From Colwellia sp. (GTDB lineage Bacteria > Pseudomonadota > Gammaproteobacteria > Enterobacterales > Alteromonadaceae), in NCBI GenBank assembly GCA_029938115.1, contig JAPYOP010000002.1:6216-70215 (forward strand): DNA of 64,000 bases. The letters run 5' to 3'. The notes beneath the pieces are model-generated. The model was not told the DNA's origin. It saw only the letters and a program-made list of their open reading frames with translations, and ran no database searches. A program made the translations under genes and the position numbers. Shown piece after piece: positions 1 through 64,000 of the stretch. Within the stretch, counting starts at the first letter, position 1. Every line of letters starts with the position of its first letter.

Positions 1-26
1 GATCTAGCCAATAGGCTTGAACTTCG

Positions 27-58
27 TAACTGTGTAACTGCTTAACTGCTTAACTCGA
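27..58. repeat. Four 8-bp tandem units downstream of secA
   Basis: Four consecutive 8-base units (taactgtg, taactgct, taactgct, taactcga) lie just beyond the secA stop codon. The short gap before the window edge holds nothing else recognisable. It looks like a small slippage-type repeat; no function is claimed. Confidence 0.6.
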
Positions 59-65
59 AATTTTT

Positions 66-2774
66 CTAGCTTAACTTTCCATGACACTGTTTATATTTTT
101 TGCCTGAACCACAAGGACAAGGTTCATTTCGACCAACTCTAGGCATTTGCGGTTTTTCTTCAATTCCTTCAGCGCTTTGGTGTTGAAATTCTGCTGGTGT
201 TTCAGATTTTCTATGCTGCTCTTCAACTGCTTCTACATCAGATTCAGCTTGAATTTGAACTTTCGATAAAATACCAACTACATCATATTTCAAGTTATCT
301 AACATTTCAGCAAACAATTCAAAAGATTCACGCTTGAACTCTTGCTTAGGGTTTTTCTGAGCATGAGCACGCAGACCAATGCCTTGACGCAAATGATCCA
401 TGGCGGCTAAATGCTCTTTCCAATGTGAATCTAAACTTTGCAGCATTACTGCCTTTTCAAACTGGCGAAGTACATCTGCGCCAACCATTTCTTCTTTATT
501 TTTATAAACCTGCTCAAATTCTGAAACAATTTTTTCTCGCAAGCTTTCTTCATGAAGTTGCTTATCTTCGTCTAACCATTTTGAAACAGGTAAATTAGTA
601 TTAAATTCACCCTTAAGCTGTTCCTCAAGACCGCCTACGTCCCACATTTCATCCAAAGATTTCGGCGGAATATGACCGTCAATAACACCATTAATAACAT
701 CACCACGAATAGCTTGGACAACTTCACCGATTTCGGCTTCATCAAGCAGTTCATTTCGTTGCTCGTAAATTACGCCACGTTGATCGTTAGCAACATCATC
801 GTATTCTAATAGCTGCTTACGCATGTCAAAGTTACGACCTTCAACTTTACGTTGTGCATTTTCTATACTGCGAGTTACCCATGGATGCTCAATAGCTTCA
901 CCATGCTCCATACCTAGTTTACGCATCATATTCGAAATGCGTTCAGAGGCGAAAATACGCATCAATGAATCTTCCATTGAAAGGTAAAAACGAGTGGCGC
1001 CTGCATCTCCTTGACGACCAGAACGACCACGTAACTGGTTATCTATACGGCGAGATTCGTGGCGTTCAGTGGCAACAATTTTCAAGCCACCTAACTCAAG
1101 CACGCGGCTATGATCAATTTTCCACTGTGCTTTTATTTTTTCAATTTGTTCTTCTGTTGGCTGCTTATTTCCTTTAGATAAATCAGCAATAGCGGCATCA
1201 AGATTACCCCCAAGTACAATATCAGTACCACGACCGGCCATATTTGTGGCAATAGTGACCGCAAATTCTTTACCTGCATCGGCAACTATCTCAGCTTCTT
1301 GAGCATGAAACTTAGCATTTAGCACTTTATGTTTAATTTTAGCTTTCTTTAAAAAGTCAGATAAAAATTCCGATGTTTCAATAGAAATAGTACCAACTAA
1401 TACTGGCTGACCGCGTTTAACACAATCTTTAATATCTTCTAAAATTGCCTCAAACTTTTCATCTGCTGTTAAATAAATTAAGTCAGCCATGTCATCACGA
1501 ATCATTGGCTGATTGGTTGGAATAATTACAGTTTCCAATCCATAAATATGTTGAAATTCAAATGCTTCAGTATCTGCTGTACCTGTCATACCTGACAATT
1601 TCTCATAGATTCTAAAGAAATTTTGGAATGTAATAGACGCTAATGTTTGGTTTTCATTTTGAATATTAACGCCTTCTTTAGCTTCTATGGCTTGATGTAA
1701 GCCTTCAGACCAACGACGTCCTTCCATTGTACGACCAGTATGTTCATCAACAATAACTATTTCGCCATCTTTAACTATATAATCAACATCTTTTATGAAC
1801 AATTTATGAGAACGCAATGCGGCCATTACATGGTGTAACAAAGTTATATTTGATGCTGAGAATAAAGTGTCGCCCTCTTGCAACAAGCCTTTTTCTTGCA
1901 TAATTTCTTCAATGTGGATCTGGCCGCGTTCAGTTAAATAAATTTGTTTTGCTTTTTCATCAATGGTGAAATCGCCTTCAACAAAATCTTCTGATTGCCC
2001 AGTTTCTTCGTCTTTATCTTCTTCACTTTGTACTTCAAGATTTGGCACCATAGTGTTTATGGCTTTATATAGTTCAGAACTGTCTTCTGCTTGTCCTGAA
2101 ATAATTAATGGCGTACGTGCCTCATCAATTAAAATAGAATCGACTTCATCAATAATGGCAAAACTTAATTTTTTCTGTGAACGTTCATCAGGTGAAAACA
2201 CCATATTGTCACGTAAATAATCGAAACCAAATTCGTTATTGGTGCCATAGGTTATATCAGCGTGATATGCCGCTTGTTTATCTTCTGGCGATAAACCAGC
2301 AATATTACAACCAACCGTTAATCCTAAAAACTCAAATAACGGACGACTCCAGTCGGCATCGCGCGTTGCTAAATAGTCATTTACGGTAATAACATGAACA
2401 CCGTTACCGGTTAAACCGTTTAAATAAGAGGGCAAGGTTGCCGTTAGTGTTTTACCTTCACCAGTACGCATTTCAGCGATTTTACCGTCATTTAAGACCA
2501 TACCACCGATCATTTGCACGTCAAAATGACGCATACTAAATACACGTTTACTGGCTTCACGTACAACAGCAAAGGCTTCAGGTAGAATTTGATCTAAGGT
2601 TTCTTCGTTGGCTAAACGTTCTTTAAATTCCGTTGTTTTAGCTTTTAACTCTTCATCACTTAGTGCTTCAAGAATTGGCTCTAACGCATTTATTTTTTTT
2701 ACTTCTTTGCCCATTTCTTTAAGTAATCTATCGTTACGACTACCGAACATTTTTGTTAACAACTTTACAAACAT
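66..2774 (-). CDS. secA: Preprotein translocase ATPase SecA
   Basis: SecA is the cytoplasmic and membrane-peripheral ATPase that drives unfolded preproteins through SecYEG. The 902 residues match the usual proteobacterial length. Visible are the Walker A motif MRTGEGKT (residues 102-109), the DEVD box near 210 ([20 protein letters not shown]), the helicase motif region with GRGTDI and [11 protein letters not shown], and the C-terminal zinc tail with [13 protein letters not shown], which binds SecB. The start [16 protein letters not shown] aligns with the E. coli start. It is the last gene of the cell-envelope block and lies 159 bases downstream of the M23 peptidase gene. No SecM-like arrest peptide is visible upstream, so the enterobacterial secretion-sensing control appears absent. 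Confidence 0.98.
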
Positions 2775-2898
2775 CTTATTTAACCATTTTGTGAAATTTA
2801 TAATACAAAGTCATTTTGCATTATGTATGAATATTATTTTAACTTCTTGACTAAGCAAGTCATTACCCGTGTGCCTTGAATTTACTCTAAACCGCCTG

Positions 2899-2916
2899 CC
2901 TTGAGCTTGTCTAAGG
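2899..2916. repeat. Short interspersed imperfect palindrome (CCTTGAG...CTAAGG)
   Basis: The 18-mer CCTTGAGCTTGTCTAAGG lies between the M23 gene and secA. It is one base away from CCTTGAGCTTGTCGAAGG, a dispersed palindromic motif seen in many proteobacterial intergenic regions. It can form a short hairpin in the transcript. Assignment to a repeat family is from memory and would need a genome-wide count. Confidence 0.4.
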
Positions 2917-2933
2917 ATCGAAAGCGTTTATTA

Positions 2934-3839
2934 CTACTTGGCTTTACGATAAACAAACTTAAGTGGATTAATTTGTTTATTGTTATGTAAAATTTCATAA
3001 TGAACATGTGGTCCAGTTGAGCGACCCGTGCTGCCCATTAGCGCTATTACTTGCCCTTTAGTTACCACATCACCAACACTTACCAATAACTTTTTGTTGT
3101 GACCATAACGCGTTTTCAAACCATCACCATGATTGATTTCTATTAACTGACCATAACCGTATCTATTATCTGCCCAACTAACCACACCTGATGCTGTTGC
3201 TATTATATTGCCATCTTCTTTGCCTGCAAAATCAATTCCTTTATGCATAGCAGGTTTTCCATTAAAGGGATCTTTGCGCATACCAAAATATGAAGACAAC
3301 CAACCTTTAGCTATAGGTCGACCAGATAAATAGCGTGTATTTTCTATATGGTGACCTAAAGTCAAAGATTCAAGCATATGTAGCTGATTTTCTTCATAAG
3401 AGAGCGTATTTTCTAATTGAGTAATTTCAATAAGTAGCTGAGCAAAAGATTTTTTACTTATTGCACTCATTGTTGTCGTTGGGCCACCACTCGGCGGAAG
3501 TCGCTCAAAGTTGAACTCTTGTTCTGGAATATTGGCATTATCAGCCAAACGTTCGCCCAAAGCATTTAATCGTAAAACATGACTTTGCAACTCGGCTAAC
3601 TTTATAGTTAACGCCGTTAACTGTTGCTTTTTTAATGCTGATTTTTCTGCGCTTATGTCTACTATTTGATTATTAAAATAGTTTAACTTGTTTTCTGGTT
3701 TTTCATCTGTAGATAAAATCAAGTGAACAACGACACCAGAAATTAATGCAAAAACCAAGACAGCAGAAAGCCAATGCGTTTTATTTAAGCGCATTGAGAA
3801 TCTTACATTCTTTCCACGGTATAGTAGTGTTAAACTCAT
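2934..3839 (-). CDS. Inner-membrane-anchored M23 (LytM-type) peptidase
   Basis: This is a predicted murein endopeptidase, or a LytM-type division factor, anchored in the inner membrane and facing the periplasm. One N-terminal membrane segment (about residues 24-42) is followed by a region likely to be coiled coil (about 55-165) and a C-terminal M23 domain. The zinc and catalytic residues are intact: H199 and D203 (MHKGIDF), H247 (RYGH) and the HVH motif at 278-280. This suggests an active hydrolase rather than a degenerate EnvC/NlpD-type activator. It occupies the position of secM between lpxC and secA, is divergent from the dciA gene with a 66-base gap, and is probably co-transcribed with secA. 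Confidence 0.9.
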   Translation of the reverse strand: MSLTLLYRGKNVRFSMRLNKTHWLSAVLVFALISGVVVHLILSTDEKPENKLNYFNNQIVDISAEKSALKKQQLTALTIKLAELQSHVLRLNALGERLADNANIPEQEFNFERLPPSGGPTTTMSAISKKSFAQLLIEITQLENTLSYEENQLHMLESLTLGHHIENTRYLSGRPIAKGWLSSYFGMRKDPFNGKPAMHKGIDFAGKEDGNIIATASGVVSWADNRYGYGQLIEINHGDGLKTRYGHNKKLLVSVGDVVTKGQVIALMGSTGRSTGPHVHYEILHNNKQINPLKFVYRKAK

Positions 3840-3905
3840 ATATATTTCTTAATACTTTTTAAAGCTTATTTATTAAAAAGTTAATCAAAAGTTACCCAAA
3901 AAATT

Positions 3906-4400
3906 ATGGCACGAAGACCAAAAGCTCCCAAAGATATGTCGACACTATTTAATTCGACGACAGGCACTTTGGCACAAATTCAGACAAAAACCAACTCTTT
4001 GAGTGTATTGTCAGGCATTGTACGACAAATATGCCCTGACCTGCCAGAAGATGCGTTCAATATTGCCAATTTTATCCAGAGCACTTTAATTATTGAGGTA
4101 AAATCGCCTGTTTGGGGACAAAGATTGCAGTTTGAACGTAATACTATTTGCAAAGAGCTGATTGCACAAACTCAAGGGCAGTTTTCACAAATAGAAATTA
4201 AAGTGAATCCTAATGGTCATAGAAAAATGCCAAATCAAAGTACCTATATAAACAAGAAGAACTCAAGCAGCAACAGTTCCGTACAAAGCATCTCGAAAGA
4301 TACTGCATCACACTTATTGGAAATTGCAGAAAATGCACCTAAGGGCTTAAAAGAGAAGTTAAAGAAATTAGCGGCTAGTGCAAATAAAAATCAAACATAA
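3906..4400 (+). CDS. dciA: DciA-type DUF721 protein, probable replicative helicase loader
   Basis: A 164-residue protein of the DUF721 family. DciA is the ancestral loader of the DnaB helicase in bacteria that lack DnaC. The globular N-terminal domain (about 10-105) contains the family-like stretch with LIIEVKSPVWGQRLQFER. The C-terminal part is basic and low in complexity, as expected for the disordered DnaB-binding tail. It is the only plus-strand gene in the dcw to secA block, and it ends at a bidirectional terminator shared with lpxC. A dnaB gene is present in the same window at about 42 kb. The family assignment is by pattern recognition; the loader role is inferred from the family. Confidence 0.8.
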   Translation: MARRPKAPKDMSTLFNSTTGTLAQIQTKTNSLSVLSGIVRQICPDLPEDAFNIANFIQSTLIIEVKSPVWGQRLQFERNTICKELIAQTQGQFSQIEIKVNPNGHRKMPNQSTYINKKNSSSNSSVQSISKDTASHLLEIAENAPKGLKEKLKKLAASANKNQT

Positions 4401-4428
4401 AAAAACCGAGAAAAATCTCGGCTTTTTT
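4396..4428. terminator. Bidirectional terminator between dciA and lpxC
   Basis: A CCGAG/CTCGG stem (4406-4410 and 4417-4421) with an AAAAAT loop is flanked by an A tract on the left and a T tract on the right. It can therefore terminate the convergent dciA and lpxC transcripts. Confidence 0.8.
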
Positions 4429-4452
4429 GATCAATAGTTAAGATGTAAACTA

Positions 4453-5373
4453 TTAAAAAGCGACGGCATTTATCTCTTGGAATTCAATAGGTGATGCTAG
4501 TTTATCATCTTCATATGTCACCCATTCCCAAGAATCTTTTTGTTTGAAAACTTCTCTAAGAAGTAAGTTGTTTAAACCATGCCCTGATTTAAAAGCATTT
4601 AATTCACCTAATATGCTTGCACTGCCCATATAAAGGTCACCAATGGCATCAAGAATTTTATGCTTAACAAATTCATCATCATAACGTAGTTCATTTTTAT
4701 TCAGCATACGGTATTCATCTAATACTATCGCATTTTCAAGACTACCACCTAAGGCAAGATTATGAGAACGGAGAAACTCAATATCTTTCATAAAACCAAA
4801 AGTACGGGCGCGACTGATCTCTTTAATAAATGAACAACTAGAAAAATCCATACTCATGCTCTGGCAAGTATTGGCAATTACCGGATGGCTAAATTCAATA
4901 GCTAAGTTGACACGAAAACCTTCAAAGGGAAGTAATTCAGCCCATTTATCGCCTTCTTCTACACGTATCGCTTTGGTAATACGAATAAAACGCTTAGCGG
5001 CATTTTGAGTTTCAATACCCACAGACTGAATTAAATAAACAAAAGGTAATGCGCTGCCATCCATAATAGGAATTTCAGGGGCATCGACATCAATAATAAG
5101 ATTATCAATACCTAAGCCCGCAACAGCAGATAACAAATGTTCAACAGTAGAAACTTTAACTTGCTGCTCATTAACCAAGCAAGTGCATAAGGTGGTTTCA
5201 CCTACAGCTTCAGGTGTTGCCTTGATATCAACCACAGGGTCAAGATCAACACGACGGAATACAATACCAGTGTTTGCTGGCGCAGGACGGAGAGTGACCT
5301 GAACCTTTTCACCTTTATGTAATCCAACACCTACGGTTGAAACGCTTGTTTTAAGTGTACGTTGCTTAATCAT
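4453..5373 (-). CDS. lpxC: UDP-3-O-acyl-N-acetylglucosamine deacetylase LpxC
   Basis: LpxC is the zinc-dependent cytoplasmic deacetylase of the committed step in lipid A synthesis. The 306 residues correspond to the usual length of about 305. The zinc ligands are visible: H79 in STVEHLLSA, and the HKILDAIGD motif near 238-246 with the second His and the Asp. The start [19 protein letters not shown] is the classical N terminus. It lies downstream of ftsZ with a 280-base gap, so it may have its own promoter. The gap also holds a CCGCC/GGCGG hairpin. Confidence 0.98.
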
Positions 5374-5478
5374 CTTAGCCTCGTTATCGCTATTTTTGCT
5401 TATGTGTCAATCTTCTATGATTATCTTTATAAAGTACCGCTAAAAGATAATACCTAAAACGCATCAACACAGAACAGA

Positions 5479-5494
5479 CCGCCTAATTTGGCGG
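5479..5494. other. GC-rich hairpin between ftsZ and lpxC
   Basis: CCGCC TAATTT GGCGG forms a 5-bp stem in the 280-base ftsZ-lpxC gap. In the ftsZ direction it is followed by TCTGTTCTGTG, a poor U tract. At most it is a weak or partial terminator for ftsZ, or an RNA processing site. Nothing else in the gap was recognised. Confidence 0.35.
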
Positions 5495-5653
5495 GCGCAT
5501 AATATAACAAAAAAATGCAATAAGTTCAAAATAACTACTTATTGATTAATTTTAATGTTGCAAATGACTACTACTGTTTGCAATTTATAGCTTACACCTA
5601 ACAACTTATTCCCGACCAGTTACAGTTTGTAACTTTAATCGAGTAAATTGTTA

Positions 5654-6817
5654 TTAGTCTGCTTGTTTGCGTAAAAATGCTGGAATATCTAGATAGTTAT
5701 CTAAATCAGCATGAGCTACTTTTTGAACATTGCTATCTGTCATCACAACAGGCTCTACTGCCATTTCAGCTTGTGGCACAGCGGCAGGAGTATAATCTCC
5801 ACCAACCACTCTTTGCTCAACCATAGGTGCAGGAGCAACTAAGGTAATATCAGGTTTACTTTCAGCACCGATACCTGTAGCAACAACGGTTACACGAAGC
5901 TCTTCGGTCATATCTGGGTCAATAACTGCACCAACGACTACCGTCGCATTTTCACTAGCAAATGCTTTTACTGCATTACCAACCGTTTCAAATTCATCAA
6001 TGCTAATATCCATACCCGCGGTAATATTAACTAAAATTCCGCGTGCACCCGCTAAATCTACGTCTTCAAGCAGTGGGCTTGAAATTGCAGCTTCGGCAGC
6101 TTCTTCAGCTCGGTCTTCACCTGATGCGATACCTGATCCCATCATAGCAGTACCCATTTCAGACATTACTGTACGTACATCGGCAAAATCGACATTGATT
6201 AAACCCGGACGAGTAATCAGTTCGGCAATCCCTTGTACCGCGCCTAATAAAACATTGTTCGCTGCTTTAAAAGCATCTAACAAGCTAGTACCTGGCCCTA
6301 ATACTTTTAATAATTTTTCATTTGGGATAGTGATCAGTGAATCAACACTTTTAGCTAATGCCTCGATGCCTTGATCCGCATAGCTCATGCGTTTTTTGCC
6401 TTCAAATGGGAATGGTTTTGTTACTACTGCAACCGTCAATATACCCATTTCTTTAGCTATTTCTGCAACAACTGGCGCTGCACCAGTACCCGTACCACCG
6501 CCCATACCTGCGGCAATAAATACCATATCGGCACCTTGCAAGGTTTGCATAATCGTTTCACGATCTTCTTCAGCCGCTTGACGACCTATATTAGGGTTAG
6601 CACCTGCACCTAAACCTTTGGTAACGTTTGTGCCCAATTGTAGAGTAACATTAGCAGACGAATTACGTAACGCTTGCGAATCAGTATTCGCGGTTGTAAA
6701 TTCAACGCCTTCAATGGTTTGGCATACCATGTGTTCTACCGCGTTACCGCCGCCACCGCCAACTCCGATGACTTTAATCACCGCTTCTTCATTATGATCT
6801 TCCATCAATTCAAACAT
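5654..6817 (-). CDS. ftsZ: Cell division GTPase FtsZ
   Basis: FtsZ is the tubulin homologue that polymerises into the Z ring. It has 387 residues. Visible are the GTP-binding signature [10 protein letters not shown] (about 106-115), the synergy-loop residues with [11 protein letters not shown], and the conserved C-terminal peptide [12 protein letters not shown] that binds FtsA and ZipA. The linker before that peptide is short and rich in Val, Ala and Met. It lies directly downstream of ftsA (84-base gap). The start [23 protein letters not shown] agrees with the family. Confidence 0.99.
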
Positions 6818-6901
6818 TTTTCTCTCTCCGTTTTTTACTATATTTGTCAGAAAAATTCCGACTTACAAAATAGTTCTAGCGTAAGCAAATATACGCTAAA
6901 A

Positions 6902-8137
6902 CTAAAACTCGCCTTTAAACCAAGCATGAAGGCGTGACCACAAACCAGTAACACCATCAGATTTATTATTTTCTTTTATTCCAGATTCATGCGCTTGCAT
7001 ACCATAATGTAACAAACCAACAACCGTTGCATAACATGGATCGTCTACATACTCTTTCAAACCTTGTACCGCCAAGGGTGAGGCAATACGTACTGGCATT
7101 TGAAATACTTCTTCAGCAAATTCAACCACGCCTTCCATTTTTGCTGTGCCTCCCGTTAATACATAACCCGCGGCAATTTGATCTTCTAAACCGGCTTCTC
7201 TAACTTCTTCTTGAATTAATTCAAACAGTTCTTGATACCTTGGCTCAACCACTTCTGATAAAGTATGACGAGACATTGTACGTGCCGGACGACCGCCAAC
7301 GCTGGGTACCTCAATACTATCTTCCATGCTAACTAAATGTTTCAACGCACAAGCATATTGCACTTTAATATCTTCTGCATGACTTAATGGGGTGCGAAAA
7401 ATTTTAGCTATATCGCTAGTGACTTGATTGCCAGCAACAGGAATTACCGCAGTATGACGAAGAGCGCCACCGGTGAAAATTGATAAATCCATTGTGCCTG
7501 CGCCCATATCAACAACGCAAATACCTAACTCTTTTTCATCATCCGTTAATATTGAGTAGCTCGAAGCTAAGGCAGAAAAAATAAGTTGGTCTGCACTTAA
7601 ATTACAGCGTTCAACACACTTAACTAAATTTTTAGCCATATCGTTAGCGCAAGTAACAATATGAACTTTTGCTTCCATACGTACGCCAGACATACCGATT
7701 GGACTTTTGATACCATCTTGGCAATCAATACTGTATTCCTGCGGCAACACATGAAGCATGCGGCGCTCTGCTGAAATAGGTACACTACGAGCCGTATGAA
7801 TTACGTTATCAACATCTTCTTGAATCACTTCTTTGTCATTGATTGGCACCATGCCATTTTCATTTTGACAACTAATATGCTTTCCTGAAATACCTAAATA
7901 AATAGAACTTATTTGACAATCTGCCATCAACTCAGCTTCATTAATTGCTCGTTGAATCGATTGAATCACTAAGTTCAAATCGATAACACCACCTTTATCC
8001 ATGCCTCGTGCCGGTTGATTACCAACACCAACAATGCTCAATTGATTGTCAGGCGTAATTTCGCCTACTGCAACGGAAATTTTAGATGTGCCAATATCTA
8101 GTCCAACGACTAAATTTCTTTCTATAACTTTAGACAT
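6902..8137 (-). CDS. ftsA: Cell division protein FtsA
   Basis: FtsA is the actin-like ATPase that tethers FtsZ to the membrane and recruits the later divisome. It has 411 residues, with phosphate-1 motif VVGLDIGTSKI near the N terminus, phosphate-2 region VVDMGAGTMDLSIF, and adenosine motif YVLTGGTAKMEG. The C-terminal amphipathic membrane-targeting helix is represented by GLWSRLHAWFKGEF. The start codon overlaps the end of ftsQ by 8 bases, indicating translational coupling. Confidence 0.98.
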   Translation of the reverse strand: MSKVIERNLVVGLDIGTSKISVAVGEITPDNQLSIVGVGNQPARGMDKGGVIDLNLVIQSIQRAINEAELMADCQISSIYLGISGKHISCQNENGMVPINDKEVIQEDVDNVIHTARSVPISAERRMLHVLPQEYSIDCQDGIKSPIGMSGVRMEAKVHIVTCANDMAKNLVKCVERCNLSADQLIFSALASSYSILTDDEKELGICVVDMGAGTMDLSIFTGGALRHTAVIPVAGNQVTSDIAKIFRTPLSHAEDIKVQYACALKHLVSMEDSIEVPSVGGRPARTMSRHTLSEVVEPRYQELFELIQEEVREAGLEDQIAAGYVLTGGTAKMEGVVEFAEEVFQMPVRIASPLAVQGLKEYVDDPCYATVVGLLHYGMQAHESGIKENNKSDGVTGLWSRLHAWFKGEF

Positions 8138-9059
8138 TCAAGGCCAACTCTTTTGTTTGAAACTCATTTCTTTTAAATAAATAGTGTTGAAACATATCTT
8201 TTTGAAACATAACTTTTTGAAACATAACTTCGCGGTTTGATTTTTGTTGTTTTTTTAAGTTTATGCTAACGGCTAAGTTAGGAACTTGCTTCCACCCAAC
8301 AGCCAATCCCGTATCATACCGCAAATCAATATAATCCACCGCTTGTTTTAACTGTTTTTTACGATTATTTTGCTGTTTTTCTTGTTGCTTTAGATGCGTT
8401 TTGATTAAAGGATAAACATCCATGAATCTTTGCACACGTTTTACTCGTTCTTCTCGACCTAAATTGAGCATAACACCATCATTTAACATTAGTTGCCATG
8501 AGAAGCGTTCACTCAGTACTAGTTCATTTATCGCCAAATTTCGATACTCAAGTAAGCCATTTAAATTAGTAAAATTCTCCAAAGCTAACAGCTCAGTTCC
8601 TTCGGGGCCAAAGAACTCAGGTAAATCTTGATTTAACCGTGTTTTATCCGCTTGAAATGCTTTACCAAATTGATTCAAGATAAAATCACCATTCCATAAC
8701 GCTACGGGAGTTTGATCAACTACATAAATTTTAACTTCATTTGGCCATTGCTTTCTAACGGCAACCGAATAAACCCATGGCAATGCCAACACTTGTTTTT
8801 GAATATCATTAACATCAACTTGAAAGAAATTACCCAAGTCGACATTACTCATTGCACTGAGTACCTGTTCGCGCTGGGTGTAAGGCATTTCTCCACTGAT
8901 CACAATAGAATTTACGGGTGCATGTTCTTGGTCAACTAACATTTTAGTTAACCACCAGCCAATACTAATCAAACTAATAAGCACACACACGAAAAACGCC
9001 AAACCTAGCCCAAACGACCATGCTTGTTGATTTTCTGAGTTAATTAGCTTTTTAGTCAT
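8130..9059 (-). CDS. ftsQ: Cell division protein FtsQ
   Basis: FtsQ is a bitopic inner-membrane divisome protein that binds FtsB and FtsL. It has 309 residues, with a membrane segment at about 15-38, then the POTRA domain (from VNSIVISGEMPYTQREQVL) and the beta domain ending around WKQVPNLAVSINLKK. The C-terminal tail of about 35 residues after that is unusual. It contains three 5-residue repeats (MFQKV, MFQKD, MFQHY) encoded by a 15-base tandem repeat. It overlaps ftsA by 8 bases and follows ddlB with a 59-base gap. Confidence 0.95.
   Translation of the reverse strand: MTKKLINSENQQAWSFGLGLAFFVCVLISLISIGWWLTKMLVDQEHAPVNSIVISGEMPYTQREQVLSAMSNVDLGNFFQVDVNDIQKQVLALPWVYSVAVRKQWPNEVKIYVVDQTPVALWNGDFILNQFGKAFQADKTRLNQDLPEFFGPEGTELLALENFTNLNGLLEYRNLAINELVLSERFSWQLMLNDGVMLNLGREERVKRVQRFMDVYPLIKTHLKQQEKQQNNRKKQLKQAVDYIDLRYDTGLAVGWKQVPNLAVSINLKKQQKSNREVMFQKVMFQKDMFQHYLFKRNEFQTKELALNV
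8187..8231 (-). repeat. 15-bp tandem repeat (3 copies) inside ftsQ
   Basis: Three consecutive 15-base units, ttgaaacatatcttt, ttgaaacataacttt and ttgaaacataacttc, lie in frame in the 3-prime end of ftsQ. Each encodes a Met-Phe-Gln-type pentapeptide. The near identity of the units points to recent slippage or unequal-crossover expansion. Confidence 0.9.
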
Positions 9060-9118
9060 ATAATCATTGGCGGTTATAGCCGCACCTAAAATTTTGTTGG
9101 AATAAATTCCAAACTACA

Positions 9119-10063
9119 TTAAATAAAACTTAGCTGAACAATGCGTTCTACTAATTCACTAAAGGTTAAACCATGTACTTTTGCCGCTTTTGGCACTAAT
9201 GATGTTTGTGTCATGCCCGGCACTGTATTTACTTCTAGCAACTGCCAATTGCCTTTGCTGTCTTGCATTAAATCAACACGTCCCCAACCGCTAGCTCCTG
9301 TTGCTTTAAAAGCTTGCAATGACAGTGCTTTTATTTTTGCTTCTTCTTGCTCAGACAAACCGCACGGGCAATGATATTGAGTACTATTAGATTGATATTT
9401 AGCTTCATAATCATAAAATTCTCGCGGCGTTTCCATATGAATAGCCGGCAGCGCTTCATCACCCAAAATTGCTACGGTATACTCAGGTCCATCAATCCAT
9501 GCTTCTAACAAGACATCGCCGTCAAAACCAAAAGCTTCAACCAAAGCGTTATGCAGTTTTTCTGGTGAGTCAGCCATCGCCATGCCAATACTTGAACCTT
9601 CATGCGCCGGCTTAACCATCACCTTTCCACCTAAGGCAATGAGCTGCTTTTCACTATCTAATTCATTAAAGTCTGCTTTGGTTACTACTGCAAAAGCTGC
9701 CGTTGGAATATTGCATGCTCTAAATATTTGTTTGCTGCGAACTTTGTCCATTGATAACGCTGAGCCTAAAACATTAGAGCCGGTATAAGCGATCCCCAAA
9801 GACTCTAATGCACCTTGCAAGCAACCATCTTCGCCACCTCGGCCATGAAGAGCGATGAAAACATGTTTAATATTTTGTTTTACTAATTCGGTTAATGGAA
9901 TTTCTTTAGTGTCCATCAATACAACATTAAAACCCGCTTGCTCCAAGCCTTTCGCTATCCCTTTGCCTGAATTAAGTGAAACTTCACGCTCTGCTGAATT
10001 TCCACCATAAAGTACAGCAACAGGTGCTTTTTTTAAGGCTGATTTTAATGCTGTACTGTTCAT
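9119..10063 (-). CDS. ddlB: D-alanine-D-alanine ligase
   Basis: Ddl makes the D-Ala-D-Ala dipeptide for the peptidoglycan stem in the cytoplasm. The 314 residues are typical of DdlB. ATP-grasp motifs are visible: [19 protein letters not shown] at the N terminus, the GRGGEDG and [15 protein letters not shown] region, [12 protein letters not shown], and the C-terminal [19 protein letters not shown] with Asn and Glu magnesium ligands. The start codon directly follows the murC stop (TAA then ATG, no gap). Confidence 0.98.
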
Positions 10064-11524
10064 TTACTTAACCTCTTCTTGTACAAGCAAAGGGTTATTT
10101 GACAAACTTCTCGCTATGGCACCTATATTTCCTGCGCCTTGAGTGATCACCATATCTTTATCTTGTAACTGAGCTGCAAGTAACTCCGGTAGCACATCAA
10201 CATCACTGACATATACGGGTTCAATTTGTCCGCGTTGACGGATAGAACGCGCTAAACTTTTACTATCTGCATTGGCAATAGGCGCTTCACCGGCTGCGTA
10301 AACATCGAGTAAGAACAAGCAGTCAACCATTGACAATACTTCAACAAAGTCTTCATATAAATCTCGCGTACGAGAATAACGATGTGGTTGAAATACCATA
10401 ACCAAGCGTTTATCAGGCCAGCCTGTACGCATGGCTATAATGGTCGCTTTTACTTCACTTGGGTGATGACCATAATCATCAACTAGCACCATATTTCCGA
10501 CATCCGTTGTTAAATCCGCTAGTTGCTCAAAACGACGACCAATGCCAGCAAATTCAGTTAATGCCTGACAAATAGCATCATCATCAATACCTTCATCTTT
10601 CGCCACGGCAACGCCCGCTAGTGCATTTAACACATTATGTTGCCCCGGTAAATTTACACTCATATCCAGTGGTGGCTGACCATCCACTTCTACAGTGAAA
10701 TAACTCACGCCACCATCTTGCTGATAATTAACGGCACGGATATCTGCATCTTCAGAGAAACCATATGTGATCACTTGACGACTAATGCGTGGTAATAATT
10801 CACGGACAACGGGATTATCGATACAAACCACGGCTAAACCATAAAAAGGTAAGTTATGTAAAAATTCGATATAGGTATCTTTAAGTTTTTCAAAATCACC
10901 TTGGTACGTTTCCATGTGATCTTTATCAATATTGGTGATTACTGAGACCATAGGCTGCAAATGTAAAAATGACGCGTCACTTTCATCCGCTTCAGCAACG
11001 AGATAACGGCTACTGCCTAAACGCGCATTTGTGCCCGCACTATTAAGTAAGCCGCCAATAACAAAAGTGGGATCTAATTTTCCTTGCGCAAAAATACTGG
11101 CAATTAAACTTGTGGTAGTAGTTTTACCGTGAGTACCCGCAATGGCAATGCCATGACGAAAACGCATCAGTTCTGCTAGCATTTCAGCTCGGCGAACTAC
11201 AGGGATACGTTGTTTTTTAGCCGCAACTAATTCTGGGTTATCTTGATTGATAGCAGTAGAGACTACAATAACACTTGCGCCAGTAATATTCTCACTGTCA
11301 TGACCAATAGTGATCTTAGCGCCTAACCCTATTAAGCGTTTAACTACTTGGTTTTCACCTATATCTGAGCCTGATATTTGATAACCTTCATTAAGTAGAA
11401 CCTCTGCAATACCGCCCATTCCTGCACCACCGATACCGACAAAATGGATACACTTCACGCGGCGCATTTCAGGTACGCTAGCTTTAGTTTTGTTCATTGC
11501 TCTTAGGCTCATATTATTACTCAT
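10064..11524 (-). CDS. murC: UDP-N-acetylmuramate-L-alanine ligase MurC
   Basis: MurC adds L-Ala to UDP-MurNAc, the first amino acid of the stem peptide. Visible are the Rossmann N terminus [17 protein letters not shown], the ATP-binding [16 protein letters not shown] and [13 protein letters not shown]. The open frame extends to an ATG at 11584, inside murG. I chose the ATG at 11524 (protein begins [14 protein letters not shown]), which starts 7 bases after the murG stop; the longer version would overlap murG by 53 bases. E. coli MurC has a similarly short lead before PEMRRV, so the ATG at 11497 is also possible. Confidence 0.96.
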
Positions 11525-11531
11525 ATTCAAT

Positions 11532-12668
11532 TTACGCCGCCACTTGTTGACAAAGTTGTGCAACTTTAAGTGTTGCATCAGCATCTGCAGCTGCGAAGGT
11601 CGCTTCGACCATATTCTTTAAAATTTGTGGTTCACTAAATAATTCATTTAATAATTTAGCGAGCACATCACTGCTTAACTCTTTTTGCTTAATTAGCGTT
11701 GCACCACCACGGGAAACTAAATATTGGGCATTTTTGGTTTGGTGATCATCAACGGCATGAGGCAAAGGGACAAATATCGCCGGCGTTGCCGCCATTGCTA
11801 ATTCAGATACTGTTAATGCCCCTGCTCGACAAATAACAACGTCTGCCCACTGGTAAGCACCTGCAATATCATCAATAAACTCAGTAACTCTAACTTGTTC
11901 ATCAGCTAAACTTTGTTGATTGTACGCCTCAATAACACCGTGTTGTTTACCTTTTCCGGTTTGATGCCAAATATTAAAAGGCAAATATTCATCGCTGTTA
12001 TTTGTTAATTTTATTAACTTTGCAAAACTTTCGGGCACTGTTTGATTTAAAACCTGCGCTCCTAAACTGCCACCTACCACTAAAATATTGTGACTTTTCT
12101 TTACTGTTTTTTCGTCATCACTTTCTTCAGTTGCTGCTCTACCGATACTCGCTCTTAATGGATTACCGACCACTTGCGCAGCAATATCACTTTCGAAAGC
12201 ATCAGGAAAAGCACAACAAATTTTTGTGGCAATTCGTGCCAGTAATCGGTTAGTTAATCCTGCTGCTGCATTTTGTTCATGAATTATTAAAGGTTTTTTC
12301 ATCAGCCATGCCGCCAAACCACCTGGTGCACTAGCATAGCCGCCCATACCTAATACTGCATCGGGTTTTGTTTTTCTAATAACCGCTAATGCTTGCAGTA
12401 AAGAGTTGACCAATTTAAATGGCAATTTCAACCAAGTTAATAAATTTTTATTACGCAAGCCACTGATGTTAATAAAAGAAATATCAAAACCATGCGCAGG
12501 AACAACCTCAGCTTCCATACGTTCTGCCGTGCCTAACCAGTGAATATTCCAACCTTCACTTTGTAATTTTTCAGCAACAGCCAGACCAGGGAAAATATGA
12601 CCTCCTGTCCCCCCCGCCATCACGAGTAGAGTTGGCGATTTACTTAAAAAACCATCACTTTTAGTCAT
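11532..12668 (-). CDS. murG: Undecaprenyl-PP-MurNAc-pentapeptide GlcNAc transferase MurG
   Basis: MurG converts lipid I to lipid II at the inner face of the cytoplasmic membrane. It is a GT-B fold enzyme of 378 residues. The family motifs are present: [19 protein letters not shown] at the N terminus, the G-loop-like [16 protein letters not shown], and the C-terminal [26 protein letters not shown] donor-binding region. The start overlaps the ftsW stop by 8 bases. Confidence 0.98.
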
Positions 12669-13938
12669 TATCGCCCCCTACTTTTCGTATTTTTCTTTTG
12701 GACGATGTTGCTTGAATACTTTGCATACGCAGTTCGTGATCAATACGAATTAAAATAACGACAGCAAGGGTCATGATGATCATAGAGCTACCACCATAAC
12801 TGATTAATGGCATAGTTAAGCCTTTGGTAGGCACTATGCCTGCGCTAGCACCAACATTTACAGCTGCCTGAAAACACATCCAAATACCAATAGCGTAAGC
12901 AAAAAAACCTTCGAAAAACTTCTCTTTCGCTACAGCTTTTTTTCCTAACATGAGCGCTTTTATAACCAACACCATACTCAAAATTAAAATCACCGCAATA
13001 CCAATAAAACCGAACTCTTCGGCTAAAACAGCCATAACAAAATCAGTATGCGCTTCAGGTAGGTACTCTAATTTTTGAATACTGTTACCCAAACCTTGAC
13101 CAAAAACTTCACCTCGACCATAAGCCATTAATGATTGTGTTAATTGATAACCACTGCCAAAGGGGTCTTGCCACGGATCTAAAAAGCTCGTAATTCGACG
13201 CCATCGATAAGGTTCAAAAATGGCTAATAAAGACAGTAACAACACACCCACTGAAGCCAAGCTGATAAATTGCCATAGTTTAGCGCCTGCTAAAAACAAC
13301 AAACCAAAGGTGGTTACAAACATAACTATAATGGTGCCTAAATCAGGCTGTCTTAATAATAAGGCAGCCAATACACCAAAAACGACAAGCGGTTTCGCAA
13401 AACCTCGCCAATCTTCCATAACCTGATCTCGGCGACGAACCAAATATGCAGCAAGGTAACAAAAGAAAAATAGCTTCGCTGGCTCAGCAGCTTGCACGGT
13501 AATAGGTCCAACAACTATCCAGCGCGTAGAACCATTGACTGAACGGCCAATTAATAAAACCACAACGAGTAGAAATATGCCGAACATTAATAAATAACTG
13601 CTATTTTTTTGCCACCACGCCATCGGGATTTGTAAAACAACGCCGGCAAGACCTAAACTCAAAACAATGTAAATGGCATGGCGAATAACAAAGTGAAAGG
13701 GATTATTAAATAAGCGTTCAGCTACTGGCATAGATGAACTCGCTACCATAATTAAGCCCATCATATACATGACAATAGCTAACACGACAAAGGTACGATC
13801 AAATACAGCACCGTTTTGCGTTGCATTATTATCAAAAATATTTTCTGCACTATTGGTAATCGCTTGCCTAAGCACGGATAAAAAAGGCAACTTCATTTGC
13901 TGCTCAGTCTTTGGCTTTATGGCGATTGAAGCACTCAT
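12661..13938 (-). CDS. ftsW: SEDS peptidoglycan glycosyltransferase FtsW
   Basis: FtsW is the septal SEDS-family polymerase that works with FtsI. It is a polytopic membrane protein of 425 residues with about ten predicted membrane segments. The start [17 protein letters not shown] gives a cytoplasmic lead. Family features seen are [18 protein letters not shown], the [11 protein letters not shown] region with the conserved Asp, the [33 protein letters not shown] stretch (about residues 268-300), and the late motif [11 protein letters not shown]. The start codon overlaps the murD stop by one base. Confidence 0.97.
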
Positions 13939-15380
13939 TAGCTCGCCTCCGCCAATTGTGCAACGGTGGTCATAAATTGCTCGCCACGGTCAGCAAAACT
14001 TTTAAACATATCCAAACTAGCGCAAGCAGGTGAAAGCAGTACAATATCGCCATCATTGGCGCTTGCTTTCGCAACTTGAACGGCTTTAATTAAATCGGTT
14101 ACTTTTTTGGTCGTTGTTACTAACTTTGCTAAATCAGCAATTTTGTCGCCATCTTTACCAAAAGTAATAACGCTACTAACATGTTCCGCCAGAGGTTTAG
14201 TCAACGGAGAAAAGTCAGCACCTTTACCATCACCACCGGCGATAAGAATCAAATGATTTGTTGGTGGCAAAGTTTGTGCTAAACCATTAATTGCCGCAAT
14301 AGTCGCACCAACGTTAGTCGCTTTAGAATCATTGATCCAAGTAATATTATCTTTACTAACAACTCGTTGACATCGATGTGCTAGGCCAGTGAAACTAGCT
14401 AAGCACTCAATCATTGCCGTTAACGACCAACCGGCACTGTAACCAAATGCTAACGCGGCTAAATAATTTAACGCGTTGTGCATGCCTGCTAGCGGTAATT
14501 GCTCTAAAGTAATTAAGGTTTGCTCACCAAAGGCTAAGTAAGTTTTGCCATCACGCTTTATGATGCCAAATTGATTTTCCTCTGGCCTATTACTGCCAAA
14601 AGAAAGGTTTGTTTGCGATTCATTCGGCGTCGCCGTTGCTGAGTCGTCACGGTTGGTGATTGCTAACTTACCTTGTTGATAAATACCTTGCTTGATTTTT
14701 TGATAATTGGTCATGCTTAAGTGACGATCAAGGTGATCATCACTTACATTTAATACGCTAGTTGCAATAGCCTGCATACTAGTTAACGTTTCTAATTGGA
14801 AGCTAGATAATTCTAGAATTAATAACTCAGGTAGACCCTTGTTTACAAAATTAGATACCTTTAGTTTCTCTTCGGTAAGAATGTCTAATACTGGCTGACC
14901 AATATTACCGCCCAATTGAGCATTAATACCTATATTTTTAGCTAAGTTGGCAAGTAGTGATACCACGGTAGACTTACCGTTAGAGCCTGTTAAGGCGATA
15001 ATATCAATAGCTTTGCCTTGCTCAGCAATACCACGTTCATTGTTAAGTTGGCAAAACAACTCAACATCACCCATAACACAACAATCATCGCTGATATGTT
15101 GAGCAATATCGTCCATAGCACTGTTGATACCGGGGCTAATTAAAATGATATCTGCTTTGCTAATAAGCTCACTATGCCAGCGACCTAAGTGCAAACTAGC
15201 CGTTCGAAAATCGTCGCTAAATTGCGCTTTAGTGTAATTAGCAGCAAAAGGATTTTCGCGTGAATCATTAACAGCAAAACACAAACCTTGAGCGCTAAGA
15301 TAGCGAGCACAGGACATGCCTGTGATGCCAGCGCCTAGTACTAGTATTTGTTTATGTTTAAGATCTGCTAACAATGTCAT
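13938..15380 (-). CDS. murD: UDP-MurNAc-L-Ala-D-Glu ligase MurD
   Basis: MurD adds D-Glu to UDP-MurNAc-L-Ala. It has 480 residues. The N-terminal [20 protein letters not shown], the ATP loop [17 protein letters not shown] (written here as [11 protein letters not shown]), the conserved [11 protein letters not shown] motif and [12 protein letters not shown] are all visible. The protein is somewhat longer than E. coli MurD (438), due to extra loop residues in the N-terminal and central domains. It sits between mraY (64-base gap) and ftsW. Confidence 0.97.
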
Positions 15381-15444
15381 TTTTTATTTTTTCTCTATTT
15401 TCTCTTGCTGGTAACTAATCAATCGTTACTCGAATCTAAATTGT

Positions 15445-16524
15445 CTAACGAAGTTTCAACGTCGCTAAACCAATTAATACTAAAATTAATGAAATAATCC
15501 AAAAGCGCACTATCACTCTTGGCTCAGGCCAGCCCTTTAATTCGTAATGATGATGAATAGGCGCCATGCGGAAAATTCGTTGACCACGCATTTTATAAGA
15601 ACCTACTTGCAAAATTACCGATACCGTTTCCATAACGAAAACGCCGCCCATAATAAATAACACCAATTCTTGTCTTACCAAAACAGCTATAACACCTAAG
15701 GCAGCACCTAAGGATAATGAGCCAACATCACCCATAAACACTTGCGCTGGGTAGGTGTTAAACCATAAAAACCCAAGGCCTGCACCAACAATGGCGGTAC
15801 AAACAATAACCAGTTCAGAGGTCATAGCAATGTGGGGGATATTTAAATAACCCGCAAAATTTACGTTACCAGTAACATAAGCAAACAAGGCAAAAGCGCC
15901 GGCAACCATAATGGTTGGCACGATAGCTAAACCATCTAAACCATCCGTTAGGTTAACCGCATTACTCGTACCAACTATGACAAAGTAGGTCATGACAATA
16001 TAAAAAATGCCTAGCTGCGGCATAACATCTTTAATAAATGGGATAAGTAAAAAAGTTTGCTCTGGATGCGATATTTGATATAAAAATATTGCTGTCGATA
16101 AACCTGCAACGGTTTGCCAAAAGTACTTCCATTTAGCAATTAAGCCGTTTGAATCCTTTCGAATTACTTTACGGTAATCATCAACAAAGCCAATAATACC
16201 GAAGCTCACTACAACAAATAACACCACCCAAACATAGACGTTACTTAAATCTGCCCACAGTAAAATACTGACAACGATAGAAGCTAAAATAAGTATTCCG
16301 CCCATCGTTGGCGTGCCTGATTTGGACAAATGACTTTCAGGGCCATCTTCACGAATAGTTTGACCAATTTGCATTTTTTGCAAATAACGGATTAATTTTG
16401 GACCAAAATAAAGCGAGATAAATAACGCCGTCAAGGTACTGACAATAGCGCGAAGGGTTAAGTATGAAAATACATTAAACGCACTGTAGTATTGGGTTAA
16501 ATATTCCGCTAACCAATGTAACAT
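15445..16524 (-). CDS. mraY: Phospho-MurNAc-pentapeptide transferase MraY
   Basis: MraY is the integral membrane enzyme that makes lipid I from UDP-MurNAc-pentapeptide and undecaprenyl phosphate. The 359 residues fit the family (360 in E. coli), with about ten membrane segments. Active-site motifs are seen: [57 protein letters not shown], and [19 protein letters not shown]. The start codon overlaps the murF stop by one base. Confidence 0.98.
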
Positions 16525-18047
16525 TAAGAATTGTCCTCAGGAGTATGGCAATTGTTTTTTTCAATGTGATTTGCGTGCCAACTAATTATATCTTCAACGA
16601 CATATTCCATATGAGCGCTACGTGAGCCTTTTACTAAAATATTTACATCTTGAGCAGTGTATTCTTGAGGTTGATTATTTTCATTCTCAAGTAAATTGAA
16701 TAAGTAATCATTAAGTGCATTTTTATCACTGAAGTGTTCACTTATTGCGTCATTTTTTCGAGCAAAAGCATCGCTAGTGTTTTGACTTAACACACCTAAA
16801 GTGAGCAAGACATTAATTCCCTGCTCTTTCGCATACTCTCCAACTTCTTGATGATAACTACGCGCATCACTACCCAATTCAGCCATATCACCCAGCACTA
16901 AAACTCGCTGCCCAGCATAATTTGCCAGTAAGGTAATAGCTGCTTTAATCGATTCAACATTGGCATTGTAGGTATCATCAATTAGTTTAATTTTGCTACT
17001 GGCACTGGTTTCACTTAAATGATGAATATTTAAACGACCTTTTACTGGTGCCATTTGCGCTAAACCTAACTTGATGTCATTTAGCGTGGCGCCACATTCA
17101 ATGGCGGCCGCTGCTGCTGCAACCGCATTGCACACATTATGCTTGCCCGGTACAGTTAATTGAATTTCACATTGACCTAGGGCACTTTGTAAATCGAAAC
17201 TCGCACAACCATTTTTATCTAAGACGACATTACTACTGTAGCAATCAGCATTTACAGGATTGAGGCAAGAAAAAGTGCGCACTTGTTTATCAGTTAAACG
17301 CCACTGCCATTTGCTGGTGTATTTTGTGTCTTTGTTATACAGCGCGACACCATCAGCGGATAATCCAGCAAAAATTTCACCCTTAGCACGAGCTACGCCA
17401 CATAAATCACCAAAACCTTCTAAATGCGCGGCGGCAATATTATTGATCATAGCCACATCAGGTTTTACTAGTTCTGTGGTATAGGCAATTTCACCAATGT
17501 GATTTGCGCCCATTTCAATTACGGCAAAATCATGATCATGCTCTAAACGTAATAACGTTAACGGCACACCAATATCATTATTAAAATTTCCATTCGTTGC
17601 TAACACTTTGCCCAAACGGGATAAAATAGCAGCGAGCATTTCTTTGACTGTGGTTTTACCACTACTACCGGTAATACCCACCGTTTTAGGCGACACCTGC
17701 TGTTTAACATATGCAGCAATTTTACCAAGGGCAATTCGGGTATCATCAACCAATATTTGCGCAACTTCATTGCTATCAATATTGGCAATTAGATGGTCGA
17801 CAATTAATACTTGGCAGCCTTTATCAACAACATGCTTAGCAAAACGATGGCCATCAAAGTTAGGGCCTTTTAACGCTAAAAAAGCATCCTGCTGTTTTTC
17901 TTCAATCTTATCTTGTGACACATCTTGTGACATTAGCGCACGAGAATCAGTAACTAGGTTATCTACACAGATAGACATCAGTGATTCATGGCAATTTAGC
18001 TGACCATTGGCTGCCATCGCAAGTGTTGTTAAATCAAAGCGGATCAT
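16524..18047 (-). CDS. murF: UDP-MurNAc-tripeptide-D-Ala-D-Ala ligase MurF
   Basis: MurF completes the UDP-MurNAc-pentapeptide by adding D-Ala-D-Ala. It has 507 residues; E. coli MurF has 452, so loops are extended. Motifs include the N-terminal TDSRALMS substrate loop, [20 protein letters not shown], the [14 protein letters not shown] motif, [19 protein letters not shown], and the [15 protein letters not shown] and [10 protein letters not shown] region. The start overlaps the murE stop by 4 bases (ATGA), so the two are translationally coupled. Confidence 0.98.
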
Positions 18048-19636
18048 ATTTCCTCACCCGCTAAAGTGTGTGTTTCAAAATTATCAAAAAAATTCTTCAC
18101 CACTTGGCGCTCGTTATAGTTGATCTTTTCTTTACCTAAAAGGATATAGTCTTCATGGCCTTTGCCGGCTAATAACACCACATCACCAGCTTGTGCTTTA
18201 GCTAAGGTTTCTAATACCGCTTGCTTTCTATTAACAATAACGGTTACTTGGCATTGTTCATTAAGCCCTGCAAGTACATCATCTATAATACTCATAGGTG
18301 CTTCAGTGCGTGGGTTATCATTAGTAACCACTAAAATGTCTGCATATTTTTGTGCAGCTTGCGCCATGAACGGTCGCTTACCTTTATCTCTGTCACCGCC
18401 ACAACCAAAAACAACATATAAGTTACCGTGACAATGTTGACGACAAGCCATCAAAGCTTTTTCTAGCGCGTCAGGAGTATGAGCATAATCAACCACGGCA
18501 GTTGGAGCAGTTGAACTTTTAGAACTAAAAGCCTCCATACGTCCTGAAATGGCTTTGGCGCTAACAATTTTTTCTGCAAGAGTAGTTAAAGAAAGCCCTT
18601 CAATTAATAACACCGCAATAACCGCGAGTAGGTTATCAATATTAAAATCGCCCAATAGAGGGCTGTGAATTTCAATATCGCCTAAATGGGTATTTAAGGT
18701 AAAATCGACACCTTGACCATGATGTTTGATATTGTCGCAACTGACAAATTGAACATTTTGGCGTACTAGGTTACTGCGACCATAAAGCCACAGCTTTTGC
18801 TGAGAAAAACTATCCTCTTTTGGCCAATTATCTAGCCAAAATCGTGCTTGAACATCATCACCATTTAATACTGAAAATTGTTTTTCGCTGTTGGTAAATA
18901 ATTGCCTTTTGGCGGCAGCATAATCAGCCATGGTGCCGTGATAATCTAAATGGTCACGACTTAAATTGGTAAACACCGCAATATCAAAAACATTGCCAGT
19001 TACTCTGCCTTGTTCAAGTGCATGGGATGATACTTCCATGGCAAGGTGAGTGACTTGTTGTTGACTAAAGACGGAAAACAACTGCACTAAATCGGTGGCA
19101 CTCGGCGTGGTGTTTTCTAACACCTGTAAATCATCGACCATGCCCGCACCATTCGTACCGATAATTGCGCAAGGCTTTTGACAACTTGTTAAAATTTGCC
19201 CAAGTAATTGACTGGTACTGGTTTTACCATTGGTACCCGTAATACCTATCATGGTCATACTTTTCTCAGGATACTGATAATAAGCACTGACAAGCGCAAA
19301 CAATTTTTTGTTTAATTGATAAAAACTGATCACAGCAACTTGTTCGTTAGTGAACGAAGTATTGCCATGCTCGCTTTCATTTTCACATTCAGATAGCACT
19401 AACTTTGCACCATTAACGATGGCCTTATCTATATACTGTCGGCCATCTTGTGCGTGACCAATAATGGCGCAGAAAATATCGCCTCTGCCACCTTCATTTG
19501 AAACATTACGACTATCATTGGTTAAGTCCCCTTTATAGCCGGTTAAACTTAAATTCTCGGAACAGTTAATAGAAAAATTACGTAGCACGTCGTTGATAAA
19601 CTGTGTCGCAGGCATTTCCATTGATGATTTAGACAT
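18044..19636 (-). CDS. murE: UDP-MurNAc-L-Ala-D-Glu-meso-DAP ligase MurE
   Basis: MurE adds meso-diaminopimelate to the stem peptide. Evidence is the ITGTNGKTSTSQLLGQIL loop, the FTNLSRDHLDYHGTMADYAAAK motif (about residues 223-245), and the diaminopimelate-specificity motif DNPRTEAP, which has the DNPR of DAP-type rather than lysine-type enzymes. The reading frame is open further upstream. I place the start at the second of two adjacent ATG codons, 6 bases after a strong Shine-Dalgarno AAGGAGG. The alternative ATG is at 19639. This start overlaps the ftsI stop by 8 bases. Confidence 0.96.
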   Translation of the reverse strand: MSKSSMEMPATQFINDVLRNFSINCSENLSLTGYKGDLTNDSRNVSNEGGRGDIFCAIIGHAQDGRQYIDKAIVNGAKLVLSECENESEHGNTSFTNEQVAVISFYQLNKKLFALVSAYYQYPEKSMTMIGITGTNGKTSTSQLLGQILTSCQKPCAIIGTNGAGMVDDLQVLENTTPSATDLVQLFSVFSQQQVTHLAMEVSSHALEQGRVTGNVFDIAVFTNLSRDHLDYHGTMADYAAAKRQLFTNSEKQFSVLNGDDVQARFWLDNWPKEDSFSQQKLWLYGRSNLVRQNVQFVSCDNIKHHGQGVDFTLNTHLGDIEIHSPLLGDFNIDNLLAVIAVLLIEGLSLTTLAEKIVSAKAISGRMEAFSSKSSTAPTAVVDYAHTPDALEKALMACRQHCHGNLYVVFGCGGDRDKGKRPFMAQAAQKYADILVVTNDNPRTEAPMSIIDDVLAGLNEQCQVTVIVNRKQAVLETLAKAQAGDVVLLAGKGHEDYILLGKEKINYNERQVVKNFFDNFETHTLAGEEI

Positions 19637-21404
19637 CATTAGCCTCCTTATCAACACTTAGTGATTTGTTTTTCTGCTTTTTATTCGCTAGTCGTAACTT
19701 GTTACTCGAAGCGAGTTTCCTGTTTGCATCAGGTGCTATATTTAGAACTCGCAGTGCACCTTTCATTACTCGAGAAAATACTGGCGCTGCTACTTCACCA
19801 CCATGATACAAATCACCACCGGGATCATTGATAACAACAACCACGACAACTTTTGGGTCTGAAATGGGCGCAACACCAGCAAACAAACCAACATAATCAT
19901 TGCCATAACCACCTGCCACAGCTTTAAACGAAGTTCCGGTTTTTCCGCCAACACGATAGCCTTCAACTTTAGCTTTTTGCACATGCTCATCTACTACCGT
20001 TTCAAGCATGGCCATTACAGCTTGAGAATGTTCGTTTGAAAAGACACGTTCGCCTTCTTTTTGCTCATTTTTGATAATTGATAACTCACGCTTAATACCG
20101 CCATTAGCTAACGTTGCATAAAAACGTGTTAGTTGCATCGGTGTAATCGCTAAGCCATAACCAAATGAAAGCGTTGCTAATTCAAACTTTGACCAACGCT
20201 GCCTGTCATGCATCATGCCAGAGCTTTCACCAATTAAATCTGTACCTGTGGTTTCAGCAAAGCCAGCATCAAAAAATTTATCAAGTAAAAAGTTTTTAGG
20301 TACAGAAAGTGCTAGTTTTGCCGTGCCCATATTTGATGAAGTAACTAGAATCTCTTCAATAGACAACTTACCGCGATTACGAGGATCGTTTACTCGCCGA
20401 CCACCTAAGCGCATCCAACCTGGGCTAGTATTTATAATAGTATTTTCTTTCGCGGAGCCAAACTCCAAAGCGGTAAGTGCGGCTAACGGCTTCATGGTTG
20501 AACCCGGCTCATAAATATCTGTTATGGCGCGATTTCTAAAACGATGAATGGCAGTATTACGGCGATTATTGGGGTTGTACGATGGGCTATTGGCCATCGC
20601 TAAAATTTCACCGGTATGAATATCAGCAACAACCACAGAGCCAGAGGTTGCTTTAAACGCTTGTACCGCACCTTTTAATTCTTTATAAGCAATGGCTTGA
20701 ATACGTTGATCAATGGTTAAGGTAATATCCTTCGCTGCTTGAGCTTCCTTTACCGAAATAATTTCAATCTTTCTGCCTTTCGCATCTTTTCTAAAACGCT
20801 TATTACCGCCTTTACCTGTTAAGAGTTGATCATAGACACGCTCAACACCTTCAATACCTTTATCATCTACATTGGTAAAACCAACAATATGAGCGCTAAT
20901 TTCGCCGGTGGGATAAAAGCGTTTTGACTCTTTACGTAGATGAATACCGGGGATTTTCAATTCACGAATATAATTTGCCATTGCCGGAGATATTTTACGC
21001 TCAAGATAAACAAAGCGCTTGCTCGGGTTCCGTACTACACGCGTGGTAAGTTTATTAACATTTTTACCTAAAACATCAGCAAGCGCTTGCCAATGTTCTG
21101 TCATAGCAAGCGCATTCTTATCCATGATGATTTTTGGATCAGCCCATACCGTTTCTACGGGCACGCTAATAGCGAGTTCATCACCATTTCTATCCACAAT
21201 TGAACCACGTTGTACGGTATTTGCCGCAACACGCATTGAGCGCATATCACCCTGTTTTTTCAGCATGTCGGGTTCAATTATTTGAATATAAGCACTGCGC
21301 GCTAGCAAGCCACCATAAATCAAGACAACAATGCCTATCACCACGTAATAACGCCATGCGGTTGTTGTTGGTTGGCTGCTGCGATTGCTTGCTTTTTTGT
21401 TCAT
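19629..21404 (-). CDS. ftsI: Septal peptidoglycan transpeptidase FtsI (PBP3)
   Basis: FtsI is the class B penicillin-binding protein that cross-links septal murein in the periplasm. It has 591 residues, with one N-terminal membrane anchor (about 18-40), the pedestal domain and the transpeptidase domain. The catalytic motifs are EPGSTMKPL (SxxK), TSSNMG (SxN) and VGGKTGTSFK (KTG). The C-terminal tail is basic (KLRLANKKQKNK). It follows ftsL with a 72-base gap. Confidence 0.98.
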   Translation of the reverse strand: MNKKASNRSSQPTTTAWRYYVVIGIVVLIYGGLLARSAYIQIIEPDMLKKQGDMRSMRVAANTVQRGSIVDRNGDELAISVPVETVWADPKIIMDKNALAMTEHWQALADVLGKNVNKLTTRVVRNPSKRFVYLERKISPAMANYIRELKIPGIHLRKESKRFYPTGEISAHIVGFTNVDDKGIEGVERVYDQLLTGKGGNKRFRKDAKGRKIEIISVKEAQAAKDITLTIDQRIQAIAYKELKGAVQAFKATSGSVVVADIHTGEILAMANSPSYNPNNRRNTAIHRFRNRAITDIYEPGSTMKPLAALTALEFGSAKENTIINTSPGWMRLGGRRVNDPRNRGKLSIEEILVTSSNMGTAKLALSVPKNFLLDKFFDAGFAETTGTDLIGESSGMMHDRQRWSKFELATLSFGYGLAITPMQLTRFYATLANGGIKRELSIIKNEQKEGERVFSNEHSQAVMAMLETVVDEHVQKAKVEGYRVGGKTGTSFKAVAGGYGNDYVGLFAGVAPISDPKVVVVVVINDPGGDLYHGGEVAAPVFSRVMKGALRVLNIAPDANRKLASSNKLRLANKKQKNKSLSVDKEANDV

Positions 21405-21476
21405 TTAGCTACTATGTATTTACCCTGTTAAAATCTAATACTCTGTGAGTACATTTATTATCTACTCGTAACTTAT

Positions 21477-21818
21477 TCATTCTAAAGTAATAATTATTTC
21501 TGAATTGGCATCCGGTCGCTTCATATCCAACATTTTTTTTGCTCTACTCTCGATAGCACTGTGTTCTGCTAAGCTATTTTGCTCTAACAGTAAATTTCGC
21601 CACTCAATATCTAATTCATCTCGCTGGGTGTATAACTGCTCTAGTTCGCTCGTTGTTTGCCTATTCATATGCGTGTAATAAATTACTGAAAACGCAGAAA
21701 CAACCACTAAAAATAATAAAACATAACTAACAAAATGCTGTAAAATATCTTGCCAAACATCGAGTACCAGAACTTGCTTAGATAACGGTTTACTTGATGT
21801 TATTCTCTGGTTTACCAC
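21477..21818 (-). CDS. ftsL: Cell division protein FtsL
   Basis: FtsL is a small bitopic divisome protein that forms a complex with FtsB and FtsQ and activates FtsWI. The 113 residues comprise a cytoplasmic lead, one membrane segment (about 32-50, YVLLFLVVVSAFSVIYY) and a periplasmic coiled-coil with the typical NRQTTSELEQLYTQRDELDIEWRNLLLEQ pattern. It sits between rsmH, whose stop lies 2 bases upstream, and ftsI. Sequence conservation in this family is low, so the assignment rests on topology, length and position. Confidence 0.95.
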   Translation of the reverse strand: MVNQRITSSKPLSKQVLVLDVWQDILQHFVSYVLLFLVVVSAFSVIYYTHMNRQTTSELEQLYTQRDELDIEWRNLLLEQNSLAEHSAIESRAKKMLDMKRPDANSEIIITLE

Positions 21819-21820
21819 AA

Positions 21821-22771
21821 CTAATCGACTACATGGGGTAAACGTTTTGCAATGCGTAAAACTGAACTACGTGATCGAACATTCTCTTCAACTTCACTTT
21901 TACTTGGTTTTAATTTGCGACCCACTAAGGTAAATTTCTTACCTTTATTTAATTCTTCTTCACTTATCGGCAAACCACGTGGCACTTTCTTACCCTGCGA
22001 GTGCTTTCTCATAAACTGTTTTACTAGCCGGTCTTCTAATGAGTGAAAGCTAATAACGACTAGACGCCCGTCTTCAGCCAATACCGATAATGAAGCGGCT
22101 AATACTTTTTCTATTTGCTCTAATTCACTATTGATATAAATACGAATAGCTTGGAAACTACGTGTTGCTGGATGCTTTTTAATTTCTCGCTGTGGCGCAG
22201 TCGTTTTGATCAACTTAGCCAATTGGCTAGTGCGAGTAAAAGGTGTTTCATCACGGGCATCAACAATGGCATTAGCAATACGCCATGCATGTTTTTCTTC
22301 ACCAAAGGTTCTTAAAACCCAAGTAATATCTTCAACATCTGCAATGGCTAACCACTGTGCGGCGGTTTGCCCTCGAGTGGTGTCCATACGCATATCAAGT
22401 GGACCATCTTTCATGAAGCTAAAACCACGTTCTGCTTCATCAAGCTGTGGAGATGACACCCCTAAATCTAATAAAACACCATTAACTTTTCCGGTTAATT
22501 GATGCTGCTCTGCTATTTCAGCTAAATCTGCAAAGCCTTGATGTTCAATCAGAAAACGTTCATCGTCTTTAAATTTTTCCGCGGCAGCAATAGCACTAAG
22601 ATCACGATCAATAGCAATTAATCGTCCCTTCGAGGATAATTTAGATAAAATGAGAGATGAGTGTCCACCACGACCAAAAGTGCAGTCGATGTAGCAACCG
22701 TCGGGATCGATATTTAAGCCATCAATCGCTTCGGCTAATAAAACAGAAATGTGTGTTTTATCTAATTCCAT
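21821..22771 (-). CDS. rsmH: 16S rRNA m4C1402 methyltransferase RsmH (MraW)
   Basis: RsmH N4-methylates C1402 of 16S rRNA using SAM. The 316 residues are of typical length. The start [19 protein letters not shown], the SAM loop [16 protein letters not shown], the [20 protein letters not shown] motif and the C-terminal [17 protein letters not shown] stretch are diagnostic. It lies between mraZ and ftsL in the standard order. Confidence 0.99.
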
Positions 22772-22822
22772 GTTGTTATTTTTATACTCTTTTAAAATAC
22801 TAATATTTTTAAAAATAAATAG

Positions 22823-23281
22823 TTATAAAGACAAATCTAATAAGCGTTCAGTTAATTCAATTTCGCCTGACTGAATTTTACTAATGCCTTGCTGCATTTG
22901 AGCTTGCCATGCTGACTCGCTCCAAATTTCAAATTTTTTCAATTGTCCTACCAACATTACTGATTTTTCTAAACTTGCATGCTGTCTTAATGGACCATTT
23001 AGCAATAAACGACCATTTTTATCCATGTCGCAATCAGTTGCATTACCTAGCAACACTTGCTGTAATAAACGTTCTTGCTGGTTCATGCTGGATAAATTGC
23101 AAAGTTTTAGCTCAATTTCTTCCCATTCAGGCAACGGATAAAGCAATAAACACGGGTGCTGAATATCAACAGTACAGATCATTTTCCCTTGGCAATCAGC
23201 AAATAGCTCCTCGCGATACCTTGTAGGTATCGTGATTCTATTTTTGCTATCAAGCGTTATTGCGCTGGCGCCACGGAACAT
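22823..23281 (-). CDS. mraZ: Transcriptional regulator MraZ
   Basis: MraZ is an AbrB-like DNA-binding protein that represses the dcw promoter. I start it at the ATG at 23281 (MFRGASAITLDSKNRITIPTRYRE), giving 152 residues, the same length as E. coli MraZ. The open frame continues to a TTG 9 bases upstream, which is less likely. Both duplicated SpoVT-AbrB-type halves are seen, each with a DxxxR-like motif (LDSKNRITIPTRYR and MDKNGRLLLNGPLRQH). Three MraZ-type boxes lie 65-89 bases upstream, which supports autoregulation. Confidence 0.97.
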   Translation of the reverse strand: MFRGASAITLDSKNRITIPTRYREELFADCQGKMICTVDIQHPCLLLYPLPEWEEIELKLCNLSSMNQQERLLQQVLLGNATDCDMDKNGRLLLNGPLRQHASLEKSVMLVGQLKKFEIWSESAWQAQMQQGISKIQSGEIELTERLLDLSL

Positions 23282-23345
23282 ATCTCTCAACTTGCCTTAT
23301 TTGTTAATTTTTTTGTTGGCTGTTTAATCTGAATCATCGTTAAGA

Positions 23346-23370
23346 TCCACAATTACCCACTTTTTACCAC
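23346..23370 (-). promoter_or_regulatory. Triple MraZ operator upstream of mraZ
   Basis: On the minus strand three boxes GTGGT, GTGGG and GTGGA are spaced exactly 10 bases apart (plus-strand accac 23366-23370, cccac 23356-23360, tccac 23346-23350). E. coli MraZ binds TGGGN direct repeats with 5-base spacers upstream of mraZ, and the arrangement here is the same. The site therefore probably governs the whole dcw operon. Confidence 0.8.
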
Positions 23371-23501
23371 ATTGATACAGTTTAGTGACTAAAGCAAACT
23401 TATGTCAAGCAAAGATTAGGGAAAAGGAACGATGTAAGTACTGGTCAAAAAACCAGTAAAATTAAGGTCTGCAAAGAAGAATTCAGGAAGTTAATGAATT
23501 T

Positions 23502-23516
23502 GTGGGCTTTTGTGGA
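23502..23516 (+). promoter_or_regulatory. Second, inverted MraZ-like box pair
   Basis: On the plus strand GTGGG CTTTT GTGGA repeats the 10-base spacing of the MraZ boxes. With the following TC it matches the main operator (GTGGG, 5-base spacer, GTGGATC) in 14 of 17 positions but in opposite orientation, about 140 bases further from mraZ. It may be a second operator or a remnant of a duplication. Confidence 0.45.
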
Positions 23517-23698
23517 TCAATGTCCCAATAAACTATCAACAGATGCTTAAAAATATTTTTTTAAAATAATTAATTGCAATTTATATATAGCTTTTAATGG
23601 TTTCAAAAAAAGTAATGATGACTAGAGCATAATATATCGGCTGCGATATACATTAGTGTATTTTACGATTCAACCCTCTTATTTTAAAGTCCTATGAT

Positions 23699-23851
23699 TT
23701 AACTATTGTTTTTATTAATCTCATTTAAAACTTGTTTCACAAATAACTTAAATACACTAAATGCTTCTTGCCTCGTTACTATAATCTCGCCATAAACTAC
23801 TCGTTGAAATATATCTAATTCAAGCGGCGATAAGGATGTCAGATACTCATA
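23699..23851 (-). pseudogene. Possible reading-frame remnant downstream of abiEii
   Basis: In the minus strand, shifted relative to the end of the AbiEii frame, 50 sense codons run without a stop and encode a protein-like stretch (LTSLSPLELDIFQRVVYGEI, then about 25 more residues ending in NKNNS). There is no ATG in frame. It could be the 3-prime remnant of a lost gene, or a frame-shifted C-terminal extension of AbiEii. No family was recognised. Confidence 0.3.
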
Positions 23852-24735
23852 TCAAATGGTTTAGTTTTAGGTGAAGAGGACTGCGATGTCAGTATTTGTG
23901 CCAGTTGATTTATCTCGCTTTTTAGGTACGGCCAATAATCTGGATTGTCTAAAGTTCGTTGCTTTATTTGGGCTGGCACAAAACGTGACATTTCGCTATT
24001 AAAGTCAACCTTTACTTCATCAACATTGTTTAGTCGATCTAGTTGTGTTTGCAACATTTCAAGGAAGTCATAGTGCTGTTTTCCTCTGGCTTGTAGTTTG
24101 TTATATGCTAACCCTGTGTTTACTTTAATCCCTTGCTGCTTTATCCAAACAATATCCCAAAGATCACGAGGTTTAATTCTTCTTGCACGATAGGCCAAAG
24201 CGATAAATTTATCTGCAAGGATTTCTTCGAGTGACTGCGTTGGAATTAAATAACCTTCAGTCGATACATCAATCCCATAATGGTTTATTAATGCTCGTTT
24301 TTGAATGTCGAAAGAAGGTATGGCGCAAACATCAATATGCATTTTTTGGCGCGGAATATCGGGCCTATTAGACTCCCTTTCTATACTTATTTTCCAAGAA
24401 GATGTGTTTCCTTGTTTTTCTTGGCTCGGTTTATTTACCCATACCTCAACTTCGTATTTTTTTGAGAGGTACTGTTGAATATCATCTTCAAGTCCATTGA
24501 AATCTGATGGTTTGAAGTCATGACCACCGTTGAAATCTAGATCTTCCGACAAACGAGAGCTGTTATAGCAAAGCCTTAGCGATGTTCCACCAATGAATGT
24601 TAGCTGTTGTAAGGCTCCTTGCTCTACGAGAACATGCATGATGTCATGATGTAAAATTTCCTTTTCAATCACAGGGATTATTCCTGCATATTCAGGGTGT
24701 TGCTGTAGAATTTGATTTATGTAACGCGATAGCAT
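23839..24735 (-). CDS. AbiEii-type nucleotidyltransferase toxin
   Basis: A 298-residue protein of the AbiEii/AbiGii (DUF1814) nucleotidyltransferase family, the toxin of type IV AbiE systems. These systems act in phage abortive infection and plasmid or island stabilisation. The polymerase-beta-like motifs are intact: FIGGTSLRLCY (G49, G50, T51, S52) and the metal-binding SEDLDF (D65, D67), with the family-like LADKFIALAYRARRIKPRDLWDI further on. Known members modify tRNA 3-prime ends or otherwise block growth; the target here is unknown. The start overlaps the antitoxin stop by one base (TAATG), typical of AbiE operons. Confidence 0.9.
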   Translation of the reverse strand: MLSRYINQILQQHPEYAGIIPVIEKEILHHDIMHVLVEQGALQQLTFIGGTSLRLCYNSSRLSEDLDFNGGHDFKPSDFNGLEDDIQQYLSKKYEVEVWVNKPSQEKQGNTSSWKISIERESNRPDIPRQKMHIDVCAIPSFDIQKRALINHYGIDVSTEGYLIPTQSLEEILADKFIALAYRARRIKPRDLWDIVWIKQQGIKVNTGLAYNKLQARGKQHYDFLEMLQTQLDRLNNVDEVKVDFNSEMSRFVPAQIKQRTLDNPDYWPYLKSEINQLAQILTSQSSSPKTKPFDMSI

Positions 24736-25262
24736 TAATTGTTCTCCAGCATGTGGGTATTACGTCGACAAGCTTTTAAGTCAGCTATAGCCCGACTTGT
24801 ATTGGCCCTAAACATTTTAATCTCGAAGTCAAAGTACACATCACTTTCTAATTGCACTAAGGATTTCTTAGTATGAATAAATTCTACAATACCGTAGGTT
24901 GTATCAAATGTTCCTTTTCTTCCTTTAGTCATGACTGTTAGCCTATCCATTGTGATTTGCGATATATCACCAGTATGACTCAGTTGGCTTTCAAGACTAA
25001 TATAGTTAAAAAAACCAGCTCTTAGCTTTTTAGCAACATTGAAAAGTGCTTTTGATAGGTCGGGGGGAGTAATTGAACTGACATATATGCCTTTTGCTAC
25101 TCTTATCAATGTACCTTTCTTAACACAATCAGTTAAAAACTTGTTAAGTTTTGGCGTTACCTGCTCACCTAACATATAGGCAAGTTCGGCAGTATCAAAT
25201 ACACTGCCTCCAGAGGTTATTGATTTGGCTATAGCAGATGTGAGTTTTTCAGACTTATTCAT
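24735..25262 (-). CDS. AbiEi-type antitoxin, winged-helix regulator (DUF6088-like)
   Basis: A 175-residue protein in the antitoxin position. Its N-terminal winged-helix part (SVFDTAELAYMLGEQVTPKLNKFL, then CVKKGTLIRVAKGIYV, about residues 19-61) resembles AbiEi and DUF6088 proteins, which repress their own operon by binding inverted repeats. The rest (about 70-175) is the AbiEi C-terminal-type domain. A perfect 15-bp inverted repeat starts at the start codon itself. No Shine-Dalgarno sequence is visible before the ATG, so the start is somewhat uncertain, although no other in-frame ATG occurs before residue 30. Confidence 0.85.
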   Translation of the reverse strand: MNKSEKLTSAIAKSITSGGSVFDTAELAYMLGEQVTPKLNKFLTDCVKKGTLIRVAKGIYVSSITPPDLSKALFNVAKKLRAGFFNYISLESQLSHTGDISQITMDRLTVMTKGRKGTFDTTYGIVEFIHTKKSLVQLESDVYFDFEIKMFRANTSRAIADLKACRRNTHMLENN

Positions 25263-25307
25263 CAGTATACAGTTTGTTACTTGTAGTGTAATAAACTGTA
25301 TACTGAT
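25261..25307 (-). promoter_or_regulatory. AbiE operator: perfect 15-bp inverted repeat
   Basis: The arms ATCAGTATACAGTTT (25261-25275) and AAACTGTATACTGAT (25293-25307) are perfectly complementary and separated by 17 bases. The proximal arm overlaps the abiEi start codon. A TTGTCA hexamer (25323-25318 on the minus strand) and TATACA within the distal arm could form the promoter, with a short 15-base spacer. AbiEi proteins repress by binding inverted repeats at their own promoter, so this is the expected autoregulatory site. Confidence 0.75.
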
Positions 25308-25673
25308 AATGAGTGAATGACAAGTAATACGTGTGTCAAATGATGGTCATTGATTAATATATGGCATCAAACGCACGTAATCCTCATGTTTACTATCAAT
25401 AGTTGCAACCAGAGTAAAGTAAATACTCTATCTCGGTATGTGCCCCATAACCACAGGAAAAAGGCAGTTAAGTCAGCTTTTTGATGAGATAAATGGCTCT
25501 CATATTTTTGTGTTTCACTGTAAGCATCATTTAGGTATTTTACCTTTTTAGTTATTGTAGAAATGTGAAGTCTCTTTTTTTACCATGAAATAAATAAGCT
25601 TTAACATATTGTAATGGTTTAATGAAACTGTAGAGGTTTATAGCTTGAAATAAGCAAAACCTAAGGTATCAAA
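25308..25673. other. Non-coding stretch between abiE and the IS3 remnant
   Basis: About 365 bases without a convincing gene. The part nearest the transposase (from roughly 25550) is probably the left end of the IS3-type element, but with the right end lost I could not confirm a terminal inverted repeat. The remainder has no recognised motif. Confidence 0.5.
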
Positions 25674-25985
25674 ATGACTAGAAAGCAAAAAATAACAATC
25701 AGCCCAGTAAAGAAACTTGAATATGCTAAATTAATGGTTGAAGAAAACTACACCTACAAACAAATTCAAACGATGTCAGGTGCTTGTTCTTCAGCCGTTG
25801 CTCGATGGAAGAGACAATATAAACTGGAACTATCAGGACAGACTCCTGAAGGTATATCAGCCTTAACACCAGATCAGCAACGCATTCAATCCCTTGAAAA
25901 ACAATTAAAACGAGCACAAAGGGATAACGAAATATTAAAAAAAGCCGCCGCTTTCTTCATACGCGACAATCAAAACTTGAACTAA
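25674..25985 (+). CDS. IS3-family transposase OrfA
   Basis: A 103-residue OrfA of an IS3-family element. It has an N-terminal helix-turn-helix (KLEYAKLMVEENYTYKQIQT, then MSGACSSAVARWKRQYK) and a C-terminal leucine-zipper segment (IQSLEKQLKRAQRDNEILKK, then AAAFF). Near the end lies A AAA AAA G (25937-25944), the usual slippery site for -1 frameshifting into orfB. OrfA alone is not expected to transpose and usually binds the ends and regulates. Confidence 0.9.
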   Translation: MTRKQKITISPVKKLEYAKLMVEENYTYKQIQTMSGACSSAVARWKRQYKLELSGQTPEGISALTPDQQRIQSLEKQLKRAQRDNEILKKAAAFFIRDNQNLN

Positions 25986-26143
25986 TAAAAGACATGAAGA
26001 AAGAGCATGAAAATTATAGTGTGACGGAATTATGCAGCATATTTAAAGTGAGTGTGAGTCGTTACCGTAAAAATAAGTGTGAAAAATTCAAACTGTTTTA
26101 TACTGAGTCCACAAAGAATAGCAACAACAAATTTACCTTATGA
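25937..26143 (+). pseudogene. Truncated IS3-family OrfB (DDE transposase) remnant
   Basis: In the -1 frame relative to orfA, reading from the slippery A7G, a frame gives KKSRRFLHTRQSKLELIKDM and then KKEHENYSVTELCSIFKVSV. This is the typical N-terminal beginning of an IS3 OrfB (normally about 280 residues). It stops after about 68 codons, before any of the DDE catalytic domain. The right end of the element and most of orfB are missing. Its TGA overlaps the ATG of the next gene. Confidence 0.8.
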
Positions 26144-27228
26144 TTTTACAGGATATTATAGATAAGTATGATGCGACTTTATCGCTAGAACAGGCCGTTA
26201 CACCACCTAGTTCTTGGTACACTGATTCAGCTATTGCCAAGTTAGAACAAAGCTCGGTATTTAATGACAGCTGGTTAGTAGCAACACGAGCAGAGTTACT
26301 TCAAAAGTCAGGTCAATATGTGGCCACAACTATTGCCGGTCAGCCCATCGTTATTGTCCGTGACGACACCATTAAGGGTTTCTATAATGTGTGCCAGCAT
26401 CATGCCGCGCAGGTGATGGAAACAGGACATGGCTGTGCACGCGCTCTAAGCTGCCCCTACCATGGCTGGACCTACAAACTTGACGGTTCATTGGCTGCTA
26501 CGCCACAATTTGAAGACGCTGAAAATTTTGATAGAAGCAATCATGGCTTAAAAGAAGTCAGGGTTGAAGTTTGGCAGCAGTGGGTATTCGTTTGTTTGAA
26601 TGATGATGCTCCATCTTTAAGGATGTTTTTAGGAGAGTTGTATCACCAACTTGACCCATTAAACTTAGATAAAATGCGTTTTCATAAGCGCGTTAGTTAT
26701 GAGTTAAATTGTAATTGGAAAGTGTACATTGACAATTTTTTAGATGGTGGCTATCACGTTCCTATTTTACATAAAGGTTTGAACAGTGCATTAGATGGCA
26801 AATACTACAAAATAGAAGTGACCGACAATTATTGTTTGCAGTCATGTCCAACAAAGCAGCGCGACAACGATTTTTCACTAGTAAGAACAGGTACCGCACG
26901 CTATTATTGGCAGTACCCCAACCTAATGATTAACTGTTACGATGCTATTATGGGGATCATCATTGTTGAGCCGATTGCAGTTGATAAATGCAAAATTATT
27001 TTTGAATATTACTTTGACGATAATCATCCGTTAATCGATGAAGACTTTAAAAATAATAGTGTTGCTGTTGCTGATAAAATTCAAGGTGAGGATGTGGCGA
27101 TTTGTCTTTCAGTACAACAGGGGCTTGCATCTAAAGGATATGAAACAGGCCGATTAGTGCCAAGTAAAGAAGCCGGTGAGCATTTGTTCCATAAATTATT
27201 ATATAACGATATGAAAAAGCATTTATAA
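26140..27228 (+). CDS. Rieske non-haem iron oxygenase, choline-monooxygenase-like
   Basis: A 362-residue oxygenase alpha subunit. The Rieske [2Fe-2S] ligands are C85 and H87 (VCQHH) and C105 and H108 (SCPYHGW). The mononuclear iron site is NWKVYIDNFLDGGYHVPILH, with H206, H211 and the late Asp D318 (GEDVAICLSVQQGL), and D198 or D202 as bridging residue. The NFLDGGYHVP form resembles plant choline monooxygenase and related bacterial enzymes, which attack quaternary amines and similar substrates; the substrate here is unknown. No reductase partner is in the window. The ATG lacks a Shine-Dalgarno sequence and directly abuts the IS3 remnant, so native expression may have been altered. The N terminus looks complete for the family. 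Confidence 0.85.
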   Translation: MILQDIIDKYDATLSLEQAVTPPSSWYTDSAIAKLEQSSVFNDSWLVATRAELLQKSGQYVATTIAGQPIVIVRDDTIKGFYNVCQHHAAQVMETGHGCARALSCPYHGWTYKLDGSLAATPQFEDAENFDRSNHGLKEVRVEVWQQWVFVCLNDDAPSLRMFLGELYHQLDPLNLDKMRFHKRVSYELNCNWKVYIDNFLDGGYHVPILHKGLNSALDGKYYKIEVTDNYCLQSCPTKQRDNDFSLVRTGTARYYWQYPNLMINCYDAIMGIIIVEPIAVDKCKIIFEYYFDDNHPLIDEDFKNNSVAVADKIQGEDVAICLSVQQGLASKGYETGRLVPSKEAGEHLFHKLLYNDMKKHL

Positions 27229-27290
27229 ACAAAGACTTTGAAAGCACCGAACTAGCCATAAACATTTATTAAGCCGAGTTAATTCAATAG

Positions 27291-28610
27291 CTAGTTATTA
27301 TTTAATGCTGACTGTTTTGCTTTTTGTTTAGTGAAGAAATAAACCGGAATACCCGCTATTGACAGTAAAATTCCCATGACAATAGTCTCTGTGCCTAAAT
27401 TAGCAATGATCCAGATTGAAAATAACGTTGCTATGGTGGTAATAACGGCATTAAAGGGCGTTAACCCTAACGGATTTCGATTTTTTAATGACATGGTAAA
27501 ATGCGCTAAGGTACAGAGTAAATAAGGGATAACCGTTGCAAATGTAGATAATAAAATGACTAGGGTGAATTGATCTACTAGGCTTTCACTAAAATTCATT
27601 AACACTAACCCCGACACCAATAATGTTGAAATTATAATACCTTTGGCAGGAATTTTTCTTTTAGATTTTTCACGAAATATTTTGGGAAATAGGCCGTCAT
27701 TCGACGCGGCCATCGGCACTTGCCCAATACATAAAGTCCAACAATTAAGCGCACCTAAACATGATACTACCGCGCATACCCCAATAAGATAATAGCCCCA
27801 ATCTCCCCATAAAATAGCCGCTGCATCTGCAAACGGTGCATTTGATTTAGATAAAACTGATGGCTCAATTAAACCCATAACTGAAATTGAACCTAGAATA
27901 TAAACCAACGCGCAAATTCCAGTGCCGTACAAAGCGGCTTTGGGGACGTTTTTTTCAGGTTCTATCACATCTCCAGCGACATTATTTGCTGTTTCTAGCC
28001 CCAAAAAAGCCCACATGGTAAGTGCAGCTGTTGCCGAAACGGCAGAATAAGAACTCATATCAGACAAGTTAAACGGTACAAAGTGGTCTGTATTTAAATA
28101 GAAACAACCAACAAACGCGACTAAAAATAAAGGGATAAGTTTTAATATGGTGGTAACAAGCTGAATTTTCCCTACGCCTTTTAAACCACGTAAGTTAATC
28201 CAAACTAAAGACCATAAGAAGAATAAAGTAGCGAACGCAGTTAGGTAACTTTGTTGTTTTAATATCGGTATAAATACTGAAAGATAACTAACCAATGCTA
28301 TGGCAATGGCAGCATTTGCTGAGATCATGCAAATCCAGTAGCCCCAACAAACAGAAAATCCCATAAAATCACCAAAGGCTTCTCGGGTATAAATATAAGA
28401 GCCGCCAGAGCCTCTTACATACTTCGACAGGTTGGCAAAAACATAAGCTAAGGTAAGAGAACCTATAGAGGTAAATATCCAGCCACCGATGCTAATGCCA
28501 CCAAATGAAGCAAGTGCTGATGGAAGTAGAAAAATACCACTGCCAATCATACCACCAACAACCATAGACGTAGCTGTCCACAATCCGAAACCCGATTTTT
28601 TTACTGACAT
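27291..28610 (-). CDS. APC-family amino acid/polyamine permease
   Basis: A polytopic inner-membrane transporter with about twelve membrane segments. The first-helix substrate motif GGMIGSGIFLLPSALASFGG is that of APC transporters. The overall pattern, including MWAFLGLETANNVAGDVIEP, then KNVPKAALYGTG and NCWTLCIGQVPMAASNDGLF, resembles the AdiC/CadB/PotE antiporter group. The likely start is the ATG at 28610 (MSVKKSGFGLW), because the upstream extension begins with TTG. It is convergent with the Rieske gene and lies downstream of the YddG-like exporter. The substrate cannot be told from sequence. Confidence 0.9.
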   Translation of the reverse strand: MSVKKSGFGLWTATSMVVGGMIGSGIFLLPSALASFGGISIGGWIFTSIGSLTLAYVFANLSKYVRGSGGSYIYTREAFGDFMGFSVCWGYWICMISANAAIAIALVSYLSVFIPILKQQSYLTAFATLFFLWSLVWINLRGLKGVGKIQLVTTILKLIPLFLVAFVGCFYLNTDHFVPFNLSDMSSYSAVSATAALTMWAFLGLETANNVAGDVIEPEKNVPKAALYGTGICALVYILGSISVMGLIEPSVLSKSNAPFADAAAILWGDWGYYLIGVCAVVSCLGALNCWTLCIGQVPMAASNDGLFPKIFREKSKRKIPAKGIIISTLLVSGLVLMNFSESLVDQFTLVILLSTFATVIPYLLCTLAHFTMSLKNRNPLGLTPFNAVITTIATLFSIWIIANLGTETIVMGILLSIAGIPVYFFTKQKAKQSALNNN

Positions 28611-28708
28611 TTGACATCGCCATTTGTGATTCGTATACAACTAAGTTAGTCTTTTTATTTCAAAAACACCAAGTTTATTAAGTTCTTTCCCACTCAGCGA
28701 GAATTTAA

Positions 28709-29554
28709 TCAACTTAGTATAACCTTGCTATTAGAAATATATCCGCCAGCAATAATGAGCAATAAAGCAATGAATATGTTGGCAGACCAAGGGTTTTGTC
28801 CTGCTAATGATAAAACAATTGCAGAGATTAAAGGCGTACAATAACTGAATGAAGCTAACAATTTTTTATTGCCTTTTTTTACGGCTATATCCCACAAGTA
28901 GAATGCTCCTCCTACTGGGCCGATACCAAGTAAAGTGATCCCGACTATTTGCATATTACTAAAATGCCAGTCGCTACTTTCAAGCTGAAAATGCACAAAC
29001 AGTGACAACATAGCAACCACTATAGATATCCAACCAATATCATCAACATGGCTGTCTGAACCTGATTGAAACCAAGAGTACGTGGACCATATTAATGCGC
29101 AACAAACGGCTAACGCATAACCAACAGCGTATTCTTGATTAAAGGTGAAACCTGTTCCGCCAAGAATAATAAAACTAATGCCTAAAAAGCCGATCAAACC
29201 ACCAATTAAAGACTTTAAGACACTAGATTTATTTGCAATGAATATGGCAAACAACATTGGCCAAGAATAACAAATTAGACTCACTTCTATAGCAGGAGCT
29301 TGTTTAAGTGCGATAAAATAACAAAAATGGAAACCAAACAAGCCTGTTATACCAACTAGCCACTGCTTCATTGTTAAACTAGGTTTGGTTAATAGCGGCT
29401 TTTTTGCTATGAACCTTTTAATGAACATCAATAAGGCTGATATACTAAAGCAAAAAAATAGCAATAAGAATGCAGGAATATCAGTAGTGCTAGCACCTAA
29501 CAAAGCTAATCCGCCCCACATAAAAATAGCAACAACACCATAAAATGTAGCCAT
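28709..29554 (-). CDS. EamA/DMT-family exporter, YddG-like
   Basis: A 281-residue membrane protein of the drug/metabolite transporter superfamily with two EamA repeats and about ten membrane segments. The stretch PAIEVSLICYSWPMLFAIFI and the C-terminal GNKKLLASFSYCTPLISAIV resemble the YddG branch of aromatic amino acid exporters. It lies between the APC permease and the AraC regulator, all on the minus strand, with 98- and 204-base gaps. Export of an amino acid or related metabolite is an inference. Confidence 0.85.
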   Translation of the reverse strand: MATFYGVVAIFMWGGLALLGASTTDIPAFLLLFFCFSISALLMFIKRFIAKKPLLTKPSLTMKQWLVGITGLFGFHFCYFIALKQAPAIEVSLICYSWPMLFAIFIANKSSVLKSLIGGLIGFLGISFIILGGTGFTFNQEYAVGYALAVCCALIWSTYSWFQSGSDSHVDDIGWISIVVAMLSLFVHFQLESSDWHFSNMQIVGITLLGIGPVGGAFYLWDIAVKKGNKKLLASFSYCTPLISAIVLSLAGQNPWSANIFIALLLIIAGGYISNSKVILS

Positions 29555-29708
29555 AAGAACACTTCCATTGAGTTTTTAACGTACTATATTATCAATGATT
29601 ATTTTGGTATTTTGTGTGCTTAAAGGACGCTTTTATAACCTAAAAGGGCGTAATGAAGACTTCGAATACCTATACAACTCTTCCAGCTAATGAAAATAAA
29701 ATAAAAGT

Positions 29709-29725
29709 TTGCCTTGTCGAGGCAA
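29709..29725 (-). terminator. Terminator of the AraC-family gene
   Basis: On the minus strand TTGCCT CGACA AGGCAA is followed by a T-rich tail (ACTTTTATTTTATTTTC). It lies 34 bases beyond the stop of the AraC-family gene. Confidence 0.6.
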
Positions 29726-29758
29726 GCATCGACCTACAATGACAATTAACACTAATAA

Positions 29759-30469
29759 TTAATGTATAAATGCTTTTGGTGTAACACTATAATATTGTTT
29801 GAATTTTCGACAAAAAGCAGATTGGCCTTGATAACCACAAAGCTCTGACACTATGCTAATAGGCGTATCAGTATGAGTTATAAGTGCTTTGGCCTTTTCC
29901 ATTCGCAACTTCGTTAAGTATTGTTGGCAGGTAAGTCCTGTACTGTCTTTAAATATTTTTTTAAATTGAGTGACACTTAAACAAGCATGCTTAGCAAGCG
30001 CTTGATTCAAGTGTGTTTTACTGACATCTTGCGTAATAATACTGATAACTTTTTCTATGCGCTTATCTACTTTTTGTGACAATGGTTGTAGCGCAAGTAA
30101 TTGATAGAATAGATCAAACATCATTGATTCAAGATGTTGATTTACTTGGCTGTTTAATTGACTCTCAACAAACTGAATAAAAGAAAATAGAGGGATATCT
30201 ATTGAAACTTTTTCACTAGCTGAGCCGTTAATATTATCAGGCAGAACATCTATATCAACCACAATAAAGCGTGCATTTTCATTTGCATGAAAAGTATGTT
30301 TTTGTCCTGCTTTAATGATTACACAATCACCTACGCTAACAAGCCCAGTAAACTTTCCCACATGAATTTCAATGGTGCCCTGCAACGGCAAGACAAGTTG
30401 ATGATAGTCGTGAAAGTGACTACGCATTTGATTAGTGTATGAACGTATAGAAATTCGATTAGTCGACAA
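29759..30469 (-). CDS. AraC-family transcriptional regulator
   Basis: A 236-residue regulator with an N-terminal cupin-like ligand domain (HFHDYHQLVLPLQGTIEIHV, then GKFTG, about residues 18-42) and a C-terminal double helix-turn-helix (about 140-236; AKHACLSVTQFKKIFKDSTG, then PISIVSELCGYQGQSAFCRK). By position it may control the exporter and permease downstream, or the convergent Rieske gene. No operator was identified. Confidence 0.9.
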   Translation of the reverse strand: MSTNRISIRSYTNQMRSHFHDYHQLVLPLQGTIEIHVGKFTGLVSVGDCVIIKAGQKHTFHANENARFIVVDIDVLPDNINGSASEKVSIDIPLFSFIQFVESQLNSQVNQHLESMMFDLFYQLLALQPLSQKVDKRIEKVISIITQDVSKTHLNQALAKHACLSVTQFKKIFKDSTGLTCQQYLTKLRMEKAKALITHTDTPISIVSELCGYQGQSAFCRKFKQYYSVTPKAFIH

Positions 30470-30585
30470 TATTACTACCTTAAAGATGATTTATTTACTG
30501 GGCTATCAATTACCAAATACTATTGTTCAGTCAATTTTTAGGGGTTTTTATCATTGTTTTTTTGTCGATTAACTTTTATTAGCTG

Positions 30586-31971
30586 CTAATTGACTTCTGC
30601 TACCGACATTGCTTCGATATTAACTATTTCGCTACGATTCAAAGTAATCTTAAAACGCTGCAAATGCTCCCCTTGTTTATCTATATTACGAAGAATAAGG
30701 TTTATTTGGTAGCGACGCTCAACAGCTTGACTCGATATTTTTTGCCCATCTAAATTATATAAACGACCTGCCCCTTTTTTCAAAAATCGCACAAAAGGCG
30801 TTAAATTGAAAAACATTTGTTGTTGAATTTCGTCATAGCCAGGTAAAAATTCTTTGGCCAGTACCTTATTGTCACAACGAAAATGAAATAAACGTGCCGC
30901 TTGCTTATTCTGTTGTCTCCGCTGCTGAAGCAATTCATTCACCGTTTTGGGCAGGTCTTTACTACTTATATACTCTAACCAAAGCGTTTGACTTAAAATG
31001 CGTTTTTTATTAACACTGTGTCGGAATAAGTTTTGCCACTTAGGTCGACCTTTTTGAATTTTTCGCCAAATAAGACTAGTCAAATCTTCTTTGAATGTTT
31101 CCCTTAACCCATAAATTACGCCCAAGAAGGCAATGAGTGCGACAGTAACTTCCGTAAAACTTGAACGGGCATTTAGCACTAACACCATCACAAAGGCCAT
31201 AATCACCGCAGTAACACCACCTCGGACCAAGCGTTTCAAATTTAAATCTAAATAACGAGTTTGTTTTTTAAAAACAACACCATACTCAATTAAGCGCTGT
31301 AACAATCGCATTTTATTGGTAATGCGATTAGGATCATCAAGCGTAACTTGCGAATTATATTTACAATCAATGCGGTAATTATTTTCATCTCGACAAACAG
31401 CAAGTAAAAACTCTCGCTCAACAGAGAAGTCACTACTTTTAGGGCCTTTTGTTAGTAACTTTAAGAAAGATTGTTCAATATGCCAACTAAGATAATTATC
31501 TGCATTTTCAAAAAAAGAGCTCAATTTACTGTTAGGCGGTGTATAACGACGCAGCTTTTTAACTAAACTAGCTATTTGTTCTACCAACTCAATTGCTGCA
31601 GGGTAAAACTCTTCAGCACTTTTAAGTTTAAGTGTTTGCTTTATATCAGCATCAAGGGCGATTCTTAACTGGTATGAGAATAAATTAAGGTTCAAACGAT
31701 AATCACTTTCTTCCCCTTTATTCTCTTGGTCAAAACGTTGACTAATAAAACGACTTCTAACTAAGGGAAGGTGCAGTTGATCAGAGTAATAAGCGCTGTG
31801 GCTTTTGATATTACTATAAAAATAATCCTCTGCATTCAATGTACTCGGGTTTATGCCCATTTCAACAGGCAAAGAAAAATATAGATCAATACGCTGCTGA
31901 TCTTGAGGAAGCAACTGATGACTGATTTTAAATGATAAATTTTCATCTTGAGCCAGTTTGACTTTTCTCAC
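30586..31971 (-). CDS. Uncharacterised protein with two central membrane segments
   Basis: A 461-residue protein that I do not assign to any family of known function. It has a long soluble N-terminal part (1-245), two adjacent membrane helices (about 250-290: GGVTAVIMAFVMVLVLN, then VTVALIAFLGVIYGLRE) and a basic soluble C-terminal part. The short loop between the helices means both large domains are on the same side, presumably the cytoplasm. A HFRC and a CKY cysteine occur, but no metal motif. It stands alone on the minus strand between the AraC-family and NagX-like genes. Confidence 0.7.
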   Translation of the reverse strand: MRKVKLAQDENLSFKISHQLLPQDQQRIDLYFSLPVEMGINPSTLNAEDYFYSNIKSHSAYYSDQLHLPLVRSRFISQRFDQENKGEESDYRLNLNLFSYQLRIALDADIKQTLKLKSAEEFYPAAIELVEQIASLVKKLRRYTPPNSKLSSFFENADNYLSWHIEQSFLKLLTKGPKSSDFSVEREFLLAVCRDENNYRIDCKYNSQVTLDDPNRITNKMRLLQRLIEYGVVFKKQTRYLDLNLKRLVRGGVTAVIMAFVMVLVLNARSSFTEVTVALIAFLGVIYGLRETFKEDLTSLIWRKIQKGRPKWQNLFRHSVNKKRILSQTLWLEYISSKDLPKTVNELLQQRRQQNKQAARLFHFRCDNKVLAKEFLPGYDEIQQQMFFNLTPFVRFLKKGAGRLYNLDGQKISSQAVERRYQINLILRNIDKQGEHLQRFKITLNRSEIVNIEAMSVAEVN

Positions 31972-32105
31972 GCTCTATCACTACTCCTTTTTAAAGCATT
32001 ACATCCCTAATCATAGCAATAAAGTACTGATTCATTCAGCTTAATTTGTTAGAGCACTGCTTTAATTACTCACTTTATTCGGTTTTTCATCACTTAATTA
32101 GTACA

Positions 32106-33182
32106 CTAAATTTTTATAAATATTTTACGTTGGTATAATTTTAAAGACACAAACCAAAACAAAACAACATGACTAAAAGCGAACAAGAATGATGCTAATA
32201 TTGGGTTAGCAAACAAGGTGAATTGTTGATATAACCAACCATACAAGCTGCTATCGCCAACGGGAATAGTTAAATATACGGTAACGAATAAAAAAGATAA
32301 AACATAAACAAATAAAGGATTTGTGCCATACACAAGCAGCGGAGACACTAATTTCTCTTGTCCTTTTATATCAATCAGCCAGACAAAAGCCGCTAATAAA
32401 AGACAAGCAAAACCAGTGGTATAAATGACATAAGAGCTTGTCCATAACGATTTATTGATAGGTAAAAACACACTCCACAAAGCACCAAAACCAATGGCTA
32501 ACCCGCCAATAATGATAAGTTTAATCACACTAGCGTTTTTATCTTTTATGCTAGTTAAATAACGTGTTAACTCAAAACCTAACAACATATTTACTACGGC
32601 TGGAATAGTACTTAGTAACCCTTCAGGCTCAAAGCTTACTCCACGCATAGAATACATATGATTTGCGCCTAAAATACTTAAATCAAGCTGACGGATAATG
32701 TTGCCTTCTATGGTTAAACCTACCTCACCAACACTGAGTAGAATTACCCAATAGGCTAGTAAGATAACTGCTGAGACAATGAAAATACCGCGACGATTTA
32801 GCAGTAGCACTAAGCTTGCCGCAATCGCATAAGCAATACCAATCCGCTGTAACACGCCCATAATTCGCCATTCTTCAACAGGAGTATTGAACGGAATAAT
32901 ATTGAGCATAAATCCAATAAAAAACATGATAAAACCACGTTTTATAATTCTTACAAACTGCTCAGGAGCAGCCGAAAAATCACTCTTTTTGAATGAAAAA
33001 AACATTGCTGAGCCGATAATAAACAAGAAAAATGGAAAGACTAAATCTGTTGGGGTGGCACCATGCCATTCAGCATGTAATAAAGGCGTATAAACATGCC
33101 CCCAAGAACCTGGTGTATTGACCAAAATCATTAAAGCGATGGTGATGCCTCTAAAGGCATCAAGAGCAAGGTAGCGAGTCAT
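32106..33182 (-). CDS. NagX-like membrane acyltransferase (HGSNAT/DUF5009-type)
   Basis: A polytopic protein of the COG4299 type, related to heparan-alpha-glucosaminide N-acetyltransferase. It has about ten membrane helices. Typical motifs are the N-terminal RYLALDAFRGITIALMILVN, the HAEWHGATPTDLVFPFFLFI stretch with the conserved His and Asp, and the GVLQRIGIAYAIAA region. Marine relatives are called NagX and sit in chitin or GlcNAc gene clusters; no such genes are seen here, so the substrate is open. I start at the ATG at 33182 preceded by GGAA; the frame continues 12 bases to a TTG. Confidence 0.85.
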   Translation of the reverse strand: MTRYLALDAFRGITIALMILVNTPGSWGHVYTPLLHAEWHGATPTDLVFPFFLFIIGSAMFFSFKKSDFSAAPEQFVRIIKRGFIMFFIGFMLNIIPFNTPVEEWRIMGVLQRIGIAYAIAASLVLLLNRRGIFIVSAVILLAYWVILLSVGEVGLTIEGNIIRQLDLSILGANHMYSMRGVSFEPEGLLSTIPAVVNMLLGFELTRYLTSIKDKNASVIKLIIIGGLAIGFGALWSVFLPINKSLWTSSYVIYTTGFACLLLAAFVWLIDIKGQEKLVSPLLVYGTNPLFVYVLSFLFVTVYLTIPVGDSSLYGWLYQQFTLFANPILASFLFAFSHVVLFWFVSLKLYQRKIFIKI

Positions 33183-33225
33183 AATAATTTCCAAAAACTA
33201 AAAACCAGCGCAAAATGACAGCGCT

Positions 33226-33249
33226 ATCATTTATAATAATGTAAATGAT
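33226..33249. promoter_or_regulatory. Inverted repeat in the nagX-like/zur divergent gap
   Basis: ATCATTTA and TAAATGAT form perfect 8-base arms around an 8-base AT-rich spacer, between the divergent acyltransferase and zur genes. The size suits a dimeric repressor. It does not match the usual Zur box, so the regulator is unknown. Confidence 0.4.
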
Positions 33250-33349
33250 TTTAGTGCGAATGGCTAATAAAATTTATTTAGCAATAACAATAATGCTACA
33301 CTGGAAAAAGTTATAACTCCTACCCATTTTTAAACAAAAGACTAAATAA

Positions 33350-33808
33350 ATGACCTCAGCAGATCTAACTGAATCGTCTTCAGCCGGTTTATTATTACAA
33401 GCTCAACAAGTATGCAAAAATAAAGGCGCTCGTCTTACCAAAACACGAGAGCAAGTATTTTTACTGCTTGCTAAACATGAAGGTGCAGTTGGGGCTTATG
33501 ACTTATTAGCTGAGCTAAAATTATTAGATTCTGCAGCAAAACCGGCAACTATTTATCGTGCGTTAGATTTTTTATCTAAACAAGGCTTTGTTCATAAAAT
33601 TGAATCAATTAATGCCTTTGTAATGTGCCATCACTTTGGCGATTGCAATCATCCCGTACAGTTGCTTATTTGTGATGAATGTGGCCATGTTGAAGAAATA
33701 CAGTCGAATAATTTTGATTTAGCGCTGCGCTCAATGGCAGACACAAGTGGCTTTACTATTAGCCATCAAATAGTTGAAGCCCATGGAAGTTGTAGCGCCT
33801 GTCAGTAG
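33350..33808 (+). CDS. zur: Zinc uptake regulator Zur (Fur family)
   Basis: A 152-residue Fur-family repressor. The winged helix is at about 20-85 (RLTKTREQVFLLLAKHEGAV, then KPATIYRALDFLSKQGFVHK). The structural zinc site is C108 and C111 (ICDECGH) with C148 and C151 (CSACQ). C93, H94, H95 and C99 (MCHHFGDC) lie in the regulatory-site region. The sequence around HPVQLLICDECG is characteristic of Zur rather than Fur, which lacks this arrangement. It is expected to repress zinc uptake genes when zinc is sufficient. It is monocistronic here. Confidence 0.9.
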   Translation: MTSADLTESSSAGLLLQAQQVCKNKGARLTKTREQVFLLLAKHEGAVGAYDLLAELKLLDSAAKPATIYRALDFLSKQGFVHKIESINAFVMCHHFGDCNHPVQLLICDECGHVEEIQSNNFDLALRSMADTSGFTISHQIVEAHGSCSACQ

Positions 33809-34120
33809 ACACTACAAATGTATTTGGGAATGACAAGCTTGGCATTGTTTATTTGGTGCATACCTACCTGTGACATTATTGGCGTAAGCCGCAGTAGAAA
33901 ACACTACATTAACATATCCTAATATACAAAGGGAAATCTATAACATCATAATTAAATTTTGCATCCATGTTTTTTGACATCGCCTTTAATCTCAAATTCC
34001 CCTCCATTAATCGCAAAATGTCTCATTCTAGATTCACAATAACGGAGTTAATGTGATATAAAGAAAAGTTCTACGTTATATACAAAATTACATATAAACC
34101 CCACCTAACTTTGGAAGGCC
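33809..34120. other. Intergenic region upstream of the M1 peptidase gene
   Basis: About 310 bases between zur and the M1 aminopeptidase gene. GGAAGG just before the ATG at 34121 is a usable ribosome binding site. I saw no terminator hairpin, operator or small gene that I would defend. Confidence 0.6.
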
Positions 34121-36487
34121 ATGAAATATTCATTCTCGACAGCACTCATTTGTCTATCTGTTGCTTTGACCAGTAACTTATTCAGTACAAATGTCCAAGC
34201 TAAAAATACCATTGCTAGTGACAAGTTTCGTCAACTAGAAGAAGTTTTACCAACACCAAACGTATATCGAACAGCTTCAGGTGCACCAGGACACAAGTAT
34301 TGGCAGCAGCAAGTTGATTATGATATTGAAATTAAAATTGACGATAAAACTCAACAACTAACGGGTTCTGAAACATTAAGTTATCAAAATAACTCACCTG
34401 ACACTTTACGTTATATCTGGTTGCAGCTTGATCAAAATAAACTAACACGTAACTCTGATTCAAAATTAGCTCAATCTAAATCATCGCTGATAAAAGAAAC
34501 CTTTAGTAGCGTGAGGAACATGATTGAAAAGCCTAAATTCGATGGCGGCTATAATATTACTAAAGTAACAGGTAGTAATGGTAAACCACTACATTATGTT
34601 ATTAATGGCACTATGCTACGTATTGATTTACCTAAAGCACTTAAATCAGGTGATGATACAGAATTTAATGTTGAGTGGAATTATCAATTACATGAACAAA
34701 AAGTATTAGGTGGCCGCTCAGGTTACGAATATTTTAAAGAAGACGATAATTATTTATATGAAGTAGCAAGCTGGTTTCCTCGTGCTGTTGCTTATTACGA
34801 CGTAATGGGCTGGCAAAACAAGCAGTTTTTAGGCAGTGGCGAATTCACTTTAGAATTTGGTGATTACGATGTAAAAATTACGGTTCCAAGCGACCACATT
34901 GTTGCATCGACCGGTGTACTGCAAAACCCTAAGAAAGTATTAACCAAAACTCAACGTAATCGCTTAAAGAAAGCAAAAACAGCGAAGAAACCTGTGCTGA
35001 TTGTTACTGTTGAAGAAGCGCTTGAAAATGAAAAATCTCGCTCAGAAAAAACAAAAACTTGGCATTTTAAAGCTAAAAATGTTCGCGATTTTGCTTTTGC
35101 TTCAAGTAGAAAATTCATCTGGGATGCACAAGGTTATCAACATGGCGGCAGCAACACCATGGCAATGTCATACTACCCTAACGAAGGTAATCCATTATGG
35201 GAAAAGTACTCTACTGAAGCGATTATCCATACAATGGAACAATACAGTAAATATACTTTTGACTACCCATACCCTGTTTCAATATCAGTAAATGGCCCTG
35301 TAGGTGGCATGGAATATCCTATGATCACTTTCAATGGCCCGCGCCCTACATTAGATAAGAAAACTGGTGATAAAACCTATTCTCGTCGGACAAAATACGG
35401 TTTAGTTGGCGTAATCATCCACGAAGTTGGTCATAACTATTTCCCAATGATAGTTAACTCTGATGAACGTCAATGGACTTGGATGGACGAAGGTTTAAAT
35501 ACTTTCTTGCAGTTTTTAGCAGAGCAAGCATGGGAAGAAGGTTATCCTTCTCGCCGTGGCGATGCGGCAAATATCACCAGCTACATGAAAAGTAATAACC
35601 AAGTACCTATCATGACTAACTCTGAATCTATTTTACAATTTGGCAACAATGCATACGGGAAACCCGCAACAGCATTAAACATATTACGCGAAACTATTAT
35701 GGGTCGTGAATTATTTGATTTTGCTTTTAAAGAGTATGCACAGCGTTGGAAGTTTAAACGCCCTACGCCTGCTGATTTCTTCCGTACTATGGAAGATGCT
35801 TCAGCTGTTGATTTAGATTGGTTCTTCCGTGGTTGGTTCTACACCACAGATCATGTTGATATAGCTTTGGGTAACATTCATCTTTACACTGCCGATAGCC
35901 AAAACCCTGATACTGAAGAGGCTTGGTTACGTGCCTTAGATAACGAAAAGCCTGAATATATTTCTAGTCTAATGAATAAAGGTCAATGGCTTCGTACCCA
36001 AGACAAACCTGAATTACTAGATTTTTATAACGAACACGACAAATTCACTGCGACTAATGCCGCACGTAATACCTATAATTCAAGTAATAAAAAACTTGAG
36101 CAATGGCAAAAGGATTTACTACTTAATCAAAGTAATTTTTACGTGATTGATTTTGAAAATAAAGGCGGTTTAGTGATGCCAATTATTTTGGATATCACCT
36201 ACGCTGACGGCAGTACTGAGCATATGAATATTCCTGCCCAAATCTGGCGTAAAAACTCAAAGAAAGCCTCAAAACTGTTAATTCGTGACAAAGAAATTAC
36301 GGCGTTAGCAATCGATGCAAAATGGGAAACTGCTGATGTAAATGTAAATAACAATTACTGGCCAGCTCGTCCTATTAAATCTCGTTTCGAGCTTTACAAG
36401 CGTAAGAAAAAAGACATGATGCGTGATTACAATAAAAAATTGAAATCAGCTGACGATGAAGGAAATAAAGAAAATGCAGACGACTAA
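34121..36487 (+). CDS. Secreted M1-family metallopeptidase
   Basis: A 788-residue exported aminopeptidase-like enzyme. It begins with a signal peptide (MKYSFSTALICLSVALTSNL, cleavage after NVQA). The M1 beta-sandwich follows, then the thermolysin-like domain with GGMEYP (the exopeptidase GxMEN-type motif in altered form) and the zinc site H434-E435-V-G-H438 with E457 19 residues on. The MDEGLNTF helix is intact, so the enzyme should be active. The C-terminal third contains a lysine-rich tail. The stop overlaps the ATG of the DUF6702 gene by one base. Confidence 0.92.
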   Translation: MKYSFSTALICLSVALTSNLFSTNVQAKNTIASDKFRQLEEVLPTPNVYRTASGAPGHKYWQQQVDYDIEIKIDDKTQQLTGSETLSYQNNSPDTLRYIWLQLDQNKLTRNSDSKLAQSKSSLIKETFSSVRNMIEKPKFDGGYNITKVTGSNGKPLHYVINGTMLRIDLPKALKSGDDTEFNVEWNYQLHEQKVLGGRSGYEYFKEDDNYLYEVASWFPRAVAYYDVMGWQNKQFLGSGEFTLEFGDYDVKITVPSDHIVASTGVLQNPKKVLTKTQRNRLKKAKTAKKPVLIVTVEEALENEKSRSEKTKTWHFKAKNVRDFAFASSRKFIWDAQGYQHGGSNTMAMSYYPNEGNPLWEKYSTEAIIHTMEQYSKYTFDYPYPVSISVNGPVGGMEYPMITFNGPRPTLDKKTGDKTYSRRTKYGLVGVIIHEVGHNYFPMIVNSDERQWTWMDEGLNTFLQFLAEQAWEEGYPSRRGDAANITSYMKSNNQVPIMTNSESILQFGNNAYGKPATALNILRETIMGRELFDFAFKEYAQRWKFKRPTPADFFRTMEDASAVDLDWFFRGWFYTTDHVDIALGNIHLYTADSQNPDTEEAWLRALDNEKPEYISSLMNKGQWLRTQDKPELLDFYNEHDKFTATNAARNTYNSSNKKLEQWQKDLLLNQSNFYVIDFENKGGLVMPIILDITYADGSTEHMNIPAQIWRKNSKKASKLLIRDKEITALAIDAKWETADVNVNNNYWPARPIKSRFELYKRKKKDMMRDYNKKLKSADDEGNKENADD

Positions 36488-37011
36488 TGTTTGCACTCTT
36501 TAATTCTTTATTTAATAAAATACTATTCAGTGTTCTATTAGTTGGGGTAGCAGCATCAGCTGCTGCCCATACCTATTTTTTTGGTGTAACTGATCTAACC
36601 ATCAATAAAGCAAGTAAACATATTGAAGTAATTCATCAGTTTACTGCCCATGACATTGAAAATACTATTGCTGAAAGAAACCAAATTCATTTCTCACCTG
36701 AACACCCTCAGTATGATGAATTAGTACAAAGTTATATAGAGAAACATTTTAGTTTACAAAGAGATAACAAGGTCATTAAAATGACTTGGATTGGTTTTGA
36801 AGTCATAAGAGGACAACTTTATGCATATCAAGAAAGCATTACAGTAAACTATTTGACTAATTTAGTGGTAAAAAATACAATACTCGTCGATACTTATGCT
36901 AAACAAGTAAACACTGTAAACTATCAAGACTTTAACTCAATAGAAAAAATTCAAGGTAGTTTAACTTTTGATTTTTCATCAAAAGTCGCAGTTGTTATGA
37001 GTAATAAATAG
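36487..37011 (+). CDS. DUF6702-type exported protein
   Basis: A 174-residue protein with an N-terminal signal peptide or anchor (FNKILFSVLLVGVAASAAAH) and a beta-rich domain containing the HTYFFGVTDLTINKASKHIE start typical of DUF6702. Its start codon overlaps the M1 peptidase stop (TAATG), so the two are translationally coupled and probably act together in the periplasm or outer membrane. The function of the family is unknown. Confidence 0.8.
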   Translation: MFALFNSLFNKILFSVLLVGVAASAAAHTYFFGVTDLTINKASKHIEVIHQFTAHDIENTIAERNQIHFSPEHPQYDELVQSYIEKHFSLQRDNKVIKMTWIGFEVIRGQLYAYQESITVNYLTNLVVKNTILVDTYAKQVNTVNYQDFNSIEKIQGSLTFDFSSKVAVVMSNK

Positions 37012-37108
37012 ATACTAATATAAAAATAATTAACATAGTTTGATTTACATTTGTTTCAGAAGTGTGCAAAATCAAAGTATTACAAATAGCTAAGGCTCGG
37101 AAGGCTTC

Positions 37109-37573
37109 ATGAGAGTAGAGTTCATCAACCCATTTTTATCATCAATGCTTAACGTCATGTCTACAATGGCTCAAATGGAATTAGTACCCGAAAAACCTAA
37201 ATTAAAAAAAGATGAAGTAGCGAAGGGTGATGTATCAGGCTTAATTGGTATGGTCAGCCCTGAAACTAAAGGTTCTCTTTCTATCACTTTTGATGCCCCT
37301 TTAGCATTAGCAACAATGAAAGGCATGGTTGGTGAAGCACCTGACGTAGTTAATGAAGAAATTACTGATTTAATCGGTGAGATAACCAATATGGTCACAG
37401 GTGGTGCCAAACGTATGCTGAGTGAAAAAGGCATTGAGTTTGATATGGCTACCCCGATTGTTGTTTCTGGTCCAAGTCATGCTATTCATCATAAATCGAA
37501 AGGTCCTGTCGTTATTATTTCCCTTAAAGGTGATGCAGGCAGAGCTTATATCGAATTCTCTTTTGATGAATAA
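37109..37573 (+). CDS. CheX-like phosphatase, chemotaxis-associated
   Basis: A 154-residue protein of the CheX/CheC type. CheX dephosphorylates CheY-P. The family motif with acidic and Asn catalytic residues is seen in EITDLIGEITNMVTGGAKR (E and N in EITN). The protein begins MRVEFINPFLSSMLNVMSTM, as in CheX. No other chemotaxis genes are nearby, so it is an orphan that may act on a response regulator encoded elsewhere. Confidence 0.85.
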   Translation: MRVEFINPFLSSMLNVMSTMAQMELVPEKPKLKKDEVAKGDVSGLIGMVSPETKGSLSITFDAPLALATMKGMVGEAPDVVNEEITDLIGEITNMVTGGAKRMLSEKGIEFDMATPIVVSGPSHAIHHKSKGPVVIISLKGDAGRAYIEFSFDE

Positions 37574-37620
37574 ACGTTTGAGTTACTAGCTAGACAAGTT
37601 ACGAAAAGTATTAAATTTAC

Positions 37621-37651
37621 AAAAGGCACTATTGAAAAATAGTGCCTTTTT
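37621..37651. terminator. Bidirectional terminator between cheX and metE
   Basis: A 13-bp stem AAAAGGCACTATT / AATAGTGCCTTTT with a GAAA tetraloop and flanking A and T tracts serves both convergent genes. Confidence 0.9.
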
Positions 37652-37673
37652 AGATCTCAACCTAAATTAGCGG

Positions 37674-39953
37674 TTAACGACTACTAGCTCTTAATTGTTT
37701 TGCCGCCAACACCATATTTTCTAGTGCTAACTTAGTCTCATCCCAACTACGTGTTTTTAAACCACAATCCGGATTTACCCATAACCTTTCTTGTGGAATA
37801 TAACGTTGGGCTTTTTCTAGCAAATTAACCATCCACTCTACGCTTGGCACATTAGGCGAGTGAATATCATAAACACCTGGGCCTAAATCATTTGGGTATG
37901 CTCGTTGCTCAAAAGCATCTAACAATGCCATGTTTGAACGTGAGGTTTCCACTGTTAGCACATCAGCATCAAGTGCAATAATTGCTAGCAAAATTTCATT
38001 GAACTCTGAATAGCACATGTGAGTGTGAATTTGCGTATTCGATGGTGCTTTAGCTGCCGATAAACAAAATGACGCAGTTGCCCAACTTAAATAATGTTGC
38101 CATTGGCTATGCTTAATGGGCATGCCTTCACGAATTGCCGGCTCATCTATTTGTATGATTTTTGTGCCCTTAGCAATTAAATCTTTTACTTCATCACTAA
38201 TAGCCAAAGCAATTTGCTTAGTCACTTTCTCTCGAGATAGGTCATCTCGGACAAACGACCATGCCAAAATAGTAACAGGCCCTGTTAACATCGCCTTCAC
38301 AGGTTTATCTGTTAATGATTGAGCGTAATTTATCCATTCAACAGTCATTTGTTTTTTACGGCTAATATCACCAAAAATAATCGGTGGTTTTACACATCGT
38401 GAACCATAACTTTGTACCCATGCAAATTGAGTAAAAGTAACACCTTCCAGTAATTCACCAAAATATTCGACCATATCGTTTCGTTCAGCTTCACCATGCA
38501 CTAACACATCTAGCCCAATGGCTTCTTGACGCTCAATAGTTTCTTTAATTTCGGCCTGAATTAACGCGGTATATTCTGCGTCACTAATTTCTTGCTTACG
38601 CCATTTAGCGCGTGTTTCACGAATGTCACTGGTTTGTGGAAATGAACCAATTGTTGTGGTTGGTAACAAAGGTAAGTTAAGTGAACTTTGTTGGATGATT
38701 TTTCGCTCAGCAAAGGGTTGCGCACGTTGAAAATCCTCTACCGTAAGCTGCTTTACCCGTGATTTTACTGCCTCATTGTGAATACGCTTTGAGACACAAC
38801 GTGCTAACGCTCGACTTGAATAAAGCGTAATTTCATCACTATTTTCACTAATAATCGCGCGTTTTAATAACGCTAATTCCTGACATTTTTGTTTGGCAAA
38901 TGCTAACCAAGACTTAAATTCTTCATCCAGCTTTTGCTCTTGCTCTAAATCAACTGGAGAATGTAACAATGAACACGAGGGTGCAAGCCATAAACGCTCA
39001 CCTAATTGGCGATATAAGGGTAATACTTTTTGATAAACTGAAACCAGATCCGTTTTCCATACATTACGACCATTAACAACCCCTAGTGAAATAATCCAAC
39101 TCTCGGGTAAGCGCTTGATAATAGTGTTAAGGTTGGTTTTCTCCGCAATGGTATCTATATGCACACCATCAAAGGGTAAATCTTTAATTAGATCTACATG
39201 ATGGTCAATAGATGCAAAATATGTCGTTAATAACAACTTTAATGAGCCTTTGTCTAAAGTGCTGTATGTCTGACTAAACGCTTGCTGCCACTCATTATCT
39301 AATTCTAAACCCAATGCGGGTTCATCAAGTTGCAGCCACTCAACACCTGTTAATGCTAACTTGGTCAGTACTTCTTGATATCGCTTCAATAGTGTCGGCA
39401 GTAAAAATAATTTTTCTTCTTGCTTTACCACACTTAAATATAAATAGGTTATCGGACCAACAAGCACAATTTTACGATTATCACTAACCTGTTGGGCATC
39501 AGAAAATTGAGCAAGCAATGCATCAACATTCACGTCACTTTGACTATTGACAAGCGTGCTCGAAAGTTCAGGAACAATGTAATGATAGTTAGTGTTAAAC
39601 CACTTAGTCATATCGCTTGCTGCATATTGGCAACCCGTTGCCGCTTGACCTCGAGCAGCTCGAAACTCTAAATCAAGCAGGTTGTTGTCATCATGTTTAT
39701 GGGAGGTGAAACGATCTGGTATTAAGCCAAGCAGTAAAGTGGTATTAAGCACATGATCATAATGCGCAAAATCTCCCACAGATAACAAATCAATACCCGC
39801 ATCATGCTGTATTTTCCAGTTTGAATGACGACGATTTCGACTTTGTGCTAAAAACTCTGATTGGCTAATATCACCACGCCAGTATTTTTCTAGAGAAAAC
39901 TTTAATTCTCGCTTTGCACCAATGCGCGGAAAACCTAAATTGTGAATTTGCAT
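37674..39953 (-). CDS. metE: Cobalamin-independent methionine synthase MetE
   Basis: MetE transfers the methyl group of 5-methyl-THF-polyglutamate to homocysteine. It is a two-barrel protein of 759 residues. The start is the ATG at 39953 (MQIHNLGFPRIGAKRELKF), preceded by GGAGCAGG; the frame also reaches a TTG 12 bases upstream that sits within the ribosome binding site. The zinc ligands are in IHTHMCYSEFNEIL (His, Cys) and VNPDCGLKTR (Cys). It is divergent from metR, and the shared gap contains a MetJ-type and a MetR-type site. Confidence 0.98.
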   Translation of the reverse strand: MQIHNLGFPRIGAKRELKFSLEKYWRGDISQSEFLAQSRNRRHSNWKIQHDAGIDLLSVGDFAHYDHVLNTTLLLGLIPDRFTSHKHDDNNLLDLEFRAARGQAATGCQYAASDMTKWFNTNYHYIVPELSSTLVNSQSDVNVDALLAQFSDAQQVSDNRKIVLVGPITYLYLSVVKQEEKLFLLPTLLKRYQEVLTKLALTGVEWLQLDEPALGLELDNEWQQAFSQTYSTLDKGSLKLLLTTYFASIDHHVDLIKDLPFDGVHIDTIAEKTNLNTIIKRLPESWIISLGVVNGRNVWKTDLVSVYQKVLPLYRQLGERLWLAPSCSLLHSPVDLEQEQKLDEEFKSWLAFAKQKCQELALLKRAIISENSDEITLYSSRALARCVSKRIHNEAVKSRVKQLTVEDFQRAQPFAERKIIQQSSLNLPLLPTTTIGSFPQTSDIRETRAKWRKQEISDAEYTALIQAEIKETIERQEAIGLDVLVHGEAERNDMVEYFGELLEGVTFTQFAWVQSYGSRCVKPPIIFGDISRKKQMTVEWINYAQSLTDKPVKAMLTGPVTILAWSFVRDDLSREKVTKQIALAISDEVKDLIAKGTKIIQIDEPAIREGMPIKHSQWQHYLSWATASFCLSAAKAPSNTQIHTHMCYSEFNEILLAIIALDADVLTVETSRSNMALLDAFEQRAYPNDLGPGVYDIHSPNVPSVEWMVNLLEKAQRYIPQERLWVNPDCGLKTRSWDETKLALENMVLAAKQLRASSR

Positions 39954-40007
39954 AACCTGCTCCAATAAATTTATTATTTAAAAATTAAAATAAAACCACA
40001 AACGAAT

Positions 40008-40015
40008 AGACGTCT
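40008..40015. promoter_or_regulatory. Perfect MetJ-type met box in the metE-metR gap
   Basis: AGACGTCT is the exact 8-base met box consensus. The adjoining octamers (5/8 to the left, 4/8 to the right) resemble degenerate boxes, as expected for tandem MetJ binding. It lies between the divergent metE and metR genes, 55 bases upstream of the metE ATG. Confidence 0.7.
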
Positions 40016-40077
40016 AAATGGTTATACTTTAAAAAAGTCAGCTAATTAGCACAAGCGCAAATAATTCAATAAGGACA

Positions 40078-40090
40078 TGAAGAAATTTCA
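40078..40090 (+). promoter_or_regulatory. MetR-type site overlapping the metR start region
   Basis: TGAAGAAATTTCA matches the MetR consensus TGAA-N5-TTCA exactly. It ends 2 bases before the metR ATG, where binding would block metR expression, consistent with negative autoregulation. Confidence 0.65.
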
Positions 40091-40092
40091 TT

Positions 40093-41019
40093 ATGTTTGA
40101 GATCAAACACCTAAAGACACTAACAACGTTGCTAAACACCGGTAATATTAGAGAAGCAGCAGATGAGCTTTATATCAGTCAATCTGCACTATCACACCAG
40201 ATTAAAGACTTAGAGCAACGCTTAAATACACCGCTATTTATTCGTAATAGTTCTCCAATACAATTTACTGAACAAGGAAAAATATTACTGCAATTAGCCG
40301 ATGAAATTTTACCGAAAATTAATCAAGCCATAGACAAACTAAGAGGAGAAGTAACCCCCAAACCACAGCTCAACATAGCAATTGCTTGTCATGCTTGCTT
40401 TCAATGGTTACTACCCGTAACCAAGCTATTCTTACAACAAAACCCTAAAGTAAATATTACTTTTTCAGAAGGCGTTTTTTCTAACGACGCACTCGACAAA
40501 GATAAAAGTGAAATTAACCTACTATTTACAGATGAAAAAACAGCTAACGATGGCTTTACTTATCACACTATAGGTCAATTTGAAGTGGTTTCAGTTTTTG
40601 CAAAGCATCATGATTTAACAGAAAAGTCATTTATTAGTGCAGAAGACATTAAGAGTTTTATTTTACTCACTTATCCACTAAAAACCGAACAATTAGACAT
40701 ATTTAAGTTATTCCTCAACAAAGAAGCAAATAACAAACACCGTCCAAAATCCATTAAACAGGTGGCTAATAGTCATATGATTTTGCAAATGGTAGCTGCC
40801 GATATGGGCATTGCAACCTTGCCCGACTGGTTAGTTGGCTCTTTAAGTAAACAATCACTTGTACAAACCAAACGTATTGGTAAAAAAGGAATTTATAAAA
40901 CTTTATATGCTCGATACAAAACAGAGCAAGCGTTAACAAATATTATTCAACAACTCATCCCAAAAACAGTTGCCGCTTTTGACAACTTGTATCACACTCA
41001 AGTCATTGAAAAAGGATAA
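40093..41019 (+). CDS. metR: LysR-family methionine regulator MetR
   Basis: MetR activates metE and related genes with homocysteine as co-inducer. It has 308 residues, with an N-terminal winged helix ([20 protein letters not shown], then [20 protein letters not shown]) and a LysR substrate domain (about 90-300). The identification rests on the divergent arrangement with metE together with the N terminus [10 protein letters not shown], similar to known MetR proteins. Confidence 0.92.
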
Positions 41020-41021
41020 CG

Positions 41022-41453
41022 GTGAGTAATACCATGTGGCAACAAATCGAAATTAGATTAACAGCAAAAAATAGAGGTTTTCATTTAATTACTGATGAAA
41101 TTGGAAAGCAGCTTACCGACTTAGCAAAAATACAGTGTGGCCTTCTGCACCTATTTATTAAGCACTCTTCTGCTTCATTAACTATTAATGAAAATGCTGA
41201 TCCTACTGTACGAGCCGACATGGAAAAACATTTTAATGTCATCGCACCAGAGCGAGCTCCATATTATCAGCATATTTATGAAGGTGATGATGATATGCCA
41301 GCACATATTAAATCGAGCTTACTTGGCTCAAGTATTAGTATTCCTATCACCAAAGGACAACTTAATTTAGGTATTTGGCAAGGAATATATTTAGGTGAAC
41401 ATAGAGTTCATGGCGGTAGCCGCACAGTTGTAGCTACCATACATGGCGAGTAA
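41022..41453 (+). CDS. yjbQ: YjbQ/UPF0047 family protein
   Basis: A 143-residue protein of the widespread UPF0047 family, reported in some members to have thiamin phosphate synthase activity. Signature stretches are [19 protein letters not shown] and [19 protein letters not shown]. It starts with GTG 2 bases after the metR stop and has AAGGA 5 bases before, so it is probably co-transcribed with metR. An ATG 12 bases later is too far from that ribosome binding site. Confidence 0.88.
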
Positions 41454-41463
41454 CTTAATAAAA

Positions 41464-42882
41464 CTAGTCTTCCTCTAGTACGTGCGGCCCAGCATAATTA
41501 TCAAAACGAGAATATTTACCTTGGAAAGTCAATGGCACACGGCCAATAGGCCCATTACGTTGCTTACCAATAATAATTTCTGCCATGCCTTTAAATTCAC
41601 TGTCATCGTGATAAACCTCATCACGATAAATGAACATGATTAAATCCGCATCTTGCTCAATTGAACCTGACTCACGTAAATCTGAATTGATAGGACGTTT
41701 GTCGCTACGTTGCTCCAAGCCACGGTTAAGCTGAGAAAGTGCCACAACGGGTACTTGTAGCTCTTTAGCTAACGCTTTGAGTGAGCGTGATATTTCAGCA
41801 ATCTCTAAAGTACGATTATCCGAGAACTGTGGCGCACGCATTAGTTGTAAATAATCAATCATGATCATAGAGATACCACCGTGATCACGATGAATACGTC
41901 TTGCTCTTGAACGTAATTCTGTTGGCGTTAAACCCGCCGCATCATCAATAAACATTTTACCATTTTCAATCAACAATCCCATAGTTGAAGACAAACGCGC
42001 CCAATCTTCATCGTCTAACTGCCCGGTACGAATTTTGGTTTGATCAATACGACCTAAAGACGCAAGCATCCTCATCATGATTTGATCAGCAGGCATCTCT
42101 AAGCTGAATATTAACGCTGGGTGTTCTTGCGTCATGGCGGCATGTTCAGCCAAGTTCATCGCAAATGTTGTTTTACCCATAGAAGGACGAGCCGCAACAA
42201 TAATTAAGTCAGACTTTTGTAAACCAGCGGTCATCTTATCTAAATCAGAAAAACCACTAGGCACGCCTGTTACACCACCCGTATCTGTCGAGCAAAGCTT
42301 TTCAATTCTGTCGACTGTCTTTTCTAAAACAGAATGAATACTTTCTGGCCCTTCGGATTTATTTGATCTTTTTTCTGCGATGGCAAATACTTTAGTTTCA
42401 GCAAAATCAAGTAATTCGGCACTGCTTCGCCCTTGAGTATCATAACCAGCTTCAGCAATTTCATTAGCCACAGATATCATTTCACGCGTAACTGCACGTT
42501 CACGAACAATATCAGCATAGGCAGTAATATTCGCAGCACTTGGTGTGTTTTTCATCATCTCAGCGAGATAAACAAAACCGCCAGCATCATCCAGTTTTTG
42601 ATCGTTTTCTAAAGCTTCAGATAAAGTGATTAAATCAACCGGCTCACCTAGTTCAATTAATGCACCGATAGTTTCGAATATAAGGCGATGTGAACGGCTA
42701 TAAAAATCTTCAGCAACCGCTTTTTCTGCAACGCGATCCCAAGTTTCATTATCAAGTAATAAACCACCAAGCACTGACTGCTCTGCCTCTAAAGAGTGTG
42801 GTGGTATTTTTAATTCATCAATTTTCTTGTCTTTGATAAATTGCCTTTCTTTGGCAAATTTACCGTACTTTTTGTCTGCCAT
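41464..42882 (-). CDS. dnaB: Replicative DNA helicase DnaB
   Basis: DnaB is the hexameric 5-prime to 3-prime helicase of the replisome. It has 472 residues. The N-terminal primase-interacting domain starts with PPHSLEAEQSVLGGLLLDNE. The RecA-like domain has the Walker A ARPSMGKTTFAMNLAEHAA, the MIMIDYLQLMR Walker B and the arginine-finger region with GPIGRVPLTFQGKYSRFDN. No intein is present. The loader is probably the DciA-type protein encoded near 4 kb. Confidence 0.98.
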   Translation of the reverse strand: MADKKYGKFAKERQFIKDKKIDELKIPPHSLEAEQSVLGGLLLDNETWDRVAEKAVAEDFYSRSHRLIFETIGALIELGEPVDLITLSEALENDQKLDDAGGFVYLAEMMKNTPSAANITAYADIVRERAVTREMISVANEIAEAGYDTQGRSSAELLDFAETKVFAIAEKRSNKSEGPESIHSVLEKTVDRIEKLCSTDTGGVTGVPSGFSDLDKMTAGLQKSDLIIVAARPSMGKTTFAMNLAEHAAMTQEHPALIFSLEMPADQIMMRMLASLGRIDQTKIRTGQLDDEDWARLSSTMGLLIENGKMFIDDAAGLTPTELRSRARRIHRDHGGISMIMIDYLQLMRAPQFSDNRTLEIAEISRSLKALAKELQVPVVALSQLNRGLEQRSDKRPINSDLRESGSIEQDADLIMFIYRDEVYHDDSEFKGMAEIIIGKQRNGPIGRVPLTFQGKYSRFDNYAGPHVLEED

Positions 42883-42974
42883 TTACTGAGCCTTAGCGTA
42901 AAAGTGTGAGATAGTTTTCTAGGGGAGTTAATGTAGCAGAAATTGACATGAAAATATTGGGTAAAACAAAGAAA

Positions 42975-43000
42975 AACAGGCTGAATAAATTCAACCTGTT
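42975..43000 (-). terminator. Terminator of the sigma/anti-sigma/DUF4097 operon
   Basis: On the minus strand AACAGG...CCTGTT (with an inner TGAAT/ATTCA extension) forms a stem just after the DUF4097 stop, followed by TTTTCTTTGTTTTAC. Confidence 0.75.
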
Positions 43001-43013
43001 TTAGTGGTCCAGG

Positions 43014-43961
43014 TTATTTAACAAGTACATCTCCACTAACCGTACTCACTCGAACAGAGCCATTAGCATCACCCGTTTGAAAATATAGTTTCGAACTAGG
43101 TCCATATTTAGCACGGTCAGCTTTTTGACTCGTTAGTTTGTTAATTAAATCTCCGCCAGCATTAGCTCTTAAGCGAAAGTCAGCGGCAATATCATTTTGA
43201 AAATCAAGCTCTACTGAGCCGCTAACACTAGAGGCTTTTAGCACGCCATTTTTTTGTAAATGTAAGTTAATCTCAGTGTCACCACTAACAGCCGACATTC
43301 TTAATTCATCAACGTTTGATAAATTTAACTCTGTATTACCTGAAATATTATTAACAAACACTTCGCTGGCTGTTGAATGTGACGTGATTTCACCGCTCAC
43401 CGCTTGCAGTTGCAAACGCCCAGAGGAATTTTTATCGTCTATATCACCACTAACCGTTGATAGACTAACTTTGCCCTGCAATTTTAAAGACTTTATAGAG
43501 CCACTAACGCTACTTAGTTCAATATGCTCACTTAGTTCAGTTGCTTTAATATCACCACTAACTGTTTTTACAGTGACATCATTATTTAAGTTTTTTAGAT
43601 CAACATCACTAGAGATACTTTCAAAGTTCATGCGAATATTGCTCGGCATATGAATAGTTAACTCAGAGCCATCTGAATTCCAACGACGGCGATTAGGTAA
43701 TTCAACTTTTATATTAATAGTATTACCCACTTGCTCAAATATTAGTTTTTCTGCTTTGTCATCAAGCTCACCTGTTACCGTAACACTCGATTTATCCCAA
43801 CCAATAATAGTAACTTCGCCACTTAGGTTTTCAATAGTTACAGCATTTACGCCATCACTATCTAACGTGGCATCAATTTTCTCGCCAGCCATGCTCAATG
43901 GAATAAAAAGCAAACTTGCACTGGTTAATGCAGCCATCATGTATTTATTAAAATTATTCAT
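43014..43961 (-). CDS. DUF4097-type exported beta-repeat protein
   Basis: A 315-residue exported protein with a signal peptide (MMAALTSASLLFIPLSMAG). A repetitive beta-strand domain follows, in which VSGDIK-like units (VSGD, VSGS, VSGE, ISGN) recur about every 20 residues between about 125 and 310. This is the pattern of DUF4097 putative adhesins, which form a parallel beta-roll. It is the third gene of the ECF sigma operon and is probably an envelope protein made under that control. The repeats give short internal DNA similarity but no array. Confidence 0.85.
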   Translation of the reverse strand: MNNFNKYMMAALTSASLLFIPLSMAGEKIDATLDSDGVNAVTIENLSGEVTIIGWDKSSVTVTGELDDKAEKLIFEQVGNTINIKVELPNRRRWNSDGSELTIHMPSNIRMNFESISSDVDLKNLNNDVTVKTVSGDIKATELSEHIELSSVSGSIKSLKLQGKVSLSTVSGDIDDKNSSGRLQLQAVSGEITSHSTASEVFVNNISGNTELNLSNVDELRMSAVSGDTEINLHLQKNGVLKASSVSGSVELDFQNDIAADFRLRANAGGDLINKLTSQKADRAKYGPSSKLYFQTGDANGSVRVSTVSGDVLVK

Positions 43962-44018
43962 ATCAACCTCTATATTCTGTGTTCAAATTCTTTATTTAAA
44001 AAATTATTTATTGGAAAA

Positions 44019-44567
44019 TTAAATTGTCTGCCATTTACCATTTTTATTGCTCATGTACGGATATAACGTCTGCAATAAATTCAATTCTTGCTGCTGTGTA
44101 AAGCGTAATAAATTAAGTAAGTCGACATTATTTCCATCGTTGGCTAATGCCTTCTGTATTGCTTTACGTGCTTGTGCTAATTCAGTTAATTGATTTTTCA
44201 TTTTTACCGGCAAATCAGTCATATCTGGTTGCCCATAACTTACTAACATTGCCTGCTTTTGTTGCACAAAGTCAGTCTGCATCGAACTAACTAATTGTTC
44301 CGCAGACCCCTCTTGACTAGCAGTTAAAGGCGTAGATAACTGAGGTGTAGGCGCAAAAGAAACCCAAGCAACTAATACCGCGGCGACTAAAGATGCAGCC
44401 CAAGCCATAGGAACAATATTGTTTTTCTTACTTTCGCTCGTACTTTGTTGGCTCTGCCCTTGAATCGCACGTTCAATGCCTGACCATAAATCCCGCTCTG
44501 GTTGCATTTCTTTAGGCAACTTATCAACTTGAGACGCTAACGCTTGATCTGATATATGCTTATTCAT
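44019..44567 (-). CDS. Anti-sigma-factor-like membrane protein
   Basis: A 182-residue protein from the ATG at 44567 (MNKHISDQALASQVDKLP), which has the strong AGGAGGAA ribosome binding site 5 bases before. The start overlaps the sigma factor stop by 8 bases. One membrane helix (about 67-85, MAWAASLVAAVLVAWVSF) separates a short N-terminal domain from a helical periplasmic part. No zinc-binding HxxxCxxC anti-sigma motif is present. By position and topology it is likely to hold the sigma factor at the membrane; this is inference. Confidence 0.7.
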   Translation of the reverse strand: MNKHISDQALASQVDKLPKEMQPERDLWSGIERAIQGQSQQSTSESKKNNIVPMAWAASLVAAVLVAWVSFAPTPQLSTPLTASQEGSAEQLVSSMQTDFVQQKQAMLVSYGQPDMTDLPVKMKNQLTELAQARKAIQKALANDGNNVDLLNLLRFTQQQELNLLQTLYPYMSNKNGKWQTI

Positions 44568-45183
44568 AATTTCCTCCTGCAAGTGCGGTATCACTTAACG
44601 ACTCTTTCAATAATGCTTTGGCTCTATGGTATTGCGATTTACTTGAACCTACAGCCATACTCAGCATTCTAGCTATTTCTTCATGACGATAGCCTTCGAC
44701 AGCAAAAAGAACAAAAACCAACCGCGCCCGTTCCGGTAATTTAGCTATGTGCTTATCTAATTCTTCAAGTCCTGATGAATCATCTAATGGTACTGCTGCT
44801 TCTTCTGGCAATGTATAGCTTGTTTGTTGCTCTATACTAAAAACTCGTTGCAACCAGTTTTTCTGCTTACGTAAATGAGTAAGCACAACATTACTCGCAA
44901 CACTGTGCAGCCAAGTACTAAATTTACTCTCGCCACGAAAATTGTTTATTTTTTGCCATAACACCACAAAAACTTCTTGGCAAACATCTTCAGCGCTGTC
45001 TTTATCGGCTAGCATACGCCAGCACAGCGCATATATTTGCCGATGGTGCATTTCATAAAGTTGATGAAAAGCCGTTTGCGAACCTTGTTTTGCTTGAGCA
45101 ATCCATTCTTGCTCTTGCGAAGGTGCAAACAATTTTTTAGCATCAATTACCTTGGAACTATTCAAGAAATCATTTCTCTTCAA
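44560..45183 (-). CDS. ECF-type RNA polymerase sigma factor
   Basis: A 207-residue sigma-70 family protein. Region 2 includes the CWRMLADKDSAEDVCQEVFV motif and LWQKINNFRGESKFSTWLHS, and region 4 is at the C terminus (LPERARLVFVLFAVEGYRHE, then IARMLSMAVGSSKSQYHRAK). It heads an operon with an anti-sigma-like gene and a DUF4097 gene. No ATG exists near the start; the frame begins with TTG at 45183, and another TTG at 45165 is possible, so the N terminus is uncertain. Confidence 0.88.
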   Translation of the reverse strand: MKRNDFLNSSKVIDAKKLFAPSQEQEWIAQAKQGSQTAFHQLYEMHHRQIYALCWRMLADKDSAEDVCQEVFVVLWQKINNFRGESKFSTWLHSVASNVVLTHLRKQKNWLQRVFSIEQQTSYTLPEEAAVPLDDSSGLEELDKHIAKLPERARLVFVLFAVEGYRHEEIARMLSMAVGSSKSQYHRAKALLKESLSDTALAGGNYE

Positions 45184-45234
45184 TTGCTGTTATATAGTTA
45201 GATGCAGTATGTCAAAAAAGGGTTTAAATAAGTA

Positions 45235-45939
45235 ATGATTTATTTTGCAGCCAATCTACTCTTATGTAGCACCCTCGTTATTCCAACATTATTACAAACC
45301 GCCCTAGCAGACAAAGCTGTTGAAGAAAACACCATCAGTTACTCTGCCAAATACAACTCGGCTAGTTACGATATTATTTACTTGCAAGGTGATGCCACTT
45401 TTGCCCTAAGCGATAGCTTTGGCTTGACAATGGGGGCAAATAATCTCAACTTAAATGTCGAAAATTGAAAGGATAATGTTCAAAATTTACGTATAGGTGG
45501 TTTTCTTCGTAGCTCTGAACATGGCAGGCTAGAATTAGCCTATCAGCAATTATTTTCTGACGGATAAAATGAAGGTTTATATAGTATTACCGGTGAGTAT
45601 TACTTTGACCATTGGACTTTAGGCGCTTATGTAATGTCTGATGAGCTATCAGATTTAAATGACCTTAATATTTACACCAACATATATTTTACTGACAATA
45701 TTCATCTTGATATTGACTTGCTGGATTCCAGTGACGATTCAGTTATTTTTGCAACTTTAAACTTTCAAGCGCCTGAGTTTATCGGTAATGAATGGCAATT
45801 TAGCTTATCGTACGGGGAAGGTTTTTGGGAAGATGATCACCAATGGGGCATAGGCGTAAAATATACCCTGGATTATAATGACACCTTAAAACGCTTTTAT
45901 CGTAATTACAGCACCAATATCAAATCTTTCTTTTTTTAA
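45235..45939 (+). pseudogene. Outer-membrane beta-barrel-like gene with two in-frame stop codons
   Basis: A single frame of 235 codons encodes a signal peptide (LLLCSTLVIPTLLQTALA), then an amphipathic beta-strand-rich protein (NSASYDIIYLQGDATFALSD, NLRIGGFLRSSEHGRLELAY, DDHQWGIGVKYTLDYND). It is interrupted by TGA at 45466-45468 and TAA at 45565-45567, both in the same frame and with coding-quality sequence on each side. It is therefore a nonsense pseudogene or contains sequencing errors. The family was not recognised beyond a porin-like barrel appearance. Confidence 0.75.
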
Positions 45940-45997
45940 TAGTCATTTAAAGGTCAATAAGCTCTATTTACCTTTATAGATAAAAAAACGACTCTTT

Positions 45998-46022
45998 CCT
46001 GACAAATAATCGATTTGTCAGG
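45998..46022. terminator. Perfect 10-bp hairpin downstream of the barrel pseudogene
   Basis: CCTGACAAAT / ATTTGTCAGG with a 5-base loop is followed by ATTGGTGTTATTTTT. The U tract is imperfect, so it could equally be an operator upstream of the next gene. Confidence 0.5.
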
Positions 46023-46083
46023 ATTGGTGTTATTTTTAAGTTGATATACAATTTATCTAACTATAATCAACTTTTTAGACTGT

Positions 46084-49000
46084 ATGACGACTAAGAACAA
46101 TTTATCCATTGATAAACGGCTAATTATTTGCGGTGTTTTCTTTACGCTATTAGTTGCCATTTTCTGGTCATATTCTCGCTACCCAGCTTTAGATTTAAAA
46201 GCCGCAATGTCTGATACCTTAGGTGTGGAAGGCGGTTTAAGCTTTGATTCCAGTTACGACCTCAGCACAGCTGCAAATATTATTGAAAAAATAGGGTATA
46301 CCCTACTAAATTGGATTCATGTTAACGAACAAGGCATGATGTTTGGTTTAGCCTTATCAACGGTTTTGCTAGTGCTTTTACCGCTTATTGTTAATCGCTT
46401 ACCTCAAGGAAGGATCTCTTCAGTTTTTTCTGGTTTAATGCTTGGGATCCCTTTAGGGCTTTGTGTCAACTGCTCTGCACCTATTGCTTACGGCCTATAT
46501 CAACGTAACGTAAGAGCAGAAACAGCCTTGGTTACTATGCTCAGTTCTCCCTTGTTAAATATTATTGTGTTAACAATGGCGTTTAGTTTGTTCCCTGCCT
46601 ATTTGGTCATTATCAAACTCATACTTTCACTTATTCTAATTCTTTTTGTTGTGCCTTTGATTGTCCATACTATTCAAGACGAAGTACCTCAAATTAATAA
46701 AGCGGATCAAGACAACGAACACTTTTTTGAACAATGCGAGATAACTAGTCAACTGACATGGTTAGCAGCCGCGACTTGGGTAACTAAAGAGCTCTTTACT
46801 CAAGGCCTTTGGCTTTTAAGAAAAATGCTGCCATTGATGTTACTTGCAGGGCTTATTGGTTCGATATTCATTACAATAATTCCTTGGCATAACCTGATTG
46901 AATACCTTCCTCAAAGCAATAATTTTTGGATGATAATGGCTTTAGTTCTGCTCGCTTTATTTGCACTAATACTGCCTGTGCCCATCACGTTTGACATTAT
47001 TCTTGCTGCGATATTATTCATCAATGATGTGCCTGTAGTTTATATAGCGGCTTTATTGTTCACTTTGGGAAGTTTCAGCATTTATTCTTGGTTTGTTTTA
47101 GTCAAAGCGGGAGCAATTAAAACAGCAACAGCACTTGCGGCAGTGATTCTTGTTTTCGGTGTATTATCCGGATTAATAAGCCACTATTACCAACAAAACT
47201 TTATTGAAACTGAAAATTTTAAAGCGTTTACTAAGTTAAGTCATATTCAAGAAAAATCTAGTTTTCCGCCTAAAAACATTGCTAAGAATAAAACTAAAAA
47301 CATCATTAAAAAACCCTATAAAAAACTGTCACAAGAAGAAATGCTTCGGTTAAAGAAAAAGGCCTTGTTTGAAAATAAGGAACAAGATGCAAAGGAGAAC
47401 TTTAAAGCATTTTGTCAATTAAATACGATCACACAAACGCGCGTGATTCCTCAAAGAATCATGGTACCAAAGCTGCCGGCAAGCACCGCTCCCGAACAAA
47501 AATGGCAAAATTATAACGAAAGTAATTCTATTCAGTATTTGCCTTTAAGAAAATCAATAACGCTGAACACCAACAGTGAATTTCACCTTCAATACAGCTC
47601 AGGTGAAAGTTTAGGTTTTAACTATCACCCAAAACCTTTATATGAACAGTTTATTGTTCCTTTTATTCAAACAAACTCTCTGGCAAGTGGTGACTTTAAT
47701 AATGATGGCTGGCTAGATGTCGTTGTCGGTACATATTCAGGCGTTTACCTGTATCTAAATATTGATGGTGCTTTTGAATTGTCTCCACAAAATAACATCT
47801 TTAGCTTTGATGAAGGAATAACAGGAGCCATTGCCTTACAAGATATTGATAATAATGGCTGGTTAGATCTTATTTGGAGCAGTGATAAAAATGGCGGATT
47901 TATCGCCTATAATCATCAAGGGAAATTTGACGAGATAATCAAACTTCCTGTCGATAAAAGGATTGCTTTTGCGATAGCGTTTGATGACATTGATCATGAT
48001 GGCGATCTCGATATTTTTTGGGGACAATATTTTAATGAATGGATGCACACTAAACCAAGCCAAAACTTACTCTTAATGCAACAACAAGGTGAGTTTGTTA
48101 TGAAGACCTTGCCGGGGCCCCCTGGCTCTGCGTTAACGGCACTTTTTAGTGACTTAAATAATGACGGTACTAGAGAATTACTTATCGGTAATGAATTTGA
48201 ACAGCCCGATATGTATTATTTATCACCTTTGAAAAAAGACTTTCAAAGCTGGTTAACGTATTGGCCGTCAGTACCTTTTGCAACCATGAGTTTATCAAGT
48301 GCAGATATAGATAATGACTTAACGTTTGAAAGCTATCATGCTCAAATTACCTTTAACCCTAGCTCTGGTGGTTTACGAGTACCACTGATAAAACGTCAAG
48401 CTTATGTTGAACAATATTGTAAAAACAACAATAATCTTGAATGTAAAGAAGCAGAATCTATAGTCAAAATAGTTTCGGCAAAGCGCAGAAAAATGGCCGG
48501 AAGTTGCTTGGATTTAAACGATAACGCTCAGTTTGAATGTTTAGCTTTGTTATTAACTAAACCTAACTTACAAGATAGCTATGAAGCGGTGCAAATAAAA
48601 GATCGTCTAACATTATGCGGTTTACTATCAAGTTATTCTGTTAAGTTACAACAGCATTGTGTTCACAAACTTAATATTATTGCTAATAAAAAGCAGTTAG
48701 AAAAAATACGTCTTGAAAATGACAATATTCCCTCAGTAGAACCAAACAACAGTTCAATTAATTACCTAAAACAAAAAGAACGAGTAAATATGCTTTATAA
48801 GCATGGCAATAATATTACAGCAGTTGATTTAGCGATGGATTACCAGGTTGATATTACGGGCTGGGCTTGGAATGCGAAATTTGCCGATTTAGATGGTGAC
48901 AGCTGGCAAGATCTTTTTGTAGTCAATGGTTACAGTGAATTGCAATCAGTAACCTCAAATGCTTGGTATCGAAATATAGAGGGTAAAAAATTCCAAGAAC

Positions 49001-49419
49001 ATGCGCAGCAAGTTGGTTTAGCGCATTTTAATGACATGCTGAGTTATCTATATGTTGACAGTGATAACGATGGTGACTTAGATATTATTGCCTTTGATAT
49101 TCAAGGAAGGCTGCATACTTGGCAAAATAAAGAGTCATTAAACAACCATATTCAAATAGAGCTAGATGATACATCAGGTAATAACAAAGGCATTGGCGCA
49201 AAAATCATTATTCATTATGGTGGGGAGAAAAACCTCAAACAAATTAGAGAAATAAAAGCCAGTGGTGGTTTTTTATCAATGGATGCACCTTTGGCACATT
49301 TTGGCTTAGCAGAATTTAACAGCGTCACAAAAATTGAAGTTGTTATTGATCAAAACAAGGTAAGAACATTTTATGGACCATTCACTAGCGGAAATCGCTA
49401 CCGACTAGTATTGAAATAA
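46084..49419 (+). CDS. Fusion of DUF318-type permease with FG-GAP and ASPIC/UnbV domains
   Basis: An 1111-residue protein. Residues 1-380 are polytopic, about 8-9 membrane helices in two halves. They resemble DUF318/ArsP permeases, including LGIPLGLCVNCSAPIAYGLY with C127 and C130, a SSPLLNII helix and a second-half LPVPITFDIILAAILFINDV. A charged linker follows. From about 530 come FG-GAP/VCBS calcium-binding units (SGDFNNDGWLDVVVG, QDIDNNGWLDLIWS, DDIDHDGDLDIFWG, SDLNNDGTRELLIG, ADLDGDSWQDLFVV, DSDNDGDLDIIAF). A six-cysteine insert (about 780-875) splits them, and an ASPIC/UnbV domain ends the protein. Transport substrate and function are unknown. It has no clear Shine-Dalgarno and no close partner. 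Confidence 0.8.
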   Translation: MTTKNNLSIDKRLIICGVFFTLLVAIFWSYSRYPALDLKAAMSDTLGVEGGLSFDSSYDLSTAANIIEKIGYTLLNWIHVNEQGMMFGLALSTVLLVLLPLIVNRLPQGRISSVFSGLMLGIPLGLCVNCSAPIAYGLYQRNVRAETALVTMLSSPLLNIIVLTMAFSLFPAYLVIIKLILSLILILFVVPLIVHTIQDEVPQINKADQDNEHFFEQCEITSQLTWLAAATWVTKELFTQGLWLLRKMLPLMLLAGLIGSIFITIIPWHNLIEYLPQSNNFWMIMALVLLALFALILPVPITFDIILAAILFINDVPVVYIAALLFTLGSFSIYSWFVLVKAGAIKTATALAAVILVFGVLSGLISHYYQQNFIETENFKAFTKLSHIQEKSSFPPKNIAKNKTKNIIKKPYKKLSQEEMLRLKKKALFENKEQDAKENFKAFCQLNTITQTRVIPQRIMVPKLPASTAPEQKWQNYNESNSIQYLPLRKSITLNTNSEFHLQYSSGESLGFNYHPKPLYEQFIVPFIQTNSLASGDFNNDGWLDVVVGTYSGVYLYLNIDGAFELSPQNNIFSFDEGITGAIALQDIDNNGWLDLIWSSDKNGGFIAYNHQGKFDEIIKLPVDKRIAFAIAFDDIDHDGDLDIFWGQYFNEWMHTKPSQNLLLMQQQGEFVMKTLPGPPGSALTALFSDLNNDGTRELLIGNEFEQPDMYYLSPLKKDFQSWLTYWPSVPFATMSLSSADIDNDLTFESYHAQITFNPSSGGLRVPLIKRQAYVEQYCKNNNNLECKEAESIVKIVSAKRRKMAGSCLDLNDNAQFECLALLLTKPNLQDSYEAVQIKDRLTLCGLLSSYSVKLQQHCVHKLNIIANKKQLEKIRLENDNIPSVEPNNSSINYLKQKERVNMLYKHGNNITAVDLAMDYQVDITGWAWNAKFADLDGDSWQDLFVVNGYSELQSVTSNAWYRNIEGKKFQEHAQQVGLAHFNDMLSYLYVDSDNDGDLDIIAFDIQGRLHTWQNKESLNNHIQIELDDTSGNNKGIGAKIIIHYGGEKNLKQIREIKASGGFLSMDAPLAHFGLAEFNSVTKIEVVIDQNKVRTFYGPFTSGNRYRLVLK

Positions 49420-49832
49420 TCAAGACTACACCAACGCCATAACACAACGTTATGCCGCTAAAAGCAGACTAACGATCAACTTATTTATTATCCAGCCCCT
49501 ACCCTCACAAAGCATTAACATGCACATTGAAATCTTAACCTGTAAATTACATTTAAAACACAAATGTACAACCGCATTACAATACCCTCCTCAAAAAAAG
49601 CATCAATTCCGCAATAGATAACACGCTGAAAAAGAAGAGAAAAGACCTTTAAATGATATAGGTCATTTTTAAAACGACCTATTAAATACAAATAAACGAC
49701 AGCTGCTTTATTGCCCTATCTTATTTAATTATTTATTAATAGATCAATGCCAAAAAAGTGTGCCTAACAGCAATAATAAGAACAACACATTTTTTGGATA
49801 CCTTAACCATGTCAAACTATAAAGAGGATAAA
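49420..49832. other. Intergenic region upstream of the subtilase pair
   Basis: About 410 bases with no gene that I would defend. It contains GACCT, AGGTC and GACCT elements at 49644, 49660 and 49676, spaced 16 bases apart in alternating orientation, and a CATAAC/GTTATG hairpin near 49438-49454. The promoter of the subtilase genes should lie here. Confidence 0.5.
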
Positions 49833-52800
49833 ATGATTTTTAAATCATCTTCGGTCGCATTGTTAATTTCCACTGCTTTAACTAGCCAAGTATACGCTAG
49901 TGATCAGTTAAACACTGATAAGCTTTCAGTAGTAGGAAATAATCAGCACCCAATTAATGTTAATTCTGATGCAACAGCATCATTTAAAAGACAACACGAA
50001 ACCAAGGGTATTTATATTCTTCAATTATCTGAAAAAAGTGCTTTAGATAAAGAATATGCTCACTTAGGAAACGATCGTAAAGCCGTTGTAGCAAAAATTG
50101 ACGCACAACAAAAAAGCATTGAAGCATTAATTAAGTCATTGGATAGTGACGCGGTTATTACGCAAAAGATCCGCCTGGTTGATAACTTGATTCGTGTTCA
50201 GATGACTCATGAAGCTGTAGAGCAGCTTAAGTCGAACCAAGAAATAATTTCAATTAATGAAACATCAGCTCAGCCAAATATGACAGCTGATAATGCATTT
50301 AAGCCGTATCCATTTCTGACAATAAAAGATCCAGGCGATGCTGTTACTGTAGCGATTATCGGCTCAGGTGTTGATTATACTCATGCGGCGTTAAATGGTA
50401 CAGGTACAACAGAAGCGTACGATAAGGCATGGGAGAATAGAAGTAATGCTTGGGATGGCTTTCCTACTGATACTGTTATCGGTGGTCTCGATTTATCTGC
50501 ATCACTTGAGGGTTATCATATTGATGATTATAACCCCATTGAAGATAAAAACTTTGTTCTAACAAATGATTATTCATACCATTATCCATCAGGTACAGCG
50601 CAAGCGGCTTTAGTCTTAGCACAAGCACCAGATGCTAAAATTCTAGCCTATAAAGCATTAGACTACGACCGAGTATACTTTTATGCGGCGACGGATGTTG
50701 CTGTTGATCCAAACCAAGATGGTGACTTTAGTGACCGTCCTGACATTTTATTAATTAATTCTTATGGTTCAGGTGCCTTCTACCAAGTTAAAGGCAATGG
50801 TACTTCTTCAACTACTAGACAAATTAACCATGTGCGTCGTTTAGCCGGGTTAGGTTCATTAGTGGTTGCACCTGCAGGTACTTACTATTTTGATACTTTC
50901 CATAGTTTAGCACCACGTGGCGCAACGCCAGAAGCATTAACCGTTGGTTCAGTTAATATTGATAACGAACACATTGTATTATCTCCGTTTACTCCAGCGG
51001 GTCCATCACGTGGTGATGATATGCTAAAACCAGATGTTGTTGCACAAGCCGAAGGGCTTTTTGCTGCAAAGGCAGGTACTGGAGATGGAACAACTGAATT
51101 AGTTACGACAGCCGCTTATGCCGCAGCGAATGCAGCAGGTGTTGCGGCACGTGTTTGGGCAAGAGAACCTAACCTAAGTTCATTAGAAGTTAAAGCTTTG
51201 GTTGCCAACACTGCGATTAGTGAAGGTATTACGGGTATTAAAGAAACCGTAAACGAAGAAGGTTTCAGTGTCGAGATAACGAAAGTAGCTGAAGTGCCAT
51301 TTATGGGAACGGGTCTTGTTAGTGCTGAAAATATCGATAAAGCACAATCGGTCCTTTGGGAGACAGGTAGCTACCAACCAAGCTTAGCGTTTGGTCACAT
51401 TGATGTAGCAAGCACGGTAAGTGAAACGCGTAATATCACCTTGAAAAACTTATCAAATAAGCCACAAAGTTATAGCGTATCTTTAACTAAAAATGGTGAA
51501 AAATCCAATAACGCGGCTGTTAGCTTCGTCTTTCCTGAAACAGTGAGTGTACCCGCCAATACGGCGATTACCTTCCCTGTTACTTTAACAATAAATGATG
51601 AGTTATTGACTAACTTCCCGTTAACAAAAGGTTCTGATTATAGCATTGAAAAATGGGCTGAAGCGGCCATTAATGGGTATCTGACTTTTACTAACACAAA
51701 TGCAGAAGCAAATGATGCTATGCTTAAAATGGGCTGGCTAGTCTACCCGAAAAAAGCAACACAATTCACTAAGTCAAACACAGATCTTACCAGTTCATTG
51801 TTGCCACTACATTCTGATGACTATCGAGCAAATAACACCGCATCAGGCTGGTGGACTGAGGGAAACTTAATTGACATAACTAACGAGGGTAATAGTGAGC
51901 GTACTATTGTTTCTTTGCCGTTAATACACAACAAAGATTATCCTGATGCGCGTAAAGATGGTTCGCAAGGTCATATTATTAAGTCAGTAGGATCAAAAGT
52001 TTACCCTAATGAACAATGTGAATCTGGTCAAGCTATAGCCATTAGTATTGAAATGTTTGACCCTATTGAAATTGCGATGGCAGAGCATATGGATCGTGGT
52101 TCTCATTTAGTTACCATGCGTGCTTACAATGCAGCCTATGCAAATGCTCAAGGGGCTCATCCTGATATTGCTGAACGAAATGCCACTGATGCTGATTTGT
52201 TATTTTATTTTCAAGTAGAATTAGACGATAGTGGTAAACCATTTACCAAGTATATCGATTACTCAATGGAGTTTGATCATTGGAACCCTACAGCGCGTTA
52301 CAGGAGAACTAGCTTAGAAACGAATATTGCCCCAGGCGGTAAAATCGTCATGGTTAATACCTGTATGGACGACTTATACCGTGAAGAATATCCAGGTCTT
52401 GCAAGCTTTAATGAAAAGCTAGGCTGGCAGTTTGGTACTGATCGCGATGCCGTATCGTCTATTCATGAGTCAATGGTACGTTTTAACCCGGTATTAGGTG
52501 GTGATTTTTGGCAAGAGATAGTTGACCACACAGGTGAAGATGGTTATCCAAATTGGTGGGACACAAACTGTCAACCTAAATCGTGGAAACCTGACAACTG
52601 TATTGAAAGTGCGACTTTCTTCTTAGCTTTCTCTGCAGGTTCGGCAGTATTACCAGCTGATGTTGTTAATATTGATCCTGATGAACGTGACTTAGACACA
52701 TTAACTTGGTCACCTATGACTACTATTGCAGCTGGAGAATCAGCTGTTGTTTATTCAGGCATCACTGCTCAATGTGACCCAGGAGTTGTTTCAACGGGTA

Positions 52801-53627
52801 ACTGGATAACGCATGAAGATTGTCCTGCTGGGATTATTATTTTCGAATTAGAAAATAATAATATTTCAAAAGTGCCTATGACGAGTAATTATGACTCTTC
52901 TGCACTAGCGAACCAAAGTTTTAATGTCTATGAGAGTGTTGCTAATGGCACTGTAGTTGGTACCGTTAAAATTGTCTCTGCACAGTTTTTCGCTTCAGAT
53001 GAACAACGAAATGCTCAAGCCTATTTAATCAATGCTTTACCAGGTATACCATTTGCGTTATCAACTGACGGTGAATTAACAGTGATTAACGCTGATGCAT
53101 TAGATTATGAATCCCTTAATAAACATTATGTACTTCAGATTCAAGTTGACCATGAAAACCGTGATTCAGGAACTGTAGAAGTAATTGTTAATGTATCTAA
53201 CAACAACGATATAGCGCCAATGCAAGTTAACAAAATAGCAACGATGACTGCCACTGTTGGTACTCAATTTACTACCAACATTGCCAAGTCATTTACTGAT
53301 GTTGAAGGTGATGGTGTATCGTTTACTTCTAGCGATTTACCAAGCGGTTTAAATATAGACCTTTCAGGTAATATTTCAGGTAAACCTGAGGAAGCAGGCG
53401 ATATTAGTTCGACAATTATCGTATCTGATGGCATGAACCAAACAACCTCGTCGGTAAGTTTCTCGATTGCTGCTAACAACTCGTCAACCCCAACTACTCC
53501 AGCTACTCCTGCAAACTCGGCACCAGAAAACAGTGCAGAAAACTCATCAGATTCTTCAGGTGGTAGTTTTGGTTTTGTATTTTTGATGTTAGCTAGCCTA
53601 AGCCTACTTAATCGTAGAACTAAGTAA
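49833..53627 (+). CDS. Catalytically dead subtilase-like (S8) secreted protein with GlyGly-CTERM
   Basis: A 1264-residue exported protein. The chosen ATG at 49833 has AGAGGA 5 bases before; the frame is open to 49758. Signal peptide 1-23, I9-type prodomain (about 40-150), S8-like fold (about 160-500), fibronectin-type repeats, a cadherin-like putative Ig domain (about 1135-1220), a Ser/Pro/Thr spacer and a GlyGly-CTERM tail (SSGGSFGFVFLMLASLSLLN, then RRTK). All catalytic positions are changed: AIIGSGVDYTH has G177 for the Asp; YPSGTAQAA has S253 for the His; TTAAYAAANAAG has A428 for the Ser; and APAGTYYF lacks the oxyanion Asn. It is upstream of an intact homologue. Confidence 0.85.
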   Translation: MIFKSSSVALLISTALTSQVYASDQLNTDKLSVVGNNQHPINVNSDATASFKRQHETKGIYILQLSEKSALDKEYAHLGNDRKAVVAKIDAQQKSIEALIKSLDSDAVITQKIRLVDNLIRVQMTHEAVEQLKSNQEIISINETSAQPNMTADNAFKPYPFLTIKDPGDAVTVAIIGSGVDYTHAALNGTGTTEAYDKAWENRSNAWDGFPTDTVIGGLDLSASLEGYHIDDYNPIEDKNFVLTNDYSYHYPSGTAQAALVLAQAPDAKILAYKALDYDRVYFYAATDVAVDPNQDGDFSDRPDILLINSYGSGAFYQVKGNGTSSTTRQINHVRRLAGLGSLVVAPAGTYYFDTFHSLAPRGATPEALTVGSVNIDNEHIVLSPFTPAGPSRGDDMLKPDVVAQAEGLFAAKAGTGDGTTELVTTAAYAAANAAGVAARVWAREPNLSSLEVKALVANTAISEGITGIKETVNEEGFSVEITKVAEVPFMGTGLVSAENIDKAQSVLWETGSYQPSLAFGHIDVASTVSETRNITLKNLSNKPQSYSVSLTKNGEKSNNAAVSFVFPETVSVPANTAITFPVTLTINDELLTNFPLTKGSDYSIEKWAEAAINGYLTFTNTNAEANDAMLKMGWLVYPKKATQFTKSNTDLTSSLLPLHSDDYRANNTASGWWTEGNLIDITNEGNSERTIVSLPLIHNKDYPDARKDGSQGHIIKSVGSKVYPNEQCESGQAIAISIEMFDPIEIAMAEHMDRGSHLVTMRAYNAAYANAQGAHPDIAERNATDADLLFYFQVELDDSGKPFTKYIDYSMEFDHWNPTARYRRTSLETNIAPGGKIVMVNTCMDDLYREEYPGLASFNEKLGWQFGTDRDAVSSIHESMVRFNPVLGGDFWQEIVDHTGEDGYPNWWDTNCQPKSWKPDNCIESATFFLAFSAGSAVLPADVVNIDPDERDLDTLTWSPMTTIAAGESAVVYSGITAQCDPGVVSTGNWITHEDCPAGIIIFELENNNISKVPMTSNYDSSALANQSFNVYESVANGTVVGTVKIVSAQFFASDEQRNAQAYLINALPGIPFALSTDGELTVINADALDYESLNKHYVLQIQVDHENRDSGTVEVIVNVSNNNDIAPMQVNKIATMTATVGTQFTTNIAKSFTDVEGDGVSFTSSDLPSGLNIDLSGNISGKPEEAGDISSTIIVSDGMNQTTSSVSFSIAANNSSTPTTPATPANSAPENSAENSSDSSGGSFGFVFLMLASLSLLNRRTK

Positions 53628-53638
53628 ATATTGAATAT

Positions 53639-53667
53639 TAAGAGGCTTAATTGCCTCTTATAAGAGG
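53639..53667 (+). promoter_or_regulatory. Hairpin overlapping the ribosome binding site region between the subtilases
   Basis: TAAGAGGC (53639-53646) pairs with GCCTCTTA (53653-53660), and the next bases TAAGAGG (53661-53667) repeat the first arm and contain the Shine-Dalgarno of the second gene. The middle arm could pair with either, so translation of the second subtilase may depend on ribosomes ending at the stop codon 12 bases upstream. Confidence 0.45.
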
Positions 53668-53675
53668 AATAAATT

Positions 53676-56600
53676 GTGAATTTTAAATTAAATAAAATTG
53701 CGCTAGCTTTACCTATTTCTGCATTAGCATTAATAGTGAATGCAAGTAATCCAACCATTGAAAAAGTTGGTGAGCAAGCAACTTATGGCAAATTGTCAAG
53801 TATGCAAGCGCTTAAAGCGAAATCAGTCGAAGCTAAAGCAGGTAATAGATATTTTATCTTACTTGAAGATGAACCTGTTTCATTATATCAAGGTGGTATT
53901 TCAGGTTTAGCTGCAACTAACCTGCAAGCGTCTAAAAATAGCAATATGAATGCTAAAGGCAAGATAGATTTAAAAAGTTCTGCTTCTATCATGTATTCCA
54001 ATTACTTGGCGACTAAACAAAATCATGTGTTTGCTAACATTCAAACGAAATTGAAACGTGATTTACCTTTAATCAGAACGCATAAAACGGCATTAAATGC
54101 ATTAGTGGTTGAGTTAGAGCCAAATGAAGTTACCGCGTTACGTAAAATGCCGGGGGTTTTAGCCGTTGAAAAAGACTCTCTTCAGCAGTTACATACTGAT
54201 GTTGGTCCTACACATGTTGGCGCTCCAATAGTTTGGGATAATCCTGAATTAGCAGGAAAATCTAGAGGTGAAGGCGTTGTTATAGGCGTTATTGATACGG
54301 GTATCGCTTCTTATCAGAAAAGGTATTATTCATCTCGCCCACCTACACAGGATAACTTTAATCCATCGTTTTCTGATATTGGTGGTGATGGCTATGATCA
54401 CACTAACCCATATGGTGAAGGGGTATACTTTGGTGATTGTGTTGAAAAAGACTATTTGTGTAACGACAAACTGGTAGGTGTAGTAGCGTTTGAAGGCTTT
54501 GAAACGAGAACAGTTTCAACATCAGACATCCGCTATATGACCGGTGCAGATGATCAAGGTCATGGTACCCATGTTGCGTCAACCGCAGCAGGAAATGTGG
54601 TATTGGCTGTTCCTTATAAAATTACCCAAGTGGTAGCGCCTGAAGCATATAATCCATGGGAAATAGCAACCTCAATGTTTACCACTGATGTTAGTGGCGT
54701 TGCTCCTCATGCGAATATTATTTCATACAAGTCATGTATTGCCGATCAAGGTTGTTGGGGCTCTGCTACCATACAAGCCATTGAACACGCTATTGAAAAT
54801 AATGTTGATGTTATCAACTACTCAGTCGGTGGTGGCGCGCAGTCACCTTGGTACAGTGCTGATGCATTGGCTTTTTTAAGTGCCCGTGAAGCGGGTATCC
54901 ATGTAGCTATTTCTGCTGGTAATAGTGGTCCTGGTGAAAAAACAGTAGGCTCGCCAGGTAACTCTCCTTGGGTAACCACCGTTGCGGCATTTAGCCATGG
55001 TAGAGACTACAATAGTGAGAAAACCGCGGTATTCTCTGGTGGTGATTCACAATTACCAGAAATGTCAGGTAAAGGTATTACCTTAGCATTAGAAACACCA
55101 ACGGAAGTAGTCTATGCCGGTGATGTTGAGAGTGAAAGTTACCAAATTAATCAAGGCGGTCCTGGTTATTGTTATGCAAGTGCCTATGGTAGTGGTAGTT
55201 TACCACGTACTTATGCAGCTAATACCATCAAAGACAAAGTGGTAGTTTGTCGCCGTGGTGGCTCATATAACAATGCAAATATGTCTCGTTTAAATAAGAG
55301 TATTGCCGCTAAATATGCAGGTGCAGCAGGTTTAATTTTAATTAACTCTGATGAAGCCGCAGATACTGTTGTTGCTGACTTTCATGAGTTACCAACGGTT
55401 CATTTAAACAAGACTGATGGTGATGCATTACTTGCATGGTTAGAAACTGGCGAAGGCCATATGGTTAGTATTTTAGGTGAATCTGAAGCGTCAACTACTA
55501 AAGAAAAAGGTGACATTGTTGCTGGTTTTAGTTCTCGTGGTCCTGATTTAGTATCGAATGATTATTTAGTACCTGATTTAGGCGCTCCGGGCGTGGCAAT
55601 TTGGGCAAGTAATATTGGCAAAGGAATGGGTGCCAATAACTTACCTGCAACACATAAGCATCCTGGTAACTTTATGCAGATATCAGGTACCTCAATGTCA
55701 TCTCCACACGTTGCTGGTATGTATCTGTTAATGAAGGCTGCTCAGCCTACATGGACACCTGCTGAAACCCAATCAGCGTTAATGATGACAGCTTATACTG
55801 ATGTTAAAGAAAAAGAGTACCAATTTGACGATAACGGCGAAGTTGTTCGTGATGAAAATGGTGATGCTGTCTTTGATTTAGTTCGTGCTAACCACCATGC
55901 CATTGGTAGTGGTAGTGCAAGAGTAAACTTAGCGATTGAAGCTGGTTTAGTAATGAATGAAACCAAAGCTGGTTACTTAGCGGCAAATCCATTTGCTAAT
56001 GAATACGAGCAAAGTCAAATTAATGATTGGCACGGTGAACCACATCAACTAAATATGCCAAGCTTGTCAAAGGGTGAATGTTTAATTGAATGTGAATGGA
56101 CTCGTACTTTTAAAGCAACTAAAGCGGGCTCTTGGTCGGTAGCGTTTGAAACCTTAAACGAAGGCTTTTCACTAACCGCTGATCAAACATCATTTACAGT
56201 TGCAGCAGGACAAGAAGTTACAATTAACTTTAAAACGGAAGCTAACGCTGACTTAGCTGATGAGTGGGTGAATGGTCGAGTGATATTAACGTCTGATGAT
56301 GTTAATGCTCCGGTACAAACTATGCCGGTAACTGTTAACTTTATTGCAGGTATAGTTCCAGAAAGTCTTGATGTAAATACAGGCCGTGACAATGATTCGG
56401 TTGGTGTTCCAGGTATTGTTACTATTGGTAGTGATAATATTCAATCAAGTAAATCTGGCTTTGCTAAAGCAGAAATTTACGAATTTCAAATAAGACGTGA
56501 TGATACTAATGGTTCTTTCATGCCTTCATTAGTTGAAATGGATGATACGCTTAAAGCTATCCCTTTAAATATTCAAGCGGGTAGTAAGCGTTTAGTGATT

Positions 56601-57878
56601 GAAGTATTAGAAACTACTTCACCTGATCTAGATTTGTTTGTTGGTATCGATGTTGACTTAAGTGGTGACCCAACAGGTATGCCTTACGAGTTTGGTTTTC
56701 TTGTCTATTCAAGTGCAACAGCTGCGGCATTAGAGAAAATAGATATTGTTGAACCACGTAATGACACTTACTGGATTGCTGTTCATAACTGGGCTGAAGG
56801 TCCTGCACCGTTAGAAGAAAATCAAATGGTCTGTGCTGAAGGTCAAGAAGCTGATGAAGGTATGGAGTGTGTTGATGCTGCACCTATCTATGATACGGTT
56901 AAACTTGCAGTTACTAATGTCATGTATGACGAAGATAACTTGACACTTGACGTCGCTACTTCGGTTGATGCTAAAGAGGAATTGCCAGCCCGAGTTAAAT
57001 GGTCTCAAGATGATATGCAAGAAGGTGATATCTATCACGGCGTATTCTGGTTAGGTACTTCACCTGAGCTTGGTCGAAACATTGGTGCTGTTAAAGTGAA
57101 TATGATACGTGGCGGAGATGATGTTAAGGTTGAAGTTCCTACTATTTCAAATGACATGATATCAACCTCAATCAAAGTTGGTGCTAATAATACCGGTGAA
57201 GATCGTATTTATAACTTCAGTTTTGAACTAGCTGAAGGTGTTACCGTTGATAGCTTAATAATAGATTCTAATTCAGAAGAGTCGAAGACTAAAAGTATGA
57301 AAATGGCAACCGATGATATTGAGTATACACTCAATGGAAGCATGGTTTCATGGACTCATACACAAAGTGATGGCAATTCAGCCGTTAATTTTAGTATTGT
57401 ATTAAATGCTGAAAACGTTACTGGTATGGTTGACGTAACACCCGTTGTAAGTACTGAAGTAAATACAAGTGATGAAGTAATTTATACTGCTTCTGAAGGC
57501 GAGCCTGTATTTATTGAAGGTCGACCTGTATTTTCAGCTTCAAGACGGACAATATCTGTAGCTGAAGGAGAGCCCGTTACTATTTCTGCGAATATAGTAG
57601 ATGCGGTTCTAGAAAGTCCTGAAATTAGTTACACGTGGACACAAGTACAGGGACCTTCTGTGGCTATTACAGGTTCAGGAACTAGCACTATTTCATTTAC
57701 GGCACCGGCGATAAATAGCGATACAACGCTAGAGTTCACGCTAGTTGGTAGTAATGGTAGCAAGCAGTCTGCAGCAGTACCTATTACAATTGATGTCGAA
57801 AATAAACCAAGCGGTGGTAGCACGAGCTTATTTATCTTTGCATTAGGTGCACTAGGTCTAATCCGACGTCGTCGTTAA
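53676..57878 (+). CDS. Secreted subtilisin-like serine protease (S8) with PA domain and GlyGly-CTERM
   Basis: A 1400-residue protease starting at GTG 53676, preceded by AGAGGAA. It has a signal peptide, a prodomain (about 60-170), and a catalytic domain with D207 (GVIDTGI), H296 (GHGTHVAST), N416 (SAGNSG) and S673 (SGTSMSSPHVAG). A PA insert lies between His and Ser (about 500-600), then fibronectin-type and pre-peptidase-like C-terminal domains, an Ig-like region, and a GlyGly-CTERM tail (SGGSTSLFIFALGALGLIRR). GlyGly-CTERM proteins are cleaved by rhombosortase and are usually type II secretion substrates. It is probably co-transcribed with the preceding pseudoprotease. Confidence 0.95.
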   Translation: MNFKLNKIALALPISALALIVNASNPTIEKVGEQATYGKLSSMQALKAKSVEAKAGNRYFILLEDEPVSLYQGGISGLAATNLQASKNSNMNAKGKIDLKSSASIMYSNYLATKQNHVFANIQTKLKRDLPLIRTHKTALNALVVELEPNEVTALRKMPGVLAVEKDSLQQLHTDVGPTHVGAPIVWDNPELAGKSRGEGVVIGVIDTGIASYQKRYYSSRPPTQDNFNPSFSDIGGDGYDHTNPYGEGVYFGDCVEKDYLCNDKLVGVVAFEGFETRTVSTSDIRYMTGADDQGHGTHVASTAAGNVVLAVPYKITQVVAPEAYNPWEIATSMFTTDVSGVAPHANIISYKSCIADQGCWGSATIQAIEHAIENNVDVINYSVGGGAQSPWYSADALAFLSAREAGIHVAISAGNSGPGEKTVGSPGNSPWVTTVAAFSHGRDYNSEKTAVFSGGDSQLPEMSGKGITLALETPTEVVYAGDVESESYQINQGGPGYCYASAYGSGSLPRTYAANTIKDKVVVCRRGGSYNNANMSRLNKSIAAKYAGAAGLILINSDEAADTVVADFHELPTVHLNKTDGDALLAWLETGEGHMVSILGESEASTTKEKGDIVAGFSSRGPDLVSNDYLVPDLGAPGVAIWASNIGKGMGANNLPATHKHPGNFMQISGTSMSSPHVAGMYLLMKAAQPTWTPAETQSALMMTAYTDVKEKEYQFDDNGEVVRDENGDAVFDLVRANHHAIGSGSARVNLAIEAGLVMNETKAGYLAANPFANEYEQSQINDWHGEPHQLNMPSLSKGECLIECEWTRTFKATKAGSWSVAFETLNEGFSLTADQTSFTVAAGQEVTINFKTEANADLADEWVNGRVILTSDDVNAPVQTMPVTVNFIAGIVPESLDVNTGRDNDSVGVPGIVTIGSDNIQSSKSGFAKAEIYEFQIRRDDTNGSFMPSLVEMDDTLKAIPLNIQAGSKRLVIEVLETTSPDLDLFVGIDVDLSGDPTGMPYEFGFLVYSSATAAALEKIDIVEPRNDTYWIAVHNWAEGPAPLEENQMVCAEGQEADEGMECVDAAPIYDTVKLAVTNVMYDEDNLTLDVATSVDAKEELPARVKWSQDDMQEGDIYHGVFWLGTSPELGRNIGAVKVNMIRGGDDVKVEVPTISNDMISTSIKVGANNTGEDRIYNFSFELAEGVTVDSLIIDSNSEESKTKSMKMATDDIEYTLNGSMVSWTHTQSDGNSAVNFSIVLNAENVTGMVDVTPVVSTEVNTSDEVIYTASEGEPVFIEGRPVFSASRRTISVAEGEPVTISANIVDAVLESPEISYTWTQVQGPSVAITGSGTSTISFTAPAINSDTTLEFTLVGSNGSKQSAAVPITIDVENKPSGGSTSLFIFALGALGLIRRRR

Positions 57879-57908
57879 ATTAAAAAGACAAGACGTTTAA
57901 ACAATACC

Positions 57909-57936
57909 AAGGGCTTCTAATTTTAGAAGCCCTTTT
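57909..57936 (+). terminator. Terminator after the subtilase pair
   Basis: AAGGGCTTCT / AGAAGCCCTT forms a 10-bp stem with a 6-base loop followed by TT and a T-rich tail, 31 bases beyond the stop codon. Confidence 0.9.
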
Positions 57937-58068
57937 CTATTTGTGTTCGTAACTAAATATGAACAAGCAAGGAACTCATAGTAAAAATAAGTTACTTAAT
58001 TGGCTGCTATAATTAAATTTTAAATGCTAACATCATGATTCCTATCTACCTCTTCAAACGCTCAAACT

Positions 58069-60126
58069 ATGACAAAAAAAATTACTAACAGATTTAAAAT
58101 AAACGAAATTATCGTTGACTGTCAAAGTATGACACTTGAAAACAATGAAAAAAAAATTAAATTACCCGTTAAAGTTTTTGAGTTTTTAAAATTATTTTTA
58201 ATTAATGAAAATAATATTGTGGATCGAGAAGAAGCGATAAAATTGATCTGGCTAGGCAATGAAGGAGTCGGGAAACGTGGTTATGTGAATGCCATGTGGC
58301 AAATTCGCAAAGCATTTACTGACTTAGGTGAAAATAGTGATGAATTATTTACTACCTTACCAAAAGTAGGTTATTTTCTAGCAGTTAAACCTATCTGTAT
58401 TGAAGATAAAATTGGCTCCTATCGTAAGGTTAAACTATATTTCGGATTGTTTATTGTACTATTAACAATTGCTGCAAGTGTTTCTTTCTATTGGTATCAG
58501 AATAACTATATCAATGAAAGGCTACCTTTTCCTAAAAGTATTCAATTACAAAGCCAAACAAATTTTCAAGGCATTGAAGAACAACCCTCTGTTTCTCATA
58601 ACGGTCGTAAATTAGCTTTTTCTTGGTTACAAGAAAACAAAAAGGCCAAAATTTATATTAAAGATTTACAAAATAAAAACTCTACCCTTAAACTAATATC
58701 ATTGAGCAACTACGATGAGCTATCCCCAGCTTGGTCTGCTGATGACCAATCTTTAGCTTACGTAAAAATTATAGAAGATCAGTGTGAGGTGAGAGTCAAA
58801 CACATACTTACGAATAAAGACCGTTTAATTGACAAAGAGTGCTCCTACTCTTCGTTTTGGAATATTCTTGATTGGTCAAATGATGGACTCAATTTAGTTT
58901 ACTCTAAAAAAATCAATAATAAAGTGGCTATATTTAAGTATAACTTTGCAAACAATACTAGCGTACAGGTAAGTTACCCTCCAACCAATTCAAAAGACAT
59001 CATGGCTATTTGGTTGAATAACAACAGAACCTTAGCTGTTTTAAGGCAAACTCAGCAACAATTTAAAATTATCTTACTTAATGAAGAAGGTGATGAGTCA
59101 ATCCTTGTTGATAATAAAAACTCAATCACTGGCATTGCTTGGAATAATAATCAAAATGCGCTCTATGCGACATACTTGCATGAAGGTAATTATTTTATTT
59201 ATAAAATTGATGTTGAAACGAAAGCAAAAACTCAATTAAAAAATATCAAGGGTGGCTCTAATTTGAGTTTTAATGCAACAACGAACGAATTATTCTTTTC
59301 TAAACATTTACTCAATGAATATATCGTACAGCATTCATTAATTGATCAACGCATAATTCGCAGGGTATCCTCATCCTCAAGAGATATATATGGTGAGTAT
59401 ATTCCTGAAACTGCTAATATTATTTTTACTTCCAATCGCTCTAGTAGCTGGGACTTATGGTTAAAGTCAGATAAAGGTACTATAAATTTAACTAAAGGAA
59501 TAGGCGCTATAGCAACATCTGCTGTTTCCCCTAACAGCAAATATTTTGCTGTTGCGGTAGTAAAAGAAGGACAGAATCAACAGCTATTTCTAGGTTCATT
59601 ACCGGAAGGTGAGCTAGTTCACCTTCAGACACCAGAATTAACCCCAGTATTTCCATCATGGTCAAAAGATGGAAAACGTATTTATTTTAGCGCGATGACT
59701 AATAATAAATCTGGTATTTATCAATATAATCTAGCTAGCAAAGAAATAGAACAGTTAACTCATAGTAATGAAGCACATGCTGTAGAAGGGAACAATGGTG
59801 ATTTATACGTTACAAGAAAATTAGAAAATGGAATTTGGAAATTGACTAATGAAACGAAAACATTCACTAAAGTCATCGATGATTTGCCTTCTGTAGATCC
59901 CGCGAGTTACTTTTGGGAGAATGATACGATTTATTATCTAACTCGCAATCAGCACAACGATTTAGTAAAAAAATATGTAAAAGATGATGATGATGAAATT
60001 ATCGCAACTTATCCCGCAAACTCAATAAGAAAATACAAAGGTATTTCTAAAGCTGATTATCAAAGTTTCATTATCACTTTAAAAAACATTTATGATGCGG
60101 ATATACATTCAATTTCAGTAGAATAA
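58069..60126 (+). CDS. CadC/ToxR-type membrane regulator with periplasmic beta-propeller
   Basis: A 685-residue transmembrane transcription factor. It has an N-terminal OmpR-type winged helix (about 8-108), one membrane helix (about 123-143, LYFGLFIVLLTIAASVSFYW) and a periplasmic TolB/WD40-type propeller (about 165-680). Propeller units such as SYDELSPAWSADDQSLAYVK-like and PVFPSWSKDGKRIYFSAMTN are visible. Proteins of this architecture sense periplasmic conditions and often control neighbouring genes. It lies downstream of the subtilase pair on the same strand, separated from it by a strong terminator. A role in protease control is inference. Confidence 0.85.
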   Translation: MTKKITNRFKINEIIVDCQSMTLENNEKKIKLPVKVFEFLKLFLINENNIVDREEAIKLIWLGNEGVGKRGYVNAMWQIRKAFTDLGENSDELFTTLPKVGYFLAVKPICIEDKIGSYRKVKLYFGLFIVLLTIAASVSFYWYQNNYINERLPFPKSIQLQSQTNFQGIEEQPSVSHNGRKLAFSWLQENKKAKIYIKDLQNKNSTLKLISLSNYDELSPAWSADDQSLAYVKIIEDQCEVRVKHILTNKDRLIDKECSYSSFWNILDWSNDGLNLVYSKKINNKVAIFKYNFANNTSVQVSYPPTNSKDIMAIWLNNNRTLAVLRQTQQQFKIILLNEEGDESILVDNKNSITGIAWNNNQNALYATYLHEGNYFIYKIDVETKAKTQLKNIKGGSNLSFNATTNELFFSKHLLNEYIVQHSLIDQRIIRRVSSSSRDIYGEYIPETANIIFTSNRSSSWDLWLKSDKGTINLTKGIGAIATSAVSPNSKYFAVAVVKEGQNQQLFLGSLPEGELVHLQTPELTPVFPSWSKDGKRIYFSAMTNNKSGIYQYNLASKEIEQLTHSNEAHAVEGNNGDLYVTRKLENGIWKLTNETKTFTKVIDDLPSVDPASYFWENDTIYYLTRNQHNDLVKKYVKDDDDEIIATYPANSIRKYKGISKADYQSFIITLKNIYDADIHSISVE

Positions 60127-60151
60127 AACAATAATAAAGCACATAACAAAT

Positions 60152-60179
60152 AAAAAAAGCGCCTATTGGCGCTTTTTTT
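60152..60179. terminator. Bidirectional terminator between the regulator and rpmE
   Basis: AAAAAAAGCGCC TATT GGCGCTTTTTTT gives a strong GC stem with A and T tracts, serving both convergent transcripts. Confidence 0.9.
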
Positions 60180-60187
60180 ATTTGATG

Positions 60188-60220
60188 CTTATTTTCTTTA
60201 TTTAAAATAAAGAAAATAAG
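60188..60220. repeat. 33-nt perfect AT-rich palindrome after rpmE
   Basis: Arms CTTATTTTCTTTATTT (60188-60203) and AAATAAAGAAAATAAG (60205-60220) are perfectly complementary around one base. The site lies 19 bases beyond the rpmE stop, in addition to the strong terminator further on. Confidence 0.9.
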
Positions 60221-60239
60221 GCGTTCTAAAAAGTAAAAC

Positions 60240-60452
60240 TTACTTCTTAGAAAGTGCACCAAAACGTTTGTTGAATTTATCAACACGACCACCAGTCTCA
60301 GCTGATTTTTGCTTACCAGTGTAGAATGGGTGACATGCAGAACATACGTCTAAATGAATGTCTTTTGCTGCTGTTGAACGAGTCGTAACAACATTGCCAC
60401 AAGAACAAGTTGCTTTAAACGCAACATAATTAGGATGAATTCCGTCTTTCAT
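60240..60452 (-). CDS. rpmE: 50S ribosomal protein L31 (zinc-binding type)
   Basis: A 70-residue L31 with the zinc cysteines C16, C18, C37 and C40 (TCSCGN and CSACHPF), the C+ type rather than the zinc-free paralogue. The start MKDGIHPNY is standard. It is monocistronic and divergent from priA. A compact set of hairpins precedes the ribosome binding site, suggesting an autoregulated leader. The presence of zur in the same window fits a zinc-dependent choice between L31 paralogues, but no Zur site was seen at rpmE. Confidence 0.98.
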
Positions 60453-60465
60453 GGGGACCTCTATA

Positions 60466-60531
60466 TCTCTTTCGAGAAATTGGGCGTATCGCCACTTAGC
60501 CGCTCAGTTGTATCAACTTATAAACGCTAAG
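60466..60531 (-). ncRNA. Structured 5-prime leader of rpmE (candidate L31 autoregulatory leader)
   Basis: Read on the minus strand, an outer stem CTTAGC/GCTAAG (60531-60526 with 60500-60495) encloses AGTTG-ATA-CAACT. Then come GGCG-ATA-CGCC (60493-60483) and TCTC-GAAA-GAGA (60477-60466) with a GNRA loop, directly before the AGAGG ribosome binding site. Leader RNAs of L31 genes are known in several bacterial groups. Whether this matches a described class needs a covariance-model search. Confidence 0.55.
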
Positions 60532-60730
60532 CACCATACGGTGTAAAATTAATGGGGGCGAATAATAAAGGATCGCTGCTTTGACTGCAAGTAAAAGCAT
60601 TACAAAATAGATTAAAAAAGGCTTATCCTTATTAATAAACTAAACGCCTTTATTTAAAAGAAAATTAATACCAATTGAAATAAGATAAGATAGCCCTTAA
60701 ATACCCATCAATTAACATTTATTATAATTC

Positions 60731-62944
60731 GTGTCTGATCAATATGTGCAAGTTGCTGTACCCGTACCTATGCAGCAGCTATTTACTTATCAAGTGCCAA
60801 CCCAAATGCAAACGCCCTCAATAGAGGTTGGCGAGCGAGTTGCTGTATCGTTTGGTGCAAGGCAGCTTATCGCTATTGTTATTAGTATTGATGACAAATG
60901 TGAAATTGATGCAAAAAAAATAAAACCTATTGCAAAGCGCCTTAACGATAGCTTTCATTTAAGCAGCGCTTTAGTTAGTTACTTAAAGTTATGCGCTAAT
61001 TATTACCATCACCCTATTGGTGATGTCTTTCAACAAGCCTTACCTAAATTATTACGCCAAGTTAAAAAAGTAGATCTTCAACCACCTATGGTTTGGCAAA
61101 GCATAGAAGCGATTGAAGACATACAAAAAGAACGTTTAATAAAAATTGAAACTAAGGCGCCCAAGCAATTCTCGCTTTATCAACTAATAGCAAAACATCA
61201 AGGCATTAGCTGGGCTGAACTACGCACTCTAGGCTATAGCAAAGCACAGCTGAATGCATTAATAGCAAAAGATTTGATAGCAGAAGTGAAACAAAAACCT
61301 TGCAAATTTATTTGGCAAGATAAAAGTTTAGCGACTGAAAATAAGCAAATATTATCAACTGAGCAAGCCATTATTGTTGCGGCTATTAATCAATCACTTG
61401 AGCAATTTTGTTGTCACTTAATTGATGGAGTTACTGGCAGCGGTAAAACTGAAGTTTACTTGCAAGCGATGGAAAATGTACTGGCAAATAGCCAACAAAT
61501 ATTAGTGATAGTTCCTGAAATAGGTTTAACACCACAAACTTTATTGCGTTTTGAGCAGCGTTTTAATGTACCTATCTGCTTGCATCATTCAAATTTGAAT
61601 GACACTGAACGATTAGATACTTGGTTAAATGCTCAACAAGGCAGTGCCGCTATTGTAATAGGCACACGATCGGCTCTTTTTTCACCTCTACATCAACTCG
61701 GCATGATTATTATTGATGAAGAGCACGACAGCTCATTAAAGCAGCAAGATAGCTTTCGTTATCATGGTCGTGACATGGCTATTTTACGCGCCCGACAATT
61801 GAATATTCCTATTGTTTTAGGTAGTGCCACACCAAGTTTTGAATCACTGCAAAATGCTTTATCTGGGAAATATCAATATCATCAGCTGCGCAAACGTGCA
61901 GGACAAAGCACAAAAGCCAAAATAGCCTTGATAGACGTTGCTAAACAGCAAATGGAGTTCGGCTTATCTGGCACCTTAAAACACGAAATAAAACAAACCC
62001 TAGCGCGTGGCGAGCAAGTATTGGTTTTTTTAAATCGTCGCGGTTATGCACCCGCGATAAACTGCCAAGAATGTCACTGGCTATGTGATTGTGCACGATG
62101 TGACAAACCTTACACCTTTCATCAAAAACAACAATTATTAATATGCCATCATTGCGGTAGTCAAAAGCGGGTTCCTAAACAATGCCCGAGCTGTGGTAGC
62201 GTTCGTATTGCACCTGTAGGTCAAGGCACTGAACAGCTAGAACAACGTATCAGTGAGATATTTCCCGATGCGAGTGTTGTTAGAATAGACCGAGATAGTA
62301 CACGTAAAAAAGGTGAGTTAACAAAATTATTACAGGAAATTACCGATAAGAAACATCAACTTTTAATAGGCACTCAAATGCTTGCCAAAGGCCACCATTT
62401 CCCTGATGTTACCTTGGTGGCAGTACTTGATGGCGATGGTGCATTATTTAGTTTCGATTTTCGCGCTAGTGAACAAATGGCACAGTTACTTATTCAGGTG
62501 GCTGGTCGTGCGGGTCGCGCTAGCAAACCAGGTCAAGTATTGGTGCAGACTAATTATCCAGATCATCCTCTGTTACAAGATTTAGTTCATAACGGTTATC
62601 AGCACTTTGCCAAGCAAGCACTCGTTGAGCGAAAACAAGCATTGTTACCTCCTTTTAGCTTTCAAGCCTTGTTTCGTGCTGAAGCAAACTACCCTAGTTA
62701 CCCTGAAAAATTTTTACGGTTGTTAACTGAACTTGAGATAATTAATTGTCAGTTTGCCGGTCCCGTACCCGCAGCAATGGAAAAGAAAGCGGGGAAATTT
62801 CGTTATCATTTGATCTTACAAGCAAAATCAAGAAAAGAATTACACCTAGCCATTTTACAACTACTCGCAGCAATCCCCAATAATGAGTGGCAAAGCAAAG
62901 TACGTTGGAGTTTAGACATAGATCCTATTGATTTAAATTGGTGA
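60731..62944 (+). CDS. priA: Primosomal replication restart helicase PriA
   Basis: PriA recognises stalled forks and reloads DnaB through PriB/DnaT. It has 737 residues. The N-terminal DNA-binding domain starts with VAVPVPMQQLFTYQVP. Helicase motifs are LIDGVTGSGKTEVYLQAM, IIIDEEHDSSLKQQD, LGSATPSFESLQNA and QVAGRAGRASKPGQV. The zinc-binding insert has eight cysteines (CQECHWLCDCARC, then CHHCGSQKRVPKQCPSCGS). It begins with GTG at 60731, without a strong Shine-Dalgarno. Confidence 0.98.
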   Translation: MSDQYVQVAVPVPMQQLFTYQVPTQMQTPSIEVGERVAVSFGARQLIAIVISIDDKCEIDAKKIKPIAKRLNDSFHLSSALVSYLKLCANYYHHPIGDVFQQALPKLLRQVKKVDLQPPMVWQSIEAIEDIQKERLIKIETKAPKQFSLYQLIAKHQGISWAELRTLGYSKAQLNALIAKDLIAEVKQKPCKFIWQDKSLATENKQILSTEQAIIVAAINQSLEQFCCHLIDGVTGSGKTEVYLQAMENVLANSQQILVIVPEIGLTPQTLLRFEQRFNVPICLHHSNLNDTERLDTWLNAQQGSAAIVIGTRSALFSPLHQLGMIIIDEEHDSSLKQQDSFRYHGRDMAILRARQLNIPIVLGSATPSFESLQNALSGKYQYHQLRKRAGQSTKAKIALIDVAKQQMEFGLSGTLKHEIKQTLARGEQVLVFLNRRGYAPAINCQECHWLCDCARCDKPYTFHQKQQLLICHHCGSQKRVPKQCPSCGSVRIAPVGQGTEQLEQRISEIFPDASVVRIDRDSTRKKGELTKLLQEITDKKHQLLIGTQMLAKGHHFPDVTLVAVLDGDGALFSFDFRASEQMAQLLIQVAGRAGRASKPGQVLVQTNYPDHPLLQDLVHNGYQHFAKQALVERKQALLPPFSFQALFRAEANYPSYPEKFLRLLTELEIINCQFAGPVPAAMEKKAGKFRYHLILQAKSRKELHLAILQLLAAIPNNEWQSKVRWSLDIDPIDLNW

Positions 62945-62987
62945 GTCGTTAGAATAACCAGAACTTCCCGCTATTTATTTCCCGTTC

Positions 62988-63551
62988 ATGTCAAACCAAG
63001 ATTATATTTCTCGCACGCCTTCAAAAAAGAAAAAGAATAGCCCTTACAAAAAAAAATCGGCTGAGCCAGCACCTAAATTACCTGTTAAAACTAAGCTTAT
63101 TAGTGTTCTAGTTCTATTATTAGTTACTGCATTTAGCTACGGTTTATGGTTTTTAAAAACAAGTCCAATAACCAAAGAGCCAATAAAAGTTCAAAACCAA
63201 GTAGCGGTAAAAGAAGATAAACACCTACCTGAACCACCAAAAGAAAAATGGACCTATGTTGAACATTTAAAGACTAAAGAAGTTGAAGTGGGTCAATATG
63301 AAGTAAAACAAAATGGTCCATATAAAATGCAATGTGGCTCTTTTAGAACAAGTGCACAAGCAGAGTCAGTTAAAGCCAAAATGGCTTTTGTTGGTATCGA
63401 AAGTAAAATTCAAACAGCTCGTGGCAAAACGAGTACTTGGTATAAAGTTGTTTTAGGCCCCTATCCAAGAAAACGCACAGCAGAGCAAGACAAACATAAA
63501 CTCAGAAAGAATAATATCAATGATTGTCAAATTTGGTTGTGGAGAGATTAA
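62988..63551 (+). CDS. ftsN: FtsN-like SPOR-domain divisome protein
   Basis: A 187-residue bitopic protein with a basic cytoplasmic N terminus, one membrane helix (about 34-55, LISVLVLLLVTAFSYGLWFL) and a C-terminal SPOR domain (about 110-187, YKMQCGSFRTSAQAESVKAK, then YKVVLGPYPRKRTAEQDKHK). FtsN binds denuded septal murein and triggers constriction. It is shorter than E. coli FtsN (319), lacking most of the linker. The priA, ftsN, hslV order is conserved in gammaproteobacteria and supports the name; cytR is absent from between. Confidence 0.9.
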   Translation: MSNQDYISRTPSKKKKNSPYKKKSAEPAPKLPVKTKLISVLVLLLVTAFSYGLWFLKTSPITKEPIKVQNQVAVKEDKHLPEPPKEKWTYVEHLKTKEVEVGQYEVKQNGPYKMQCGSFRTSAQAESVKAKMAFVGIESKIQTARGKTSTWYKVVLGPYPRKRTAEQDKHKLRKNNINDCQIWLWRD

Positions 63552-63574
63552 TCTGCAATAAAGTCAATTCTATC

Positions 63575-63603
63575 CTTGAAAAACACTTAAAAAACCCCAC
63601 TTA
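63575..63603 (+). promoter_or_regulatory. Sigma-32-type heat-shock promoter of hslV
   Basis: CTTGAAA (63575-63581), a 13-base spacer and CCCCACTTA (63595-63603) match the sigma-32 consensus CTTGAAA-N11-16-CCCCATnTA. It lies 34 bases before the hslV GTG, as expected for the heat-shock-regulated hslVU operon. Confidence 0.75.
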
Positions 63604-63637
63604 AGTTACAACAAAAATGTAATTATTGAGGTTTAAT

Positions 63638-64000
63638 GTGACTACTATCGTTTCAGTTAGACGCAATGGCAAAGTAGCTATTGGTGGTGATGGTCAAGTA
63701 TCACTGGGTAATACCGTAATGAAAGGTAATGCCAAGAAAGTTCGTCGTTTATACAACAATAAAGTATTAGCCGGTTTTGCTGGTAGCACTGCCGATGCCT
63801 TTACTTTATTTGAACGATTTGAAAGTAAGCTTGAGCAGCATCAAGGACATTTAACTAAAGCGGCCGTTGAGTTAGCTAAAGATTGGCGTAGTGATCGTGC
63901 CTTAAGAAAGCTAGAAGCATTACTTGCCGTTGCTGATGAAACAGCCTCATTAATTATTACCGGCAACGGTGATGTGGTGCAACCTGAGCACGATCTGATC
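63638..64000 (+). CDS. hslV: ATP-dependent protease peptidase subunit HslV (5-prime part)
   Basis: HslV is the proteasome-like threonine peptidase that works with the HslU ATPase. The visible 121 residues begin at GTG 63638 as [20 protein letters not shown], with the catalytic Thr exposed after Met removal. [20 protein letters not shown] and [20 protein letters not shown] follow. The frame is still open at the window edge, so about 50 residues are missing. It lies behind a heat-shock-type promoter and downstream of ftsN. Confidence 0.97.

Follow-up and report, generated by a model that had tools for sequence, protein, structure and literature searches.

In this work, we describe a pseudo-subtilase, PS (P0001), encoded in a 64,000-nucleotide stretch of a Colwellia sp. 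genome (the window), which has lost its catalytic site, retains a subtilisin fold in its structural model, is maintained by purifying selection, and is encoded beside and inherited together with a subtilase of the active type, AC (P0002). PS is probably a secreted, dedicated non-catalytic partner of this adjacent PA-domain subtilase. The occurrence of an intact-type protease next to PS in every relative examined suggests a dedicated helper or controller, and a non-catalytic subunit or a folding or regulatory partner is the simplest account of the adjacency, the co-divergence and the retained scaffold. A preliminary description of this DNA had proposed a role as inhibitor, chaperone, decoy or binding protein. 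The constant presence of an active-type subtilase gene beside that of PS narrows this list towards a partner-specific subunit, and the decoy role is disfavored because several substrate-cleft columns are altered as well.

The PS gene (49833..53627; this and all other features of the window given here lie on the + strand) encodes 1264 amino acids with a match to the subtilase family (Pfam PF00082, 70 bits), and its frame of 1264 codons is indeed unbroken, with zero internal stops. Its ATG at 49833, the first codon of the signal peptide, is accompanied by a ribosome-binding-like stretch (AGAGGA); an alternative start is possible at an in-frame GTG at 49758, upstream of this ATG. The signal-peptide-like N-terminus (residues 1-22, 49833..49898) and the GlyGly-CTERM-like tail (SSGGSFG, a hydrophobic stretch and RR; 53553..53624), both reported in the preliminary description, were recognized by eye, the latter as a GG-hydrophobic-basic C-terminus. 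Since the tail is joined by a rhombosortase in the same genome (172 bits against a cut-off of 84), PS qualifies as a GlyGly-CTERM/rhombosortase substrate whose processing is predicted; a rough GlyGly-CTERM pattern was found in 23 of 31 PS proteins and in 28 of 31 partners. The reported prodomain stands in part: the secondary structure of the AlphaFold2 model displays an I9-like pattern at about residues 58-144 (50004..50264), although the Pfam scan of P0001 gave no match to I9. It is followed by the dead subtilase (S8) domain (residues 168-461, 50334..51215), without a PA insert, which belongs to the S8 fold family by its profile and by its modeled fold, and the AlphaFold2 model superposes on subtilisins, in agreement with the claim that the landmarks of the fold are kept. 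Further downstream, alignments A3 and A4 delimit a middle region common to the PS family (about residues 641-1020, 51753..52892), for which P0001 has zero Pfam matches and for which a PDB sequence search with 51753-52920 was empty at E 1. A cadherin-like repeat follows (residues 1029-1121, 52917..53195; Pfam, 23.6 bits, under the cut-off of 28.8), which was matched at E 0.01 in 14 of the 22 PS members scanned. A second AlphaFold2 model, covering residues 491-1264 and built from three sequences, was poor (pLDDT 43, pTM 0.37) and was not used.

The four catalytic positions of P0001 were assigned by alignment with the intact paralogue of its own genome, P0005, and eight other active-type relatives. 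They hold Gly177 (GGC, 50361..50363) in place of the catalytic Asp, Ser253 (TCA, 50589..50591) in place of His, Thr350 (ACT, 50880..50882) in place of the oxyanion Asn and Ala428 (GCT, 51114..51116) in place of the nucleophile Ser, which confirms the four substitutions initially read from the sequence and leaves none of the Asp-His-Ser triad and oxyanion Asn of an active S8 peptidase. In a separate phmmer alignment with PCSK9, which stops short of Asp and His, the same Thr faces Asn and the same Ala-rich stretch faces the Ser region. PS orthologues keeping the triad, which the preliminary description had named as evidence against its reading, were not found (0/41): Asp is retained in 0, His in 3 and Ser in 3 of the 41 PS proteins, with no protein keeping more than one of them. 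The Asp column holds Gly in 22, Ser in 18 and Ala in one of them; the His column, apart from the three His, holds Ser, Arg, Met, Thr, Leu, Tyr, Val, Ile or Glu; and Asn persists at its position in eight. The loss is not identical across the family, since the members L162-L164 keep His with Gly at the Asp position and Val at the Ser position. In an earlier set of 92 proteins, the PS of the window included, all four residues (DHNS) were present in 87, the other five being four PS rows, two of which are the same Colwellia piezophila gene, and one row that is unaligned at the site. Judged from these sequences, catalytic loss in PS is more than chance would give (Asp in 0/41 against DHNS in 87/92).

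The distribution of variability within the dead domain adds to this picture. Among the first 31 PS proteins, the Ser column lies at the 98th percentile of variability, Asn at the 96th, His at the 78th and Asp at the 31st, the last being occupied by a small residue throughout; 33 of the 269 columns are invariant. Several other columns that are invariant in nine active relatives vary strongly across the same 31 proteins, among them columns of the SLGG and SAGN segments (Ser295, Leu296, Ser325 and Asn328 of P0005), which we take to be part of the substrate cleft contacted by subtilisin inhibitors. Lys274 and Arg393 are invariant across the 31 PS proteins and absent from the columns invariant in the nine active relatives, and this invariance could mark a new function. 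The other charged invariants checked, Asp181, Asp220, Asp232 and Lys399, look structural, because the active relatives keep them unchanged as well. The sequence alignments suggest no other residues for an alternative triad, and PS is thus best regarded as a putatively non-proteolytic protein.

The PS set comprises 41 genes, including that of the window, in 25 genomes. A search of 60 relatives returned one further full-length PS, the C. piezophila gene (L016 and L024 are the same gene, counted once). Scanning genome contigs with the single P0001 protein gave zero relatives. The same scan with alignment A2 gave 226 relative-encoding stretches; among the best 80 of these 226 (79 loci), two hold PS, that of C. 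piezophila and, newly added, that of Shewanella insulae, and the remaining aligned loci are of the intact type, save one unaligned row. At the family level, profile searches detected PS in 16 of 395 genomes and 6 of 52 genera, at the order level in 12 of 394 genomes, eight of them new, and a class-wide search (369 genomes, E 1e-40) found it in the window's own genome only, the sole other match (G063) scoring like the P0005 type (159.6 bits). As at most two candidates per genome were scored in these multi-hundred-genome searches, the PS copy numbers and the partner tally obtained from them are lower bounds; when 12 carrier genomes were rescanned with every candidate scored, they yielded 28 PS genes, one to six in each. 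Ten PS genes found later entered the triad and neighbor counts only, and the tree mirroring, entropy and dN/dS analyses used the first 31 or pairs drawn from these. Alignment A4 leaves out L140, a near copy of L139, and A5 leaves out L140 and the split L129.

The partner AC (53676..57878; 1400 amino acids) is a PA-domain subtilase with a GlyGly-CTERM-like tail, and its catalytic residues are present (D207, H296, N416 and S673). PS and a partner adjoin at all 41 loci of the 25 genomes, PS being directly upstream on the same strand at 38 and head-to-head at three. All three triad residues of the partner are kept at 40 of 41 loci. At the exception, L129, an in-frame TAG splits the partner beside an intact PS, and only the longer partner fragment (959 amino acids) was used in the trees and triad counts; this locus shows that PS can persist after its partner is broken. 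An edge-cut partner belonging to the next module (L184:16247-19663) was left uncounted. The preliminary description had compared PS with the intact homologue next door. This comparison needs one correction: AC belongs to another subfamily, and a near duplication was rejected because BLASTP failed to align the two proteins significantly (best E 0.035). By BLAST, the intact protein of this genome that is nearest to PS is P0005, whose gene lies on the same contig at a distance of about 38 kb. A partner-profile search of the 395 family genomes, again with at most two candidates per genome, separated 23 genes at 1535-1821 bits from the next at 1251, and 22 of these 23 adjoin PS. The remaining one (L177) is an intact partner, with its D, H, N and S motifs kept and a dN/dS of about 0.10 at saturated dS, preceded by a 40-residue decayed scrap of PS; AC can therefore exist alone, and its dependence on PS is not absolute. 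A further point against a dedicated partnership is that lower-scoring PA-subtilases are frequent in this family: 133 of the 395 genomes have matches at E 1e-120, and in most of these genomes PS was not found.

The trees of PS and AC, compared for 31 of the 41 loci, mirror each other (Mantel r 0.949, a value reached in 0 of 9999 permutations; 22 of 28 splits in common), as is partly expected from the shared ancestry of linked genes. In five of the six two-system genomes among these 31 loci, the nearest relative of PS, and likewise that of AC, is not the copy in the same genome, the exception being G277, where the nearest relative of the L142 PS is its mate L145. Downstream of AC, the window encodes a regulator-like protein of 685 amino acids (58069..60126), whose TolB-type PD40 repeats score 68.8 bits and whose CadC/ToxR-type DNA-binding domain falls just below its cut-off (25.4 against 26.2 bits). 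In the stretches fetched, a homologue lies near 34 of the 41 PS loci, in varying place and orientation, and the CadC/ToxR-type domain was seen together with TolB-like repeats in the regulators scanned. The regulator tracks PS less closely (r 0.60), and the partial correlation between PS and AC given the regulator is 0.92 (28 loci), the regulator being an imperfect control because its position changes and it may have been exchanged.

The dead domain of PS is under purifying selection. Its dN/dS (Nei-Gojobori) ranged from 0.034 to 0.181 in 13 of 13 pairs, thus answering with low values the check proposed at the outset, and that of whole PS and of the partners from 0.055 to 0.205 and from 0.071 to 0.187, respectively, each in 12 of 13 pairs. 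The missing values reflect saturated dS, which affects about half of the pairs, sequences recur between pairs, and six other PS pairs have dS above 1.5. In 11 of the 12 pairs having both values, the dead S8 domain has a lower dN/dS than the C-terminal part. In an unrooted tree built without the four catalytic columns, a branch with SH-aLRT 100 separated 19 of the then 31 PS proteins from 11 partners, 11 P0005-type enzymes and eight other subtilases. The PA domain was detected in 0 of 22 PS proteins and in 29 of 29 partners scanned, and the Asn-Ser spacing is 78-105 residues in 31 PS proteins against 210-217 in seven P0005-type rows. Two distant intact enzymes are also short in this respect (82-84), so that PS may never have possessed a PA domain.

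Among known systems, the closest active-type relatives of PS by BLAST are the P0005-type PA-containing GlyGly-CTERM subtilases, with which it has in common a DYTH motif, a DPNxDGDxSD loop and a cadherin-like repeat, whereas it lacks their triad and PA domain and stands apart from them on the tree. The absence of the triad likewise separates PS from Bacillus Vpr, subtilisin BPN' and cucumisin (PDB 8jmw, 7am3 and 3vta, titled proteases or engineered subtilisins). In Clostridioides difficile, the pseudoproteases CspA and CspC are made together with the active subtilase CspB, which acts in the same pathway as they do (PMC6636752, PMC12880746), and the prodomain of CspC is uncleaved (PMC6636752). 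PS resembles CspA and CspC in having a subtilisin fold, replaced catalytic residues and an active subtilase encoded with it (41/41 loci), an arrangement common to both that is not evidence of descent. The Csp proteins act in spore germination and carry a jelly-roll insert of about 130 amino acids within the subtilase domain, and CspC keeps the triad Asp (D105) (PMC6636752), in contrast to PS (Asp in 0/41), which exceeds 1200 amino acids and bears Ig/cadherin-type repeats and a GlyGly-CTERM-like tail. The distance from the His to the Ser position is 175 residues in P0001 (253 to 428) against 311 in CspB (H183 to S494; PMC6636752); this spacing leaves no room for a jelly roll and, together with the Asp kept by CspC, places PS outside the Csp family. 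Our best reading is that PS, without being a Csp family member, would work most like CspA and CspC beside CspB. The Csp parallel alone does not predict binding of PS to AC, because the CspA-CspC complex is described as excluding CspB (PMC12880746).

We infer that PS, as a conserved pseudoprotease, forms an assembly with its neighbor or controls it. Surface display of both proteins is to be expected from their signal-peptide-like starts, their GlyGly-CTERM-like tails and the genomic rhombosortase, the presumed route to the surface being that of rhombosortase substrates. PS keeps the subtilisin scaffold together with a prodomain that it presumably cannot self-cleave, and would most likely bind AC through this scaffold, its own conserved middle region, or both. 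Such binding would help to fold, restrain or aim AC, the effect on the protease thus being putatively one of activation, restraint or targeting.

Other explanations have to be weighed against a dedicated partner. PS might be an independent surface binder whose middle and cadherin-like regions attach to a substrate, a polymer or a surface, having in common with the protease no more than its expression and the target that the protease digests. Its large conserved non-S8 region with cadherin/Ig-type repeats and the regulator-like gene near 34 of 41 loci fit this possibility, which we nevertheless consider unlikely, as in 11 of 12 pairs the dead S8 domain has a lower dN/dS than the C-terminal part, and the PS tree agrees more closely with that of the partner than with that of the regulator. 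The partners' own I9-type prodomain (25/29) and the persistence of the orphan partner of L177 without an intact PS make it less likely still that PS is a dedicated inhibitor or immunity-type protein silencing the partner until it is outside the cell, even if a prodomain-bearing subtilase scaffold (in the model) encoded directly ahead of the partner in 38 of 41 loci would suit that task.

A decoy soaking up the protease inhibitors of hosts or competitors could exploit the subtilisin-like overall fold of the model, but would hardly have let the SLGG and SAGN columns, invariant in nine active relatives, become highly varied in 31 PS proteins, and we regard it as very improbable. Equally improbable is a hidden enzyme with a different active site: Lys274 and Arg393 would be its candidate residues, yet the other charged invariants checked are also those of the active relatives. 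As for a decaying pseudogene, replacement of every catalytic position in P0001 and the decayed copy in L177 are what it would predict, but all 41 frames are open over their full length, dN/dS is low in the pairs tested and one genome carries as many as six copies; low dN/dS and conservation rule decay out, and the chance that it explains PS is close to nil. The initial proposal of selection for a non-proteolytic role rather than decay is thus supported by the absent triad (0/41) and the low dN/dS, the role itself being read from sequence.

Beyond a dedicated partnership, a broader view, to which we give slightly less than even credence, is that Colwellia- and Shewanella-type bacteria possess a surface protease of two components, undescribed so far, with AC as its catalytic subtilase subunit and PS as its obligately dead one. 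The two would have diverged together for long and spread as a module, often with a CadC/TolB-type regulator, multiplying to six copies in one genome, and would form an independently arisen counterpart of the Csp protease-pseudoprotease switch outside spore formers. Literature searches within open-access scope returned Csp papers and unrelated work, and such a pair was not found among them. In the parts of the GlyGly-CTERM paper drawn on here, the term pseudoprotease is applied to rhomboids only (PMC3237569), and for CspA and CspC the pseudoprotease state is described as one that seems restricted to C. difficile and the Peptostreptococcaceae (PMC6636752). PS represents another bacterial family of pseudo-subtilases, with 41 members examined, each accompanied by an active-type partner, and allows comparison and experiment on what surface takes the place of catalysis and in what way a dead protease can serve a live one. 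If PS genes are annotated simply as S8 peptidases, as is likely, the secreted proteases of these bacteria are being overcounted.

Finally, promoter-like sites (23 against 26.3 in shuffles) and terminator-like sites (6 against 6.1) showed no excess, and the terminator scan placed one terminator-like hairpin of 11 pairs directly 3' of AC (57909..57934). The 48-nucleotide gap between PS and AC contains an RNA hairpin of 8 bp (53639..53660; z -2.0).

An intact member of the pseudo-subtilase family, in which the catalytic residues are replaced, was missing beside only one of the 23 high-scoring partner-type genes (active-type, PA-domain subtilases drawn from 395 family genomes, with at most two candidates scored per genome). 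At that locus, L177, a decayed scrap of a pseudo-subtilase (L177:8593-8712) lies in front of the intact partner. Six modules of dead and live subtilase genes (L142, L145 and L186-L189) were found in a single genome, G277, all of them inside 0.25 Mb and five inside 0.13 Mb, a clustering that is a local expansion.

Within the window's own genome, BLAST identified as the nearest active-type relative of the pseudo-subtilase P0001 an intact GlyGly-CTERM-type subtilase, P0005 (L015:5373-8804, G000:C94), which is encoded about 38 kb downstream and carries both PA and cadherin-like domains. Sequence alignments show that the motif DPNQDGDFSD (window 50706-50735, residues 292-301 of P0001) is largely conserved across the pseudo-subtilases and likewise in the P0005 type; it resembles a calcium loop and may bind calcium.

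The 48-nt gap leading from the dead to the live subtilase gene contains an 8-bp hairpin (window 53639-53660) without a T-run. Ahead of the pseudo-subtilase gene lies a 1111-aa frame (window 46084-49419) in which an ArsP-like permease half, spanning residues 87-368, is combined with FG-GAP repeats and with an UnbV/ASPIC end; it is unusual for these parts to occur together in one frame.
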